A stretch of 64,000 nucleotides of DNA from Streptomyces asiaticus. Its GTDB lineage: Bacteria > Actinomycetota > Actinomycetes > Streptomycetales > Streptomycetaceae. The translations under genes and the position numbers were made by a program. The stretch is taken from positions 5,270,001 through 5,334,000 of the forward strand of contig NZ_JAGSHX010000006.1 in the NCBI RefSeq assembly GCF_018138715.1, in the 5' to 3' direction. Of this stretch, positions 1-64,000 are shown piece after piece. Under the pieces are notes generated by a model that saw nothing but the letters and a program-made list of their open reading frames with translations, was not told the origin of the DNA and made no database searches. Every line of letters starts with the position of its first letter. Within the stretch, counting starts at the first letter, position 1.

Positions 1-513
1 CCCACCAAGGGCGCCCGTCTGGGCGGCAGCGCTGCGCACGAGCGGCTCCTGCTGGCGAACCTCGCCACCGCGCTGTTCGAGCACGGCCGGATCACCACCA
101 CCGAGGCAAAGGCCCGCCGCCTGCGCCCGGTCGCGGAGAAGCTGGTCACCAAGGCGAAGAAGGGCGACCTTCACAACCGCCGTCTGGTGCTCCAGACCAT
201 CCGTGACAAGAGCGTCGTGCACACTCTCTTCACCGAGATCGGGCCGCGCTACGAGAACCGGCCGGGTGGCTACACCCGCATCACCAAGATCGGTAACCGT
301 CGTGGCGACAACGCCCCGATGGCGGTCATCGAGCTGGTCGAGGCGCTGACCGTGCAGCAGGAGGCGGTCGGCGAGGCCGAGGCCGCCACCAAGCGGACCG
401 CCAAGGACGCTGCCGGTGACCAGGCCGCCGCGGACCTCAAGAAGGAGACCCCGGCTGCCGAGGCCACCGAGGCTCCGGCCGAGGCCGAGGCCGAGGAGTC
501 GAAGGACGCCTGA
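1..513 (+). CDS. rplQ: 50S ribosomal protein L17 (5' end cut by window)
   Basis: Large-subunit ribosomal protein. The reading frame is open from base 1, beginning [10 protein letters not shown], so only about three N-terminal residues (MPR in homologues) lie outside. The body has the L17 signature ([20 protein letters not shown], then [21 protein letters not shown]). The last 50 or so residues are an Ala/Glu-rich acidic tail ending SKDA, as in other actinobacterial L17 proteins. It is normally the last gene of the rpsM-rpsK-rpsD-rpoA-rplQ operon, with truA downstream. A strong hairpin follows. Confidence 0.97.
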
Positions 514-540
514 GGCGTCCCGACGGCTTTCGTCGTACGG

Positions 541-575
541 ACGGGCCCGCCCCCAGATCCTGGGAGCGGGCCCGT
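541..575 (+). terminator. Hairpin terminator after rplQ
   Basis: A perfect 10-bp inverted repeat (541-550 with 566-575, ACGGGCCCGC/GCGGGCCCGT) encloses a second 5-bp stem (552-556 with 560-564). There is no U-tract, which is usual in Streptomyces. It lies between rplQ and truA, so it may end or attenuate ribosomal operon transcription. The truA start lies only 24 bp further on. Confidence 0.7.
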
Positions 576-598
576 TCCGCATGGAGAGGAACGGTTGG

Positions 599-1465
599 GT
601 GAGTGACGAGGCGGCGCCCGGTTTCGTACGGGTCCGGCTGGATCTGAGTTACGACGGCAAGGACTTCTCGGGCTGGGCCAAGCAGCGCGAGCGGCGCACC
701 GTACAGGGCGAGCTGGAGAGCGCGCTGCGGACGGTGACGCGCTCCGCGGAGACCTTCGAGCTGACCGTCGCGGGCCGCACCGACGCGGGGGTCCACGCCC
801 GCGGCCAGGTGGCGCACGTGGATCTGCCCGAGGCGCTGTGGGCCGAGCACCGGGACAAGCTGCTGCGGCGGCTGGCCGGCCGGCTGCCCCATGACGTACG
901 GGTCTGGCGGGTCGCCGAGGCCCCGTCCGGGTTCAACGCCCGCTTCTCCGCGATCTGGCGGCGCTACGCCTACCGGGTCACCGACCACCCCGGCGGGGTC
1001 GATCCGCTGCTGCGCGGCCATGTGCTGTGGCACGACTGGCCGTTGGACGTGGACGCCATGAACGCGGCCTCGATACGGCTCCTGGGCGAGCACGACTTCG
1101 CCGCGTACTGCAAGAAGCGCGACGGCGCCACCACCATCCGCACCCTCCAGCGGCTGGACTGGGTGCGCGGGGCGGACGGCGTGATCACGGCCACGGTGCG
1201 GGCGGACGCCTTCTGCCACAACATGGTGCGCTCGCTGGTGGGCGCGCTGCTCTTCGTCGGCGACGGGCACCGTCCCCCGGACTGGCCCGCCAAGGTGCTC
1301 TCGGCCGGGCTGCGCGACTCCGCCGTCCATGTCGTACGCCCCCATGGCCTGACCCTGGAGGAGGTCGGCTACCCGGCCGACGACCAACTCGCGGCCCGTA
1401 ACCGCGAGTCCCGCAACAAGCGCTCCCTGCCCGGCGCGACGGCGATCGGTTCCGGCTGCTGCTGA
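599..1465 (+). CDS. truA: tRNA pseudouridine(38-40) synthase TruA
   Basis: Converts uridines 38-40 of the tRNA anticodon arm to pseudouridine. 288 residues from the chosen GTG. The catalytic aspartate lies in the GRTDAGVHA motif (D62). [13 protein letters not shown] near the N-terminus and [19 protein letters not shown] near the C-terminus are typical of the family. The GTG at 599 is preceded by GAGAGGA with 8-nt spacing. The frame is open further upstream, but that part overlaps rplQ and the terminator, and the upstream ATG at 581 lacks a ribosome site. It follows rplQ as in other streptomycetes. Confidence 0.95.
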
Positions 1466-1644
1466 GGTGTGGGGTGGGTGTGGGCGGGCGATCACGGGGT
1501 ACTCGCTACGCGCATCGTGTGCGGATGGCGGGACGAGAACAGGTCACGGCGGGGCGGTGATCGGCATGATGCGGCTTCCGGGGCCCCCGGAAGATCGATA
1601 AAATTTGCCAACCGACAACGGTCGCCGACCGCGAAGGGAACCGC

Positions 1645-2523
1645 GTGACTACCAGCGAGGCCGCTGTGCGAGAGCGCCTGACCAGGGCGCTCCATGAACG
1701 CGGCGAGGAGATCGCCGATCGCTGGGTCGAGCTGCAGATGGAGCAGGCCCTGCTCGACACCGACATCGGGGAGGCCGAACTCCGCGAGGAGGCCGACGCC
1801 TTGATCGAGGCGCTGGTCCCGGGGCTCCAGAGCGGTGTGCCGGTGGACCGCGTGGTGACCTCCAGCCCGGGGCTGCACGAGGCCGTGGTCGGGCTTTCGA
1901 TGCGCCGGGCGCGGGCCGGTGCCACCCCGACGGCGACCGCGCTCGCGGTGCTGGCGCTCAAGGAGGCGCTGCTGAAGGCGGTGCAGCGGGACACCCGGGA
2001 TGCCGAGGAGCTGTTCGCCTCGGCCGTCTTCATGAACCGGCTGCTCGATGTGGCGGGGGCGCTGTCCTTCGAGACGTATGTGGAGGGCCGGGAGGAGATC
2101 ATCCGCCGGCAGAGCCAGCAGCTGATGGAGCAGTCGACGCCGGTGGTGCGGCTGTGGCGGCAGGTGCTGGCCGTGCCGCTGATCGGCACGCTGGACACCG
2201 CCCGGACCCAGGTGGTGATGGAGAATCTGCTCCAGGCCATCCAGGACCATGAGGCGCTGGTCGCGATCATCGACATCACGGGTGTGCCGACGGTGGACAC
2301 CGCCGTCGCCCAGCATCTGATGCAGACCGTGAACGCGGTGCGGCTGATGGGCGCGGACTGTGTGATCAGCGGGGTGCGCCCCTCGATCGCCCAGACCATC
2401 GCCCAGCTCGGCATCGATCTGTCCACCATCCTCACGCGGGCGACGCTGGCCGACGCGCTGGCCGCCGCGATCAAGCTGATCGACGGGCCGGGGCCCGACG
2501 GTGATGAAGGAGACGGTCGATGA
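1645..2523 (+). CDS. RsbR-type stressosome scaffold (STAS domain) protein
   Basis: 292 residues. The first 150 or so form a helical RsbR-type N-terminal sensor region. The C-terminal part (about 165-285) is a STAS domain with the RsbR signature DITGVPTVDT, whose threonine is the usual RsbT phosphorylation site, and ISGVRPSIAQTIAQLG at the second site. In the Bacillus stressosome, RsbR and RsbS form a capsid that holds the kinase RsbT. GTG start with GAAGGGA upstream. The stop overlaps the next start (ATGA), so the five genes to 5614 look translationally coupled. The function is inferred from the family and from the adjacent RsbS and RsbT genes. Confidence 0.85.
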   Translation: MTTSEAAVRERLTRALHERGEEIADRWVELQMEQALLDTDIGEAELREEADALIEALVPGLQSGVPVDRVVTSSPGLHEAVVGLSMRRARAGATPTATALAVLALKEALLKAVQRDTRDAEELFASAVFMNRLLDVAGALSFETYVEGREEIIRRQSQQLMEQSTPVVRLWRQVLAVPLIGTLDTARTQVVMENLLQAIQDHEALVAIIDITGVPTVDTAVAQHLMQTVNAVRLMGADCVISGVRPSIAQTIAQLGIDLSTILTRATLADALAAAIKLIDGPGPDGDEGDGR

Positions 2524-2930
2524 CCGGTCATCGCTCGCCCGGCGTTCCGATTCTGCGACTGGGCGACGTCCTGGTCACCGGCCTGCTCAATGAGCTCGAC
2601 GACCGGACCGCCATCGCCTTCACCGAGGAGCTGACCGAGCGGATCTCGGCCGAGGGCGCCCGCGGGGTGCTCATCGACATCTCCCGGCTGGAGGTCATCG
2701 ACTCCTTCGTGGCCCGGACGCTGATGGAGCTGACCACGGTGGCCCGGCTGCTGGGGGCGCGGGTGATCGTGGCCGGGATGCGACCGCCGGTGGCGATCAC
2801 CCTGGTGGAGCTGGGGATCGAGCTCGTCGGCGTGGAGACCGCACTCAATCCGGAGCAGGGCTTGGCCGCGCTGGGGTGGCGACAGGCCCCACAGCCCCTG
2901 GAAGGGGCCCGACGTGGCACTCCCCGGTGA
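2520..2930 (+). CDS. RsbS-type single-STAS antagonist
   Basis: 136 residues, a single STAS domain with no N-terminal sensor. The conserved phosphorylatable serine sits in IDISRLEVIDSFVARTLME (IDS-F motif). GMRPPVAITLVELGIEL matches the RsbS C-terminal half. RsbS is the minor stressosome component that binds RsbT and releases it on phosphorylation. It overlaps the RsbR-type gene by 4 bp and the RsbT-type gene by 17 bp. The C-terminus (after about residue 115) is longer and less conserved than in Bacillus RsbS. Confidence 0.85.
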   Translation: MTGHRSPGVPILRLGDVLVTGLLNELDDRTAIAFTEELTERISAEGARGVLIDISRLEVIDSFVARTLMELTTVARLLGARVIVAGMRPPVAITLVELGIELVGVETALNPEQGLAALGWRQAPQPLEGARRGTPR

Positions 2931-3393
2931 TTCCATCCTCGCCTCCCCCGGGACCAAGAGGTCCACGCGGTCCGATGGCCGGCGCCCGCCCGCGCCGGCC
3001 TCGTACCCGGTGCGCACGGAGGAGGACCTGCTGACGGTCCGCCACGCGGTGCGCGCGGCCACCGTCGAGGTGGGCTTCGGCCTGGTGGACCAGACCCGTG
3101 TGGTCACGGCCGCCAGCGAACTCGCCCGTAACGCCTATGTCCACGGGGGCGGCGGCACGGTGACCCTGGAGTATCCGCGCGATCCCCGGGGGCGGCGGGG
3201 GCTGCGGCTGATCGTCAAGGACGAGGGGCCGGGGATCGCCGACCTCGACGTGGCGCTCACCGACGGCTTCACCACCGGCTCGGGCCTGGGCCACGGGCTG
3301 GGCGGCGCCCGGCGGCTGATGGACGAGTTCTCGGTGCGCACCGGCCCGGGTGAGGGCACGGTGGTGGTCGCCACTCGCTGGACGGTCCGGTGA
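2914..3393 (+). CDS. RsbT-type serine/threonine kinase
   Basis: 159 residues, a GHKL ATPase of the RsbT family. It shows the N-box SELARNAYVHGGGG, the G1 motif KDEGPGIADLD and the G2 region DGFTTGSGLGHGLGGARRLMDEF, all close to RsbT. The expected role is to phosphorylate the STAS proteins encoded just upstream and then to activate a phosphatase. There is an N-terminal extension of about 35 residues before the domain. If GTG 2914 is the start, the gene overlaps its upstream neighbour by 17 bp; a later start is possible. Confidence 0.88.
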   Translation: MALPGDSILASPGTKRSTRSDGRRPPAPASYPVRTEEDLLTVRHAVRAATVEVGFGLVDQTRVVTAASELARNAYVHGGGGTVTLEYPRDPRGRRGLRLIVKDEGPGIADLDVALTDGFTTGSGLGHGLGGARRLMDEFSVRTGPGEGTVVVATRWTVR

Positions 3394-4409
3394 CCGATAC
3401 CTTCACGGCGCCCACCGTCGAGGTGCGCGTCGACCACCACAGCGCCGTGCATCTGGCCGCCGAGGCGGCGCGTGGGGTGGCCCGGGAGTGCGAGCTGCCG
3501 GGGGCACTGCCCGACCAGGCGGCGGTGATCGCCTCGGAGCTGGCGACCAACCTGGACAAGCACGCCAGCGACGGCACGCTCTACGTCCAGCCACTGCCGC
3601 TGGGCCACGGGGTGGAGATCCTCACCGCCGACCGCGGCCCCGGTATGCACGACCCCGAGCGCTGTCTGGCGGACGGCTACACCACGTCCGGAACGCTGGG
3701 GGTCGGGCTCGGCGCCGTCAAGCGGATGGCGACCCACTTCCAGATGCGCAGCGCCGACGGCAGCCACGCGGGCACCTGGGCCTGCGCCCGGCTCACCGCG
3801 CCGGGCGAGCAGCGGCCGGAGTGGCAGGGGGTGGGCGCGGTCTGTCTGCCCGCAGAGGGGGAGGAGGGCTGTGGCGACGCCCGCGCGATCGTCGACACGG
3901 ACTCCGCCCGCACCGCGGTCGTCCTGGACGGTCTCGGCCACGGCCAGCTGGCCGCCGAGGCGGCCCAGGCGGCGCTGCGGACCTTCCACGCCGACCCCGA
4001 CCGGCCGCTGCCGGAGGTGCTCACCCGGATGAACCGGGCTCTGCGGCACACCCGGGGGGCCGCCGTGGGCGTGCTGCGGCTGTACGCCGAACACGCCGAC
4101 TACTGCGGTATCGGCAACATCCGCGCCCTCGCCCTGACCCACGACAGGGTCCGGCACCGGCTGATCGGGCAGCCCGGTATCGTCGGCTGGGGAATGCCCA
4201 CCCCCCGCGTCCACGACTTCCCGCTGCCCCAGGGCGGTACGGCGGTGCTGCACAGCGACGGCATCGACGCCCGCTGGTCGCTCGACCCGCCCCCGTCCGT
4301 GCTCCGCCTCCCGCCGCCCCTGTTGTCCGCCGCACTCGCCCATGGCCATCGCCGCGTCCGCGACGACGCCACGGTGCTCGCGGCCAGGTCCCCCTTAAGG
4401 CTTCCATGA
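3390..4409 (+). CDS. GHKL ATPase fused to SpoIIE/PP2C phosphatase (RsbX-like)
   Basis: 339 residues with two domains. Residues 1-130 repeat the RsbT-like kinase fold (ASELATNLDKHASDG, ADRGPGMHDPERCLADGYTTSGTLGVGLGAVKRM). Residues about 150-335 are a SpoIIE-type phosphatase (VLDGLGHGQLAAEAAQAAL, LHSDGIDARW). A protein of this layout would dephosphorylate STAS partners and reset the stressosome, as RsbX does. It starts inside the stop of the RsbT gene (GTGA) and its own stop overlaps the next ATG. The leucine codon at 4395-4397, four residues before the end, is TTA, the rare bldA-dependent codon. Confidence 0.85.
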   Translation: MTDTFTAPTVEVRVDHHSAVHLAAEAARGVARECELPGALPDQAAVIASELATNLDKHASDGTLYVQPLPLGHGVEILTADRGPGMHDPERCLADGYTTSGTLGVGLGAVKRMATHFQMRSADGSHAGTWACARLTAPGEQRPEWQGVGAVCLPAEGEEGCGDARAIVDTDSARTAVVLDGLGHGQLAAEAAQAALRTFHADPDRPLPEVLTRMNRALRHTRGAAVGVLRLYAEHADYCGIGNIRALALTHDRVRHRLIGQPGIVGWGMPTPRVHDFPLPQGGTAVLHSDGIDARWSLDPPPSVLRLPPPLLSAALAHGHRRVRDDATVLAARSPLRLP

Positions 4410-5614
4410 CGACGAGGAACCTCACCTGCGCCACGACGGCGGGGCTCAGTCGGGCCGTTCGGGCGCTGGCCCGGGAGCACGCCCTGGACCCCGCGGTCCG
4501 GGCGCGCCTTGTGCTGTCCGCCGCCGAGGCCGCCGGGGCGGCGCTGCGGGCCGGGCGGGAGACGGGCCTCACATGGGCGTACGACCCGGCCGAGGGGCTG
4601 CTCACGGTGGGCTTGCGGACCCCGGGCGATACCGGTCCGGTGGCGGGGGACCTCCCGATGGCCCCCGACGAGGTGACCGAGGGCGAGGTGGTCTGGCGCC
4701 TCCCGGCGTCACCCCCATCCGACGCCGCGGGCGAGGCGCCCGGCGAGGACGCCCTGGCCGCGGAGGAGCTGCGCGCGGTCGTGGCCGCCGCCGACGCCCT
4801 CACCTCCGAGCACCGCCGGCTCAAGGACGAACTCGCGGAGACCAACAGCGGGGTGCTCGCCCTCTACGTCCAGCTCGACGAGCGGGACAAGCAGTTGCGC
4901 ACCGCGCACGGCCAGACCCTGCGGGAGCTGGAGGACGCGCTGCGCCCGGCGCCCATCAAGGCCGACGGTCTCGAACTCGCCGTGCACTACGAACCGGCCG
5001 GCACCGACGCGCCGACCGGCGGGGATCTGTACGACTGGTTCGTGCTGCCCGACGGCACCGTCCACATCACCATCGTGGACGCCCTGGGCCATGGGGTGAC
5101 CAGTACGCGCAGCGCGCTCAACGTCACCCACGCGGTGCGCACCCTGGCCCTGGAGGGCCACCGGCTCGAGTCGATCGTGGGCCGCACCGACGAGATCCTG
5201 CGCCCCTTCGACCGATCCGTGATGGCCACCGTGCAGCTCGCCCGGATCGATCCGGCCTCCGGTGAGCTGTGGCTGGCCAATGGGAGCCATCCGCCGGCGC
5301 TGCTGCTGCGCCGCGACGGGACGGCCCGGTATCTGGAGGCCCGGGGGCGGGGGATCGGCTTTCCGCTGCCCGGCAGCGAGACCCCGCTGACCGAGCGGCT
5401 GGCCCCCGGGGACCTCCTCCTGCTCTACACCGACGGTCTCACCGAGAGCCGCCGGGACCCGATCGAGGGCGAGAAGCGCCTGATCGAGGCCGCGCACAAG
5501 CATCTGCGGAGCCCGACGGAGGAGGTCCCCGGCGCCATCGCGGAGGATATGCACACGGTGATCCTGCATCCGGATGACACCCTCGCGCTGGCGGTGCGGC
5601 TCACCGGTCAGTGA
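4406..5614 (+). CDS. SpoIIE/PP2C-family phosphatase with coiled coil (RsbU-like)
   Basis: 402 residues. An N-terminal region of about 110 residues resembles a degenerate GHKL fold (LSRAVRALAREHALDPAVRARLVLSA). A likely coiled coil follows (EELRAVVAAADALTSEHRRLKDELAETN and on). The C-terminal phosphatase domain carries the metal-binding motifs GGDLYDWF and DALGHGV and the late motif LLYTDGLTE. It is the likely output phosphatase that released RsbT would activate. ATGA overlap with the preceding gene. No sigma factor or anti-sigma gene follows, so the target protein is unknown. Confidence 0.85.
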   Translation: MTTRNLTCATTAGLSRAVRALAREHALDPAVRARLVLSAAEAAGAALRAGRETGLTWAYDPAEGLLTVGLRTPGDTGPVAGDLPMAPDEVTEGEVVWRLPASPPSDAAGEAPGEDALAAEELRAVVAAADALTSEHRRLKDELAETNSGVLALYVQLDERDKQLRTAHGQTLRELEDALRPAPIKADGLELAVHYEPAGTDAPTGGDLYDWFVLPDGTVHITIVDALGHGVTSTRSALNVTHAVRTLALEGHRLESIVGRTDEILRPFDRSVMATVQLARIDPASGELWLANGSHPPALLLRRDGTARYLEARGRGIGFPLPGSETPLTERLAPGDLLLLYTDGLTESRRDPIEGEKRLIEAAHKHLRSPTEEVPGAIAEDMHTVILHPDDTLALAVRLTGQ

Positions 5615-6135
5615 TCGGCGGCCGGGCCGAGGCGCTGCCGCGGGATACGGCCCCGCCGGAGGTCCCGCTGACGGGGGACCGGAGGCGGGAGCGGGCGCTC
5701 GTCGTGCGGCTGGGCACGGACCAGCTGCTCGAACAGGGGACGCGCCGCGACCAGCGCCTCCCGCATCCGCTCCGTGGCCGTCTCGCCCTCGTGCACCCGC
5801 GCCGCCATGGCGTGCAGCCGGCGGTAGCCCTCGATCTCCTCGGGGTGACGGACGGACAGCGCGTCCATCCGCTTCTCCTCGGACTCGGCCGGATAGCCGC
5901 GGTCCACGGCCAACGCGCCCAGCAGCCGGTCGGCTTCGTGCAGGGCCCATCCGGGGGAGTCCACGAACCGCTCCTGCAAGCCCGCCCACCGTGCCGCGTA
6001 CTGCTCCCTGGCTTCCGAGGGCAGGCTTCGGACCGGCAGCTCGCCCTTGCGGCCCTGCCGCACCGAGGGGGCGATCACAAGACCGGCGATGGCGGCCAGT
6101 GCCGCCAGCAGGATGATGAGCGTGACAGTTGACAT
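5608..6135 (-). CDS. Small membrane-anchored protein of unknown function
   Basis: 175 residues, convergent with the phosphatase gene and overlapping its end by 7 bp. The N-terminus (STVTLIILLAALAAIAGLVIAPSV) is a single transmembrane segment. The rest is a soluble helical part rich in Glu, Arg and Ala (ARWAGLQERFVDSPGWALHEADRLL and so on), ending in a Pro/Arg-rich tail. No catalytic motif is recognised. The orientation of the anchor suggests the soluble part is cytoplasmic. It may be a stress-module partner, but only by proximity. Confidence 0.7.
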   Translation of the reverse strand: MSTVTLIILLAALAAIAGLVIAPSVRQGRKGELPVRSLPSEAREQYAARWAGLQERFVDSPGWALHEADRLLGALAVDRGYPAESEEKRMDALSVRHPEEIEGYRRLHAMAARVHEGETATERMREALVAARPLFEQLVRAQPHDERPLPPPVPRQRDLRRGRIPRQRLGPAADH

Positions 6136-6234
6136 CGCTGTGCCTTCCGCAGAGATTTTCCTCGCTCGAGGCTGGTATCACCGAGTGTTACCGGTGATCT
6201 GGGCGGCAAACACGGCACCTTTGGACCGAGTCCC

Positions 6235-8334
6235 TCAATTCCCTGTGGTGACGGAGATGATGGCGAGGTCACCGGTGCGGGTGAGGTGGGGGCGAACACC
6301 GTGAGTGATCGGAAAGAGGTCCGTTTTGTCGCGGTCCACGATGTCGCCGACGATGCGTCCGACCCGGATCGGGGTCCCGCCCCGGGCTGACTTATGGAGC
6401 GTCAGGGTCCAGCCGGCGGCGTCCCCTTCGCCGTCACGGGCCTCCCGGATCCGCTCGTACGGGACGGTGAAGCGGAACCGTCCGCCGTCGAGCGCCGTGA
6501 CCCCGGTGAGAAACGGGCGGGCCGGGCCCTTGGACGGGGTGGCCACCGCGGTCGGCGCGGCGTCGGGCCCGAACCGCGCCCCGTGCAGGGTCCCTTCGAC
6601 GGCGATCCCCTCGGCGTCCAGGCGGATCACCCGGGCCTCGGCGTGGGCCGGGCGCCGCCAGGCGCGCAGCGCGAGATAGCCGTCGACGGTGGGGTACGGG
6701 ATCCACCAGGTGAACGGGGAGCCGGGCAGCGGCTCCAGGTCCAGCAGCCCGCGCCCCTCGGCGAAGCGGCAGCCGACCCGGCGGCGCACCCCGTCGGAGG
6801 GGCGGACCACATGCAGATCCCAGCGGCCCTCGTCGAGGTCGAGCGTCGCCCGGTCGAGCGTGGCCGTCCAGGGCGCGGACGGCGCGCCGCCGACCGGGGG
6901 CAGCAGCGGTACGTGGAACGGGGGCTCGTCGCTCTTGCGGCGGGTGACGGTCAGTTCGAGCCCGCCGCCGTGCAGACCGGCGGGCTCCAGCAGCACCGCC
7001 AGATTGCCCTCGGCGGTGACCCGGCAGGACGCGACGGGCCGCAGGGGTTTGCGGATCAGCTGCTTGACCGCGCCCTTGAGGGTGCCGGTCAGCGGCGCTC
7101 CGGCCGACCGGGCCAGCAAGGGCGCGGCCACCCGGCGCCGGTGGGCCGGGGCCGCGGCGCCGCGGGCGGTGTGGAGCTCCTCGATCAGTCGCTCGTAACT
7201 GGCCGCCACGCGCTCGGGTGCGTATCGCTGCGCCGCGATCCGGGCCGCCGCGCCCATCGAGCGGCGCAGTTCGTCGTCCTCGATCAGGGTCAGCAGCCCC
7301 TTGGCGATCCCGTCCGCGTCGCCGACCGGCACCAGCAGTCCGTCCCGGCCATCGGTGATGATCTCGCCCGGACCGTGCGGGCAGTCGGTGGCGACCACGG
7401 GCACCCCGCAGTGCATCGCCTCGACGATCGTCATGCCGAACGACTCCTCGCGGGAGGTGACGGCGGCGATCGCGCCCTTGGCCCACTCGGTCTCGATGGG
7501 GGAGTAGGCGCCCATCAGGGTGATGTGATCGGCCAGCCCGAGCTCGTCGATCTGGCGGCGCAGGGAGGGGAGTTGGGGGCCGCGGCCGTAGATGCGCAAC
7601 CGCCAGTCGGGGTGTTTGGCGGCCACCTTTTCCCAGGCGGCCACCAGCAGGTCGTAGCGCTTGACGGGGATCAGCCGGCCCGCGGCCACGACGAGTTTGG
7701 CGCGGCCGTCGGAGGGCTCGATCCCGGTGGCGGGCACCCCGTTGGGCAGGGCGGTCAGCCGGGTGGTGACACCGGGGAGATGGGCCCGGTGGGTGGCCGC
7801 GTCGGCCTCGGAGACGGAGGTGTACGCGTCGAGGTGGGGGATCGCGGCGTCGCAGGCGGCGCGGATCTCGGCGCGGTGGGTGCCGTGGAGGCGGTGCTCC
7901 TGGCCGATCCGCAGAAAGCGGCCGGATCGGCCGAGCGCGGCGAGGTAGATGACCAGTCCGGGGCGGGTGGCGATGACGACATCGGCGTCGGTGCGGTCGA
8001 GGTACTCGGCGACGCGTTCGTCGGTGAGCGCGTTGAAGTTGGTGGTGCCCTTGGCCTCGGCGGCGGGGATGTGGGCGCTGGGCCGGGTCAGCAGCGGATG
8101 GCCGAGGTCGGCGGCGCGGCGCCCGGCGTGGGGCCGGTCCTCGTGGGGGCGCAGATCGATCAGGGGGCTGAGCCGCACGGCGGGGTGCAGGGGGAGGTTC
8201 GGGGTGTCGATGGTGCGGATCAGGGAGACGATCTCCACGGTGTGGTGGGCGGCGAGCGCCCCGGCCACATTGAAGGTCGACCGGATGGTTCCGCCGATGC
8301 CATAGGCGTTGTGGAGCAGGAAAGAAATCTTCAT
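6235..8334 (-). CDS. GT4-family glycosyltransferase with long C-terminal domain
   Basis: 699 residues from ATG at 8334 (MKISFLLHNAYGIGGT); upstream in-frame sequence has no coding character. Residues 1-400 form a GT-B glycosyltransferase of family 4: N-terminal Gly loop GIGGTIRS, GRLIPVKRYDLLVAAW at the nucleotide-sugar domain, and ESFGMTIVEAMHCGVPVVATD with the donor-binding Glu. The last 290 residues or so form a separate beta-rich region of no recognised family. The acceptor is unknown; it probably decorates a cell-envelope glycan. A divergent lipoprotein gene lies upstream. Confidence 0.85.
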   Translation of the reverse strand: MKISFLLHNAYGIGGTIRSTFNVAGALAAHHTVEIVSLIRTIDTPNLPLHPAVRLSPLIDLRPHEDRPHAGRRAADLGHPLLTRPSAHIPAAEAKGTTNFNALTDERVAEYLDRTDADVVIATRPGLVIYLAALGRSGRFLRIGQEHRLHGTHRAEIRAACDAAIPHLDAYTSVSEADAATHRAHLPGVTTRLTALPNGVPATGIEPSDGRAKLVVAAGRLIPVKRYDLLVAAWEKVAAKHPDWRLRIYGRGPQLPSLRRQIDELGLADHITLMGAYSPIETEWAKGAIAAVTSREESFGMTIVEAMHCGVPVVATDCPHGPGEIITDGRDGLLVPVGDADGIAKGLLTLIEDDELRRSMGAAARIAAQRYAPERVAASYERLIEELHTARGAAAPAHRRRVAAPLLARSAGAPLTGTLKGAVKQLIRKPLRPVASCRVTAEGNLAVLLEPAGLHGGGLELTVTRRKSDEPPFHVPLLPPVGGAPSAPWTATLDRATLDLDEGRWDLHVVRPSDGVRRRVGCRFAEGRGLLDLEPLPGSPFTWWIPYPTVDGYLALRAWRRPAHAEARVIRLDAEGIAVEGTLHGARFGPDAAPTAVATPSKGPARPFLTGVTALDGGRFRFTVPYERIREARDGEGDAAGWTLTLHKSARGGTPIRVGRIVGDIVDRDKTDLFPITHGVRPHLTRTGDLAIISVTTGN

Positions 8335-8640
8335 GGTGATGTACGCGCGGCAGGGCTGAACTGCCGCGACGTGCCCTCCCCTCCGAGGCCGTGCTTCGTT
8401 CTGGTTCCGAGCCAGGCTGCATTGCGCCGATATGGGGCCGGTGTGATGCCGGTATGGAACCAGTAAGGATTGATCGGTCCGTAAGACTGGCTGGGGCCGC
8501 GAAGGTTGCTTATGCGTGTGGTGATATGGGATCCACCACATTCGGAAAAGGGATTACAACCTTCCCCGGGGTCTGGGAGTCTGCGGGATGTCCGTGCGGT
8601 GGCCGTACGGGCCCGATACCGACCAGGGGTGGACAGAGAA
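8335..8640. promoter_or_regulatory. Divergent intergenic region, glycosyltransferase / lipoprotein
   Basis: 306 bp between two divergent starts, less G+C-rich than its surroundings (for example around 8460-8560). It must hold promoters for both genes. I could not assign a convincing -35/-10 pair, and there is no repeat or RNA motif that I recognise. Confidence 0.4.
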
Positions 8641-9432
8641 ATGAACGACTCCGGTGCGAAGCGGACCGTGGGTGCGGCCATCGCGGTGGTGGCGGCGCTC
8701 GGGCTGATGACCGGATGCGGCAGCGACTCCGGCGACGGCAAGGCGGACGGCGCCAAGCAGGCGGGCAGCGCCGAGCAGGGCGACGGCGCTTCGCAGGGGG
8801 ACAAGGCCGCGGGCTCCGGCCAGGACGCGAAGCCGCTGTCCGCGTCCGCCCTGGAGCGGGCCGCCCTGACCAATGGCGAGGTCAAGGGGCTCGAGGTGCA
8901 GAAGATGACGGACAAGGAGGTCGGCGAGGGCGGCTCGGCCAAGACCGGCAAGGCCGCGTGCCGACCGATGGCCGCGCTGATGGGGAGCCGGTACGACCCG
9001 GCGCCCAAGGCCAGCGTCCACCGCGCCTACGCCACCGACCTCACCAAGGCGAAGGTCGGCTCCACCGGCCTGATCCGGATCTCCTCCTACGGACCGGGCG
9101 ACGCCGAGCGCACGGTGAAGGACCTGCGCGAGGCCGTCACCGCCTGTCAGGGCGGCTTCCCCGCCGAGGACGGCTCGGGCGGGAAGGCGGACGTCAAGAA
9201 GGTGACACCGCTGGACGCGCCGAAGGCCGGGGACGAGGCGGTGTCCTTCAGCCTGCATGACGCGGGCAAGGAGAAGGCCGTCATCAAGTTCACGGTCGTG
9301 CGGACCGGGCCGCAGGTGACGGTGTTCTTCGGGGTGAACATCGCCGACCCCGCGAAGTCCGAGATCCCGGCCGCGCTGGTGGACGCCCAGGTGGCGAAGG
9401 TGGCGAAGGCCACGAAGGGCGCCGCGTCCTGA
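8641..9432 (+). CDS. Secreted lipoprotein of unknown function
   Basis: 263 residues. It has a lipoprotein signal: basic start (NDSGAKRTVG), hydrophobic core AAIAVVAALG and lipobox LMTGC, so it is probably lipid-anchored on the outer face of the membrane. A low-complexity Gly/Ser/Lys linker follows, then a globular domain with two cysteines (KAACRPM and VTACQGGF) likely to form a disulphide. ATG 8641 was chosen because the signal peptide begins there; the frame upstream is open but not coding-like. No enzyme motif is visible. Confidence 0.75.
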   Translation: MNDSGAKRTVGAAIAVVAALGLMTGCGSDSGDGKADGAKQAGSAEQGDGASQGDKAAGSGQDAKPLSASALERAALTNGEVKGLEVQKMTDKEVGEGGSAKTGKAACRPMAALMGSRYDPAPKASVHRAYATDLTKAKVGSTGLIRISSYGPGDAERTVKDLREAVTACQGGFPAEDGSGGKADVKKVTPLDAPKAGDEAVSFSLHDAGKEKAVIKFTVVRTGPQVTVFFGVNIADPAKSEIPAALVDAQVAKVAKATKGAAS

Positions 9433-9443
9433 GCCCGGCGGGC

Positions 9444-9467
9444 CCGGGCCTTCCGCCCGCGGCCCGG
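9444..9467. terminator. Convergent terminator hairpin
   Basis: A 7-bp stem (9444-9450 with 9461-9467, CCGGGCC/GGCCCGG) lies in the 37-bp gap between the convergent lipoprotein and the minus-strand gene. It can act on both strands. Confidence 0.5.
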
Positions 9468-9469
9468 TC

Positions 9470-10336
9470 TCAGTTGGTGGCGGAGGCGGCCGAGGCGGCC
9501 TCCGCCGACGCCTGGGCGTTGCCCCTGGCCAGGATCTGGCGGAAGGTGTAGTCGGCCACATCGCGGCCGGCCTGGAGGGTGGCGGTGTCCGACGACGTGA
9601 CCGCCTTCCCCGACGTATAGCCGGAGATCGTGAAGTAGGCGTACCGCCCGATCGCGTTCGCCGAGCTCTGGCAGGCCGTCCGGCGGCAGAAGGTCGGCAC
9701 GCCCCCGCCCGAGAGCGAGGCGATGTTCGGCTTGTACCCGTCCTTGGCCTTCTCGGCCGCCGCCTTGCCGTCGAAGACGGCGACACCGATCGTCACCGCG
9801 ACGCCGTCCCGGGTGAAGGTGGCCCGCAGCAGCTTGCGGCAGCCGTTGTTCACCAGGACCGGGCCGAGCGCCCCCTGGGTCGCGGCCGAGCAGCTGGTGG
9901 TCGAGGCGGACGCCGCCTTGGTGTACGACCGGTCGTCCTTCGTGGCGCGCTTGTCGGGGAAGAGGCCGGCCGCGCTCAGCGGCGCCTTGTCCCGCCGGGC
10001 GCTGGAGATGATGTCCAGCGGCTTCGGCGGCGCGGGCGGGGCCACATTGGAGAAGGTCGGCTCGGGCGTCGCCGACTCGCTGGGCAGGTCCGGCGGGGTC
10101 GGCAGCCCACCGGCCGAATCGCCGCCCCCGTTGTCCTTGTGCCCGCTGCTGACCACGGCGGTGGCGACGATCGCGGCGACGGCCGCCGTCGCCAGCGCCC
10201 CGCCCCCGATGAAGAGCAACTTGCGGCGGCGGTTGCGCGCGGCGGACTGATCGGCGAGCGCCGCCCAGTCCGGCGTCGACGGCTGAGGCGCCTGAGAACC
10301 CCCGGGCCCGTAAGGCCCCCCTTGCCCAAAGCTCAT
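9470..10336 (-). CDS. Single-pass membrane protein, unknown extracellular domain
   Basis: 288 residues from ATG 10336 (MSFGQGGPYGPGG). The order is a Gly/Pro-rich cytoplasmic N-terminus, a basic stop (RNRRRKLL), one transmembrane helix (FIGGGALATAAVAAIVATAVV), a linker rich in Gly, Pro and Ser, then an extracellular domain of about 170 residues. Cysteines occur in TTSCSAATQG, NNGCRKLL and TFCRRTACQSS. This architecture is very common in streptomycetes, but no function is known to me. The downstream convergent hairpin is shared with the lipoprotein gene. Confidence 0.75.
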   Translation of the reverse strand: MSFGQGGPYGPGGSQAPQPSTPDWAALADQSAARNRRRKLLFIGGGALATAAVAAIVATAVVSSGHKDNGGGDSAGGLPTPPDLPSESATPEPTFSNVAPPAPPKPLDIISSARRDKAPLSAAGLFPDKRATKDDRSYTKAASASTTSCSAATQGALGPVLVNNGCRKLLRATFTRDGVAVTIGVAVFDGKAAAEKAKDGYKPNIASLSGGGVPTFCRRTACQSSANAIGRYAYFTISGYTSGKAVTSSDTATLQAGRDVADYTFRQILARGNAQASAEAASAASATN

Positions 10337-10410
10337 GGCGCGCATCTTAGACCGGCCGAGTGACAGGATGGACCCGCCGGCGGGTCCCTCTTGCGCCCCA
10401 CCCCCACGCG

Positions 10411-10861
10411 GCCGGTGCCCCGGGCCGAACCCGGGCCACAGCCGGGCGTCCGGCGAAGCCGCCGGCGGCCGGTGCCCCGGTCCGAATCGCGGCGCGCGGC
10501 CGGACGCGCGGCGAAGCCCCCGGCGGCGGCCGGACCCCGTGTGACGCGCAAGGGCTCGGCGGGGGCCCCGGCCCCGACGCGGCGCACGGCCGAGTGCGCG
10601 GCGGCGCGGGGGCGTTTTGGCTGGCGTGGGTGGGCGCCTTGGCTGGCGTGGGTGGGCGCCCCGCCCCCTTTCGCCTCGCGCCCTGGCGCACGAGGGTGGG
10701 AGGCTCTGATGCCGCGATCGGCGCGGGGGGCTCCCAGTGCCCCCCCCTGCGGGCAGGCGCCTCCGGCCGGTGGCCGGGCCCGCTCGAGGCGCCCGGGCTC
10801 GGCCGGGGCCCCAGCCCCGAATGGGCCGCGGGCGGGTCCGCGGCGGCGCGGGGGCGTTTTG
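10411..10861. repeat. Degenerate direct repeats upstream of rplM
   Basis: The 766 bp between the minus-strand gene and rplM hold no credible gene. Three repeat sets are visible: two approximately 60-bp imperfect direct repeats at about 10411-10530; an exact 22-bp tandem duplication at 10617-10638 and 10639-10660; and two approximately 65-bp copies at 10554-10620 and 10797-10861, each ending in GGCGCGGGGGCGTTTTG. The second 65-bp copy runs into the rplM -35 box. Confidence 0.6.
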
Positions 10862-10888
10862 ACCCGGGTGGGGGCGGGCCGGTATTCT
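10859..10888 (+). promoter_or_regulatory. Vegetative promoter of rplM-rpsI
   Basis: TTGACC (10859-10864), an 18-bp spacer, then TATTCT (10883-10888), a good match to HrdB-type promoters. The start would lie near 10895 and give a leader of about 208 nt before rplM. That is long enough for regulation by the ribosomal proteins, but no known leader motif was recognised. Confidence 0.65.
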
Positions 10889-11102
10889 GCCAGTTCGTTA
10901 TGCGTATTGGCTTGCTCGTTCTCACGTGAGAGGCCGTTACGCCGGTCCACCGGGCCGATGACCAGCGGCAAGCACTCGGCATGCGTCACCGAGGTGCGGC
11001 CACGGCTGTCGTGATCGTCCGGGTGGCCTTGTCCGGACCTGTCATCCCGGCCCTCGCGGGCCCGGGGAGACTTCACTCACTGAAGAAGCGAAGGCTACGA
11101 CC

Positions 11103-11546
11103 GTGCGTACGTACAGCCCCAAGCCCGGCGACGTTCAGCGTCAGTGGCATGTCATCGACGCCACCGACGTGGTTCTGGGCCGTCTGGCCACCCAGGCCGC
11201 CACCCTTTTGCGGGGCAAGCACAAGCCGGTGTACGCGCCGCATGTCGACGCTGGTGACTTCGTCATCATCATCAACGCCGACAAGGTGCACCTCTCCGGC
11301 AACAAGCGGACCCAGAAGATGGCGTACCGCCACTCCGGCTACCCGGGTGGTCTGCGCTCCATCCGCTACGACGAGCTGCTGGAGAAGAACCCGGAGAAGG
11401 CCGTCGAGAAGGCCATCAAGGGCATGCTCCCCAAGAACACCCTGGGCCGTCAGATGCTCTCGAAGCTGAAGGTGTACTCGGGCGACCAGCACCCGCACGC
11501 CGCTCAGCAGCCGGTTCCGTTCGAGATCACCCAGGTCGCGCAGTAG
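11103..11546 (+). CDS. rplM: 50S ribosomal protein L13
   Basis: 147 residues. It shows the L13 core: [19 protein letters not shown] at the N-terminus, [20 protein letters not shown], then [18 protein letters not shown], and [19 protein letters not shown] near the end. GTG start after the purine-rich GAAGCGAAGG. It is co-transcribed with rpsI 41 bp downstream, the universal L13-S9 pair. Expression is expected from the promoter at 10859-10888 with a long leader. Confidence 0.97.
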
Positions 11547-11587
11547 TCCCGGCCACCCCTTACGACGAAGAGAATCTGAGGAGCATC

Positions 11588-12091
11588 GTGGCCGAGACCA
11601 CCGCCGAGACCCCCCTCGATGTCGAGGAGTACACCACCGAGAGCGTTGAGACGGTCGAGTCGGAGTACACCTCCGAGTCGCTCGCTTCCCGCTTCGGTGA
11701 CCCGCAGCCTGCCGCCGGCACCGGGCGCCGCAAGAACGCCGTGGCGCGTGTCCGCATCGTGCCGGGCAGCGGGCAGTGGAAGATCAACGGTCGTACTCTC
11801 GAAGAGTACTTCCCCAACAAGGTCCACCAGCAGGAAGTCAACGAGCCCTTCAAGGTGCTCGAGCTGGACGACCGCTACGACGTCATCGCCCGCATCTCGG
11901 GCGGCGGCGTCTCCGGCCAGGCCGGGGCGCTGCGTCTGGGCATCGCCCGGGCGCTGAACGAGGCGGACGTGGACAACAACCGCGGCCCCCTCAAGAAGGC
12001 CGGCTTCCTGACCCGTGACGACCGCGCCACCGAGCGTAAGAAGGCCGGTCTGAAGAAGGCCCGCAAGGCGCCGCAGTACAGCAAGCGCTGA
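11588..12091 (+). CDS. rpsI: 30S ribosomal protein S9
   Basis: 167 residues. The S9 domain occupies about residues 40-167 ([36 protein letters not shown]) and ends with the invariant KAPQYSKR, whose final residues reach the ribosomal P site. The first 40 residues are an acidic, Glu/Thr-rich extension usual in actinobacteria. GTG start with GAGGAG upstream. A strong hairpin follows, ending the rplM-rpsI unit. Confidence 0.97.
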
Positions 12092-12118
12092 CGCCCATCG
12101 CGGCACCGCTGCTTCACC

Positions 12119-12159
12119 CGAACGCCCCGGCGGCACCACCTGTGCCTCCGGGGCGTTCG
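12119..12159 (+). terminator. Terminator after rpsI
   Basis: A perfect 12-bp inverted repeat (12119-12130 with 12148-12159, CGAACGCCCCGG/CCGGGGCGTTCG) has a further 5-bp stem in the loop (12132-12136 with 12142-12146). Confidence 0.8.
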
Positions 12160-12231
12160 GCTATCGCCACCGGGGGGCGTATACCTACAAGCAAGCTTCT
12201 GCTCCCCAGCTCGTAACTTCGGAGGACACCA

Positions 12232-13590
12232 GTGGGACGACTCTTCGGTACGGATGGTGTGCGCGGCGTCGCGAACGCCGATCTGACGGCTGAGATGGCG
12301 CTCGGTCTGTCGGTAGCGGCGGCGCATGTGCTCGCCGAGGCGGGAACCTTCGAGGGCCATCGGCCGGTGGCGGTGGTCGGGCGGGACCCGCGAGCGTCCG
12401 GGGAGTTCCTGGAGGCGGCCGTGGTGGCGGGGCTGGCCAGTGCCGGGGTGGACGTACTGCGGGTCGGCGTGCTGCCCACGCCGGCCGTCGCGCATCTGAC
12501 CGGGGCGCTGGACGCGGACCTCGGGGTGATGCTCTCCGCGAGCCACAACCCGATGCCCGACAACGGCGTCAAGTTCTTCGCCCGCGGCGGCCACAAGCTG
12601 GCCGACGAGCTGGAGGACCGCATCGAGACCACCTACCGGTCCCACGCCTCCGGTGAGCCGTGGGACCGGCCGACGGGCACGGGGGTGGGCCGGGTCCGGG
12701 ACTACGACGAGGGCTTCGACGCCTATGTGGCCCATCTGGTCGGCGTCCTCCCCAACCGGCTCGACGGCCTCAAGGTCGTCATCGACGGGGCGCACGGCGC
12801 GGCCGCCCGGGTCTCCCCGGAGGCGTTCGCGCGGGCCGGGGCCGAGGTCGTGACGATCGGCACCGACCCGGACGGGCTCAACATCAACGACGGCTACGGC
12901 TCCACCCACCTCGCCCGCCTCCAGGCGTCCGTCGTGGAGCACCGGGCCGACCTCGGCATCGCCCACGACGGGGACGCCGACCGCTGTCTCGCGGTGGACG
13001 CGGCGGGCCGCGAGGTCGACGGCGACCAGATCCTCGCCGTCCTGGCCCTGGCCATGCGCGAGGCGGGCGAGCTGCGCGGGGACACGGTGGTCGGCACCGT
13101 GATGTCCAACCTCGGCTTCAAGCTGGCCATGAAGCGGGAGGGGGTCGAGCTGGTCCAGACGGCGGTCGGGGACCGCTATGTGCTGGAGGAGATGAAGTCC
13201 CACGGCTACGCCCTGGGCGGCGAGCAGTCCGGGCACGTGATCGTCCTCGACCACGCCACGACGGGTGACGGCACCCTCACCGGTCTGCTGCTGACGGCCC
13301 GCGTCGCCGCGACCGGCCGCACCCTGGCCGACCTCGCGGCCGTCATGGAGCGGCTGCCGCAGGTGCTGGTCAACGTCCCCGACGTGGACAAGTCCCGGGT
13401 CGCCTCCAGCGCGGACGTGGCCGCGGCCGTCGCCGAGGCCGAGCGCGAGCTGGGCGAGACCGGCCGGGTCCTGCTCCGCCCCTCGGGCACGGAGCCGCTG
13501 GTGCGGGTCATGGTCGAGGCCGCCGACATCGAGCAGGCCCGCTCGGTCGCCGGCCGCCTGGCGGACGCGGTGAAGTCGGCTCTGGGCTAG
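12232..13590 (+). CDS. glmM: Phosphoglucosamine mutase
   Basis: Interconverts glucosamine-6-phosphate and glucosamine-1-phosphate on the way to UDP-GlcNAc for peptidoglycan. 452 residues, full length. It opens [14 protein letters not shown]. The catalytic phosphoserine is S104 in [11 protein letters not shown], the metal loop is DGDADR, and the sugar-specificity loop is GGEQSGH. The C-terminal phosphate-binding motif is [15 protein letters not shown] start preceded by GGAGGAC. GlmS, which makes its substrate, is encoded 3.3 kb downstream, so both steps lie in the same region. Confidence 0.97.
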
Positions 13591-13639
13591 GGCCTCTCTC
13601 CGAGCCCGAGGGAGCCTCGGTCCTGGTCTCTCCACTGGG

Positions 13640-13870
13640 ACCCTCAATCGCCGGAGGGGCTGGATTTTCCAGCCCCTCCAGGGGGCACCTCCCAGCGGTA
13701 GCTGGGGGAGATTGAGGAGCGGGGTCCAGGGGCGGAGCCCCGGCGGGGGTCCGGGGGCGGAGCCCCCGAAACGGGGTCTGGGGCGGAGCCCCAGCGGGGG
13801 CCGGGGCCGGGCCCCGCCACGCGGCGGAGCCGCATATCGACGCCGCGGGGAAGGGGCGGGGTGGGGGAAC
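13640..13870. repeat. Streptomyces-type intergenic repeat with terminator hairpins
   Basis: The gap after glmM holds nested inverted repeats. CCTCAATC near 13642 pairs with GATTGAGG near 13710 around two inner hairpins. A 12-bp perfect stem at 13653-13679 (GGAGGGGCTGGA, loop TTT) is a likely glmM terminator. It is followed by repeated GGGGCGGAGCCCC hairpins and, at 13818-13866, one copy of the CACGCGGCGGAGCCGC family found elsewhere in this window. From memory, related elements are widespread between Streptomyces genes. Confidence 0.65.
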
Positions 13871-14791
13871 CTACCCCCGCCGCCCCCACAACGCCTTCTG
13901 CGCCAGCAGCGTCAACGTCCCCGCCACCACGATCCCCACCAGATTCAGCAGCAGCTGCTCCGTCGAGCCCCACATCTGGTCGATCTCCCCGTACCCGAGC
14001 GCCACCGCCGCGTTGGCCGCCGCCGGCACCGTGGTCACCGAGATCGCCACGCCCACCAGCGCGCCGGACTTCGCCGAGGTCAGCGACAGCGTTCCGGCGA
14101 TCCCCGCGAGCACGGCGACCACGAACGAGAACATGTCCGGCTTCCAGATGAAGTCCGTGTTCGGCCGGGCACGCTCCAGCATGTCCTTGCCGAAGAGGCC
14201 CACCGCGTCCATCGCGATGCTGAAGCCGGTGGTCAGCGCCATCGCCGCCGCGAACCCGACCAGCAGCGCGATCGCCGAGCGGGCGGCCAGCCGCGGCGCG
14301 CGCCGCACCAGCGCGGTGCACACCCCGGCCAGCGGTCCGAACTCGGGGCCGACCGCCATCGCACCGACGATCAGGATCGCGTTGTCCAGCACCACACCGC
14401 ATGCCGCGATCATCGTCGCGATGACGAGGAAGGCGAGATAGGTCACCGAGAGGGTGGACTCCTCGTGGGTGGCGTCCGCCAGGTGCTCCCACAGGACCGC
14501 GTCCGCGCCCTCGCCGGGCGCCTCCTCCTCCGCCTTGTCGGCGCGCTTGGAGAGCGACAGGTCGATGTTCTCCACCGCGATCGAACCGGCCTCGTCAAGA
14601 CCCAGCGCACGCAGGTCGCCCAGCAGGGCGTCCCCGGCCTCGCGCGCCACGTCGCACATGACGACGTCCCCCGCGGGGTTGCGGGCGGCGCCCGGCAGCA
14701 CCACCAGATGGGTGGTGCCGACCGTCTTCTCGATCGTGCGCACCACGTCCTCGGTGCGGTCGGCGGGGACGATCAGCCTCACGTGCAGCAT
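13871..14791 (-). CDS. DUF389 family integral membrane protein
   Basis: 306 residues from ATG 14791 (MLHVRLIVPADRTEDVV). The first 100 residues are a soluble ACT-like regulatory region. The rest has several hydrophobic helices (VTYLAFLVIATMIAACGVVL, ILIVGAMAVGPEFGPLAGV, LLVGFAAAMALTTGFSIAM and more). The AMAVGPEFGPL stretch is typical of DUF389. The family has no agreed function; transport has been suggested. It lies 13 bp downstream of coaA on the same strand, so the two are probably co-transcribed. Confidence 0.85.
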   Translation of the reverse strand: MLHVRLIVPADRTEDVVRTIEKTVGTTHLVVLPGAARNPAGDVVMCDVAREAGDALLGDLRALGLDEAGSIAVENIDLSLSKRADKAEEEAPGEGADAVLWEHLADATHEESTLSVTYLAFLVIATMIAACGVVLDNAILIVGAMAVGPEFGPLAGVCTALVRRAPRLAARSAIALLVGFAAAMALTTGFSIAMDAVGLFGKDMLERARPNTDFIWKPDMFSFVVAVLAGIAGTLSLTSAKSGALVGVAISVTTVPAAANAAVALGYGEIDQMWGSTEQLLLNLVGIVVAGTLTLLAQKALWGRRG

Positions 14792-14804
14792 GGCCCGGCG
14801 CTCC

Positions 14805-15815
14805 TCACAGCTTGCGCAGGGACAGCCGCTGCACCTTGTGATCCGGCCCCTTGCGGAGCACAAGCGTGGCCCGCCCCCGCGTGGGCTGCACATTCTGCTT
14901 CAGGTTGGGCTTGTTGATGGTCCGCCAGATCATCCGCCCGTAGTCCAGCGCCTCCTCCTCCGAGACCTGGGTGTACTTGCGGAAGTACGAGGACGGGTCC
15001 TGGAAGGCCGTCTCCCGCAGCTTCTTGAAGCGGCCCAGGTACCAGCGCTCGATGTCCTCGGTCCGGGCGTCCACGTACACGCTGAAGTCGAAGAAGTCCG
15101 CGAGCCCGACCCGGGTCAGCCCGTCCTTGCCCGGCAGCGCGGGCTGGAGCACATTGAGCCCCTCGACGATGAGGATGTCGGGGCGGTGCACGGTCAGCCG
15201 CTCGTCCGGCACGATGTCGTAGATCAGGTGGGAGTAGACCGGCGCCGACACCTCCGCCCGGCCCGCCTTCACATCGGCGACGAAGCGGGTCAGCGACCTG
15301 CGGTCGTAGCTCTCGGGGAACCCCTTGCGGGACATCAGCCCACGGCGCCGCAGCTCGTCGTTGGGGTACAGAAAGCCGTCGGTGGTGATCAGCTCCACCC
15401 GCGGATGCTCGGGCCAGCGGGCCAGCAGCGCCTGGAGCAGCCGCGCGGTGGTCGACTTGCCGACCGCGACGCTTCCCGCCACGCCGATCACGAACGGCGT
15501 ACCGGGCTGGGCCCCGTTGCCCCGCTTGGTGTCGCCCAGGAAGGTGTTGAGCGCGCCGCGCAGATTGCCGGTGGCGGCGACGTAGAGGTTGAGCAGCCGG
15601 GACAGCGGCAGATAGACATCCCGCACCTCATCGAGGTCGATGACGTCGCCGAGTCCCCGCAGCTTCTCGACCTCTTCGGCGGTCAGCGGCAGCGGCGTCT
15701 TGTCCCGCAGCGCACTCCACTCGGCACGGGACAGGTCCACATACGGAGTCGCCTCGCCGCCCCGCCGCTGCGGGCCGCGCACGGTGCGCGCATCGCGCGC
15801 GGTTGACGTGATCAC
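14805..15815 (-). CDS. coaA: Pantothenate kinase, type I
   Basis: First and rate-setting step of coenzyme A synthesis: ATP-dependent phosphorylation of pantothenate. 336 residues. P-loop [17 protein letters not shown], then [12 protein letters not shown] with the catalytic Asp, [14 protein letters not shown], and [12 protein letters not shown]. These are diagnostic of prokaryotic type I kinases, which are inhibited by CoA. GTG start at 15815. The first 20 residues or so are poorly conserved, so a start slightly downstream is possible. It leads the minus-strand pair coaA-DUF389. Confidence 0.96.
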
Positions 15816-15897
15816 CCTCTCATTGTCATGGCAGGGACCGGCCGAGTGAGCGGTGTCCCGGCGTGGGGTCGGTCACCCCGGGCCGGGGCCGGGGATG

Positions 15898-16764
15898 TCA
15901 CCCGGGGAGCACGCCGGAGACGGAGTCGGTCGGGGTGGTCCTGGACACGGCCGGGACCCGCACCTTCACGGGCTTGCCGAAGTCGGTCAGGTTCATGGTG
16001 ACGGTGACGTACCCCGTGTGCTGTGCGGCCGACAGCTCGACCCGGGCCGGCCGTCCCTTCTCGTCCACCCAGACCATCGCGGACGCGGGCAGTCCGCCGC
16101 CCATCGCCTTCCGGGCCGTTTCGAGCTTCTTACGGCTCTCGTCCGCCATGCTGAGGGTGAGCGTCCGGTAGTCGAGCGTGCCCCGGTAGAGGTGCACCGG
16201 ACGGCCGTCGATCGTGGTCGTGCCCCGGTCCGACACGTCGCGGATGGCCGATGCCTGGCGCAGGACGTGTTCGGGGTCGTTCAGCGGGGCTCGCAGCAGG
16301 GAGTGGGCCCTGGCCTTGTCGCGGTCGATGACCGCCCAGTGGCCCTTGGGAACGGTCCGGGTGAGATAGACCTTGCCCCCGCTGAAGACCTCGTCCATGT
16401 GGTCGACCGCGCCGCCCGGGAAGTCGACCGACAGCTTGCCCTTGTCGGCGGCCAGGTCGAATGGGCCCGCTAAGGAGAGGGTGGACTCCTCACCCCCACC
16501 GCCGCGGGTCACGACGGTCTCGTCGATCCGGGCGCTGGTGGCGCGGGCCTTCGCCACGGCGGCGCGGACGATGTCGACGGGTCTGCCGTCCGTGCTCTTC
16601 GTGGCGGACGCTTTCGCCCCGGCCTTTCCGCTCGATTTCTCGGCGACGCGGGCCTTCTCGCTCGAACCCGATTCGCTCGAACCCGATTCGCTCGAACCCG
16701 ATGAGCAGCCGGTGCCGAGCGCGAGAAGCAGCACAGCGGTGGACGACATGGTGATACGGCGCAC
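15898..16764 (-). CDS. Lipoprotein, LppX/LprG-like
   Basis: 288 residues. Signal RRITMSSTAVLLLALG with lipobox LGTGC; the mature part begins with a Ser-Glu-Ser-Gly tandem repeat (a 15-bp unit repeated three times at the DNA level near 16664-16708). The globular part looks like an LppX/LprAFG or LolA-type beta fold (VYLTRTVPKGHWAVIDRDKA, TTIDGRPVHLYRGTLDY, MVWVDEKGRPARVELSA). Such proteins bind lipids at the cell envelope. The family match is by pattern only. GTG start chosen for the complete signal peptide; ATG 16749 is an alternative. Confidence 0.7.
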   Translation of the reverse strand: MRRITMSSTAVLLLALGTGCSSGSSESGSSESGSSEKARVAEKSSGKAGAKASATKSTDGRPVDIVRAAVAKARATSARIDETVVTRGGGGEESTLSLAGPFDLAADKGKLSVDFPGGAVDHMDEVFSGGKVYLTRTVPKGHWAVIDRDKARAHSLLRAPLNDPEHVLRQASAIRDVSDRGTTTIDGRPVHLYRGTLDYRTLTLSMADESRKKLETARKAMGGGLPASAMVWVDEKGRPARVELSAAQHTGYVTVTMNLTDFGKPVKVRVPAVSRTTPTDSVSGVLPG

Positions 16765-16892
16765 GATCCCCCCAGGAAAGTGAAAGTGAAAGGGCGGCCC
16801 CCCGGCCGCTCGTGCGCATTATTCACGGCATGAGAGGGGCCTGTGCGTGGCCGGTGGTCGGTCTGCCACCCCCGGGGTCGTACGCTGCGTCC

Positions 16893-18740
<1,848 letters not shown>

Positions 18741-18777
18741 GCCGTCGGGCCGGTCGAGTGCCTCGTCGAGCGACGCC

Positions 18778-19146
18778 GTGATCATCGGCGTCGGCATCGA
18801 CGTCGCCGAGATCGACCGCTTCGACGACGCGCTCCGGCGCACCCCAGGGTTGGCGGACCGCCTGTTCGTCGAGCGCGAGCTGTGGCTGCCGAGCGGGGAG
18901 CGCCGCGGCATGGCCTCCTTGGCCGCCCGCTTCGCGGCCAAGGAGGCGCTGGCCAAGTCCCTGGGCGCCCCCGGCGGCCTCCGCTGGACCGACGCCGAAA
19001 TCCTCACCGAGCCGACCGGCCGCCCCCGCCTCTCGGTCCGCGGCACGGTCGCGGTGTGCGCGCAGCGGCTGGGGGTGCGGGGCCTGCATGTCTCGCTGAG
19101 CCATGACGCGGGGGTGGCGTCGGCGGTCGTGATCGCGGAGGGGTGA
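18778..19146 (+). CDS. acpS: Holo-[acyl-carrier-protein] synthase
   Basis: Transfers 4'-phosphopantetheine from CoA to acyl carrier proteins of fatty acid and polyketide synthases. 122 residues, normal for the family. Metal-binding [10 protein letters not shown] at the N-terminus, and [12 protein letters not shown], where the Glu coordinates magnesium. [18 protein letters not shown] forms the C-terminal strand pair. GTG start 37 bp after glmS, so it is likely co-transcribed. In most streptomycetes nnrD and alr follow directly; here an island intervenes. Confidence 0.95.
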
Positions 19147-19260
19147 GCGCGGGTGCGGGTGCGGGGGCTCCGCCCCCACGCCCCCGCCGGGGCTCCGCCC
19201 CGGACCCGCGCGGTCGCTCCGGTGACGGGTGTGGTGCGGGTGCGTGGGTGGTGCGCCTGC

Positions 19261-19444
19261 TGTGCGTGGTGGGTGCCGGGGGCGGGGCCTCCGGTGCGGC
19301 GTCCTGGACCGTATATTTACGGCGCCGTTAGCCGGGAACGTTGGGCGGGCCGGAGATTGGCGCCACAAATACACGTAAGCGTCCAGGACACCACCCCTCC
19401 GACCCCACCCCCTCCCGCCTCGTCGGCGGCTACCCGCCGGTGGG
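19261..19444 (+). repeat. Palindromic element, copy A
   Basis: First of three related copies. Inverted arms at 19302-19326 and 19359-19388 share TCCTGGAC, an A+T-rich ATTTA/ACAAATA segment and GGCGCC, so the element can fold into a long imperfect hairpin with a 32-nt centre. Conserved flanks run from the TGTGCGTGGTGGG start to a 3' tail ending CCGCCGGTGGG. The 372 bp between acpS and the next gene consist mainly of this element preceded by GGGGCTCCGCCCC-type hairpins. Confidence 0.75.
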
Positions 19445-19518
19445 CCCGGCCCGTCCGATAGGGTGCGCCCGCCAGGGCCGTTCCACGACAAGGGCAAGCC
19501 GCCGAGGCCTGACGCCGG

Positions 19519-19884
19519 TCAGTCGGCGTCCTTCTCGATCGCCTCGAAGATGTCCGCGTCCGTCTCCTGCTGCCAGCCGGGAAGATCCGGCCAGTCGGCG
19601 ACGTACCCGGGCTTCGGGTCCTCGAAGTGCCGGTACATCTGCGCGGTCCAGCACGTAGCGACGAAGCGCCCCTTCTGCTCCCGTGCAAGTCGCCCGGCGT
19701 GCCCTTCGCTCACCTCCAGGAACTGCCTCACCTGCTCGTACACCGCCCCAGCAGCCGCCCGCTCCCACTCCGGGGTCTCCTCCCAGGGGGTCACATACCC
19801 CGGCTTGGGCTCCCCGGGAAAGTGCCGCCGCACGCCCGCGATCCACGCCTCCCGGAACAGCCGGGCACCCTCGGTCCGTGACAT
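19519..19884 (-). CDS. Unknown protein with two PKPGYV repeats
   Basis: 121 residues. The sequence is an internal duplication: each half contains RHF, PKPGYV, a Trp, a short spacer, P-x-W, then a hydrophobic helix (residues about 20-55 and 84-117). Similar PKPxYV...DADIFE proteins are, from memory, scattered in Streptomyces accessory regions and phages, without known function. ATG start at 19884, 14 bp after the stop of an upstream gene fragment on the same strand, so it was once part of an operon. Confidence 0.7.
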   Translation of the reverse strand: MSRTEGARLFREAWIAGVRRHFPGEPKPGYVTPWEETPEWERAAAGAVYEQVRQFLEVSEGHAGRLAREQKGRFVATCWTAQMYRHFEDPKPGYVADWPDLPGWQQETDADIFEAIEKDAD

Positions 19885-19898
19885 CCCTGCCCCTTTCG

Positions 19899-20033
19899 TC
19901 AGTTCACGCTCAGTGCCTTGATCTCGGCATCCAACTCGGCAACCCGCACATCGCGAGCGAGGGAGCCGAAGTCCGTACGCAGGGCCTGGAGTCCACGAGC
20001 GACGTAACCGAGGGTGACCTCACTGGTCCTGCG
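19899..20033 (-). pseudogene. 3' fragment of a coding sequence cut at element B
   Basis: About 45 codons that read as a helical C-terminus (VARGLQALRTDFGSLARD, then VRVAELDAEIKALSVN and stop). No start codon or ribosome site is found in frame. Further upstream the frame runs into palindromic element B, where it becomes repeat sequence. The stop lies 14 bp before the PKPGYV gene. The simplest reading is a gene whose 5' part was lost when the element inserted or recombined here. Confidence 0.45.
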
Positions 20034-20081
20034 GCGCGGGTTGCTTGTGCGGGTGTGTGGTGGTTGCTGTGGTGCGCCCGC

Positions 20082-20266
20082 TGTGCGTGGTGGGTGCCGG
20101 GGGCGGGGCCTCCGGGGCGGCGCCCTGGACCGCACATTTACGGCGCCGACGGACGATGATCGTTGGGTTGGCCGGAGATTGGCGCCACAAATATGCGTGA
20201 GCGTCCAGGACACCACCCCTCCGACCCCACCCCCTCCCGCCTCGTCGGCGGCTACCCGCCGGTGGG
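20082..20266 (+). repeat. Palindromic element, copy B
   Basis: Same orientation as copy A and nearly identical to copy C in the conserved part. Arms about 20123-20147 and 20181-20209 end in GGCGCC; the centre contains the perfect palindrome ACGATGATCGT, which would form the hairpin tip. It ends 3 bp before the stop codon of the minus-strand gene at 20269, and begins near the break of the gene fragment at 19899-20033. Confidence 0.75.
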
Positions 20267-20268
20267 CG

Positions 20269-20577
20269 TCATGACTCGTCCTGGTCGCCGTCCTCGTCGT
20301 GGAGTCGTCTGCCTCTGCTCTCGGCCACCCGCAGCACATCGCGCAGTGCCTCACAGAGCCGGTTTGCGAGGAAACGGAGCTCTCTCGCGTCTGCCTTGCG
20401 GTCACCCAGCAGGGCTCGGGCGTGGCCGAGGAGCTCCGTCCCCATGGACAGCTGGAGTGCCTCGATCTGGTCCGCACGTCGGTTCAGGGAACTGTCGTCG
20501 CTGTCCGATGCCAGATAGCACGGCCTGCCCTCCGGGTCGGACCAGGGCAATAAGCGAAGGCCGGTCATCGTGTTCAT
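20269..20577 (-). CDS. Small protein of unknown function, regulator-linked
   Basis: 102 residues from ATG 20577, with GGGAGG on the minus strand 7 bp upstream. It starts MNTMTGLRLLPWSDPEGRPC, then a long amphipathic helical part (IEALQLSMGTELLGHARALL, ELRFLANRLCEALRDVLRVAES) and an acidic end. No domain is recognised. Leu9 is encoded by TTA (20551-20553), the rare bldA codon, and Leu10 by TTG, unlike the core genes nearby. It is divergent from the TPR regulator gene, a pairing that suggests linked control. Confidence 0.7.
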   Translation of the reverse strand: MNTMTGLRLLPWSDPEGRPCYLASDSDDSSLNRRADQIEALQLSMGTELLGHARALLGDRKADARELRFLANRLCEALRDVLRVAESRGRRLHDEDGDQDES

Positions 20578-20845
20578 CCGGCGGCCTCCCGGAGAGAGGC
20601 GAGAACCGCTCTCACCCATTCGAGGGCATTGGCCATAAAGTGGTTCATGTTCATCAGCTCCTGTCAGCTGGTGGGCCGCGCCCCCGGACGTCCCGCAACG
20701 TCGCGGGGGTCTTGCGTAAGTCCACCGCTTCGGCGGGTGCCATGGGCCATTGATGACCGGACTTTTGGGCGGACGTTTCCGTCTATGCCGGGCGGGCGAA
20801 ATCGCTACGGTGAGGGGGACGGTTCGCGAGTGGTGGGGGATGCGG

Positions 20846-22111
20846 ATGGCAGGCACAACGCTGGCATCGCTGCGCTGCGCGGCGGGATATACGCAGGTGA
20901 CCTTCGTCGCGGCCTTCGCCCGCGAGGCCGCCCGCCTGGGCATCGACGCCTCGGTGAGCGTCCGCCATCTCCGGCGGTGGGAGAGCGAGTCGCCGCCGCC
21001 ATTACCGCACCCGAGCCAACAGGCCGTGTTGGAGGCGATGTTCGGCCTTCCGCTCGCCGAGATGGGATTCGACGTCCCGTCGCACCGCTATTCGACGGTC
21101 GAGAGGATCGGCGACGATGGAGAGGTGAATCGTCGAGCGTTTGTCACGGGGTCGGGTGTCATCGCGGCGGTGGCCCTCTCGCACCAGCAAGGTCCGCGTG
21201 TCGGTGCTAGCGAGGTGGCGGCGTTCCGCGCACGGCTGGCCGATCTTTACACCGTCGACCACCGGTCGGGCGGAATTCCCGCGAAGGCGCGTGCCACGCA
21301 GCTGGAGCAGGAGATCACGCGCGTGCTCAACAGCAGCGTCTACATGAGCAGAGTGGGCCGTGACCTTCACACCATGCTCTGTGAACTCGCTTGTCACCGC
21401 GCCTGGTTCGGATACGACGGTGGGCCTCCTGAACAGGCTCGCGCCGCCTGCATGGAGGCGATGACGGCGGCACAGCTCATCGACGAGCCCCTATTGCAGG
21501 TTCGCGCGCTCAATACGCTTTCCCTGCTCTCCGCCGATACAGGCCGCATGTGGGAGGCGACATCGGCTGTCGAGAACGCGTACAGCCTCGCCCGCCGGGC
21601 AGGCGCGGGTGCCACGGTGCATTTGGTGATCTCATTGCGCGAGGCCAGCGCGGCGACGCATGCCGGCGACTCGGCTAGTGCAGGCCGCGCGCTGAGCCGA
21701 GCCGTTTCCTACCAGGGACGTACGGACACGGACACGGACGTACCGAGGTGGGCGCGGTTCGCTGGTCCTGTCGAGGTGGATTACGCGACGGCTGCCTACT
21801 ACACCGGGAGAGGACAGCTCACGCGGGCCGTCCCGTTCCTGCGCTCGGCGGTTGCCGGTCTCGGTGGTGGCTATACCCGCAACACCGCCTGGTACCGGGC
21901 CCGACTCGCGCAGACGCTGTTCGACACGAACGAAGTGGAGGAGGCGTGCCACGAGATGATGGGCGTACTCGACGCTTGTAACGGGGTGTCCTCGGAGAAG
22001 TTGCGTCGTCGCCTGCATGCATTCGAGCGGATCGCCGTGCGCGCCGATGTTCCCGCTGCGCGAGACACCGTGGAGCGCATCCGCGAGACAACGAGAGGAG
22101 GCAGCCGATGA
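20846..22111 (+). CDS. Helix-turn-helix regulator with TPR-like C-terminal region
   Basis: 421 residues from ATG 20846 (GGTGGGGG upstream). The N-terminal 75 residues resemble a DNA-binding HTH (TTLASLRCAAGYTQVTFVAAF, SVRHLRRWES). A linker follows, then about 270 residues of alpha-helical repeats (EQARAACMEAMTAAQLIDEP, ALNTLSLLSADTGRMWEATS, TAAYYTGRGQLTRAVPFLRS) like the TPR sensor of many Streptomyces regulators. G+C at third codon positions is lower than in the flanking core genes, consistent with transfer. Its stop overlaps the GNAT gene start (ATGA). It may regulate that gene and the divergent small gene. Confidence 0.75.
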   Translation: MAGTTLASLRCAAGYTQVTFVAAFAREAARLGIDASVSVRHLRRWESESPPPLPHPSQQAVLEAMFGLPLAEMGFDVPSHRYSTVERIGDDGEVNRRAFVTGSGVIAAVALSHQQGPRVGASEVAAFRARLADLYTVDHRSGGIPAKARATQLEQEITRVLNSSVYMSRVGRDLHTMLCELACHRAWFGYDGGPPEQARAACMEAMTAAQLIDEPLLQVRALNTLSLLSADTGRMWEATSAVENAYSLARRAGAGATVHLVISLREASAATHAGDSASAGRALSRAVSYQGRTDTDTDVPRWARFAGPVEVDYATAAYYTGRGQLTRAVPFLRSAVAGLGGGYTRNTAWYRARLAQTLFDTNEVEEACHEMMGVLDACNGVSSEKLRRRLHAFERIAVRADVPAARDTVERIRETTRGGSR

Positions 22112-22674
22112 CGACGCCAGAGACGATCACGATTGAGCACATGGATGGTGCCGCTGCGGCGCGGGCCGAGGACGCGTTCACTCTGGTCTATGCCGAGGCG
22201 TTCGCCGAACCGCCATACGACAAGACTTCGGACTCGATCGACGCGAACTTCCGGCGGTTCCGCTCGCAGGTCCGGAAGAAGACCTTCTCAGCCGCCCTCG
22301 CCCGCACAGGCGACGGTGAGCCGGTCGGCATCGCCTACGGCTATCCGCTGAGCCCGAGCACCGGCTGGTGGGACCGGCTCACCACACCGGTCAGCGACGA
22401 GCTGCGCCGTGAGGACGGACATCGGACGTTCGGCCTGATGGAGCTCGCCGTACGGGCTCCGTGGCGCCGTCTGGGGGTGGCGCGCCGCATGCATGAAGCG
22501 GTGCTCACCGACACGACAGCCGAGCGCGTGCTGCTCAACGCGCGGCCGGACGTCGAGGCCGCGCAGGCCGCGTACCGGTCGTGGGGGTACCGCAAGGTGG
22601 GGGAGGCCCACCCGTGGGAGGGCGCGGTGCTGCATGACGTGATGGTGCTCGACCTACGCGGATCGGGCGGATAG
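22108..22674 (+). CDS. GNAT-family N-acetyltransferase
   Basis: 188 residues. The acetyl-CoA-binding motif A is seen at LMELAVRAPWRRLGVARRMHEAVL (R-R-L-G-V-A), and the C-terminal strand/helix at ARPDVEAAQAAYRSWGYRKVGE. The acceptor is unknown. It is translationally coupled to the TPR regulator (4-bp overlap), and its stop codon lies within the 5' edge of element C. With the regulator it forms the cargo between the inverted copies B and C. Confidence 0.8.
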   Translation: MTTPETITIEHMDGAAAARAEDAFTLVYAEAFAEPPYDKTSDSIDANFRRFRSQVRKKTFSAALARTGDGEPVGIAYGYPLSPSTGWWDRLTTPVSDELRREDGHRTFGLMELAVRAPWRRLGVARRMHEAVLTDTTAERVLLNARPDVEAAQAAYRSWGYRKVGEAHPWEGAVLHDVMVLDLRGSGG

Positions 22675-22843
22675 CCGCGGGACGGCGGGAGGGGGTGGGG
22701 TCGGAGGGGTGGTGTCCTGGACGCTCACGCATATTTGTGGCGCCAATCTCCGGCCAACCCAACGATCATCGTCCGTCGGCGCCGTAAATGTGCGGTCCAG
22801 GGCGCCGCCCCGGAGGCCCCGCCCCCGGCACCCACCACGCACA
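22664..22843 (-). repeat. Palindromic element, copy C (inverted)
   Basis: Reverse complement of copy B. Bases 22685-22843 are nearly identical to B, including the ACGATCATCGT centre and GGCGCC arms. The outer 20 bp (22664-22684) match more loosely and overlap the end of the GNAT gene. Copies B and C are therefore inverted repeats bounding about 2.4 kb. The rest of the gap to 22936 is C/A-rich (CACCACC-type) filler. Confidence 0.75.
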
Positions 22844-22936
22844 GCAGGCGCACCACCCACGGGCCCGCACGGCACCCGCACCGGCACCACCCACGCACCC
22901 GGCGCACCACCCAAGCACCCGCACCCAGCGGACACC

Positions 22937-24403
22937 TCAGGCCAGCACGTCCCGCCACGTGTCCGTCAGCGCCGTCGACACGTCGTACGCCGCGATGGGT
23001 GCGCCGTGCGGGGCCGTGGCGCGGCGGGCGGCCAGGCCGTGGAGGTAGGCGCCCACCGAGGCGGCGTCGCGGGCGGGGAGGCCCGTGGCGAGCAGGGAGC
23101 CGATCAGGCCGGACAGCACATCGCCGCTGCCCGCCGTGGCCAGCCAGCCGACGCCGGTGAGGTTGACGCGTACCGGCTGGTGCTCGGCGGCGATCAGCGT
23201 GGTCGACCCCTTCAGCAGTACGGTCGCGCCGTAGCGCTCGGACAGCGCCCGAACGGCGGCCAGTCGGCCCGCCTCGACCTCCGCACGGCTCACGCCGAGC
23301 AGCGCCGCCGCCTCGCCCGCATGCGGGGTGAGGACCGTGGCCGCTTCACGTTTACGCAGGTCACCGCCGGCGGGCAGCAGGTGGAGCCCATCGGCGTCGA
23401 CCAGGACCGGGACGTCGGAGGCGAGGACGTCCTCCAGGGAGTGCCGGGCCGCCGCGCCGTCGCCGAGGCCGGGGCCGACGACCCACGACTGGACCCGGCC
23501 CGCCTTGGCCGGGGGCCCGGAGTGGACGAGGGTCTCGGGGAAGCGCGCGATGACCGTGTCGGCCGCGGGGCCGACGTAGCGGACCGCCCCCGCACCGCCC
23601 CGCAGCGCGCCCGAGACCGCCAGCACGGCCGCGCCCGGGTAGCGGGCGGAGCCCGCGACGACGCCCACCACGCCCCGCCGGTACTTGTCGCTCTCCGCCG
23701 ACGGCCGGGGCAGCATCGCCGCCACGTCCTCGTGTTGCAGCGCCTCCACGTCGGGGTCGGCCGGGAGGTGGGCGTCCAGCCCGATGTCGACCAGCCGCAG
23801 GGCGCCCGCGTGGGTGCGGGCGGGGTCGATGAGCAGCCCCGGCTTGTACGCGCCGAAGGTGATCGTGGCGTCCGCGCGCACGGCGGAGCCGCGCACCTCG
23901 CCCGTGTCGGCGTCTACGCCGCTCGGCAGGTCCACGGCGACGACGATCCCGCGCACCGCCCGGACCAGCCGCTCCGCGTCGGGCCGCAGCCCGCCCTTGC
24001 CGCCGATGCCGACGATGCCGTCGACGACGAGATCGGCGCGGGCCACGGCCGCCTCGGCGGCACCGTTCGCCTCGCTTCCGCCGCCAACGGCGGTGACCAC
24101 CCGTCCGCCCGCCGCCCGCAAAGCGGCGAGCCCGCCCTCGTGCGCCCGGTCGGGGTTGAGCAGCACCGCCGTGACGCCCGCGCCGCGGCGGGCCAGTCGG
24201 GCGCCCGCGTAGAGCGCGTCGCCGCCGTTGTCGCCGCTGCCGACGAGCAGGGCCACCCGGGAGCCGTACACCCGGCCCAGCAGATCGGCGCACGCGGCCG
24301 CGAGCCCCGCCGCCGCGCGCTGCATGAGCGCTCCTTCGGGCAGCCGCGCCATCAGTTCGCGCTCGGCGGCCCGTACGGTCTCGACGCTGTAGGCAATCCT
24401 CAT
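22937..24403 (-). CDS. nnrD: Bifunctional NAD(P)H-hydrate epimerase / dehydratase
   Basis: Repairs damaged NADH and NADPH hydrates. 488 residues, a fusion of an N-terminal NnrE/YjeF epimerase (residues about 1-210; GSGDNGGDALYAGARLARRG, VDGIVGIGG, VDLPSGVDADTGEV) and a C-terminal NnrD/YjeF ADP-dependent dehydratase of ribokinase fold (VVGVVAGSARYPGAAVLA, LTPHAGEAAALLG, TAGSGDVLSGLIGSLLATG). ATG 24403 gives a start like homologues; ATG 24409 is two codons earlier. It is divergent from alr, the usual neighbour. Confidence 0.93.
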   Translation of the reverse strand: MRIAYSVETVRAAERELMARLPEGALMQRAAAGLAAACADLLGRVYGSRVALLVGSGDNGGDALYAGARLARRGAGVTAVLLNPDRAHEGGLAALRAAGGRVVTAVGGGSEANGAAEAAVARADLVVDGIVGIGGKGGLRPDAERLVRAVRGIVVAVDLPSGVDADTGEVRGSAVRADATITFGAYKPGLLIDPARTHAGALRLVDIGLDAHLPADPDVEALQHEDVAAMLPRPSAESDKYRRGVVGVVAGSARYPGAAVLAVSGALRGGAGAVRYVGPAADTVIARFPETLVHSGPPAKAGRVQSWVVGPGLGDGAAARHSLEDVLASDVPVLVDADGLHLLPAGGDLRKREAATVLTPHAGEAAALLGVSRAEVEAGRLAAVRALSERYGATVLLKGSTTLIAAEHQPVRVNLTGVGWLATAGSGDVLSGLIGSLLATGLPARDAASVGAYLHGLAARRATAPHGAPIAAYDVSTALTDTWRDVLA

Positions 24404-24508
24404 GCCCATAGTCTCCCGAACACAGGGCACTCCTTGCGTGGAAGCGAGGCACTCCGTGCGGAGAAGCACACACTCCGGTCGGGGGATCGGCCTGAGAGAC
24501 TGACGGAG

Positions 24509-25663
24509 ATGGACGAGACACCGATGCGCGCCCGGGCCGTGGTCGATCTGGCCGCCCTACGGGCCAACGTGAGGGCGCTGCGCGCCGCGGCACCCACGGC
24601 CGAGCTGATGACCGTGGTCAAGTCGGACGCCTATGGCCACGGCATGGTCCCGTGCGCGCGGGCCGCCCGCGCGGCGGGCGCGGACTGGCTGGGCGTGGCC
24701 ACGCCGGAGGAGGCGTTCGCGCTGCGGGCGGCGGGGGACACGGGCCGGCTGATGTGCTGGCTGTGGACGCCCGGCGGCCCCTGGCGGCAGGCCATCGAGG
24801 CGGACATCGACGTCTCGGCCAGCGGGCTGTGGGCGCTGCGCGAGGTCGTCGCCGCGGCCCGTGCGTGCGGCCGTACCGCGCGGCTGCACCTGAAGGGGGA
24901 CACCGGGCTCGGCCGCAACGGCTGCCAGCCCGCCGACTGGCCCGCCCTGGTCGCCGAGGCCCGCGCCGCCGAGGCGGAAGGGGCCATTCGGGTGACGGGG
25001 GTATGGTCCCACTTCGCCTGCGCGGACGAGCCGGGCCATCCGTCCATCGCCGCCCAGCTGTCGGTCTTCCGCGAGATGATCGCGCACGCCGAACAGGCGG
25101 GACTGCGGCCGGAGGTGCGTCACATCGCCAACTCACCGGCGACCCTGACCCTGCCCGAGTCGCACTTCGACCTCGTCCGGACCGGCATCTCCACCTATGG
25201 CATCTGCCCGAGCCCCGAACTCGGCACGTCCGCCGACTTCGGGCTGCGCCCGGTGATGACGCTCTCCGCCGCGCTCGCCTCCGTGAAGCGGGTGCCGGGC
25301 GGTCACGGCGTCTCCTACGGGCACCGCTATGTGACCCCCGGCGAGACGACCCTCGCGCTGGTGCCCGTCGGCTACGGGGACGGCATCCCGCGCCATGCCT
25401 CGGGCACCGGCCCGGTGCTGGTCGCGGGAAAGTGGCGGACCATCGCGGGCACGGTCGCCATGGACCAGTTCGTTGTGGATCTGGGCGGCGACACCGCCGC
25501 CCCGGGGGACGAGGCGGTGCTGTTCGGTCCGGGGGACCGGGGCGAGCCGACCGTCGAGGACTGGGCGCGGGCCGTGGGCTCGATCAGCTACGAGATCGTG
25601 ACCAGGATCTCGGCCCGTATTCCCCGCGTTTATGTAGGTGAGGACGGGGGCACAGGGATCTGA
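24509..25663 (+). CDS. alr: Alanine racemase
   Basis: PLP enzyme that makes D-alanine for peptidoglycan. 384 residues. The lysine binding PLP is in MTVVKSDAYGHG. KGDTGLGRNG, HFACADEPGHP, ANSPATL and RTGISTYGICPSP follow as in the family. The second catalytic residue, Tyr, lies in GVSYGHRYVTPGETTLALVPVGYGDG, and AGTVAMDQFVVDLG forms the C-terminal domain. ATG start after GAGAGACTGACGGAG. The open frame far upstream is antisense to nnrD and not coding. The next hydrolase gene starts 2 bp after the stop. Confidence 0.96.
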   Translation: MDETPMRARAVVDLAALRANVRALRAAAPTAELMTVVKSDAYGHGMVPCARAARAAGADWLGVATPEEAFALRAAGDTGRLMCWLWTPGGPWRQAIEADIDVSASGLWALREVVAAARACGRTARLHLKGDTGLGRNGCQPADWPALVAEARAAEAEGAIRVTGVWSHFACADEPGHPSIAAQLSVFREMIAHAEQAGLRPEVRHIANSPATLTLPESHFDLVRTGISTYGICPSPELGTSADFGLRPVMTLSAALASVKRVPGGHGVSYGHRYVTPGETTLALVPVGYGDGIPRHASGTGPVLVAGKWRTIAGTVAMDQFVVDLGGDTAAPGDEAVLFGPGDRGEPTVEDWARAVGSISYEIVTRISARIPRVYVGEDGGTGI

Positions 25664-25665
25664 CC

Positions 25666-26889
25666 ATGGGCGACGAGACCACGGCCGTCAGCACGGCAGA
25701 GATGGCGACACGAGTCGCGGCGGGGGCCACAGCCGTGAGCTGGCGCCGGGGCGCCGGATTCGCGGGTGCCGCGATCGGCGTGCTCGCGGCGGGGGCGGCG
25801 GCGGGTGTCGCGCTCGAGCGGCTGACGGTCGGCCGCGGCGTACGGCGCAAGGCGCGGCTCGCCCTGGACGCCGAGGGCCCGTACGGCACGCTGCGCGGCA
25901 CCCCGGGGACGGCGGTCGCCGAGGACGGCACCGAGCTCTACTACGAGGTCGAGGAGGTGCGGGAGAACGCCGCCGCGCCCTCGCCCCGGCGCAAGCGGCG
26001 GTTCGGGCGCCGCGCCCCGACCCCCGTCACCATGATCTTCAGCCATGGTTACTGCCTCGCCCAGGACTCCTGGCACTTCCAGCGCTCCGCGCTGCGCGAG
26101 GTGGTCCGCACCGTCTACTGGGACCAGCGCTGTCACGGCCGCTCGGCGCGCGGCTGCGCCCAGGCGGACGGCGAGGCGATCAGCATCGACCAGCTCGGCC
26201 GCGATCTGAAGGCGGTGATCGACGCGACGGCGCCCGAGGGGCCGCTGGTGCTGGTCGGCCACTCCATGGGCGGCATGACGATGATGGCGCTGGCCGCGCA
26301 GTACCCCGACCTGATCCGCGAGCGCGTGATCGGCGCGGCCTTCATCGGCACCTCGGCCGGCCGTCTTGGCGAGGTCAGCTTCGGCCTCCCGGTGGTCGGG
26401 GTGAACGCGGTGCGGCGGGTGCTGCCCGGGCTGCTGAAGGCGCTGGGCTGGCAGGCCGACCTGGTGGAACGGGGGCGGCGGGCGACCGCGGACTTGTTCG
26501 CGGGGCTGATCAAGCGCTATTCGTTCGGCTCGAAGGACGTGGACCCGGGGGTCGCGCGGTTCGCCGAGCGGCTGATCGAGGCCACGCCGATCGATGTGGT
26601 CGCGGAGTTCTACCCGGCGTTCATCGCCCACGACAAGGCGGCCGCGCTGCCGCACTTCGACGGGTTGCCGGTGCTGGTCCTCGCGGGCGACAAGGACCTC
26701 ATCACCCCGATGGAACACAGCGAGGCGATCGCGGAGCTGCTTCCGGGCGCGGAGCTGGTGATCCTCGAGGAGGCCGGGCACCTGGTGATCCTCGAGCACC
26801 CGGAGGTGGTCAACGGCCACCTGACGGAGTTGCTCTCGCGGTCGGTGGACGGGGTCGGCGACCGGGCGCGGCGCGGTGTGACGGGCTGA
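25666..26889 (+). CDS. Alpha/beta hydrolase, membrane-anchored
   Basis: 407 residues. A transmembrane helix lies near the N-terminus (FAGAAIGVLAAGAAAGVAL). The alpha/beta hydrolase fold follows: oxyanion region FSHGYCLAQDSW, DQRCHGRS, nucleophile Ser in VGHSMGGMTMM, acid in VLAGDKDLITP, and His in EEAGHLVILEHP. The gene sits 2 bp after alr and upstream of tsaE, a conserved Streptomyces order. The substrate is unknown; an envelope ester or peptide would fit the anchor and the context. Confidence 0.85.
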   Translation: MGDETTAVSTAEMATRVAAGATAVSWRRGAGFAGAAIGVLAAGAAAGVALERLTVGRGVRRKARLALDAEGPYGTLRGTPGTAVAEDGTELYYEVEEVRENAAAPSPRRKRRFGRRAPTPVTMIFSHGYCLAQDSWHFQRSALREVVRTVYWDQRCHGRSARGCAQADGEAISIDQLGRDLKAVIDATAPEGPLVLVGHSMGGMTMMALAAQYPDLIRERVIGAAFIGTSAGRLGEVSFGLPVVGVNAVRRVLPGLLKALGWQADLVERGRRATADLFAGLIKRYSFGSKDVDPGVARFAERLIEATPIDVVAEFYPAFIAHDKAAALPHFDGLPVLVLAGDKDLITPMEHSEAIAELLPGAELVILEEAGHLVILEHPEVVNGHLTELLSRSVDGVGDRARRGVTG

Positions 26890-27089
26890 CGAGCGGTACC
26901 GCTGCCCGGGGCTCGCTGCACGGGGCCTGTTGCCCGGGCCGCTCCGGGGCTCCCTGCCCGGGCCGCTCCGGGGGTCAGGGCGGGGGAGTTCCGGGGTCCG
27001 GCCGGGCCGGACCGGGGTCAGGGCGGGGCGTTCGGGGTGGCCGCACGCCGGTCCGCGGCGGGCTTTTCGGGCCCGTACCATCGGCGAGT

Positions 27090-27608
27090 ATGGACGTAGG
27101 CACGCGCATCACCGTCACCTCTCCCGACCAGATGCGGGACCTGGGCCGCAGACTCGCCAAGCTGCTGCGCCCCGGCGATCTGGTGCTGCTCACCGGTGAA
27201 CTCGGCGCGGGCAAGACGACCCTGACGCGGGGCCTCGGCGAGGGCCTCGGCGTCCGGGGCGCCGTCACCTCGCCCACCTTCGTGATCGCCCGGGTGCACC
27301 CCTCGCTGGGCGACGGCCCGCCCCTGGTCCATGTCGACGCCTACCGGCTGAACGGCGGCCTCGACGAGATGGAGGACCTGGACCTCGATGTCTCCCTGCC
27401 GGATTCGGTGGTGGCCGTGGAGTGGGGCGAGGGCAAGGTCGAGGGGCTGGCGGAGGACCGGCTGCATGTGGTGATCCAGCGGACGGTGGGCAGCGACATG
27501 GCCGTCACGGACACGATGGCCGCCGACGTGGACGACGTACGGGACGTGGTGGTGACGGGCGTGGGTACCCGCTGGGCGGGGGAGGACCTGGCGTCGCTCG
27601 CGGGGTAG
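27090..27608 (+). CDS. tsaE: tRNA t6A synthesis ATPase TsaE
   Basis: Partner of TsaB-TsaD in making threonylcarbamoyladenosine at tRNA position 37. 172 residues. Walker A GELGAGKTTLTRG, then VTSPTFVIARVH, LVHVDAYRL and SVVAVEWGEGKVE. The start is ATG 27090. TACCAT at 27076-27081 could be a -10 box giving an almost leaderless mRNA; no good ribosome site is present. The 200 bp upstream hold G+C-rich direct repeats only. TsaB and TsaD are encoded 1.3-3.8 kb downstream. Confidence 0.95.
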   Translation: MDVGTRITVTSPDQMRDLGRRLAKLLRPGDLVLLTGELGAGKTTLTRGLGEGLGVRGAVTSPTFVIARVHPSLGDGPPLVHVDAYRLNGGLDEMEDLDLDVSLPDSVVAVEWGEGKVEGLAEDRLHVVIQRTVGSDMAVTDTMAADVDDVRDVVVTGVGTRWAGEDLASLAG

Positions 27609-27751
27609 TGCCAGAGCCGCCCGGTCAACCGGTCAAACGGTCAAGCCGCAGGTAGAGCTCGCGTGCAGATGCCGCGTAGTTTCCGACAAGCCGTCGGCAT
27701 GCTGTTGCATTCCGGGCATCACCCGTGGTCACATGGTGGGAGAAAGCGTGG

Positions 27752-27767
27752 GTTAGGTCTGCCTAAC
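27752..27767. promoter_or_regulatory. Possible iron-box palindrome
   Basis: GTTAGG-TCTG-CCTAAC, a perfect 6-bp inverted repeat, lies 37 bp before the next start. A 19-bp window here matches the DtxR/IdeR/DmdR consensus in about 13 positions in either frame of alignment. This is suggestive, but weaker than typical functional boxes. Confidence 0.35.
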
Positions 27768-27803
27768 TCGGCTCGACTGCCCCAGGACCCTCAGGAGGCA
27801 TCC

Positions 27804-27998
27804 ATGTCGGCCCACGACCCTGTGGCCGGGACCGGCGCCGCGCGCGACGACCGGTCACCGTCGATGTCGGAGCTCCTGGCGGCGTGTGCGGCGGCGAGCG
27901 CGGTCTCGACGCCTCCGCAGCCGGCCGAGGAGGCGACCGAGGAGACCCCGGCGTCCGTCGAGCCGGAGGCGGACGACGAGGAGCGGGACGCCGCGTAG
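27804..27998 (+). CDS. Small acidic protein, conserved in Streptomyces
   Basis: 64 residues from ATG 27804, which has a perfect AGGAGG 5 bp upstream. The conserved core is SPSMSELLAACAAASAVSTPP. The rest is acidic and low in complexity (Glu, Ala, Pro), ending DDEERDAA. No domain or membrane segment. From memory, short proteins with this core follow tsaE in other streptomycetes. The possible iron box upstream is the only hint to regulation. Confidence 0.65.
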   Translation: MSAHDPVAGTGAARDDRSPSMSELLAACAAASAVSTPPQPAEEATEETPASVEPEADDEERDAA

Positions 27999-28006
27999 CC
28001 GCGCAC

Positions 28007-28131
28007 GGCTACGTGATCTGGCTACGTGATCCGGCTACGTGATCCGGCTACGTCGTCCGGTTGCGTCGTCCGGCTACGTTCCAGGTCCGACCCGGGCCGG
28101 AACCGACCCGGGCCAGGTCCCACCCGGGCCG
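28007..28131. repeat. Two short tandem arrays (13 bp and 16 bp)
   Basis: 28007-28082 holds six 13-bp units, consensus GGCTACGTGATCC. 28084-28131 holds three units of about 16 bp based on GACCCGGGCC. They fill the 139-bp gap between the small acidic gene and the convergent secreted-protein gene. The GACCCGGGCC units could also form terminator-like stems. Confidence 0.7.
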
Positions 28132-28137
28132 AGTCCG

Positions 28138-28704
28138 CTAGGGGACGACGACCACCTTCATGTTCGGCTGCGCGAACTCCCACATCGCCGTACCGTCCGC
28201 CCGGCTCTCCCGGACGGCCCCGGTCCGCTTGCGCGCGTTCGGGTCCGGCATCGACCCGTCCACCGCCGCGCTGAAACCGAACACGACCCCCCCTTCCGAG
28301 TGGAAGACGACGACGTGCTCGACCTGCACTCCGTCCGAGCCGACCCCGCCCTTGTTGCGCGAGGTCACCGTGTAGGTCCCCGGGTCGGGGCTGGCCGGGC
28401 TGGGGCCCACCTCGAAGGTGCGGTCGGCCTTGCCGTCGGCGCCGACCAGCCAGACCCGCTTGTCGCCGAGGGCGTAGACGACCCGTACGCCGGTGCCGGA
28501 GCGGGCCGGGAGGGCGGTGGACTTCTTCTTCGACCCCGCGTCGTCCTTGTCCTTCTTCTTGGACTCGGCGGAGTGCGACCCGGGCCGGGCCTGGGTCGGA
28601 TGGTCGGGCGCGGTCGCGGCGGCCTGGTAACCGAGGAACCCGACGACGCCCAGCGCGGCGGCGGTGAGTACGGCCACAGCTGGCCCGGTACTGCTCCTTG
28701 GCAC
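28138..28704 (-). CDS. Secreted/membrane-anchored protein, L,D-transpeptidase-like fold possible
   Basis: 188 residues. N-terminal hydrophobic anchor (AVAVLTAAALGVVGFLGYQAA), a Lys/Ser-rich linker, then a domain of about 120 residues: VVYALGDKRVWLVGADGKADRTFEV, PDPGTYTVTSRN, EHVVVFHSEGGVVFGF, and RESRADGTAMWEFAQPNMKVVVV. The layout resembles YkuD L,D-transpeptidases, but the SHGC catalytic motif is absent (the corresponding part reads TGAVRESRAD). It is therefore either a non-catalytic relative or an unrelated family. GTG start with GGAGAGGGAAG upstream. Confidence 0.65.
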   Translation of the reverse strand: MPRSSTGPAVAVLTAAALGVVGFLGYQAAATAPDHPTQARPGSHSAESKKKDKDDAGSKKKSTALPARSGTGVRVVYALGDKRVWLVGADGKADRTFEVGPSPASPDPGTYTVTSRNKGGVGSDGVQVEHVVVFHSEGGVVFGFSAAVDGSMPDPNARKRTGAVRESRADGTAMWEFAQPNMKVVVVP

Positions 28705-28878
28705 GGCGGCTTCCCTCTCCTGCGGTCAGTACGTGCTGACGGCCCGTACACAGTTACGGTGACGGTAGCACCGGCGCCCGCCGCCCGGCCGCGCTCCGGC
28801 CGTCCGGTCACCGGGCTGTTCCACCGTCGCTACGAAAGTACGAAAGAACGACCTCCCGGCGCGCCGTAGGCTGTTCTC

Positions 28879-29547
28879 GTGCTGTTGCTCGCTCTTGATA
28901 CCGCCACCCCCGCCGTGACCGTCGCCCTGCACGACGGCTCCGCGGTGATCGCCGAATCCGCCGACGTGGACGCCCGCCGCCACGGTGAGCTGTTGCTGCC
29001 CGCCGTCCACCGGACGCTGAAAGCGGCGGGCACCGAACTGGGCGCGGTGACGGAGATCGTCGTCGGCGCGGGCCCCGGCCCGTACACCGGACTGCGCGTG
29101 GGCCTGGTGACCGCGGCCACCTTCGGGTCGGCCCTCGGCGTCCCCGTCCACGGGCTGTGCACGCTGGACGGGATCGCGTACGCCGCCGGGCAGGCCGGTC
29201 TGGAGGGCCCCTTCGTCGTGGCCACGGACGCGCGGCGCAAGGAGGTCTACTGGGCGCGTTACGACGACGCCCGCACCCGCGTCACCGAGCCCGCCGTCGA
29301 CCACCCCGCCGATCTCGCCGAGCGGGTGGCCGGGCTGCCCGCGGTCGGCGCGGGCGCGCTGCTCTACCCGGCGGCCTTCGCCGACGTACCGCCCGGGATG
29401 CCGGAGTACCAGTCGGCCGGGGCGCTCGCCTCGCTCGCCGCCGAGAAGCTGGCGCGCGGCGAGGAGCTGCCGCCGCCCCGGCCGCTGTATCTGCGCCGCC
29501 CCGACGCGAAGGTGCCCGCCAACTACAAGGTGGTCACCCCGAAGTGA
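28879..29547 (+). CDS. tsaB: tRNA t6A synthesis protein TsaB
   Basis: 222 residues, actin-like fold without catalytic activity of its own. It opens LLLALDTATPAVTVAL, with HGELLLPAVHRTL and GAGPGPYTGLRVGLVTAATFG typical of TsaB. It binds TsaD and TsaE. GTG start; TAGGCT 6 bp upstream suggests leaderless transcription. It is the first gene of the overlapping run tsaB-rimI-tsaD-87-aa protein. Confidence 0.95.
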   Translation: MLLLALDTATPAVTVALHDGSAVIAESADVDARRHGELLLPAVHRTLKAAGTELGAVTEIVVGAGPGPYTGLRVGLVTAATFGSALGVPVHGLCTLDGIAYAAGQAGLEGPFVVATDARRKEVYWARYDDARTRVTEPAVDHPADLAERVAGLPAVGAGALLYPAAFADVPPGMPEYQSAGALASLAAEKLARGEELPPPRPLYLRRPDAKVPANYKVVTPK

Positions 29548-30281
29548 CCGGCACCGGCACGACCGTGACCCTGCGCGAGATGCGCTGGTGGGACCTGGAG
29601 CGGGTGATGGAGCTCGAGGAGGAGCTGTTCCCCGAGGACGCCTGGTCGCGGGGGATGTTCTGGTCCGAGCTCGCGCATGCCCGGGGCCGGGGCGCCACCC
29701 GTCACTATGTGGTGGCGGAGGAGGGGACCCGGCTGGCCGGGTACGCCGGGCTCGCGGTCGTCGACCGCACCGGCGACGTCCAGACCATCGCCGCCGCCCG
29801 CGACCACTGGGGCACCGGCCTCGGCGCCCGCCTCCTCACCGACCTCCTTACGGCCGCCACCGCCTTCGGGTGCCGTGAGGTGCTGCTGGAGGTGCGGGTG
29901 GACAACGCCCGCGCGCAGCGGCTGTACGAGCGCTTCGGCTTCGAGCCCATCGGCATACGCAAGGGCTACTACCAGCCCGGCAATGTGGACGCCCTGGTCA
30001 TGCGGCTGGCCGACCCGGCGACGGCGAGCGCGGCGACGGCGAACACCGGCGCGATCGCGAACGGCGAGCCCGGCGAGCCCGGCGCGTCCGCTACGACCAC
30101 AGCGTCTGCCACGACCACAGCGTCGGCCGCGACCACAGCGTCGGCCGCGACCACAGCGTCGGCCGCGACCACAGCGTCCACCGCGCACACGGCCGACCCC
30201 GCCAACCCCGCTGACCCCGCGAACCCCGCGCACCCCGCGCACCCCGCGACCTCAGTACAAGGAACCGAGACCCATGGCTGA
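29544..30281 (+). CDS. rimI: Ribosomal-protein-alanine N-acetyltransferase with repeat tail
   Basis: 245 residues against about 150-170 for usual RimI. Residues 1-155 are a full GNAT domain: [37 protein letters not shown] with the acetyl-CoA loop, [20 protein letters not shown], and [16 protein letters not shown]. It acetylates the N-terminus of ribosomal protein S18. From about residue 160 the protein is a low-complexity Ala/Thr/Ser then Pro/Ala/Asn tail. Six 18-bp units at 30084-30191 encode the Ala/Thr/Ser part. GTG start overlaps the tsaB stop; the tail overlaps the tsaD start by 8 bp. Confidence 0.93.
30084..30191 (+). repeat. 18-bp tandem repeat inside rimI
   Basis: Six units of 18 bp. 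Units 3-5 are identical (GCGTCGGCCGCGACCACA) and the outer units diverge. The period is a multiple of three, so the reading frame of the rimI tail is kept. Confidence 0.9.
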
Positions 30282-31374
30282 CGAACCCCTCGTCCTCGGC
30301 ATCGAGACCTCCTGCGACGAGACCGGCGTCGGCATCGTCCGCGGCCACACCCTCCTCGCCGACGCCGTCGCCTCCAGCGTGGACGAGCACGCCCGCTTCG
30401 GCGGCGTCGTCCCCGAGGTCGCCAGCCGCGCCCATCTGGAGGCGATGGTCCCCACGATCCAGCGCGCCCTGAAGGAGGCCGGGGTCGCCGCCTCCGACCT
30501 CGACGGCATCGCCGTCACCGCGGGCCCCGGGCTCGCGGGCGCGCTGCTGGTCGGCGTCTCGGCCGCCAAGGCGTACGCCTACGCGCTCGGCAAGCCGCTC
30601 TACGGCGTCAACCACCTCGCCTCCCACATCTGCGTCGACCAGCTGGAGCACGGTCCGCTGCCCGAGCCGACGATGGCGCTGCTGGTGAGCGGCGGCCACT
30701 CCTCGCTGCTCCTCGCGCCCGACATCACCGCCGACGTCCGCCCGCTGGGCTCGACCATCGACGACGCGGCGGGCGAGGCGTTCGACAAGATCGCCCGGGT
30801 GCTGAACCTGGGTTTCCCGGGCGGCCCCGTCATCGACCGCATCGCCCGCGAGGGCGACCCGGACGCGATCGCCTTCCCGCGCGGGCTGACCGGTCCGCGG
30901 GACGCCGCGTACGACTTCTCCTTCTCCGGGCTGAAGACCGCCGTCGCCCGCTGGATCGAGGCGAAGCGGGCGGCGGGCGAGGAGGTCCCGATCGCCGATG
31001 TCTCGGCTTCCTTCCAGGAGGCGGTCGTGGACGTGCTGACCCGCAAGGCCGTCCGCGCCTGCAAGGACGAGGGCGTGGAGCACCTGATGATCGGCGGCGG
31101 CGTCGCCGCCAACTCCCGGCTGCGGGCGATGGCCGAACGCCGCTGCGAGGACGCGGGCCTCACCCTGCGGGTACCGCGGCCGAAGCTGTGCACGGACAAC
31201 GGGGCGATGGTCGCGGCGCTCGGCGCGGAGATGGTGGCGCGGGGGCGGTCGGCCTCGGCGTGGGACCTGTCGGCCGACTCGTCCCTCCCGGTGACGGACC
31301 CGCATGTCCCGGCGCCCGCCGGGCACACCCACGACCATGTGCACGAGCTGAGCCGGAAGAACCTGTACGCATGA
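30274..31374 (+). CDS. tsaD: tRNA threonylcarbamoyladenosine transferase TsaD
   Basis: Catalytic subunit that transfers threonylcarbamoyl to A37 of tRNA. 366 residues. [15 protein letters not shown] at the nucleotide-binding start; the metal-binding histidines lie in [33 protein letters not shown] and [13 protein letters not shown] are typical. ATG 30274 overlaps the end of rimI. The C-terminus has an added His-rich stretch ([12 protein letters not shown]). Coupled to the 87-aa gene by overlap. Confidence 0.96.
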
Positions 31375-31634
31375 CGGTCGCGTTGATGTGGGAAGCCCGG
31401 GCCGTGGCCGGAAAGGGCGAGGAACTCCTGACCTGGGCTCGGCACCAGCCCCTCGACCCGCCCCCGCTCCGCCGCGAAACCTTCCGTGCCCCCGAGGACC
31501 GCGTCCTCGTCATCACCTGGTGGGACGGCGCCTACGACACGCAGGGCCTGCCGGAGCTCCCCGAGCCGGGGGAGGACTTGGTACGGCGGGCGGTGCACCG
31601 CTGGCGCTTCGAGGCGGTAGCGGACGGGGGCTAG
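31371..31634 (+). CDS. Small protein of unknown function after tsaD
   Basis: 87 residues, ATGA overlap with the tsaD stop. The sequence ([41 protein letters not shown]) has the strand-helix-strand look of a dimeric alpha-beta barrel, as in small monooxygenase-like proteins. This is only a pattern impression. It appears to be the last gene of the tsaB operon and is followed by a long repeat region. Confidence 0.7.
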
Positions 31635-31748
31635 GGGATGCCCGGCGCATCGTGCCGCCTGCGGCGAGCTTCTCCCCTCCCCGCCCCTTCCCGACACCTG
31701 TCGATATGCGGCTCCGCCGCGTGGGGGCTCCGCCCTGGATCCCGGGCC

Positions 31749-32253
31749 GGGGCTCTGCCTCAGGCCTTGGGGCAGGGCTCCGCGCCAGGCCTTGGGCCGG
31801 CATTCCGCCTCAGGCCTTGGGCTGGGGCTCGGCTCCAGGCATTGGACCGGGACTCTGCCTCAGACCCCGAAGCCGGGACTCTGCCTCAGACGCCGAGGCC
31901 GAGGTTCTGCCTCAGGCCCCGAGGCATGGACTCTGCCTCAGGCCCCGAGGCTGGGGCTCCGCGCCAGGCCCCGAGGCATGGACTCTGCCTCAGGCCCCGA
32001 GGCTGGGGCTCCGCGCCAGGCCCCGGGCCGGGACTCTGCCTCAGGCCCCGAGGCTGGGGCTCCGCCTCAGGCCCCGAGGCATGGACTCTGCCTCAGGCCC
32101 CGAGGCCGGGGCTCCGCCTCAGGCCCCGAGGCATGGACTCTGCCTCAGGCCCCGAGGCCGGGGCTCCGCGCCAGGCCCCGGGCCGGGACTCTGCCTCAGG
32201 CCCCGAGGCCGGGGCTCCGCGCCAGGCCCCGGGCCGGGACTCCGCCTTAGCCC
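31749..32253. repeat. 26-bp-period minisatellite
   Basis: About 19-20 head-to-tail units of 25-26 bp. The core is GCCTCAGGCCCCGAGGC, itself a 5-bp stem with a 7-nt loop, joined by alternating linkers (CTCTGC or CTCCGCG before it, ATGGA or TGGGG after it). The left units are the most diverged and the central and right units nearly exact. The period is not a multiple of three, so the open frames reading through it in all three phases are artefacts. The 757-bp gap 31635-32391 holds no credible gene. Confidence 0.85.
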
Positions 32254-32262
32254 CCGGGGTCC

Positions 32263-32347
32263 AGGGGCGGAGCCCCTGTCACGCGGCGGAGCCGCGAATC
32301 GATGCTGCGGGGAGGGGGGAAGCCGCGATATGCGGCTCCGCCGCGTG
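32263..32347. terminator. Inverted repeats between convergent genes
   Basis: AGGGGC-GGA-GCCCCT (32263-32277) forms a small hairpin. Then a 16-bp perfect inverted repeat, CACGCGGCGGAGCCGC at 32280-32295 with its complement at 32332-32347, encloses 36 nt. These are two opposed copies of the dispersed CACGCGGCGGAGCCGC family. They probably serve as the transcription stop for both the tsaB operon side and the SARP gene. Confidence 0.6.
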
Positions 32348-32391
32348 GTCCGGCGGACACCCCGTAGCGGTAGCGGCACTCGGCCGTGCCG

Positions 32392-34863
32392 CTACCGCAG
32401 GGCCTCGGCGAGATCGGTCAGGTGCCGGGAGACCGGGCCGACGGTGAGCAGGCCGCTGCCCGCCCCGGCAAGCTCGGCCGCCGCGGGGGCCAGCGCTGCG
32501 TGGGCGCGGGCGATCGTCTCCTGGTCGCCGACGGCGATGGCCGCCCGCCCGGTGAGACACCACAGGGCCTCCAGCAGCAGATCGCGGGGCGGCTCCGGGA
32601 CCGCGCGCAGCGCCGCCGCGGCCTCGGCGTGGCGGTCCCGGGCGAGCAGCACCAGCGGACGGGCCCAGGGCGCGTACGGCCCCCAGTCGAGGGCCGCGTC
32701 GGTCGGGGCGGGGCGCCCCCGCTCCACGCGCAGACAGAGCAGCGCGAGCGGCAGCAGACCGCGCTCCAGGCCGGGCATCCCGGCGCCGTCCAGCCGCGCG
32801 GCGGCGTCCCGGTAGGCCGCCTCGACCGCGGCCTCGTCCGCCCGTCCCGTCGCGGCCAGCCGCAGCGCCCGGTACCACGCGGTGAACACCCCCACCAACG
32901 GCCGCTCATGGCGCTCGCCCAGACGCTCGGCGGCGGCCGCGTGCCGGTCGGCCGCCGCGAAGTCGCCGAACGCGCCGCGGGCCTGGAGCCGGATGAGATG
33001 GCCGAGCACCTCGAAGGCGACCAGCCCGTGCCGCGCCGCGAGGGCGATCAGCTCGGTCCCGGTGGCGTCCCGGCGCGGCGCCAGCCCCGCGCGTTCGAAG
33101 CTCTGCATGAAGACGCCGTTCAGCGCGAACGCCAGCAGCCCGGGATCGTCCAGCCGCCGAGCGATCTCCTCAGCCTGCCGAGCCGCCCACCGCCCCCGCT
33201 CGTACCGTCCACCCCGCGACTCCACGGCGATCGTCGCCAACAGCCGGGCACGAATCGCGTCATGACGCGTGGCCGCGCCGTCCGCCGTCCCGCGCCCGAA
33301 CGTCCTGTGGCCGGGCGCGCCACGGTCGTCTCCTCCGGGAGCGGAACTCCCGCGCCCGACGGCCTCGCGGCCGGAGGCCCAGTGGTCGGCCACAGGACGT
33401 TCGGGCGCCCCGTGCCCGGCCACGGCGTGCCCGGCCGCGCCGTGGCCGAAGGCACCGCGGCGGGATGCCCCCTGGCCAGGGGGCACATGAGCGGTTGCCT
33501 CGTGGTCAGGTGCCTCGTGGTCAGGTGCCTCGTGGCCGAGGCCCTCGTATCCGGGCACCGCACGCCCGGTCGCGCCGGGGCCGGACGCCCCGTGCCCGGA
33601 CGCCCCGTGCCCGGTTGTCTCGTGACCCGATGCCTCGTGCCCGGAGGGCCCCTCGCCGGGGGAGGACCCCTCGCCGGGGGAGGACCCCTCGCCGGGGGCC
33701 TGGCGGCCGGGCTCCCTGCGGCCGGGGGGCTCAAGGTCAGGGACCTCGTCATCGGGCGCCCCGAAATCGGCCGCGAGCGCGGCCAGCGTGCGTTCGGCCG
33801 CGGCCACGATCGATGCCGCCTGTTGCGGGTCGTCCAGGCGGGTCCAGATCGCGGGGACGTCGTAGGCGCCGATGACTCGGGCGGTCAGTTCGGGGTCGCC
33901 CAGTTCTTCCGCGGCCGCGACGGCCGCCACGCGTTGTCGGCGGGCCGTCAGCAGGCCGCCGCCACCGGTCATCGAGAGGTCGCGGAGCAGGGCGGCCGTC
34001 GACTCGAGCCGGGTCCGGGCGCCGGAGGCCACGGTGCGGTCGTACGCGGCGGTCGTGTCCGCCCACACCTGGGCCGCCGCGCCGCCCCGCGTCGCGGTGG
34101 GGTCGAGGTGGGGCGCCTGGCCGAGGATGTCCGTCTCCAGGCGGCGCAGCTCCGGGCCGGGGTCCACGCCCAGTTGCTCGACCAGCAGCGTGCGGGCCCG
34201 GCGCAGTACCGCCAGCGCGTCGCCCTGGCGGCCGGTGCGGTACAGCGCGAGGGCCAGTGCCCGCCAGGCGCCCTCGCGCCAGGGGTGCTCGGCCAGGTGC
34301 GCCTCCAGGTCCGGCACCGCCTCGGCGGCCCGGCCCAGCGCCAGCCGGGCCTCCGCCTGCCGCTCGACGGCGTGCAGCCGCAGCTCCGCCAGCCGGGAGC
34401 GCTCGCCCCGGGCCCAGCCCTCGTCGGCGAACTCCGCGTACGCGGGCCCGCGCCACCGGCTCAGCGCCTCCTCCAGCCGGGGCAGCGCGCCGTCCGGCGG
34501 CAGGGTCGCGGCGGCGGACACGTCCTGTTCGAAGCGCCAGGCGTCCACCGCGTCCGGGTCGGCCCGCAGCGCGTACCCGGGGCCCTCGGTGACCAGCAGC
34601 CGGGCCGGGGTGCGCGGCGGGCGCTGCGGCTCCAGCGCGCGGCGCAGCGCGGCCACGAACGTACGCACCGCGCCCACCGCTCCGGGCGGCGGTTCCGCCC
34701 ACAGGTCCTCGATCAGCCGGGAGACGGGTACGACGCGGCGACGGGCGACGATCAGCCGGGCCAGCACCGCGCGGTGCCGTGGCCCCTTGAGCGCGATCGC
34801 GCGCCCGTCGGTGTCCGCGTCCCAGGCCACCACCGGCCCCAGCACCCCGAAACCGACCCGCAT
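32392..34863 (-). CDS. SARP-family transcriptional regulator with repeat insert
   Basis: 823 residues from ATG 34863 (RVGFGVLGPVVAWD). Winged-helix DNA-binding domain at about 1-95 (KGPRHRAVLARLIVARRRVVP, RLIEDLWAEPPPGAVGAVRT). Bacterial transcriptional activation domain at about 100-245 (RLALGRAAEAVPDLEAHLAE, ALALYRTGRQGDALAVLRRA). Helical repeats follow, without an NB-ARC ATPase. Residues about 375-525 are a low-complexity insert of Gly-His-Glu/Gly-Ala-Ser pentapeptides. SARPs activate secondary metabolism genes by binding direct repeats. Here the only divergent neighbour is a hydrolase; no biosynthetic cluster is visible. Confidence 0.85.
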   Translation of the reverse strand: MRVGFGVLGPVVAWDADTDGRAIALKGPRHRAVLARLIVARRRVVPVSRLIEDLWAEPPPGAVGAVRTFVAALRRALEPQRPPRTPARLLVTEGPGYALRADPDAVDAWRFEQDVSAAATLPPDGALPRLEEALSRWRGPAYAEFADEGWARGERSRLAELRLHAVERQAEARLALGRAAEAVPDLEAHLAEHPWREGAWRALALALYRTGRQGDALAVLRRARTLLVEQLGVDPGPELRRLETDILGQAPHLDPTATRGGAAAQVWADTTAAYDRTVASGARTRLESTAALLRDLSMTGGGGLLTARRQRVAAVAAAEELGDPELTARVIGAYDVPAIWTRLDDPQQAASIVAAAERTLAALAADFGAPDDEVPDLEPPGRREPGRQAPGEGSSPGEGSSPGEGPSGHEASGHETTGHGASGHGASGPGATGRAVPGYEGLGHEAPDHEAPDHEATAHVPPGQGASRRGAFGHGAAGHAVAGHGAPERPVADHWASGREAVGRGSSAPGGDDRGAPGHRTFGRGTADGAATRHDAIRARLLATIAVESRGGRYERGRWAARQAEEIARRLDDPGLLAFALNGVFMQSFERAGLAPRRDATGTELIALAARHGLVAFEVLGHLIRLQARGAFGDFAAADRHAAAAERLGERHERPLVGVFTAWYRALRLAATGRADEAAVEAAYRDAAARLDGAGMPGLERGLLPLALLCLRVERGRPAPTDAALDWGPYAPWARPLVLLARDRHAEAAAALRAVPEPPRDLLLEALWCLTGRAAIAVGDQETIARAHAALAPAAAELAGAGSGLLTVGPVSRHLTDLAEALR

Positions 34864-34947
34864 GCGGTCACCGTAGCGCGCTGATCGGATGCTCATCCGC
34901 ACCCGGCAGGCTGACAGCCATCTCGTCAGTCACTTACTCACTTACTT

Positions 34948-35038
34948 CGTCCAGTCGCCCGGACGCCCGTCGTCCAGTCGCCCGGACGCCCGTCGTCCGG
35001 TCGTCCGGACGCCCGTCGTCCGGTCGTCCGGACGCTCC
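34948..35038. repeat. Four 23-bp direct repeats in the SARP/hydrolase promoter gap
   Basis: Four units of 23 bp (34948, 34971, 34994, 35017; the last is 22 bp), each made of sub-repeats CGTCCGGT, CGTCCGGA and CGCCCGT or close variants. Just before them is a perfect 8-bp duplication of TCACTTAC (34930-34945). Short direct repeats are the usual SARP target, so this may be the operator of the divergent pair. Confidence 0.75.
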
Positions 35039-35057
35039 ACAGAAAGCGCGCTCACCC

Positions 35058-35951
35058 ATGGCCCCTGTCATTCCCGGCTTCGACTACCGCCGCGTCCCCG
35101 TCGCCGACGGCGTGTCCCTGAACGTGGCCGTCGCGGGCTCGGGCAGCCCCGTCGTCCTGCTGCACGGCTTCCCGCAGACCCACCTCATGTGGCGGCACGT
35201 GGCCGCCGACCTCGCGGCCGATCACACCGTGATCTGCCCCGACCTGCGCGGCTACGGCGCCAGCGACAAACCGTCCGCCAATGCCGGCACCGACGCCGAC
35301 CCCGCCGCCTACGCCAAGCGCACCATGGCCGCCGACATCGTCGCCCTGGCCCGCGCCCTCGGGCATGAGCGCTTCGCGCTCGCCGGTCATGACCGCGGCG
35401 CCCTGGTCGCCTTCCGGGCGGGCCTCGACCACCCCGCGACGATCACCCATCTCGCCTGCCTGGACGTGCTGCCGACCCTCGACATGTGGGACGTACTGCA
35501 CGGCACCACCGCCGCCGTCGGCTTCCACCTCTTTCTGATGGCCCAGCCCCCGGGGCTGCCCGAGCGGATGATCGCCGCCTGCTCCGACGACTTCTTCGGC
35601 CACTTCCTCGACCTGTGGGCGGGCGACCCGCGGGCCATCCCCGCCGAGGTCCGTACCGCCTATCTGGACGCCTGCCGCGCCGCGGTGCCGTCGATCGTGG
35701 CCGACTACCGCGCCTCCGCCGGTGTCGATGTCGACCACGACCGGGCCGACCGGGACGGCGGACGCCGGCTGACGATGCCGCTCACCGTCATCCAGCAGGA
35801 CTGGGGCGCGGCCCTCGGCTATGACGCGGCGGCGCTGTGGCGCGCCTGGGCCGACGACCTGGATCACCGCACCGTCGGCTACGGCCACTTCATGGCCGAG
35901 GAGGCACCCGCCGACATCGCCAAGGCGCTGCGGGAGCTCCTCACCCGCTAG
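35058..35951 (+). CDS. Alpha/beta hydrolase, haloacetate-dehalogenase-like
   Basis: 297 residues. The fold matches fluoroacetate/haloacetate dehalogenases: LLHGFPQTHLMWR, CPDLRGYGASDKP, nucleophile Asp112 in AGHDRGALVAFR, and GYGHFMAEEAP with the catalytic His. Two residues important for dehalogenation differ. The second carboxylate-binding Arg (of HDRGAR) is Leu116, and the His-Trp halide pair is replaced (FHLFLMAQPP). True defluorinating activity is therefore doubtful. It is divergent from the SARP gene and probably its target. Confidence 0.8.
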   Translation: MAPVIPGFDYRRVPVADGVSLNVAVAGSGSPVVLLHGFPQTHLMWRHVAADLAADHTVICPDLRGYGASDKPSANAGTDADPAAYAKRTMAADIVALARALGHERFALAGHDRGALVAFRAGLDHPATITHLACLDVLPTLDMWDVLHGTTAAVGFHLFLMAQPPGLPERMIAACSDDFFGHFLDLWAGDPRAIPAEVRTAYLDACRAAVPSIVADYRASAGVDVDHDRADRDGGRRLTMPLTVIQQDWGAALGYDAAALWRAWADDLDHRTVGYGHFMAEEAPADIAKALRELLTR

Positions 35952-35957
35952 CGGACC

Positions 35958-36815
35958 CTATAGGTCCCCGGAGTAGTGGTCGGCGATCTCGTCGCTGGTC
36001 GTCACCCACACTCCGGGGTGGTTCACCACGTACTCCAGCGCCTGGTCCACGTATGTGTGCCGGAAGGGCTGATTGATCACGAACGGATGCAGCACGAGCG
36101 ACATCACCCGCCCGCTGTCGGCCGAGTCGGCGTAGAGCTGGTCGAGCTGGTCCTTGACGATCCGGACGAAGTCCGGCCCGCTGAGGCTCTTGCCGACGAA
36201 GAGCTGGATGTCGTTGACCTCGATCGAATACGGCACGCTCAGCATGCCCGGCACGTTCAGCCGGTACGGCTGGTCGTCGTTGGCCCAGTCCAGTACGTAC
36301 CGCAGCCCCAGCTCGGCCAGGAGTCCCGGGGTGCGGAAGGTCTCGGTCAGCGCGGGCCCGAGCCAGCCGCGCGGCCTGCGGCCGGTGGCCTTCTCGATGG
36401 TGCCGATCACCTCGGTGAGGTAGGCCCGCTCCTCCTCGGGGGACATGTCCGCCTGGAGGATCGAGTTGTTCCTGCCGTGCGCGGCCCACACCCAGTCCCG
36501 TTCCCGCCCGGCCCGGATGATCTGGGGGTAGCGCTCGGCGACATCGGAGTTGAGCATCACGCTCGCCCGCACCTGGTGCCGGTCCAGGCTCTCGATCAGC
36601 CGCCAGATCCCGACCCGGGGCCCGTAGTCCCGCCACCCGTAGTTCAGCGGATCGGGCGCCAGCGCCCGGGTGTCGGGGAAGATGCTGGTGGAGGGGCGGT
36701 CGATCGCGTAGTGCTCGACGTTCAGCCCGACGTAGAAGGCCACCCGGGCGCCACCGGGCCAGTGGATCGGGGCGCGTTCGACGATGGGACTGTAGTCGAA
36801 GAGCTGGTTGTCCAT
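35958..36815 (-). CDS. Polysaccharide deacetylase-family hydrolase (PuuE-like)
   Basis: 285 residues, close to the NodB-type proteins annotated as allantoinase PuuE or peptidoglycan deacetylase. IHWPGGARVAFYVGLNVEHY, NYGWRDYGPRVGIWRLIESL, SVMLNSDVAERYP, WAAHGRNNSIL, FRTPGLLAELGLRYVLDW and SLVLHPFVINQPFRH are conserved family blocks. No signal peptide, so cytoplasmic. Likely hydrolyses C-N bonds of a purine breakdown product or a similar amide. It ends 6 bp from the convergent hydrolase gene. Confidence 0.8.
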   Translation of the reverse strand: MDNQLFDYSPIVERAPIHWPGGARVAFYVGLNVEHYAIDRPSTSIFPDTRALAPDPLNYGWRDYGPRVGIWRLIESLDRHQVRASVMLNSDVAERYPQIIRAGRERDWVWAAHGRNNSILQADMSPEEERAYLTEVIGTIEKATGRRPRGWLGPALTETFRTPGLLAELGLRYVLDWANDDQPYRLNVPGMLSVPYSIEVNDIQLFVGKSLSGPDFVRIVKDQLDQLYADSADSGRVMSLVLHPFVINQPFRHTYVDQALEYVVNHPGVWVTTSDEIADHYSGDL

Positions 36816-37027
36816 CAGGGCTCACCTCATCTGTACGGCTCAGCTGTACGGCGGTTCGGCACCGCTCGATGGACATCGTGAAACCCTCACACAAATGAGA
36901 AGGTCAAGTGGCCTGCCCTCGTGAGCTGAGAGACTGCGTCGGCGTACACCACAGTGCCCCGCGTGCCATGAGCGCCCCGCGTGCCATGAGCGCCATGGGT
37001 GCCATGAGTGCCATGAGGAAGGACGCC

Positions 37028-37747
37028 ATGACGCCGCCCCACGAGCTTCCGCCACCGCCGCCCGCCCCGGACGAGCGGCCGTGGAAGGACCGCGCCGGGT
37101 TGCTCGACGCGCGGGCGCGGGCGATGGGGGCGCTGGCGCGGTGGTACCTGGCGCCGCACCGGGCGCTGCTGCTGTGGCTGGCCACGCTCGTCTTCGCGCT
37201 GGGGTGGAGCCTCGCGGTCTCGGGATTCCAGTTCCTGGTGAAGGGCGAGATCATCGAGCACGTCCTGGGCGTGATCTTCCTGGGTCTCGCCCTGGGTGCC
37301 ACGGTCCCCTCCAGCCTGGGCGTGGTCTCCGGCATCCGGCGCGATGTCTTCGTGGGCGCCTGCCTCCGCGACTGGGCGGAGCTGGAGCGCGATCCCCGGA
37401 CGCTGCCGCACTGGCGGGTCTCCGGCGGCGCTCTCCTGTGGCTGGGCCCGTCCATCGTGCTGGCCTGTCTGGGGCTGGCGCTGGGCGGGTTCGCGGTCTT
37501 CTCGGACGTCGGCACGGAGAGCGTCGGCACGGTCGCCGGTATCGGCCTGGTCTTCGCGGCCGCCGGAGCGCTCGGCATGGCCAAGGCGATCGACTACTAC
37601 CGCCTGGTCGGCCGCGAACTCCGCCCCCTACGCTCCGACACCGGCGGTCCGGACGCCTACGGTCCGGACCCGTTAGATCCGGACTCCGGCTACGACGACG
37701 GCTTCTCCGATGACGGCTTCTCCGACGACGGCTTCTGTAGTGACTGA
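37028..37747 (+). CDS. Four-helix membrane protein, unknown function
   Basis: 239 residues from ATG 37028 (GGAAGG 5 bp upstream). Pro-rich N-terminus, then hydrophobic segments HRALLLWLATLVFALGWSLAV, VLGVIFLGLALGATVPSSLG, LLWLGPSIVLACLGLALGGF and VAGIGLVFAAAGALGMA. The C-terminal tail is acidic and repetitive (Ser-Asp-Asp-Gly-Phe). The leader just upstream (36963-37027) carries repeated GCCATGAG units with several ATGs in frame; they lack ribosome sites. The last 58 bp overlap the convergent gene. Confidence 0.7.
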   Translation: MTPPHELPPPPPAPDERPWKDRAGLLDARARAMGALARWYLAPHRALLLWLATLVFALGWSLAVSGFQFLVKGEIIEHVLGVIFLGLALGATVPSSLGVVSGIRRDVFVGACLRDWAELERDPRTLPHWRVSGGALLWLGPSIVLACLGLALGGFAVFSDVGTESVGTVAGIGLVFAAAGALGMAKAIDYYRLVGRELRPLRSDTGGPDAYGPDPLDPDSGYDDGFSDDGFSDDGFCSD

Positions 37748-38037
37748 AAGCGGGTCCGCAGCTCCTCGTACCGCTCACCCGGGGTCTCCCCGCGCTCCTT
37801 GGCGACCTCCTCGATACGGGTCAGCAGCTGCCTGACCCGCACGGCGTCCGTATAGGCGTCGCGCTCCAGCTTCTTGTATGCGGCGGCGGCCGGGCCCTTG
37901 TGATCGTCGGGGTCCACCGACTGCCTCAGATGGCCGAGACGCTCGATCTGTTCCTCGAGGTAACTGAGCATTCCCTCAAGGTCTTTGATGAGATCCGACA
38001 GACCCTGGTCCGATACGGACAGTTTGTCCTTACTCAT
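37690..38037 (-). CDS. Helical coiled-coil protein, WXG100-like size
   Basis: 115 residues from ATG 38037. Long amphipathic helices (LSDLIKDLEGMLSYLEEQIE, AAAAYKKLERDAYTDAVRVR, LLTRIEEVAKERGE), no membrane segment, and a repetitive tail (Gln-Lys-Pro-Ser-Ser-Glu units). Size and helix content recall WXG100-type or heteromeric helical proteins, but the WXG motif is absent. The tail is antisense to the Ser-Asp-Asp-Gly-Phe tail of the convergent membrane protein. Confidence 0.7.
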   Translation of the reverse strand: MSKDKLSVSDQGLSDLIKDLEGMLSYLEEQIERLGHLRQSVDPDDHKGPAAAAYKKLERDAYTDAVRVRQLLTRIEEVAKERGETPGERYEELRTRFQSLQKPSSEKPSSEKPSS

Positions 38038-38138
38038 GTTCCATCCGCCCCTGCCACCCTCCCATCGGCCCATCAGCGGGATGATCGTGCCATGACCGGG
38101 GCCGGTATGGAGAGCCACCCGGGGTAACTGCTGTGCGG

Positions 38139-38969
38139 TCAGTCCGGCAGGGCCGTGCCCGGGGGCAGTTCGATGCCGAAGTCGGCGGCGAGAACGCGCA
38201 GCACCTCGTCGTTGTCGGCGAGTTCGCGCTCCTTACGGCTGCCGTCGGAGTAGGTCTCGACGAGAGTCCGCCCGGACAGCAGGAGATGGCGGTCCAGGGT
38301 GGTGCGCTGGACGTGGAGGGTGTGCTGGAAGGGCGAGCGCGGGTTGGTGGCGACGTGCCAGTTGATGACCCCGTAGTCGGACGCCTCGAAGGGCTCGCGG
38401 GTGAAGGCGTACTGGTCCTGCCAGGAGCCGTCGAGGAACGTCTGGAACACCCATAGGTCCTCCAGCCCCTCCGGGTACGGCTCGCGGACGTAGCGATGGC
38501 GGCGGAGGCCGTCGTGGAACTCGGTGTCGGCGACGAGCGGCACGGCCTCCAGGAGGCTGCCGACGCTGCCGAAGCCCACATCGGCGACGTAACGCCGCTC
38601 CTCGCCCGGGATCCCGACCAGCAGCAGCATGTGGGTGCGTGGCCGGACCGTCCCGGGGGCCGCTCCGACCCGGACGCGGGCGGTGAGGCCGGTGACCCGG
38701 AAGCCGAGGGTGGTGAGGGCGGCGGTCAGCAGCGTGTTGTGCTCGTAGCAGTAACCGCCGCGCCGGCCGCGCACCAGCTTGGCCTCGAGGTCGGGGACGG
38801 CGAGGGAGGGGGCCGAGCCGAGGAGGGGGTCGAGGTTCTCGAACGGTATGGACGTGAGGTGCGCCCGATGCACCGCCCGCAGCGTCTCCACAGTGGGGGC
38901 GGGGCGCCGGTCGCCCGTCCAGCCGATACGCGTCAGATAGGCGTCGAGATCAAGGGCGATACGTTCCAT
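38139..38969 (-). CDS. nat: Arylamine N-acetyltransferase
   Basis: 276 residues. Transfers acetyl or acyl groups from CoA to arylamines and related amines. The catalytic triad is visible: Cys74 in RRGGYCYEHN, His114 in RTHMLLLVG, Asp131 in YVADVGFGS. The N-terminal IPFENLDPLLG block is also typical. ATG 38969 was chosen to match the family's start (MERIALDLDAYL). A single gene, probably transcribed alone. Confidence 0.92.
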   Translation of the reverse strand: MERIALDLDAYLTRIGWTGDRRPAPTVETLRAVHRAHLTSIPFENLDPLLGSAPSLAVPDLEAKLVRGRRGGYCYEHNTLLTAALTTLGFRVTGLTARVRVGAAPGTVRPRTHMLLLVGIPGEERRYVADVGFGSVGSLLEAVPLVADTEFHDGLRRHRYVREPYPEGLEDLWVFQTFLDGSWQDQYAFTREPFEASDYGVINWHVATNPRSPFQHTLHVQRTTLDRHLLLSGRTLVETYSDGSRKERELADNDEVLRVLAADFGIELPPGTALPD

Positions 38970-39050
38970 ACCGCCGACCGTAACGCCGGATCCCCGGTGC
39001 CGGCCTCCGCTCATGGTGGGGCCTCACCTGGGCCTCTGGACGTAGGTCCG

Positions 39051-39263
39051 TTACGTCCCCGGCACCGCCGCGAGGTGATCGAGCGCGCCCGCCTTGATCG
39101 ACTGGAGCAGGGCTCCCAGCCTCGCGGGGCTCGTGGTGAGGACCGTACGGGGTTCGTCGCTCTCACGGAGGGCGACGGTGGTGCCTATGAAGGCGAGCTC
39201 TATGCAGGAGTTCCCGTCCCCCGCGCTGGAATAGGAGGATTTCTGCCAGTTGACCTCGGTCAT
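39051..39263 (-). CDS. DUF397 protein
   Basis: 70 residues: WQKSSYSSAGDGNSCIELAF then VALRESDEPRT, the hallmark of DUF397. These small proteins are encoded beside XRE regulators in Streptomyces. Together with an anti-sigma-like ATPase they form regulatory modules whose output is unclear in most cases. It lies 10 bp downstream of the XRE gene and is probably co-transcribed with it. Confidence 0.85.
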   Translation of the reverse strand: MTEVNWQKSSYSSAGDGNSCIELAFIGTTVALRESDEPRTVLTTSPARLGALLQSIKAGALDHLAAVPGT

Positions 39264-39273
39264 CTCCACGCCT

Positions 39274-40125
39274 TCATGTCTGTTGAGCGATGTCACGAAT
39301 GAAATCACGTGACTCCTTCTCGGAGAGGGCCGCCTCGGTGGTGCGGTCCAGGACTCCACGATGGTTGACGAGCTGGGACTGCGCGTCCAGGAAGACCGGG
39401 CCGTGGGCGGCGTCGAGCTGCGCGGTGTCCAGCTGGGGCACCGCCCCCAGGGCATAGGTGACCGAGAGCCCGGGCACATGGAACCCTCCGGCCTCGAAGG
39501 TCAGTACGCGCACGGTGACGTTCTTCCGCTCGGAGGACTCCAGCAGGCTGTCCAGCTGCGCGCGCAGCACGCGGTCGGTACCGAACCGCATGCGCAGCGC
39601 CGCCTCGTGAATGATGAAGGTGCACGGCGGCGGGTCGTCCCGGTCCAGGATGTCGCGGCGCTTCATGCGGTGGGAGAGCCTGCGTCTGAGGTCCGTGGCG
39701 GACCACTGCGGGACGGTGGAGCCGAGCACCGCCCGCGCGTACTCCTCTGTCTGCAACAGGCCGGGCATGTGCATGATTTCCAGCACGCGCAGGCTCGTGG
39801 CGTAGTACTCCAACTCGGCCAGGTCGAGCCCACCGGTGGCGATATAACCCCGGTACTCCTCCCACCAGCCGCCCTTGCGCTCCCGGGCCATGGCGACGAG
39901 CGCGTCGACGTACGCGCTGTCCGGGCAGGCGTAGATGGCGGCGAGGGCCCGGACCCGCTCCTCGCTCACGCCGAACCGCGCGAGCTCCAGGTTGGTGATG
40001 TGGGTGCGGTTGATGCCCAGCCGGTCGGCGGCCTCCTGAATGCTGAGCCCCGCGCCTTCGCGCATCCTTCTGAGTTCTGTGCCGAGCCTGACTTGACGCG
40101 CGGTCGGGACGCTCCGGGGTGGCAT
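39274..40125 (-). CDS. XRE regulator with DUF5753 domain
   Basis: 283 residues. Helix-turn-helix at about residues 12-68 (LGTELRRMREGAGLSIQEAADRLG region, ITNLELARFG). The C-terminal part (from about 95) is DUF5753 (ATSLRVLEIMHMPGLLQTEEYARAV, FIIHEAALRMRFG, VRVLTFEAGGFHVPG). It is paired with the DUF397 gene downstream and a divergent GHKL ATPase, a frequent Streptomyces trio. Confidence 0.88.
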   Translation of the reverse strand: MPPRSVPTARQVRLGTELRRMREGAGLSIQEAADRLGINRTHITNLELARFGVSEERVRALAAIYACPDSAYVDALVAMARERKGGWWEEYRGYIATGGLDLAELEYYATSLRVLEIMHMPGLLQTEEYARAVLGSTVPQWSATDLRRRLSHRMKRRDILDRDDPPPCTFIIHEAALRMRFGTDRVLRAQLDSLLESSERKNVTVRVLTFEAGGFHVPGLSVTYALGAVPQLDTAQLDAAHGPVFLDAQSQLVNHRGVLDRTTEAALSEKESRDFIRDIAQQT

Positions 40126-40283
40126 GGTCCTCCATAACCCTCAAGGAGTAATCGTCGGGGAAATTCAACGGGACCGTAGCAGTTGTTTGCACCGCTGCCC
40201 TACCGTTGGTGTCGTTGCCGCTACTGCGCGTTGATCGCCGTAACGGTACGCGCGCTGTCGGCCCCCTCACAGGGAGTTGCCCC

Positions 40284-40751
40284 ATGGATTCCGATCACGA
40301 GTCCGACGACCGTCCCCCACGCCGCCCACCCGTTCCCTCCAGGGATCCGTACGTCTACACCCTTCAGAGCAGCCGGCACGCGACCTCCGCCAAGGTCTGC
40401 CGGGACTTCGTCGCCTGCGTCCTGAACTCCGTGGGGCAGGAGGAGCTGGTCGACATGGCGACGCTGTGCACCTCGGAGCTGGCCACCAACGCCTTTCTGC
40501 ACGCCGAGGGCGACTCCATGATGCTGCGCGTGGTGATCGAGCCACCCCGCTTCCGCGTCCTGGTCTACGACGCCTCCGCCGAACTCCCCACCGCCGCCTG
40601 CCTCCCCGAGGGGGACCGCCTCCACGGCCGCGGCCTCGGGCTGGTGGCGGCCCTGGCCGACGCATGGGGGACGGCGGAGGGGGACGCGGTGGGCTTGTAC
40701 GCCAAGGGGGTCTGGTTCGAACTCGCGGGCAAGGAGGAGGACGGGGCTTAG
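40284..40751 (+). CDS. Anti-sigma-like GHKL ATP-binding protein
   Basis: 155 residues from ATG 40284 (AGGGAG 7 bp upstream). HATPase fold: N-box TSELATNAFLHAEG, VLVYDASAELPT at the G1 position, and GRGLGLVAALADAWG at G2. Proteins of this type bind ATP and act as anti-sigma factors or kinases for STAS partners; many have lost kinase function. Divergent from the XRE/DUF397 pair. Confidence 0.83.
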   Translation: MDSDHESDDRPPRRPPVPSRDPYVYTLQSSRHATSAKVCRDFVACVLNSVGQEELVDMATLCTSELATNAFLHAEGDSMMLRVVIEPPRFRVLVYDASAELPTAACLPEGDRLHGRGLGLVAALADAWGTAEGDAVGLYAKGVWFELAGKEEDGA

Positions 40752-41053
40752 CCCGCCGCGGCGAACGTCAGCGGAAATGCCTGGCCGGAATCCGCGTAAC
40801 GGTGGAACCGCCCGACCCAGGACGGCTCCTTGAGGGCCCGGACGTGGGTGCGGGGCAGCGCGATGTGCACATCGCGGCCGCCGTCCTGGTCGGCCGGGGT
40901 CGGCGCGATATGCACGGTCCAGGGAATGGGGATGGGGGAGAAGTCGTTCGGGGCGTTGCCCCAGTAGTCATCCGGTACGGCCGCGCCGACGAACGAACGG
41001 AAGTCGGCGATGAGGCCGAGCCTTTCCACGCTCGAATCGGGGCGGTCCCGCAA
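40748..41053 (-). CDS. Uncharacterised protein, possibly 5'-truncated
   Basis: 101 codons with coding-like composition (FSPIPIPWTVHIAPTP, VGRFHRYADSGQAFPLTF). The only start in frame is TTG at 41053. The frame stays open for some 16 codons further upstream without ATG or GTG. It may be a genuine gene with a TTG start or the remaining part of a broken one. Its stop overlaps the convergent ATPase gene by 4 bp. No domain recognised. Confidence 0.4.
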   Translation of the reverse strand: MRDRPDSSVERLGLIADFRSFVGAAVPDDYWGNAPNDFSPIPIPWTVHIAPTPADQDGGRDVHIALPRTHVRALKEPSWVGRFHRYADSGQAFPLTFAAAG

Positions 41054-41571
41054 TGCGTGCGGTGAACGATCGCTTGGCGCCGCTTTCGGTGGCGGAAGCC
41101 GTCATACTCACACGCTCTTTCGTCGGGCCCAAACGCGCTGTCACGTCGACGCGTTGCCGTAACTCCCGAGGCGTTGACCGTAACCTGCGGGGCGTGAGCG
41201 GCCTCATGAAGTGGTCCGGGTTTAGGGAATTCCCCAACGTGGGCCCGGCCTGGATCGTCCGGCGGATCTTTCCCCTCCCCGCCCCTTCCCGTAACCAGGG
41301 GCTCGGCCCTGGACCCCGGGGATCGACGGGCCGGCCGTCACCGCCGTGAATGCCTCCACCGGCGGGCTGGCCGCGGTCGGCACGCCCGCGCGGCGGATGG
41401 CTGGGCGGACGCCCGTGCACCTCCGGGTCGTCGGGGTGGGGCCTGGGGTGGGGCCCTGGTTTCGCTCCGTCCCTGGGCTCCCGGGGGCGTCGGGCTGAGC
41501 ATTGCGCCGTGGGCGCCTGTACCGGTGGGCTGGTCGGGGTCGGCATACGGGGGTCTGGGGCGGAGCCCCAC

Positions 41572-41720
41572 CACGCGGCGGAGCCGCATATTGATGCTGC
41601 GGGAAGGGGCGGGGTGGGGAACAGGCCGCCGCAGGCGACGCCCGCGCGTATCCGGGGCGTCCGGCCGGGGTCCAGGGCGGGGCCCCACCACGCGGCGGGG
41701 CCGCGTATCGGTGCTGCGGG
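41572..41720 (+). repeat. Two copies of the CACGCGGCGGAGCCGC repeat
   Basis: Direct copies at 41572-41618 (CACGCGGCGGAGCCGCATAT, then TGATGCTGCGGGAAGGGGCG) and 41689-41720 (with GGGGCC in place of GGAGCC), each preceded by a G+C-rich hairpin of the GGGGCGGAGCCCC type. The rest of the 691-bp gap 41054-41744 holds no gene that I can support. It is G+C-rich with scattered direct repeats. Confidence 0.6.
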
Positions 41721-41744
41721 GCGCGGATCAGCCCGCCGCGGGCG

Positions 41745-42947
41745 TCAAGACCCGGCGGGCAGGGTCTGGGCCGGGTGGCCCAGCAGCATCGTGGGGGAGC
41801 CCGCCGACCGCGTCAGCACGATCGTGCAGGCGTTCCCACCCTCGAGGCGCAGCTTCTTGCGGAGCTGCTCCGGCTCGACCGCCGACCCCCGCTTCTTGAT
41901 GGTCGCGACGCCGACCTCCCGCTCCCGCAGCAGCGCCTTGAGCTTCTTCAGGTTGAACGGCAGCACATCCGTGATCTCGTACGCGGTGGCGTACGGCGTC
42001 GGGCGCAGCTCGTCCGTCGTGATGTAGGCGATCGTCGGGTCGATCAGACGGCCGCCGACGCGGGCCGCCACATCGGCCACGAGATGGGCGCGGATGACGG
42101 CGCCGTCCGGCTCGTAGAGCCAGCGGCCGACCGGGCCGGGCTCGGGGTCGGGGAGGAGCGGGGTGCCGATCAGGGAGTGGCCGCTCGGCAGCAGCGTGGC
42201 GCGGCGCAGCCCGGGGCGGGCGGTGCCGAACCACAGGACGGCCTCCTTCACATGGCCGTGGTCCGAGATCCACTCGGCCTCCGCGTCCTCGGGGACCGCC
42301 TCGTGCGGCACCCCGGGGGCGATCTTGAGGGCGGCGCGCGGCGTGGTGCGGGCGGCCTCGATGGCCCAGGAGAGGGGCGGGGAGTACGCCTCGGGGTCGA
42401 AGACGCGGCCCCGGCCGCCGCGCCGGGCCGGGTCGACGAAGACCGCGTCGAAGTCCCGGGTGTCGACCTCGGTGACATCGGCGCAGCGGACCTCGATGAG
42501 CTCGGCCAGGCCGAGCGCCTCGGCGTTGGCGCGGGTGACGGCGCAGGTCAGCGGGTCGCGATCGACGGCGAGTACGGAGATCCCGGCGCGGGCGAGCGCG
42601 ATCGCGTCGCCGCCGATGCCGCAGCACAGATCGGCCATGCGGCGGACGCCGAACTCCGCGAAGCGGGAGGCGCGGTACGCGGCCACGGAGGTGCGGGTGG
42701 ACTGCTCGACGCCGTTCGGCGTGAAGTACATGCGGTGCGCGTCCTCGGGGCCGAATTTGGCCACCGCCCGCTGCCGCAGCGCGGCCTGGGTCAGGGCCGC
42801 CGAGACCAGCGCCGGGGGATGGTCGCGGCGCAGCCGCGTCGCGGTGGCGAGCTCCTTCGCCGGGTCGTAGTCGCGGAGCGCCGAGAGCAGCGCCTGCCCC
42901 TCGTCGCCGAGCAGTGAATCGAAGGCGTCAACGTCCACATGGCCCAT
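41745..42947 (-). CDS. Class I SAM methyltransferase, THUMP-like domain protein
   Basis: 400 residues. A Rossmann methyltransferase domain at about 90-260 has glycine motif ADLCCGIGGDAIALARAG, acidic VLAVDRDPL, and VFVDPARRGGRGR, resembling the DPPR-type motif of RNA methyltransferases. The C-terminus (about 330-400; YEITDVLPFNLKKLKALLRE, VATIKKRGSAVEP) is the THUMP-like domain. Probably modifies RNA; the target base is unknown. ATG 42947; the deacetylase lipoprotein is divergent. Confidence 0.85.
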   Translation of the reverse strand: MGHVDVDAFDSLLGDEGQALLSALRDYDPAKELATATRLRRDHPPALVSAALTQAALRQRAVAKFGPEDAHRMYFTPNGVEQSTRTSVAAYRASRFAEFGVRRMADLCCGIGGDAIALARAGISVLAVDRDPLTCAVTRANAEALGLAELIEVRCADVTEVDTRDFDAVFVDPARRGGRGRVFDPEAYSPPLSWAIEAARTTPRAALKIAPGVPHEAVPEDAEAEWISDHGHVKEAVLWFGTARPGLRRATLLPSGHSLIGTPLLPDPEPGPVGRWLYEPDGAVIRAHLVADVAARVGGRLIDPTIAYITTDELRPTPYATAYEITDVLPFNLKKLKALLREREVGVATIKKRGSAVEPEQLRKKLRLEGGNACTIVLTRSAGSPTMLLGHPAQTLPAGS

Positions 42948-43025
42948 TCTCTCCGCTCCCAGGGGAGCATTCGCACCGCGCTCGGCGCGCGGGTCGGCGC
43001 GATAGAGCTGAAGATCGCTTTTGTG

Positions 43026-43967
43026 ATGATGATCAAGGCTGGTCTTTCAAGGTGTCTGGTTCTCACCGCCGCCGCGGCCGTGCTCGCCGGCTGCGGGGCG
43101 CTCGGCGCTTCCGGGCCGCACACCCGGACAGGGAAGGCGGCCGGCCTTCTGTCGTCGTCCTCCGCCGGTCCGCACACCGTGTCCGGGGCCTCCGGGCCGC
43201 CGCCGTTGGGCGGGCACGAGGACGGCACGCCGCCATCGGGCCCGGCGGCGCCGGGCTCCGCGCCGGGCGCGTTCCCGGACGCGTACCGCCGCTGGGGGCT
43301 CGACCGGCCCCTGACCCCGCCGCCGCGCCCGCCCAGGGTCAAGCCACCGCTCGCCGCGATGTGGCCACCGGTACCCGGACTGGCGACGGTCATCCGCCGG
43401 GTCGCCACCACCGATCGGGTGGTTTTCCTGACGCTCGACGACGGGATCGAGAAGGACCCGGCCTTCGTCGACCAGGCCCGGGACCTCGGTCTGCCGTTCA
43501 CGCAGTTCCTGGAGGACGAGGTGATCGGCGACCACTACGGCTACTTCCGCCGGCTGCGTGAGCTCGGGAACCGGATCGGCAACCACACCCTCACCCACCC
43601 CAAGCTCGCGGGCCAGGACTACGAATTCCAGCTCCGGGAGATCTGCGGTCAGCAGGACGTCCTCCACTACCGCCTCGGCCTGGAGCCCCACCTCTTCCGT
43701 CCGCCTTACGGGGACTACGACTGGAACACGCTGCGGGCGGCGGCGGACTGCGGGCTGGGGAAGGTGGTGCTGTGGCGCGCGGAGATGGAGCCCGACGGAC
43801 TGGTGTACCGCTCGGGCAGCGGGCTCCGGCCCGGGGACATCATCCTCGCCCACTTCCGCGGCCCGGACATGTTGAAGGGCGCGACGATGACCGACATGAT
43901 CACTTCGCTGCTGCGGGAGGTTCAGGCGCAGGGGTTCGCGGTGGCTCGGCTGGAGGACTACATCTGA
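43026..43967 (+). CDS. Polysaccharide deacetylase lipoprotein
   Basis: 313 residues from ATG 43026. Lipoprotein signal with lipobox VLAGC (MMIKAGLSRCLVLTAAAAVL upstream), a Pro/Gly/Ser linker, then a NodB domain: LTLDDG with the metal-binding/catalytic Asp pair, NHTLTHP with the His metal ligands, and FRPPYGDYDWNTLR. It likely acts outside the membrane on a GlcNAc polymer such as peptidoglycan. Part of the frame upstream of 43026 is open but lacks a ribosome site. The stop codon lies in the first unit of a 16-bp tandem repeat. Confidence 0.87.
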   Translation: MMIKAGLSRCLVLTAAAAVLAGCGALGASGPHTRTGKAAGLLSSSSAGPHTVSGASGPPPLGGHEDGTPPSGPAAPGSAPGAFPDAYRRWGLDRPLTPPPRPPRVKPPLAAMWPPVPGLATVIRRVATTDRVVFLTLDDGIEKDPAFVDQARDLGLPFTQFLEDEVIGDHYGYFRRLRELGNRIGNHTLTHPKLAGQDYEFQLREICGQQDVLHYRLGLEPHLFRPPYGDYDWNTLRAAADCGLGKVVLWRAEMEPDGLVYRSGSGLRPGDIILAHFRGPDMLKGATMTDMITSLLREVQAQGFAVARLEDYI

Positions 43968-44040
43968 CCGCCACTACATCTGGCCCCCACTGCATCTGGC
44001 CCCCACTGCATCTGGCCGCCACTACATCTGACCTCCACGG
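43961..44040. repeat. Five 16-bp tandem repeats
   Basis: Five exact-length 16-bp units (consensus CATCTGGCCCCCACTG) starting at 43961, 43977, 43993, 44009 and 44025. The first unit contains the TGA stop of the deacetylase gene. Between 44041 and the groES promoter nothing else is seen. Confidence 0.85.
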
Positions 44041-44104
44041 CCTGTTGTTCATGGCGACCGTAAGGCGGTCATGGGGCGCCGTCCCGAGGCCGGCACCGCG
44101 TCGC

Positions 44105-44177
44105 TTGGCACTCTAGTTGACTGAGTGCTAACCGCGTCATAATGTCGAGGCTGGCACTCGGGACCGATGAGTGCCAG
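44105..44177 (+). promoter_or_regulatory. groESL promoter with two CIRCE operators
   Basis: CIRCE 1: TTGGCACTC, 9 nt, GAGTGCTAA (44105-44131). CIRCE 2: CTGGCACTC, 9 nt, GAGTGCCAG (44151-44177), a perfect inverted repeat. The promoter TTGACT (44117-44122), 17 bp, TAATGT (44140-44145) overlaps the first operator, and the second covers the expected start site. This is the binding arrangement for the heat-shock repressor HrcA. The leader to groES is about 130 nt. Confidence 0.93.
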
Positions 44178-44279
44178 GGATACAGCGACGGGCAGGTCCG
44201 GCACCCGCGACGACGGATCCACCTGGTCGCCACCTCAGACAGTTGACCCCGTGAGATCTCCGAAGGGGGAGGTCGGATC

Positions 44280-44588
44280 GTGACGACCACCAGCTCCAAG
44301 GTTGCCATCAAGCCGCTCGAGGACCGCATTGTGGTCCAGCCGCTCGACGCCGAGCAGACCACGGCTTCAGGCCTGGTCATTCCGGACACCGCCAAGGAAA
44401 AGCCCCAGGAGGGCGTCGTCCTGGCTGTGGGCCCGGGCCGCTTCGAGGACGGCAAGCGCCTTCCGCTCGACGTCTCCGTCGGTGACGTCGTGCTCTACAG
44501 CAAGTACGGCGGCACCGAGGTGAAGTACAGCGGCGAGGAGTACCTCGTCCTCTCGGCTCGCGACGTCCTCGCGATCGTCGAGAAGTAA
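44280..44588 (+). CDS. groES: Co-chaperonin GroES
   Basis: 102 residues. Lid of the GroEL folding chamber. [16 protein letters not shown] opens the protein, the mobile loop lies around [20 protein letters not shown], and [16 protein letters not shown] follows. GTG start after GGGGGAGG. First gene of the groES-groEL1 heat-shock operon. Confidence 0.97.
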
Positions 44589-44610
44589 TCACCGAAGTTT
44601 TGCCTATGAG

Positions 44611-46308
<1,698 letters not shown>

Positions 46309-46333
46309 CGCTCCGGCGTTCTGCCGCAAGCAG

Positions 46334-46375
46334 CGCGAAGGCGCGGCCGCCCAGCTGGGCGGCCGCGCCTTCGCG
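46334..46375. terminator. Strong bidirectional terminator after groEL1
   Basis: A perfect 42-bp palindrome: 21-bp arms with no loop, centred on CAG/CTG. It sits between groEL1 and the convergent SDR gene and can stop both. Confidence 0.9.
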
Positions 46376-46396
46376 TGTTCCGGTTCCGCCGGGCGG

Positions 46397-47170
46397 CTAC
46401 CCCTTGGCCGGGGGGCGGCCGACCTTGGAGGAGAGGGAGGAGAGGGCCGAGCGCGGGGCCAGCTTCGCCAGGCTCGACATCGCCTTGTAGCGCGGGTCCG
46501 GGATGGACAGCGACTTACCCCGGGCGAAATCCTTCAGCGCCGCCGTGACCAGCCGGTCCGGGTCCAGCCACATCCAGCTCGGCACGCTGGTGTCCTTGAT
46601 CCCCGCCCGCGCGTGGAACTCCGTACGGACGAACCCCGGGCACAGCGCCATCAGCCGCACCCCCGAGCGGGCCAGGTCCTTCGCCGCGCCCTGCGTGAAC
46701 TGCACGACCCACGCCTTGCTCGCCCCGTACGTCCCGCGCGGGAAGAAGGCCGCGACCGACGCCACATTGATCACCCCGCCGCGCCCCCGGTCCCGCATCG
46801 TCCCGGCCCCCGCGCTGGTCAGCCGCAGCACCGCCTCGCAGTGCAGCTTCAGCATCCGCAGCTCATCGGTGATCGGCACTTCCAGATAGCGGGCGCGGTT
46901 GCCGAAACCGGCGTTGTTGACGAGCAGATCGACCGGGTGGGTACGGTCCTTCAGCCGGGCCTCGACCGCAGCGATCCCGTCATCCTCGGAGAGGTCCGCC
47001 ACCAGCACGTCCGCCTCCACGCCGTGCCGGTCGTGCAGATCCGCCGCCTGCTCCCGCAGCCGCTTCTCATCGCGTGCGACGAGCACCAGATTGTGCCCGT
47101 CGGCGGCGAGCCGGCCCGCGAAGGCGGCGCCGATGCCCGCGGTGGTTCCGGTAATCAATGCAGTCGTCAT
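46397..47170 (-). CDS. Short-chain dehydrogenase/reductase
   Basis: 257 residues. Classical SDR: cofactor loop TGTTAGIGAAFAGRL, LVNNAGFGNRA, catalytic Ser in INVASVAAFFPRG, and YGASK with Tyr and Lys. The LVARDEKRL stretch suggests NADP(H). The substrate is unknown. ATG at 47170. The C-terminus (AMSSLAKLAPRSALSSLSSK) is longer than in small SDRs and resembles DltE/HSD-type proteins. Confidence 0.88.
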   Translation of the reverse strand: MTTALITGTTAGIGAAFAGRLAADGHNLVLVARDEKRLREQAADLHDRHGVEADVLVADLSEDDGIAAVEARLKDRTHPVDLLVNNAGFGNRARYLEVPITDELRMLKLHCEAVLRLTSAGAGTMRDRGRGGVINVASVAAFFPRGTYGASKAWVVQFTQGAAKDLARSGVRLMALCPGFVRTEFHARAGIKDTSVPSWMWLDPDRLVTAALKDFARGKSLSIPDPRYKAMSSLAKLAPRSALSSLSSKVGRPPAKG

Positions 47171-47267
47171 ACGCGCACGTTATCGGCCACGGCGGGCCCC
47201 GGCGGACCGCCGAGCGGCAGCGCGAGCGATCTGCGTCGGAATGAGCGCTTCCGTCGGTGCGGATCCG

Positions 47268-47954
47268 TCAGATCGTCTTCGCGGACCGGTATTTCAGGGC
47301 GGTCTTCCGCGCCTCCGGATGCAGTGCCTCACCGGCCGCCAGCACCCTCGGCAGCAGCTCCCGCTCCGTGGTCTCGGCGCGGAAGAGGAACGCGACCGTC
47401 ACCTCGTGGTCGGGCCGGTGCACGATCTCGACGGCGTCGCCCGAGCGGATCTCGCCGGGCTCGAGCACCCGCAGATACGCACCGGGGACGGCGGCCTGGG
47501 TGAACCGCTTGAGCCACCCCCGCTCGCCCAGCCAGCCGGCGAACGTACGGCACGGGATGCGCGGTGAGGTCACCTCCAGCAGCAGCTCGCTCCCCACCCG
47601 CCAGAGCTCGCCGATGAGGGCGCCGTTGACGTCGATACCGCTGGTGGTGAGGTTCTCGCCGAAGGAGCCGTTGGCCAGTTCGCGGCCCAGCTCCCGCTCC
47701 CAGACGTCGAGGTCCTCCCGGGCGTAGGCGTAGACGGCCTGGTCGTCGCCGCCGTGGTGGCGGAGGTCGCAGACCGAGTCACCGGCCAGACCGCTTCCGG
47801 CCTGGCCCTTCGGCCCGGGGGCCGTGACCCGTACCAGGCGGTCGACGGGCCGCTTGTCGATACCGGTGCCCGCCGGGCAATCGGTGTGGGCGCTCGGCAT
47901 CGCGCGGCCGATGTTCACGGTGAGGACGGCTGAGGGGTGCGGAGTATGCGGCAT
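47268..47954 (-). CDS. MOSC domain protein, YiiM-like
   Basis: 228 residues. MOSC domains bind sulphur or molybdopterin and occur in molybdenum cofactor sulphurases and amidoxime reductases. GENLTTSGIDVNGALIGELWRVG and the conserved Cys in SPRIPCRTFAGWLG are family marks. The ATTER/ELLPRVLAAGEAL end resembles the YiiM 3-alpha extension. ATG 47954 chosen. Confidence 0.85.
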   Translation of the reverse strand: MPHTPHPSAVLTVNIGRAMPSAHTDCPAGTGIDKRPVDRLVRVTAPGPKGQAGSGLAGDSVCDLRHHGGDDQAVYAYAREDLDVWERELGRELANGSFGENLTTSGIDVNGALIGELWRVGSELLLEVTSPRIPCRTFAGWLGERGWLKRFTQAAVPGAYLRVLEPGEIRSGDAVEIVHRPDHEVTVAFLFRAETTERELLPRVLAAGEALHPEARKTALKYRSAKTI

Positions 47955-48033
47955 GACCGCACCGTAGGACAGTGGGGTCAAAGCGTCGACGTAATATCCC
48001 GGGCCGTGCCCAAGGGTCCCTTATGCTCAAGGC

Positions 48034-48954
48034 ATGATCGAGGCCCGCCATCTCAGGGTGCTGCGCGCGGTGGCCGCCACCGGCTCCTTCTCCGCCGCCG
48101 CCCGTGAGCTCGGCTGCACCCAGCCCGCCGTCAGCCAGCAGATGAAGGCCCTGGAGGGCGCCGCGGGCACTCCGCTGCTGATCCGCAGCGGACGGGAGAT
48201 GCGGCTGACCGAGGCGGGCCGGGCGCTGGTACGGCACGCCGGCGGGATCCTGGCCGGGCTGACCGCCGCCGAGGAGGAGGTCGCGGCCATCGCCGGGCTG
48301 CGCTCGGGCCGGGTGCGGCTGGTGTCCTTCCCCAGCGGCAGCTCGACCCTGGTGCCCATGGCGCTCGCCGAGATGCGCGCGGAGCACCCCGGAACGCGCG
48401 TCTCGCTCGTGGAGGCCGAGCCGCCGGGCTCGGTGGAGATGCTGCGCTCGGGCGACTGCGAGATCGCGCTGGCCTTTCGGTATCCGCAGGTGAGCACGGA
48501 TGCGGAGGCGGCGTCGGGAGGCGGCTGCGAATGGGACGACCTGGTCCTGCGGCCGCTGCTGAGCGATCGGCTGGTGGGCGTGGTGCCGGAGGGGCACAAG
48601 CTGGCGGGCGCCGGGGCGGTGGGGATCGCCGAGCTGGCCGGGGAGCCGTGGATCGCGGGCTGCCCGCGCTGCCGGGGGCATCTGGTGGAGGTGTGCGAGT
48701 CCGAGGGCTTCACCCCGCGCATCGACTTCGCGACGGACGACTATCCGACGGTCGTCGGCCTGGTCGGGGCCGGGCTGGGGGTCGCGGTGCTGCCCGAGCT
48801 GGCGCTGGAGTCGGTGCGGACCAAGGGCGCCACGACGCTGGAGGTGGAACCGGCGGTGCGCCGGGAAGTGGTGGCGCTGACGCTGCCCGACCTTGCCCGC
48901 GTCCCCGCGGTGGCGGCGACGCTGGACCGGCTGGAGCGGGCCGCCCGCAGATGA
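48034..48954 (+). CDS. LysR-family transcriptional regulator
   Basis: 306 residues. N-terminal winged helix HLRVLRAVAATGSFSAAARE and CTQPAVSQQMKALEG, then a periplasmic-binding-like effector domain (GRVRLVSFPSGSSTLVPMAL, VGLVGAGLGVAVLPELALE). It is divergent from the MOSC gene with a 79-bp gap, so it may control that gene, as LysR regulators often act on their divergent neighbour. Confidence 0.9.
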   Translation: MIEARHLRVLRAVAATGSFSAAARELGCTQPAVSQQMKALEGAAGTPLLIRSGREMRLTEAGRALVRHAGGILAGLTAAEEEVAAIAGLRSGRVRLVSFPSGSSTLVPMALAEMRAEHPGTRVSLVEAEPPGSVEMLRSGDCEIALAFRYPQVSTDAEAASGGGCEWDDLVLRPLLSDRLVGVVPEGHKLAGAGAVGIAELAGEPWIAGCPRCRGHLVEVCESEGFTPRIDFATDDYPTVVGLVGAGLGVAVLPELALESVRTKGATTLEVEPAVRREVVALTLPDLARVPAVAATLDRLERAARR

Positions 48955-49007
48955 GCGGCGCGCACTACTCCGCGGGCCGTCCGCGCATGCGCCGGGTGGC
49001 GACGGGC

Positions 49008-49080
49008 GGGTGGTGGCAGGCCCGGGTGGACGGGCTCCGGTGGTGACAGGCCCGGGTGGTGACAGGCCCCGGTGGTGGCG
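49008..49080. repeat. 16-17-bp tandem repeats
   Basis: About four copies of CGGGTGGTGACAGGCC and variants fill part of the 165-bp gap between the LysR gene and whiD. No gene or clear terminator is seen. Confidence 0.6.
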
Positions 49081-49119
49081 GAAGGAACGTTTCTTCAGTT
49101 GGCCGGGGTCAGGCCGTGA

Positions 49120-49434
49120 TCACGATCCCGGGGCGCCCGTACTGGCGACCGCGCGGTGCCGCGCCCGCCCCATGAGCTCCTCGCGCTCGTCCTCGGTCAG
49201 TCCGCCCCACACCCCGTAGGGCTCGCGTACGGCAAGGGCGTGGGCCGCGCACTGCGCCCGTACCGGGCAGCGCATGCACACCTCTTTCGCCGACATCTCA
49301 CGTGCGCTGCGGGCAGCGCCGCGCTCCCCCTCCGGGTGGAAGAAGAGCGAGCTGTCGACCCCGCGACACGCGGCCAGGAGCTGCCAGTCCCACAGGTCGG
49401 CATTCGGGCCGGGAAGACGGGAGAAATCTGCCAT
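49120..49434 (-). CDS. whiD: Sporulation iron-sulphur regulator WhiD
   Basis: 104 residues, WhiB-like. The opening ADFSRLPGPNADLWDWQLLA matches, from memory, S. coelicolor WhiD (SCO4767), needed for late sporulation. Four cysteines hold the [4Fe-4S] cluster: C23, C53, C56 and C62 (AACRG, EVCMRCPVRAQC). The GVWGG turn and basic tail follow. It is divergent from bldM, the S. coelicolor order. Its C-terminus is several residues shorter than I recall for S. coelicolor. Confidence 0.92.
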   Translation of the reverse strand: MADFSRLPGPNADLWDWQLLAACRGVDSSLFFHPEGERGAARSAREMSAKEVCMRCPVRAQCAAHALAVREPYGVWGGLTEDEREELMGRARHRAVASTGAPGS

Positions 49435-49483
49435 TGCCTTATCTCCTCGAAGTGATCGGCTGCGGACGCTGTGTCCTGGGTCG

Positions 49484-49498
49484 TACACCTACGGTGTA
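49484..49498. promoter_or_regulatory. Palindrome in the whiD upstream region
   Basis: TACACC-TAC-GGTGTA, a perfect 6-bp inverted repeat, lies 50 bp upstream of the whiD start in an A+T-rich stretch (49490-49530) that probably contains the whiD promoter. It may bind a regulator; which one is unknown. Confidence 0.4.
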
Positions 49499-49691
49499 AG
49501 TAGATGTAAATATGACTCATTGCGAATCTAGCCACACAGACCGGCAAATTGGAAGCAAGGTCGCCAAATGCCACCGAAGGGACTGCCTCGGGGGCTGCCC
49601 TATGGGGGAGGCGCGAAGGGCGCGACCGGCGCGACGAAGCTGCTCCGTGTCCGGGCCCTCACGTAGAGTGTCGAAGGTGGCCGCCGAACCC

Positions 49692-49719
49692 CGTAACTCT
49701 TTCGGGTGACCGTCGTTGA
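49692..49719 (+). promoter_or_regulatory. Candidate sigma-BldN promoter of bldM
   Basis: CGTAAC (49692-49697), 16 bp, CGTTGA (49714-49719). This is, from memory, the consensus of sigma-BldN promoters, and bldM p1 is a known target of that ECF sigma factor. The leader would be about 115 nt. Confidence 0.65.
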
Positions 49720-49842
49720 GAGTGCGGAGGCGGTTGATGGGTAAAGCTCTCGGACAGATATCCGGGGCTGTCAATCGCTCAGGTGACGATATGTACCAGC
49801 CTGGAGGCTCAAGGTGACGCGCATCAGCTGCGGAGGGCGGCC

Positions 49843-50454
49843 ATGACATCCGTCCTCGTCTGCGACGACTCCCCGCTTGCCCGAGAGGCGCTGCGCCGCG
49901 CGGTGGCGACCGTGCCCGGCGTCGAGCGTGTGACGACGGCGGCCAACGGCGAGGAAGTCCTCCGCCGCTGGGGTGCCGACCGCTCGGATCTGATTCTGAT
50001 GGACGTACGGATGCCCGGTCTCGGCGGGGTCGAGACCGTGCGGCGGCTGCTCTCCGCCGACCCCGGCGCCCGGATCATCATGCTCACGGTCGCCGAGGAC
50101 CTGGACGGAGTGGCGCTGGCCGTGGCGGCCGGTGCCCGTGGCTATCTGCACAAGGACGCCTCGCGCGCCGAGCTGCGCGCCACCGTGACCCAGGCGCTCG
50201 CCGACCCCACCTGGCGGCTGGCCCCGCGCCGGCTGCGCTCGGCCGAGATGGGCGCCGCGCCCACGCTCACCGCGCGGGAGATCCAGGTGCTCGAGGGCAT
50301 GAGCCACGGCCGGTCCAACGCGGAGATCGGCCGCGAGCTGTTCCTGTCCGAGGACACGGTCAAGACGCACGCACGCCGGTTGTTCAAGAAGCTCGGCGCG
50401 TCCGACCGGGCGCATGCGGTGGCCCTCGGGTTCCGCTGGGGTCTGGTCCGCTGA
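49843..50454 (+). CDS. bldM: Developmental response regulator BldM
   Basis: 203 residues, orphan response regulator needed for aerial growth and sporulation (alone and with WhiI). Receiver domain TSVLVCDDSPLAREALRRAV, phosphorylatable-type Asp in LILMDVRMPG, and the switch Lys in YLHKDASRAEL. LuxR-type HTH at the C-terminus: LTAREIQVLEGMSHGRSNAE, IGRELFLSEDTVKTHARRLF. ATG 49843 has GGAGGG upstream. Divergent from whiD and followed by the ECF sigma gene. Confidence 0.94.
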   Translation: MTSVLVCDDSPLAREALRRAVATVPGVERVTTAANGEEVLRRWGADRSDLILMDVRMPGLGGVETVRRLLSADPGARIIMLTVAEDLDGVALAVAAGARGYLHKDASRAELRATVTQALADPTWRLAPRRLRSAEMGAAPTLTAREIQVLEGMSHGRSNAEIGRELFLSEDTVKTHARRLFKKLGASDRAHAVALGFRWGLVR

Positions 50455-50744
50455 TCCGGCCACGACCGTTCTGACGTGCTGCGCAGCGGGGGCGCGACGG
50501 TCCCCGCCCGTCGGGTGGCGGGCGGGGCGAAAGCGTGCGCGGCGAGCGCTGTGGTGGTGGCCTGTATCAGTTCCCCGCGCTATGCCGCATCCTTGAAGGT
50601 GTGGAGTTCCTCGGGGACGAGTCGGTCGGGCGTGAGGGGAGAGCGCAGGACGTGACGACAGCCGGCGCACCTGCTCATAACGCTTCAGCGCACAACTACG
50701 GACGCGATGCCACGGAGCCCCCGGGCCCGAGGCACCATGGATGG

Positions 50745-51356
50745 ATGCCGCGCGACGAGGAGAGCCCAGGAGCCCCCAAGGGAGCTCCCGGGGGTACGGG
50801 GGCGATCGGCGCCCTCGTCGGGCGCGCAACTGAGGGGGACGAGCAGGCCACCCACGATCTTCTGGCCCTGGTCCACCCGCTGGCCCTGCGCTACTGCCGT
50901 ACGAGGCTGTCCCGACTTCCGGGTGATGCCCGCCACTTCGTGGACGACCTCGCGCAGGAGGTCTGTCTCGCGGTGCTGTGCGCGCTGCCGCGCTACCGCG
51001 ACACCGGAAAGCCCTTCGAGGCGTTCGTCGTCGCCATCGCCTCCCACAAGGTCGCCGATCTCCAGCGGGCCGCCATGCGGCACCCGGGCTCCACGGCCAT
51101 CCCCTCGGACGAGATGCCGGAGCAGCCGGACGATTCGCTGGGGCCCGAGGAGCGGGCGCTGCTCAGCAGCGATGCGGAGTGGGCCAAGAAGCTGCTGGCC
51201 AACCTTCCGGAGAACCAGCGCGAGCTGGTGCTGCTGAGGGTCGCGGTCGGGCTGACGGCGGAGGAGACCGGGCAGATGCTCGGGATGTCCCCCGGAGCGG
51301 TGCGGGTCGCCCAGCACCGGGCGCTGAGCAGGCTGCGCGCGCTCGCCGAGCAGTGA
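50745..51356 (+). CDS. ECF sigma factor (SigD/ShbA type)
   Basis: 203 residues from ATG 50745 (MPRDEESPG). Region 2 is [22 protein letters not shown] with [14 protein letters not shown]; region 4 is [20 protein letters not shown] and [21 protein letters not shown]. From memory this is the orthologue of SCO4769, described as SigD or as ShbA, which drives hrdB in S. griseus. An upstream GTG at 50652 gives 31 more residues, but that stretch has clearly lower G+C at third positions, so the later start is preferred. Confidence 0.85.
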
Positions 51357-53015
<1,659 letters not shown>

Positions 53016-53142
53016 TCCGCGCCGTCCGTTGATCCACGCTGTCCGCGCTGTCAGCTGATCCGCGCCGTTCACCCGGGCGACCTCGCGACGGCGCGGGCAG
53101 GGATACTGGGACTGCTGTTCGTGAACAGGGAAAGGCACCCAC

Positions 53143-54270
53143 GTGACTGAGATCGAGATCGGGCGCGGCAAGCGCGGCCGCAGGGCGTACGCGTTCGACG
53201 ACATCGCCGTTGTGCCGAGTCGTCGCACCCGGGACCCGAAGGAGGTCTCGATCGCCTGGCAGATCGACGCCTACCGCTTCGAGCTGCCTTTCCTGGCCGC
53301 GCCGATGGACTCGGTGGTCTCGCCCCGCACCGCGATCCGCATCGGTGAGCTCGGCGGCCTCGGGGTGCTCAACCTCGAGGGGCTCTGGACCCGTTACGAG
53401 GACCCGGAGCCGCTGCTGGCCGAGATCGCCGAGCTGGACGAGCGCACCGCGACCACCCGGATGCAGGAGATCTACGCCGAGCCGATCAAGGAGGAGCTGA
53501 TCGGCCAGCGCCTGAAGGAGGTGCGGGACGCGGGCGTGGTGACCGCCGCCGCCCTGTCCCCGCAGCGCACGGCCCAGTTCTCCAAGGCCGTGGTGGACGC
53601 GGGGGTCGACATCTTCGTGATCCGCGGGACCACGGTCTCCGCCGAGCATGTCTCCGGTGCCGCCGAGCCGCTCAACCTCAAGCAGTTCATCTATGAGCTG
53701 GACGTTCCGGTGATCGTGGGCGGCTGCGCCACCTACACGGCCGCGCTGCACCTGATGCGCACCGGCGCGGCCGGTGTGCTGGTGGGCTTCGGCGGCGGCG
53801 CCGCGCACACCACCCGCAACGTGCTGGGCATCCAGGTGCCGATGGCCACGGCGGTCGCCGATGTCGCCGCCGCCCGCCGGGACTACATGGACGAGTCCGG
53901 CGGCCGCTATGTGCATGTGATCGCCGACGGCGGCGTGGGCTGGAGCGGCGATCTGCCGAAGGCCGTCGCCTGCGGCGCGGACGCGGTGATGATGGGCTCC
54001 CCGCTGGCCCGGGCCACGGACGCGCCGGGCCGCGGTCACCACTGGGGCATGGAGGCCGTGCACGACGAGGTGCCGCGCGGCAAGCGGATGAACCTGGGCA
54101 CGGTGGGCTCCACCGAGGAGATCCTCCTCGGCCCCTCGCACACCACCGACGGCTCGATGAACTTCTTCGGCGCGCTGCGCCGCGCGATGGCCACGACCGG
54201 CTATTCGGAGCTGAAGGAGTTCCAGCGGGTCGAGGTCACGGTCGCCCCGTCGGCCCGCGACAAGCGCTGA
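53143..54270 (+). CDS. guaB3: GuaB3-family IMP dehydrogenase-related protein
   Basis: 375 residues, IMPDH fold without CBS domains. KRGRRAYAFDDIAVVPSRRT at the start, LAAPMDSVVSP, and HVIADGGVGWSGDLPKAVA with the phosphate loop. The active-site loop reads GFGGGAAHTTR: the catalytic Cys of IMPDH is His222 here. The GuaB3 family has been linked to purine nucleotide conversion; its reaction in actinobacteria is not settled as far as I know. GTG start 127 bp after guaB. A strong terminator follows. Confidence 0.9.
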   Translation: MTEIEIGRGKRGRRAYAFDDIAVVPSRRTRDPKEVSIAWQIDAYRFELPFLAAPMDSVVSPRTAIRIGELGGLGVLNLEGLWTRYEDPEPLLAEIAELDERTATTRMQEIYAEPIKEELIGQRLKEVRDAGVVTAAALSPQRTAQFSKAVVDAGVDIFVIRGTTVSAEHVSGAAEPLNLKQFIYELDVPVIVGGCATYTAALHLMRTGAAGVLVGFGGGAAHTTRNVLGIQVPMATAVADVAAARRDYMDESGGRYVHVIADGGVGWSGDLPKAVACGADAVMMGSPLARATDAPGRGHHWGMEAVHDEVPRGKRMNLGTVGSTEEILLGPSHTTDGSMNFFGALRRAMATTGYSELKEFQRVEVTVAPSARDKR

Positions 54271-54324
54271 GCGTTCCTCATAAGCCGGTTTCGGCAACCG
54301 GTTCAGCAGCAACCGAATCAGTAA

Positions 54325-54363
54325 GGGGAAGGCCCCGACCGCCTCGCGGTCGGGGCCTTCCCC
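54325..54363. terminator. Terminator after guaB3
   Basis: 18-bp perfect stem (54325-54342 with 54346-54363) and a 3-nt loop CTC, between guaB3 and the convergent membrane protein gene. Confidence 0.9.
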
Positions 54364-54383
54364 TCGCTGTGTGGGCTGTGGGA

Positions 54384-55073
54384 TCAGCGGTTGCTGATCC
54401 GGTAGGCGGTGCCGACCGCGGCCACCGGCGCGAGCGCCATGAAGATGTAGGTCAGCGCGTCGGAGTTTTCCTTCCACGACTTCCACAGGTCGCTGAAGTG
54501 GTCGAAGAAGATCTCGTTCGAGGAGAGCACCTGGCTGCTGGCGCCGCCGCCGATCTTGTCGGCGTAGTTGCTCAGCACATCGTGCAGGATCATGGCGTAG
54601 CCGTAGAGCTCGCCGAGGAACACCGCGGCCAGGGCCAGCACCGCGCCGACCACCCACAGTCCCGTGTTACGGCCGCCCAGCTTGGCGACCGCCAGACCGA
54701 TGAGCGCGCCGACGACCACACCGGCGTACGCGAACTGGGTGACCTCCGGCGGGGTCTTGTCCGTGTTCGCCATCGCGCTCAGCAGGAACGCGTAGAGGAA
54801 CGCGCCGACGACCGTGGCCACAAGGGCGGCGCCCACCGCCAGCAGCGGGTTGCCCGGGCGGCCGGCCGGCGGCGCGGGGGGCGGGAAGCCGCCGCCGTAC
54901 TGCGGCTGAGGCTGCTGGGGCTGCTGCGGCTGGCCCTGCGGGTAGCCGTAGCCGGGCTGCTGCGCGGAGCCGTACCCACCGGCCTGCTGGGGCGGGGCGG
55001 GCTGCTGCGGATAGCCGCCCGGCTGCTGCGGGTACCCGCCTGGCTGCTGTGGCTGCTGCCAGTTCTGGCTCAT
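54384..55073 (-). CDS. Membrane protein with Gln/Pro-rich N-terminus
   Basis: 229 residues. The first 70 or so are a Gln-Pro-Gly-Tyr repeat domain (units such as GGYPQQP), cytoplasmic by the positive-inside rule. Four hydrophobic segments follow (NPLLAVGAALVATVVGAFLYAFLL, FAYAGVVVGALIGLAVAKLG, LWVVGAVLALAAVFLGELYG, ALTYIFMALAPVAAVGTAY). The GALIGLAVAKLGGRN block is shared with the next gene at 55282, so the two are related. Function unknown. Confidence 0.72.
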   Translation of the reverse strand: MSQNWQQPQQPGGYPQQPGGYPQQPAPPQQAGGYGSAQQPGYGYPQGQPQQPQQPQPQYGGGFPPPAPPAGRPGNPLLAVGAALVATVVGAFLYAFLLSAMANTDKTPPEVTQFAYAGVVVGALIGLAVAKLGGRNTGLWVVGAVLALAAVFLGELYGYAMILHDVLSNYADKIGGGASSQVLSSNEIFFDHFSDLWKSWKENSDALTYIFMALAPVAAVGTAYRISNR

Positions 55074-55281
55074 GGAATTCCCCCGGGGATGAAGGTGTTG
55101 AGACCGCGTTCCGGGGACAGCGCGGCTGATGAGCGGCTGCGGGCTGGGAACGCGGAAGGAAACTATCGAGCCATAAAACTAACAGGCAGGCATGACAATC
55201 AGACAAGTTGTGTCCGACGTCCGTGACATGGCTGGGACCGGACGGAGACACGCTGGCCCGGCATATGCGGATTCGTCGCCG

Positions 55282-55725
55282 CTATTCGGCGATGCGCTTC
55301 GCGACGAGGTAACCTTCCGCTCCCGCCACGGCGTAGAAGGTGATGTCGTTGCGCCCCAGGATGTGATCGCGCCAGTAGTCCGCCACCAGCCCGAAGTGCT
55401 CGGTCAGGGTGTCCGTGGTGGGCCACGAGCTCTCGTCCCCCATCAGTACCGCGGCGCCGATCAGTTGCGCCAGCGAGACGCTGACCACGGCCAGCGGTAT
55501 ACCGACGAGCGCCAGCAGCGGCGCCCGGCCGCCCAGCTTGCCCAGCGCGGCACCGGTCAACAGCCCGATGCACAGGGCCCAGTAGCCGACCTCCTGGCCA
55601 CGGTGGCCGATTTTGCCCTGGATGAAGCCGAAGACCAGGGCTCCGAGCAGGGCCGCCGCGATGCCCGCCGCGAGGCCACGGGCCGGCCGCGCGGCCTGAG
55701 CTGCGGAGGAAGCGGACACGATCAT
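55282..55725 (-). CDS. Small membrane protein related to its neighbour
   Basis: 147 residues from ATG 55725. Hydrophobic helices at LAAGIAAALLGALVFGFIQG, GYWALCIGLLTGAALGKLGG and LALVGIPLAVVSVSLAQLIG. The GALLTG/GKLGGRAP block and the later EHFGLVADYWRDH match GALIGLAVAKLGGRN and DHFSDLWKSWK of the gene at 54384, on the same strand with a 208-bp gap. The pair looks like a tandem duplication with the Gln/Pro-rich domain only in one copy. Confidence 0.7.
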   Translation of the reverse strand: MIVSASSAAQAARPARGLAAGIAAALLGALVFGFIQGKIGHRGQEVGYWALCIGLLTGAALGKLGGRAPLLALVGIPLAVVSVSLAQLIGAAVLMGDESSWPTTDTLTEHFGLVADYWRDHILGRNDITFYAVAGAEGYLVAKRIAE

Positions 55726-55814
55726 GTCCGCAAGGTAGCAGTGGTATAGCCGCACGGTGGTACGAATGACATCAGTGCCGGGACAGAATCCGGCATAAGC
55801 AATAATGTCAACTT

Positions 55815-56972
55815 ATGGCGCAGAACAAGTCGTTCAATGGGCGTGACATGGGTATCGACCTCGGCACCGCCAACACACTGGTGTACGTACGGGGCAGGGG
55901 CATCGTGCTCAATGAGCCGTCGGTTGTGGCCGTGAACACAGTCGACGGCAGTGTGCTGTCGGTGGGTTCGGCGGCCAAGGAGACCATGGGGCGGACACCG
56001 ACGAACATCGTCGCCGTACGGCCGTTGCGCGACGGCGTGATCGCCGATTTCGAGATCGCCGAGCGCATGCTGCGGTACTTCATCAAGAAGGTCATGGGCA
56101 GCCGTCGGCTCGGCCGTCCCCGGGTGGTGGTCTGTGTGCCCTCCGGGATCACCGGTGTTGAGCGGCGCGCGGTGATGGAGGCCGCCACCCAGGCCGGGGC
56201 GCGTCAGGTGCATCTGGTCGAGGAGCCCATCGCGGCGGCGATCGGCGCGGGGCTACCGGTGAGCGAGCCGACCGGCTGCATGGTCGTCGACATCGGCGGC
56301 GGTACGACGGAAGTCGCCGTGGTCTCGCTCGGCGGCATCGTCACCGCGCGGTCGGTGCGCACCGCGGGCGACGCGATGGACGTCGCGATCAGCTCCTATG
56401 TGAAGAAGCAGTACGCGCTGGCGATCGGTGAGCGGACCGCGGAGGAGATCAAGGTCTCCATCGGATCCGCCTCGCCCACCGGACCGCTGTCCGTACCGCG
56501 GGTCTCGGAGGCCGTCCGGCGGCCCGAGCGGAATGTGGAGGTGTTCATCCCGGGCCAGAGCGGGGACAACGAGGACACCCAGGCGCTGCTGCCGCCGGAC
56601 CGCTGCGCCATCCGTGGCCGGGACCAGGCGACCGGGCTGCCCAGGGTGCTCGAACTGACCTCGGACGAGGTGCGGCACGCCCTCGCCGAGCCGGTGGACA
56701 GCATCGTCGCGGCGGTGCGGGCCACGCTCGACGAGACCCCGCCGGAGCTGGCGGGCGACATCATGGACCGCGGCATCGTGCTGACCGGCGGCGGGGCCCT
56801 GCTGCGCGGCCTGGACGTACGGCTGGGGCGCGAGCTGAACATCCCGGTGCTGGTGGCCGACGACCCGCTGGACTGCGTGGCCATCGGCACCGGCCGCTGC
56901 GTGGAGGACTTCGCCTCGCTGCGCACCGCGATGGACGCACGGCCTCGTCGGCCGGACGCCGTGCGGGTGTGA
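55815..56972 (+). CDS. mbl: MreB/Mbl actin homologue with internal insertion
   Basis: 385 residues. Actin-like ATPase: [81 protein letters not shown]. Between IGSAS (about 219) and [11 protein letters not shown] (266) there are about 36 extra residues compared with MreB, rich in Pro, Arg and Glu. There is no mreC, mreD or pbp2 gene nearby, so it is the Mbl-type or another stand-alone paralogue, likely used in spore-wall synthesis. ATG 55815 is 6 bp after TAATGT, so possibly leaderless. Confidence 0.87.
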
Positions 56973-57254
56973 CGCCCAAGCGCTCCGCCGGGAATGCCCC
57001 GGCATGCCGTCGAGCGTCCTGCGGCGCCGCCGTGGCCGGTCGCCCACGCGGCGCCCCGTGCCCCTTCGGGGCGCCGTTCGCACCGCGGCCGATTTCCGCG
57101 ATCCGCTGAGGACGCCTCGGGGCGGCCCCGGCGGGTCTCCCCGGGGCGGCGGCCTTGGGCGTGCGGCCTCGTCCCCGGCGTGGTGGGCTGGTGACACCGC
57201 GTCGGTCCCGTGCGGCGCGGGCGGACGGCAGGCGCGGGCGTCGAGGTGGTGGTC

Positions 57255-59810
57255 GTGGGGCGCGGCAGGACGTACCGGCGGGCGGTCGTCGCGACCGCCA
57301 CCACGATCCTGGTCGCGATCACTTCCGCGCTGTCGACGCCCGCCGGGGCGGCGGCGATGGTCCTGGCGGACGGCCGGGAGGTTGATGGCGCGGCCGTGAC
57401 GGCGGTGCAGGGCCGCGTGCCGTACGGAGCCGTTCCGGCGGACGGCCGTGGGGCGCGCGGCGGCACGCCGCACGGCCGTGGGCCTGACGGCACTACGGCG
57501 GACGGTCGTGGGGCTCGCGGCGGCACCATGGCGGACGGTCGTGGGGCGCGCGGCGGCACCATGGCGGACGGCCGTGGGGCTCGCGGCGGCACTACGGCGG
57601 ACGGTCGTGGGGCGCGCGGCGGTACCGCGGCGGACAGCCGAGAGGCGCGCGGCGGTACCACGGCGGGTAGCCGAGAGGCGCGCGGCGGTACCGCGGCGGG
57701 CAGCCGAGAAGCTCGCGGCGGCACGCCGCACGGCCGTGGGCCTGGCGGCGCCGCCATGGACCACGCCCCCTCCCGCCGGTACCCCGTCTCCGTCGAGCTG
57801 GCCTCCCTCACCCCTGCCGTGGTCCGTCAGGGCGGCGAGCTGAGGATCAGTGGGCGGGTGACCAATACCTCCGGGCGGCGGGTCGGGGCCGCGCGGATCG
57901 GGGTGCGGATCGGGGCCTCCGGGGCGATCGACACCCGGGGCGGGCTCGCCACCGTGGCCCGTCGTACGCTCCTGACCCGGGCCGACGGCCCCGAGGTGGC
58001 CGACCGCACGGCCCGTCTCGCCCCGCTGCCCACCGGCGCCGAGCGGGGCTTCCGGCTCACCGTGCCCGTCCCCGACCTGGAGCTGGACGGCGCCGGGGCG
58101 TACGCGCTCACCGTGCACGTCGTCCGCGCGGACGGCGCGGGCGCCGGGACCGTGCTCGGGCTGACCCGCACCCATCTGTCCGCGTATCCCGACGCCACCC
58201 GGCTGGAGCCGCTGCGCACCACCGTGCTGTGGCCGGTCCTGGACACCCCGCGGATGGAGGCGCTGACCCTGCGCACCCAGGACAGCGTGCTGCCGGTCTT
58301 CCGCGACGATCAGCTGACCGCCGCCTTCGGGCCGGGCGGGCGGCTGCGGCGGCTGGTCGAGATGGGCAGGGGGCAGCCGGTCACGTGGGTGCTCGATCCG
58401 GATCTCATCGTCCAGGCGCGGGCCATGGCGGTCGGCTACCGGGTGGCCCGTACGCCAGGTGACACCGATCCGCAGCAGGCCACCGAGGGGAAGGGCGGTG
58501 CGGCGGCGGCGGGCTGGCTGGCCGCGCTCCGGGCGGCGGTCCGGGGCCGGGAGGTGATCGCGCTGCCGTACGCGGACCCGGATCTGGCCTCGCTCGCGCG
58601 CGGCGGCGGCGCCCCGCTCGCCGGGCTGCTGCGCCGGGCCTCGCGCACCGGCCGGAGGGCGGTGGACCGGGTGCTGGGTGTCCACGCGCGGGCCGGTGTG
58701 GGCTGGCCCGCGGGCGGTGAGCTGGACGACGGGATCGCCCGGTACGCCAAGGGGCTCGGCCTGGACACGGTGCTCGCCTCGGGCGCCGGGGTGGCCTCCG
58801 CCGGTGAGCTGGTATCCGAAGGGGCCACCGACGACGGCGCCGTCTCGCTCGAGGGCGGCACGACCGCGCTGCGCTACGACGCGGCGATCGCGTCCCAGCT
58901 CTTCGCGAGCCACCCGGCCGCGGGCGCCTCCGGCGCGCCCGCCCGGCTGCGCCTGCGCCAGCGGCTGCTCGCCGAGACCCTCACGGCCGCGCGGGAGCTG
59001 CCGTACGCCCGCCGCGAGCTGGTCATGGTGCCGCCGCGCCGGATGCCGCTCGCGGTCGGCCGGGTGCTGCTCACGGTGGTGGCCGAGGGCCGTAAGGCGG
59101 GCTGGCTTGAGCCTGCCGGGTTCGCGGCCGCGCTGCGCAAGCCCACGACGGGGCGGCTGCGCGGCTTCGACGGCTATCCGCTGGCGCGCCACGCCTCCGA
59201 GCTGCCGCCCTCCCGGCTCGCGGCGGTGGTCCGGGACCGGCTGCGGATGCGGGCCCTGGCCAAGGTGCTGTCGGACGCGCGGGCCACCGCCGCGTCCGTA
59301 GGGGCCGCGCTGGCCCGCTCCGTGGCGACCGCCTGGCGCGCCGACCCGGCGGGCGCGGCCTCGTATCAGCGGGGGGTGTCCCGCTATCTGACCGCCTCGA
59401 TCGCGTCGGTGCGGCTGGTGCCGAAGTCCACGGTGGTGGTGACCGGGGGCTCGGCGACCATCCCGGTCACCGTCGACAACGGCCTCCAGCAGGACCTCAC
59501 CGGGGTGGAGCTCAGGGTCCTCTCCAGCCGACCCGAGCGGCTGACCGCCCGGGACCGCGCGATGCCGGTCCAGGCGTCGCGCGCGGTGAGCCGTACGGTG
59601 CGGATACGGGTGGAGGCGTACGCGAACGGGCCGGTGCGGCTGACCGCCCAGCTCTACACCACCGCCGACGGCCGACCCTGGGGCGCGCCGATGACGTTCA
59701 CGGCGGATGTGCGGTCGGTGCCGTCGGGAGCGGTGATCTTCGTGCTGGGCGGAACGGCGCTGATCGTGCTGGCGGTCGCGTTCCGGCTGCGGCGTACGCG
59801 GCGCCCATGA
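57255..59810 (+). CDS. DUF6049-like secreted membrane-anchored protein
   Basis: About 851 residues from GTG 57255 (GAGG 8 bp upstream); GTG 57210 is an alternative. Signal peptide RGRTYRRAVVATATTILVAI, then an 11-residue repeat region, an Ig-like beta domain (YPVSVELASLTPAVVRQGGE), a DUF6049-type core (LWPVLDTPRMEALTLR, PVTWVLDPDLIVQARAMAVG), a second beta domain near 700, and a C-terminal membrane helix (SGAVIFVLGGTALIVLAVAF). Probably a cell-surface protein. The 282 bp upstream hold only G+C-rich sequence. Confidence 0.75.
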   Translation: MGRGRTYRRAVVATATTILVAITSALSTPAGAAAMVLADGREVDGAAVTAVQGRVPYGAVPADGRGARGGTPHGRGPDGTTADGRGARGGTMADGRGARGGTMADGRGARGGTTADGRGARGGTAADSREARGGTTAGSREARGGTAAGSREARGGTPHGRGPGGAAMDHAPSRRYPVSVELASLTPAVVRQGGELRISGRVTNTSGRRVGAARIGVRIGASGAIDTRGGLATVARRTLLTRADGPEVADRTARLAPLPTGAERGFRLTVPVPDLELDGAGAYALTVHVVRADGAGAGTVLGLTRTHLSAYPDATRLEPLRTTVLWPVLDTPRMEALTLRTQDSVLPVFRDDQLTAAFGPGGRLRRLVEMGRGQPVTWVLDPDLIVQARAMAVGYRVARTPGDTDPQQATEGKGGAAAAGWLAALRAAVRGREVIALPYADPDLASLARGGGAPLAGLLRRASRTGRRAVDRVLGVHARAGVGWPAGGELDDGIARYAKGLGLDTVLASGAGVASAGELVSEGATDDGAVSLEGGTTALRYDAAIASQLFASHPAAGASGAPARLRLRQRLLAETLTAARELPYARRELVMVPPRRMPLAVGRVLLTVVAEGRKAGWLEPAGFAAALRKPTTGRLRGFDGYPLARHASELPPSRLAAVVRDRLRMRALAKVLSDARATAASVGAALARSVATAWRADPAGAASYQRGVSRYLTASIASVRLVPKSTVVVTGGSATIPVTVDNGLQQDLTGVELRVLSSRPERLTARDRAMPVQASRAVSRTVRIRVEAYANGPVRLTAQLYTTADGRPWGAPMTFTADVRSVPSGAVIFVLGGTALIVLAVAFRLRRTRRP
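57438..57758 (+). repeat. 33-bp tandem repeat coding for 11-residue units
   Basis: About nine in-frame units with consensus A-D-G-R-G-A-R-G-G-T-x (later units A-G-S-R-E-A-R-G-G-T). Two PHGRGP half-units break the series. It sits between the signal peptide and the first folded domain of the DUF6049-like protein. Confidence 0.85.
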
Positions 59811-59915
59811 CCGCACGCGGAGCCAATGACCGCGTACGCGGATCCGGTGACGGCGTACGCGGGGTCGGCGGATCCGGTGACGGCGTACGCGGAGCCGGTG
59901 ACGGCGGGGTCCAGA
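59807..59915. repeat. 18-21-bp tandem repeats between convergent genes
   Basis: Several copies of GGTGACGGCGTACGCGGA and variants fill the gap between the DUF6049-like gene and the sugar dehydrogenase. No terminator with a clear stem was found. Confidence 0.6.
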
Positions 59916-59929
59916 ACGAACCCCGCGCC

Positions 59930-61201
59930 TCACAGCCGGTGCGCCATCCCCGCCGGCCCCGCCCCCCGGGTGTCCAGCAGCAGCTGGGCCTTCACCGACA
60001 GCCCCTGGAGGTCGTAGGTGCGGTGCGGCTGGAGCAGCACGGTCAGGTCGGCGTCGGCCGCCGCCTCGTACACCGAGTCGGCGCGCTCCACCTCGCGCCC
60101 CAGCACCCGCCAGCGCGTGACGTACGGATCGTGGTAGCTGAGCCGGGCGCCCAGCTCGATCAGCCGGGAGGCGATCTCCCGGGCGGGCGAGCCCTCGGCG
60201 TCGGCGACGTCGGCCTTGTAGCCGACGCCCAGCAGCAGTACGTGCGCCCCGCGCGCCGACTTCCCGTACTCGTTGAGCAGGGCCGTGCAGCGGCGCGTGA
60301 CATAGCCCGGCATCCGCCCGTTGACCTGCTGCGCGAGCTCCACCATGCGCAGCGGGATGCCGAGGCCGCGCTGGGGATCGGCCATATGCCCGTGGTCGAC
60401 CGGCACGCCGTGGCCGCCGACGCCGGGGCCGGGGCGGAAGGACTGGAAGCCGAACGGCTTGGTCTCGGCGCAGCGCACCACGTCCCACACATCGACGCCG
60501 AGGTCATGGCAGTACACCGCCATCTCGTTGACCAGGGCGATGTTGACGTGCCGGTAATTGGTCTCCAGGACCTTGACCGTCTCGGCCTCGCGCGTGCCAC
60601 GGGCCCGGACGACCTTCTCGGTGAAGCGCCCGTAGAAGGCGGCGGCCGCCTCGGTGCAGGCGGGGGTGAGGCCGCCGATGACCTTGGGGGTGTTGGCGGG
60701 GCCGTGGTCGCGGTTGCCCGGGTCGTGGCGGCAGGGGGAGTAGGCGAGGTGGAAGTCGCGCCCGGCCCGCAGCCCGGATCCCTCCTCGAGGAGCGGACGG
60801 AGGAATTCCTCGGTGGTGCCGGGGTACACGGTCGATTCCAGCAGAACGGTGGTGTGCGGGCGCAGCCTCGCCGCGAGCGTGCGGGCCGCCTCGCCGACCG
60901 CCGACAGATCCAGTCTGCGGTCGTCCCCGAGCGGGGTCGGGGCGCAGATCACAGCGGTGCGGACGCGGCCGAGCTCGGCGGGGTCGGCGGTGATCCGGAA
61001 GCCCTGGGAGGCCATCCGGCGCAGCTCGGCGGCGGAGAGCAGGCCCTCGCCCGAGCCGGCGGGCAGCCGTCCGGCCCGGAGGTCGGACGCCGCGCGCGGA
61101 TCGGGGTCGTAGCCGACGGTGCGGACGCCGGCGGCGGTGGCCGCCCGGGCGAGAGGAATACCGAGATGACCGAGTCCGATGACGGCGAGATCTGCGGGCA
61201 T
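59930..61201 (-). CDS. UDP-sugar dehydrogenase-family protein lacking catalytic Cys
   Basis: 423 residues from ATG 61201. UDP-glucose/UDP-ManNAc dehydrogenase family: NAD loop DLAVIGLGHLGIPLARA, CAPTPLG, LLESTVYPGTTEEFL, NYRHVNIALVNEMAVYCHDL, and the C-terminal domain VLLLGVGYKADVADAEGSP. The nucleophile loop normally reads GVGGHC followed by I/V-P-V-D. Here it is GVGGHGVPVD: residue 265 is Gly (codon GGC at 60409-60407). SPCRHDPGN replaces the usual SPERVDPGN. It may therefore not perform the two-step oxidation. Confidence 0.85.
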   Translation of the reverse strand: MPADLAVIGLGHLGIPLARAATAAGVRTVGYDPDPRAASDLRAGRLPAGSGEGLLSAAELRRMASQGFRITADPAELGRVRTAVICAPTPLGDDRRLDLSAVGEAARTLAARLRPHTTVLLESTVYPGTTEEFLRPLLEEGSGLRAGRDFHLAYSPCRHDPGNRDHGPANTPKVIGGLTPACTEAAAAFYGRFTEKVVRARGTREAETVKVLETNYRHVNIALVNEMAVYCHDLGVDVWDVVRCAETKPFGFQSFRPGPGVGGHGVPVDHGHMADPQRGLGIPLRMVELAQQVNGRMPGYVTRRCTALLNEYGKSARGAHVLLLGVGYKADVADAEGSPAREIASRLIELGARLSYHDPYVTRWRVLGREVERADSVYEAAADADLTVLLQPHRTYDLQGLSVKAQLLLDTRGAGPAGMAHRL

Positions 61202-61398
61202 GACGTCGTGTCGTCCTTCCCGGGACGATGTCGGATGGCGCAAAGGCAGACTAAGCGGAAATATGACTCGTATTCAGTATTGGTGAGAGGTGTTGACACG
61301 GTGTCGCGTCGATGGCCGGAGCAGCGGCATGGCACGGAGGGGAGAAAGCCAGGAAAATCGGCAGGGCGGCGTGGCGTCGATCACAACGGGAGGCAGCG

Positions 61399-63105
61399 GT
61401 GAAAACACCGGCACTGGGACCGGCCGAGCGCGGCGAGGCGCTGGCCCGGATGGCGGACCGTGAGCTCGACGTGCTGGTCGTGGGCGGCGGAGTGGTCGGC
61501 GCGGGCACCGCGCTCGACGCCGCGACGCGGGGCCTGGAGACCGGTCTGGTCGAGTCGCGGGACTGGGCCTCCGGGACCTCCAGCCGGTCCAGCAAGCTGA
61601 TCCACGGCGGACTGCGCTATCTGGAGATGCTGGACTTCGCACTGGTGCGCGAGGCGCTCAAGGAGCGCGGGCTGCTGCTGGAGCGGATCGCACCGCACCT
61701 GGTCAAGCCCGTGCCGTTCCTGTATCCGCTGAAGCACCGGGTCTGGGAGCGGTTCTACGCGGGCTCGGGCGTCGCGCTCTACGACGCCATGTCGATCTCC
61801 TCCGGGCACGGCCGCGGACTGCCCGCCCACCGCCATCTGAGCCGCGGCCGGGCGCTGCGCGTGGCCCCCTGCCTCAAGAAGGACGCGCTGGTCGGGGCGT
61901 TGCAGTACTACGACGCCCAGATGGACGACGCCCGCTATGTCACCACGCTCGTGCGCACGGCGGCGGAGTACGGCGCCCATGTGGCGAACCGCGCGCGGGT
62001 GGTCGGCTTCCTGCGGGAGGGCGAGCGCGTGGTCGGCGCCCGGGTGCACGACCTGGAGCAGGGCGGCGAGTTCGAGGTCCGGGCCCGGCAGGTGGTCAAC
62101 GCCACCGGGGTGTGGACCGACGAGACCCAGGCGCTGATCGGGGAGCGCGGCCAGTTCCACGTGCGGGCCTCCAAGGGCATCCACCTGGTGGTCCCCAAGG
62201 ACCGCATCCACTCCACGACCGGGCTGATCCTGCGCACCGAGAAGAGCGTGCTGTTCGTGATCCCCTGGGGCAGGCACTGGATCATCGGCACCACGGACAC
62301 CGACTGGGACCTGGACAAGGCCCATCCGGCCGCCTCCAGCGCCGATATCGACTATCTGCTGGAGCACGTCAACGAGGTCCTCGCGGTGCCGCTGACCCGC
62401 GACGACGTGGAGGGCGTCTACGCCGGGCTGCGCCCGCTGCTGGCCGGGGAGTCGGACGCCACCAGCAAGCTCTCGCGCGAGCACACCGTCGCCCATCCGG
62501 TGCCCGGCCTGGTGGTGGTCGCGGGCGGCAAGTACACCACGTACCGGGTGATGGCCAAGGACGCCGTGGACGAGGCGGTGCACGGCCTCGACCGCCGGGT
62601 CGGGCCCTGTGTCACCGAGGAGATCCCGCTGGTCGGCGCCGTCGGCTACAAGGCGCTGTGGAACGCCCGGGAGCGGATCGGCCGGCAGTACGGGCTGCAC
62701 GCGGCGCGGATCGAGCATCTGCTCAACCGCTACGGCTCGGCGGCGCAGGAGGTGCTGGACCTGATCGCGGGCGACGGCTCGCTGGGGAAGCCGCTGGCCG
62801 GGGCGGAGGACTATCTGCGCGCCGAGGTCGTTTACGCCGCCTCGCACGAGGGGGCCCGCCATCTGGACGACGTCCTCACCCGCCGCACCCGCATCTCGAT
62901 CGAGACCTTCGACCGCGGTACGCGCTGCGCCCGTGAGGTGGCCGAGCTGATGGGGCCGGTGCTGGGCTGGGCCCAGGACCAGCTCGACCGGGAGGTCGAG
63001 CACTACGAGAAGCGGGTGGAGGCGGAGCGCGAGTCGCAGCGTCAGCCGGACGATCTGACGGCGGACGCGGCCCGGCTGGGCGCGCCGGACATCATCCCGC
63101 TGTAG
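61399..63105 (+). CDS. glpD: Aerobic glycerol-3-phosphate dehydrogenase
   Basis: 568 residues. FAD enzyme at the membrane that oxidises glycerol-3-phosphate and passes electrons to quinone. FAD loop DVLVVGGGVVGAGTALDAATRG, SGTSSRSSKLIHGGLRYLE, VNATGVWTDE, GTTDTDWDLDKAHP, VAGGKYTTYRVMAKDAVD, and the C-terminal helical domain RYGSAAQEVLDLI. GTG 61399 has GGGAGG 5 bp upstream. Transcribed alone; divergent from the sugar dehydrogenase with a 197-bp gap that contains A+T-rich sequence (61255-61285), the likely promoter. Confidence 0.94.
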   Translation: MKTPALGPAERGEALARMADRELDVLVVGGGVVGAGTALDAATRGLETGLVESRDWASGTSSRSSKLIHGGLRYLEMLDFALVREALKERGLLLERIAPHLVKPVPFLYPLKHRVWERFYAGSGVALYDAMSISSGHGRGLPAHRHLSRGRALRVAPCLKKDALVGALQYYDAQMDDARYVTTLVRTAAEYGAHVANRARVVGFLREGERVVGARVHDLEQGGEFEVRARQVVNATGVWTDETQALIGERGQFHVRASKGIHLVVPKDRIHSTTGLILRTEKSVLFVIPWGRHWIIGTTDTDWDLDKAHPAASSADIDYLLEHVNEVLAVPLTRDDVEGVYAGLRPLLAGESDATSKLSREHTVAHPVPGLVVVAGGKYTTYRVMAKDAVDEAVHGLDRRVGPCVTEEIPLVGAVGYKALWNARERIGRQYGLHAARIEHLLNRYGSAAQEVLDLIAGDGSLGKPLAGAEDYLRAEVVYAASHEGARHLDDVLTRRTRISIETFDRGTRCAREVAELMGPVLGWAQDQLDREVEHYEKRVEAERESQRQPDDLTADAARLGAPDIIPL

Positions 63106-63120
63106 GAGGGGGCACGTGTC

Positions 63121-64000
63121 TTACCGGCGAGGACAGAACTCGGCCTCGAGCAGGGACGTTTCGGCGGTCAGACCCGAGGCGGCCGTGCTGTTGAGCCGGT
63201 AGGCGAGGCTGTGGCGGCCGTCGGGGGCGGTCACGGCCAGCGCGTAGGAGCCGTTGATCTCGCCGTTGTGGCCCCACAGCGTCACCCCGCACGCCAGCCG
63301 CACCGGGAACAGCCCCATGCCGTACCGGCCGTCGGAGGCGGAGGTGTTCCGCATCTGCCGCAGTTCGGCCCGGGGCACGACCTTGCCGCGCAGCAGACCG
63401 GGGAGGAGGCGGGTCAGATCGCCGAGCGTGGAGATCAGCTCCCCCGCGGCCCCGGCCGAGGAGGGGTTGAGATCGGTGACATCGCGCCGGGCGCCGCCGT
63501 CCCCGGCCCCGCCGTCCCGCGTGTACGCGCGGCCGTGCGGGTCCGGGAGGTCGGTGCGGGTGCCGGGGAAGGAGGTGCCGTGCAGCCGCAGCGGGGCGAG
63601 CACGTCGCGCCGGGCCTCGGTCGCGTAGGAGCGGCCGGTGACCCGCTGGACGACCATGCCCAGCAGCACGTAGTTGGTGTTGGAGTAGCGCCAGCCGGCC
63701 CCGGGCGCGAAGTCCGGGGGGTGCGCGACGGCGGTCCGCACCAGGGAGGCGGGGGTGCGGGTGCGGCCGGCCGCGGCCGACAGCTGACGCGCCAGCGCCG
63801 GGTCGGCGGTGTAGTCGAACAGCCCGCTCGTCTGGTTCAGAAGCTGACGGATCGTGATGGTCCGGCCGTCGTTGCCCTGGCCGCGCACCAGACCCGGGAG
63901 GTGCTCCTCCACCGTGTCGCCGAGGCCGAGCCGCCCCTGGGCGGCAAGACGCAGCGTCACCGCCGCGATGACGGTCTTGGTGAGGCTGCCCGCCCGGAAG
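63121..64000 (-). CDS. Serine hydrolase, beta-lactamase/DD-peptidase family (N-terminus outside window)
   Basis: 293 residues visible; the frame stays open to the window end. The class C penicillin-recognising motifs are present: SLTK (S-x-x-K) at the very start of the visible part in FRAGSLTKTVIAAV, YSNTNY (Y-x-N) in the middle, and WGHNGEINGS (H-x-G). ITIRQLLNQTSGLFDYT is also typical. Probably a secreted D-alanyl-D-alanine carboxypeptidase or esterase. It ends 15 bp from glpD (convergent). Confidence 0.9.
   Translation of the reverse strand, partial: FRAGSLTKTVIAAVTLRLAAQGRLGLGDTVEEHLPGLVRGQGNDGRTITIRQLLNQTSGLFDYTADPALARQLSAAAGRTRTPASLVRTAVAHPPDFAPGAGWRYSNTNYVLLGMVVQRVTGRSYATEARRDVLAPLRLHGTSFPGTRTDLPDPHGRAYTRDGGAGDGGARRDVTDLNPSSAGAAGELISTLGDLTRLLPGLLRGKVVPRAELRQMRNTSASDGRYGMGLFPVRLACGVTLWGHNGEINGSYALAVTAPDGRHSLAYRLNSTAASGLTAETSLLEAEFCPRR

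Follow-up and report, generated by a model that had tools for sequence, protein, structure and literature searches.

The 3.8-kb interval between the core genes acpS and nnrD of Streptomyces asiaticus (genome G000), which lies in the 64,000-nucleotide stretch analyzed here (the window), appears to be a hotspot of rearrangement and not a small mobile cassette. It contains three palindromic repeats of about 200 bp, A and B in one orientation and C inverted, which represent a hairpin-forming Streptomyces repeat that is apparently undescribed so far. We consider it likely that this repeat is a structured element of the ERIC/Correia kind, located mostly away from promoters, that it promotes local rearrangement, and that the interval was itself rearranged with B at the joint. 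The features of the locus are as follows.

18778..19146, plus strand: acpS (holo-ACP synthase), the left core flank
19248..19445, minus strand: repeat copy A, hairpin-forming strand minus
19519..19884, minus strand: PKPGYV gene, 121 aa, 99% identity to the same-locus gene in Streptomyces sp. S465
19899..20017, minus strand: C-terminal tail of a regulator, with a longer counterpart in S465
20017..20036, no strand: junction between S465-like sequence and repeat B together with its outer flank
20036..20267, minus strand: repeat copy B including its outer flank, ending 1-2 bp away from the small gene's stop
20269..20577, minus strand: conserved small gene of 102 aa with one TTA codon
20846..22111, plus strand: NsdA-family TPR-like regulator (NF053720), one TTA codon
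22108..22674, plus strand: GNAT acetyltransferase, TAG stop within the inner end of copy C
22666..22884, plus strand: repeat copy C, hairpin-forming strand plus
22937..24409, minus strand: nnrD, the right core flank, inverted relative to most Streptomyces

This layout agrees with the sequence-only reading of the locus: the coordinates give 3.8 kb between acpS and nnrD, the genes described (acpS, PKPGYV gene, regulator tail, small gene, HTH/TPR regulator, GNAT and nnrD) were all found, and the frames of the coupled HTH-TPR regulator and GNAT overlap at 22108-22111. The regulator at 20846-22111 scored 246.4 bits against NF053720 (curated NCBIfam cut-off 75), and the S465 counterpart of the cut regulator, a protein of 301 aa according to a custom gene caller, likewise scored as NsdA family. 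The PKPGYV protein had no match in Pfam (E<=0.1), PHROG, PADLOC or NCBIfam (E<=0.01), and an anti-phage role of the window genes was rejected with none of four tested window proteins matching PADLOC at E<=0.01. The lower third-position G+C was recovered for the four island genes (0.775-0.885, compared with 0.925 on average, sd 0.033, for 49 genes predicted in the window, a control that is biased upward because the custom script that picked these genes itself scores third-position G+C). A TTA codon is indeed present, although there are two rather than the single one reported, one near 20553 in the small gene and one near 21002 in the regulator. These data support an accessory interval of atypical codon usage that is bounded by inverted palindromic copies. 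As had been claimed, B (20069-20241) and C (22684-22856) are near-identical inverted repeats, 99% complementary over 173 nt, and A is a direct repeat of B with the same orientation and 94-95% likeness. A chance origin of this likeness is excluded because the S. asiaticus genome holds five full-length copies, three at acpS-nnrD and two at 3.817 Mb, in addition to one 30-nt partial match.

The two core genes were expected to lie close together in other streptomycetes, and this is the case in most of the 79 named Streptomyces loci compared in which both genes are present, which derive from the 80 best matches to the window's nnrD and are not a random draw: 70 are tandem, with a median gap of 88.5 bp and 7 gaps over 1 kb. 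In the remaining 9 loci nnrD is inverted and the median gap is 4741 bp, with 7 over 1 kb; the locus in the window belongs to this inverted class, a point absent from the earlier reading. By alignment, the S. asiaticus interval is a chimera, S465-like on the left and NBS 14/10- and S. sparsogenes-like on the right, with B at the joint beside the cut regulator. The block at 19140-20017 is 93% identical to S465, that at 20036-20265 is 93% identical to the C copy of S465 in inverted orientation, and that at 20276-22655 is about 75% identical to NBS 14/10 and S. sparsogenes. The core of B is closer to the A copy of S465 (98%) than to its C copy (95%), whereas over the longer stretch that includes the flank, B is closer to C (93.5%) than to A (91.3%).

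Matches to the repeat were found in 40 of 295 Streptomyces genomes (E<=1e-5), which is likely a lower bound because only ten candidates per genome were scored under stricter filters; a DNA search at E<=1e-3, with two candidates scored per genome, gave matches, mostly short pieces, in 80 of the 295. In a set of 23 genomes, mostly picked for having hits, 20 carried matches, up to 33 per genome including antisense echoes, while the 16 non-Streptomyces genomes searched yielded none. Carriage by plasmids or phages was rejected for lack of any match at E<=1e-3 in the plasmid and phage sequences searched, and identity with a known structured RNA family was dismissed, as positions 19000-23000 of the window had no match in Rfam 15 at E<=1. 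RNA of the repeat is predicted to fold into a single long 5'-3' stem-loop of 43 pairs, and this hairpin is maintained through compensatory change: across 65 copies, 95.0% of cells were paired and 28 of the 43 pairs showed double-sided changes, compared with 39.5-48.5% and 9-12 pairs in slid-alignment controls. These counts lean toward the model because the structure was defined from 20 aligned sequences that overlap with the 65 tested copies. The model strand was more stable than the opposite strand in 64 of the 65 copies. Dinucleotide-shuffle z values of the model strand were -7.1 for C, -5.8 for A and -8.0 for D, compared with -1.6 (-1.0 in a separate fold), -2.0 and -1.4, respectively, for the opposite strand. 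These three copies with a clear strand preference all come from the S. asiaticus genome, and the model strand was not clearly favored in the other three of the six folded copies (L015, -10.0/-9.2; L012, -2.9/-3.0; L016, -2.4/-3.9). No U-tract, as expected of an intrinsic terminator, follows the stem, where the sequence is GGCACCCACCACG-like.

The arrangement of the copies was analyzed in a set of 119 taken from the matches listed, in which antisense echoes were dropped, orthologous copies were counted separately, and genomes such as G149, G197, G256 and G277 are not represented. Close copies face outward: among the matches listed, 16 of 18 close pairs did so, as opposed to 15 of 82 distant neighboring copies, and when orthologous loci are taken together about 10 distinct outward loci stand against 2 others. 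The repeat is also far commoner between convergent than between divergent genes (20 and 2, respectively, of 55 copies among the matches listed), with neighbors called by a custom third-position G+C script that called at least one of them (L015) two ways. Relative to neighboring tandem genes these 55 copies showed no orientation bias (16 versus 16), which is evidence against fixed-polarity insertion at gene ends. The gene names MFS-like, beta-lactamase-like and LysR-like, as well as fbiB, cofC, PNP and pmm below, were read by eye from translations. Copies within a genome were strongly homogenized at the cofC pairs (98-99%) and in S465. This does not apply to every genome, since in G055 and G164 the PNP copies are 97% alike by side across genomes and 88-89% alike to their own partner.

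The repeat is variably present at orthologous sites, and one copy has inserted within a coding gene and left its frame open. In G069 a copy lies inside a gene identified as biotin carboxylase by a solved-structure match, which is split exactly at the copy; the reading frame is open through the copy, and the gene is uninterrupted at this site in five other genomes. This is the single intragenic case recognized among the copies inspected. Likewise, of four relatives compared, the L178 locus is filled in S465 only and the L172 locus in G055 only. Judged by eye from alignments, copies have an inner end that is CCACCGGCGG-like and an outer end GGTGCGCC (reverse strand); the inner and outer ends of aligned copies do not match and thus form no terminal inverted repeat. 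When checked for a target duplication, the borders of the G069 insert were ambiguous within GC-rich sequence, and those of the L178, L172 and L176 sites were too diverged to be read.

The earlier proposal that B and C delimit a mobile cassette was not supported. A non-autonomous B-C (or A-C) unit that ends in long inverted repeats and is mobilized in trans would account for near-identical inverted ends that are flush with gene ends, for the outward orientation of nearly all close pairs, reminiscent of terminal repeats, and for an A-to-C content that differs among species. However, the same small gene, NsdA-family regulator and GNAT adjoin nnrD in the same orientation with C only in NBS 14/10 and with no detectable copy at the S. 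sparsogenes locus, and the paired loci compared have different interiors between constant flanking genes. GNAT relatives (E<=1e-30) are present in 54 of the 295 genomes, own included; at 13 fetched places (9-10 kb read each) the regulator stood beside GNAT in 7 and a detectable repeat in none, and the places inspected held no further B-C unit. We take the regulator and GNAT to be accessory cargo, separate from the repeat. Among candidate empty sites, the near-empty acpS-nnrD gap of G055 can be read as the scar of a deletion, in which the outer halves of A and C are fused, with CCGG where they meet. Short convergent gaps of 24-220 bp in more distant species (G058, G035, L053 and L076) show no repeat trace, so that the interval may have genuinely empty sites, which counts in favor of a cassette. 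On balance, and with no match in the plasmid and phage sequences searched, we regard a cassette as very unlikely.

Two further readings concern the repeat itself, and we regard both as improbable. Single-strand transposition of the REPIN/IS200-IS605 type fits a strand-asymmetric, bulged hairpin without a visible terminal inverted repeat, and the strand bias would then reflect recognition of single-stranded DNA by a Y1 (RAYT-like) transposase rather than RNA. REPINs, which are mobilized by RAYT transposases, are likewise palindromic, intergenic and non-autonomous, but consist of two short REPs where the Streptomyces repeat, also mostly intergenic, forms one long hairpin. The search for a mobilizing transposase covered the Y1 family: Y1_Tnp (PF01797) matched 9 of 20 genomes selected because they carry the repeat and 5 of 20 further genomes, an unclear association, and was unmatched in 11 of the 20 carriers, among them G000, S465 (G295), G060, G240, G089 and G224, which leaves a Y1 transposase as the present mover unsupported. 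The repeat could also be a static element, inherited vertically and under selection as a regulatory RNA or terminator, whose apparent gains are losses elsewhere. Sites filled in several species (four genomes for PNP-pmm, three for fbiB-cofC) suggest that much of the family is vertically inherited, and at some sites copies track the site across genomes; the preference for convergent gaps and the absence of the repeat from G000 at five sites common to two or three relatives, which fits loss, point the same way. Against a static element stand the in-frame insertion in biotin carboxylase, the two sites filled in one of four relatives and the patchy distribution across genomes.

According to the explanation we favor, a structured repeat that promotes local rearrangement, A, B and C all belong to one small interspersed element, which may spread as a non-autonomous insertion and whose hairpin-strand RNA may act as a 3' cap, a processing or termination hairpin, for neighboring genes. 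Near-identical inverted copies would recombine and fold, so that the DNA between them could be inverted, replaced or lost. A and C would be older boundary copies at acpS-nnrD, and a rearrangement would have connected the S465-like left part (A, the PKPGYV gene and the cut regulator) with the block beside nnrD, which comprises the small gene, the NsdA-family regulator, GNAT and C, leaving B at the joint.

Small palindromic repeats are known from other bacteria, although none of the ERIC/Correia kind was found for Streptomyces in the open-licence literature searched. According to two articles (PMC10969869, PMC2229807), the enterobacterial ERIC (IRU, RU-1) is a scattered 127-bp repeat, intergenic and in some cases intragenic, that forms a stable stem-loop RNA and varies in copy number among lineages. 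The Streptomyces repeat is likewise small, scattered, mostly intergenic, predicted to form a stem-loop RNA and lineage-variable, but occurs in an unrelated host group and shows none of the terminal inverted repeats that are listed for ERIC together with target duplication (PMC2229807, Table 1); the outward-pair rule, a feature of the Streptomyces repeat, goes unmentioned for ERIC in the available text of both. The small, mobile, palindromic Correia/NEMIS repeat of Neisseria similarly forms an RNA hairpin in transcripts, cut there by RNase III (PMC10969869, PMC2229807), whereas the Streptomyces hairpin is predicted, and no counterpart of the 24-bp terminal repeats with target duplication described for Correia/NEMIS (PMC2229807) was identified for it. 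The Rickettsia palindromic elements insert in frame into protein genes (PMC10969869), similar to the copy in G069 biotin carboxylase, which is however the one such case recognized among the Streptomyces copies inspected.

If the hairpin is transcribed and processed, the copies would provide a natural set of similar structured sites for tests of RNA processing and termination in Streptomyces. We tentatively add, as a possibility that we still consider doubtful, that an outward pair shields convergent core genes against antisense read-through of foreign DNA, as a strong hairpin would form on transcripts leaving the bracketed interval, while the inverted arms allow exchange or deletion of the interval; if true, the repeat would be a self-spreading bracket that provides safe sites within the chromosome core at which accessory genes can dock. 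Together, the outward-pair rule and the scar in G055 open a concrete, sequence-level approach to studying the turnover of accessory genes inside the conserved Streptomyces core.

The island proposed between acpS and nnrD, with its inverted palindromic elements, is sound. Three copies of a hairpin-forming repeat of about 200 bp lie in this interval: A and B point the same way, and C is inverted. Over 173 nt, B and C have 99% identity. The genes are as follows.

18778-19146, plus strand: acpS
between acpS and nnrD, minus strand: PKPGYV gene (121 aa)
between acpS and nnrD, minus strand: regulator tail (truncated gene)
between acpS and nnrD, minus strand: small gene (102 aa)
20846-22674, plus strand: regulator coupled to a GNAT acetyltransferase gene
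22937-24409, minus strand: nnrD

The reduced third-position G+C of the island genes, the truncated gene and the regulator-GNAT coupling were likewise present in the window, while the single TTA codon reported earlier proved to be two, one in the small gene and one in the regulator. The NCBIfam model NF053720 places this regulator in the NsdA family (246 bits against a cut-off of 75). A longer relative of the truncated regulator in Streptomyces sp. S465 also passed this model (112 bits), covering only profile positions 155-431 of 432 and lacking the N-terminal part as called by the gene-calling script of this analysis.

From 80 loci retained as best nnrD matches, one of which lacked acpS, 79 named Streptomyces loci were available for comparison. 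In 70 of these, acpS and nnrD stand in tandem (median gap 88.5 bp); in the other nine (among loci L038-L117) nnrD is inverted relative to acpS, the median gap is 4741 bp and seven gaps exceed 1 kb. Among the inverted-nnrD relatives the interval content varies.

Content of the acpS-nnrD interval in related genomes
S465 (L039): A, PKPGYV gene, longer NsdA-family regulator, ATPase, radical SAM protein, C
NBS 14/10 (L040): other genes, then small gene, regulator, GNAT, C
S. sparsogenes (L038): small gene, regulator, GNAT; repeat not detected
G164: A, transporter-like gene and a second gene (family names by eye)
G069: beta-lactamase-like and LysR-like gene, without repeat (names by eye)
G055: 204 bp only

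The three genes beside the PKPGYV gene of S465 (L039:11628-14450) encode the NsdA-family regulator, an ATPase that is weakly RsbA-like, and a radical SAM protein for which PADLOC gives a viperin-like match of 51 bits. No trace of the repeat was found in the short convergent gaps of genomes G058 and G035 and loci L053 and L076.

The sequence-only reading had interpreted the unit between B and C as a mobile cassette, and this interpretation was not supported. From 19140 to 20017 the window matches S465 at 93% identity, the match ending within the regulator gene. From 20276 to 22655 its identity to NBS 14/10 and S. sparsogenes is about 75%, and in S. sparsogenes the same cargo occurs without a detected repeat. 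Between these blocks, B with its outer flank (20036-20265) is 93.5% identical to the C copy of S465 in inverted orientation and, from 20047 on, 91.3% identical to the A copy of S465, the B core alone being closer to S465 A (98%) than to S465 C (95%). The stop codon of the small gene lies one or two bases from the end of B. The GNAT gene terminates at a TAG codon (22672-22674) inside the inner end of C, and the same is seen in NBS 14/10. Judged by these matches, the window is a chimera and B, since it is flanked by differently matching blocks and gene ends, is the joint of a rearrangement; nothing was seen that would make B the other terminus of a transposed unit. At the nearly empty site of G055 (L118:2802-2875), the sequence follows the outer half of A, as found in G164, as far as CCTCCGG and then passes directly into the outer half of C, from CACCCACCACG on; it reads as a scar of the fused outer halves. 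A and C would both have been present formerly in G055, and the interval would have been deleted through them at the CCGG common to both arms.

In the places examined elsewhere, the cargo did not turn up as a bracketed unit. Relatives of the GNAT protein at E<=1e-30 are present in 54 of the 295 genomes, that of S. asiaticus included; at the 13 such places fetched, the regulator adjoins the GNAT gene in seven and no repeat was detected. Since the regulator and GNAT also match phage protein families (phrog_10886, E 3.9e-39, and phrog_29377, E 1e-23, respectively), phages may have carried the pair. For the small protein there are 188 relatives, and the named ones among the best 120 are all from Streptomyces; the PKPGYV protein has 1444, those named among the best 120 being from Streptomyces, one Embleya and one Kitasatospora.

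The aligned repeat copies have in common a hairpin of 43 pairs, one arm of which carries a five-base bulge. Across 65 distinct copies, pairing is kept in 95.0% of cells (39.5-48.5% in slid controls) and both-sided changes occur in 28 of the 43 pairs (9-12 in slid controls). In 64 of the 65 copies, the hairpin-forming strand of the model folds more stably than the complementary strand. Shuffle tests gave a clear preference for this strand in C, A and D, a further S. asiaticus copy, all of them own-genome copies; both strands were equally extreme for locus L015, and z was slightly lower on the other strand for L012 and L016. The G-U pairs (12% of cells) point to selection acting on a single strand, which would be either RNA or single-stranded DNA in transposition.

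A covariance model built from 20 copies matched 20 of 23 chosen genomes and 40 of 295 genomes of the genus (E<=1e-5). In a sample of relatives the repeat was found in three of 25 Streptomyces, including S. asiaticus, and in none of 16 non-Streptomyces genomes. Orthologous sites in six genomes were located via flank segments of filled sites. A biotin carboxylase gene that is uninterrupted in G000, S465, G164, G055 and G296 contains a copy of the repeat in G069 (L171:1381-3489); the reading frame stays open with about 60 residues added, and the insert coincides exactly with a break in the match to a solved methylcrotonyl-CoA carboxylase (residues 353 to 410). Of four genomes compared, S465 alone has a copy at the L178 site and G055 alone at the L172 site. 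G000 lacks the repeat at five sites, each filled in two or three of G055, G164 and S465.

Neighbouring copies less than 5 kb apart face outward in 16 of 18 pairs (one inward, one tandem), which, several being orthologous, represent about ten distinct outward loci; the outward order occurs in 15 of 82 more distant pairs. By predicted neighbours, 20 of 55 copies lie between convergent and two between divergent genes, 32 lie in tandem gaps without orientation bias, and one lacks a neighbour on one side. Each copy in the window has its hairpin strand in the sense direction of the gene on its inner side (A, PKPGYV; B, the small gene; C, GNAT). S. asiaticus holds five full copies, namely A, B, C and one outward pair between a purine nucleoside phosphorylase (PNP)-like and a phosphomannomutase-like gene, a pair also found in G055, G164 and S465. 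In those three genomes a further pair flanks a gene located between an fbiB-like and a cofC-like gene. The S. asiaticus PNP pair (L007:2771-3492) lies at 3.817 Mb, and no convincing gene was found between its copies; the interior of this interval measures 385 to 1049 bp in four genomes, and degenerate units of about 100 bp in it (L163, L165, L166) resemble, by eye, the inner end of the repeat. Partners of the cofC pair are 98-99% identical within each genome, compared with 88-98% between genomes, and those of the S465 PNP pair are 98% identical, whereas the PNP copies of G055 and G164 are 97% identical by side and only 88-89% identical to their own partners. Homogenisation of the copies, as gauged by these identities, is uneven.

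ERIC, Correia/NEMIS and RPE elements, as described in two reviews (PMC10969869; PMC2229807) and a survey (PMC1590033), resemble the repeat in their size and stem-loop, in lying between genes and in sometimes inserting in frame. Most such families carry terminal inverted repeats (PMC2229807), of which none was seen in the Streptomyces repeat. As for a target duplication, the borders of the G069 insert are ambiguous within GC-rich sequence. The word Streptomyces is absent from both reviews (PMC10969869; PMC2229807) and occurs in the survey (PMC1590033) only in the reference list. In anatomy the repeat is comparable to ERIC/Correia/RPE elements, and it is a candidate member of the MITEs. The uneven homogenisation, mixed shuffle results and repeat-free short gaps have no bearing on the dispersal, insertion and paired structure of the repeat or on the chimera. 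In summary, the acpS-nnrD interval reads as a rearrangement hotspot, with copies of a structured and apparently so far undescribed repeat bracketing it, and it is this repeat, rather than the cassette reading, that merits attention.
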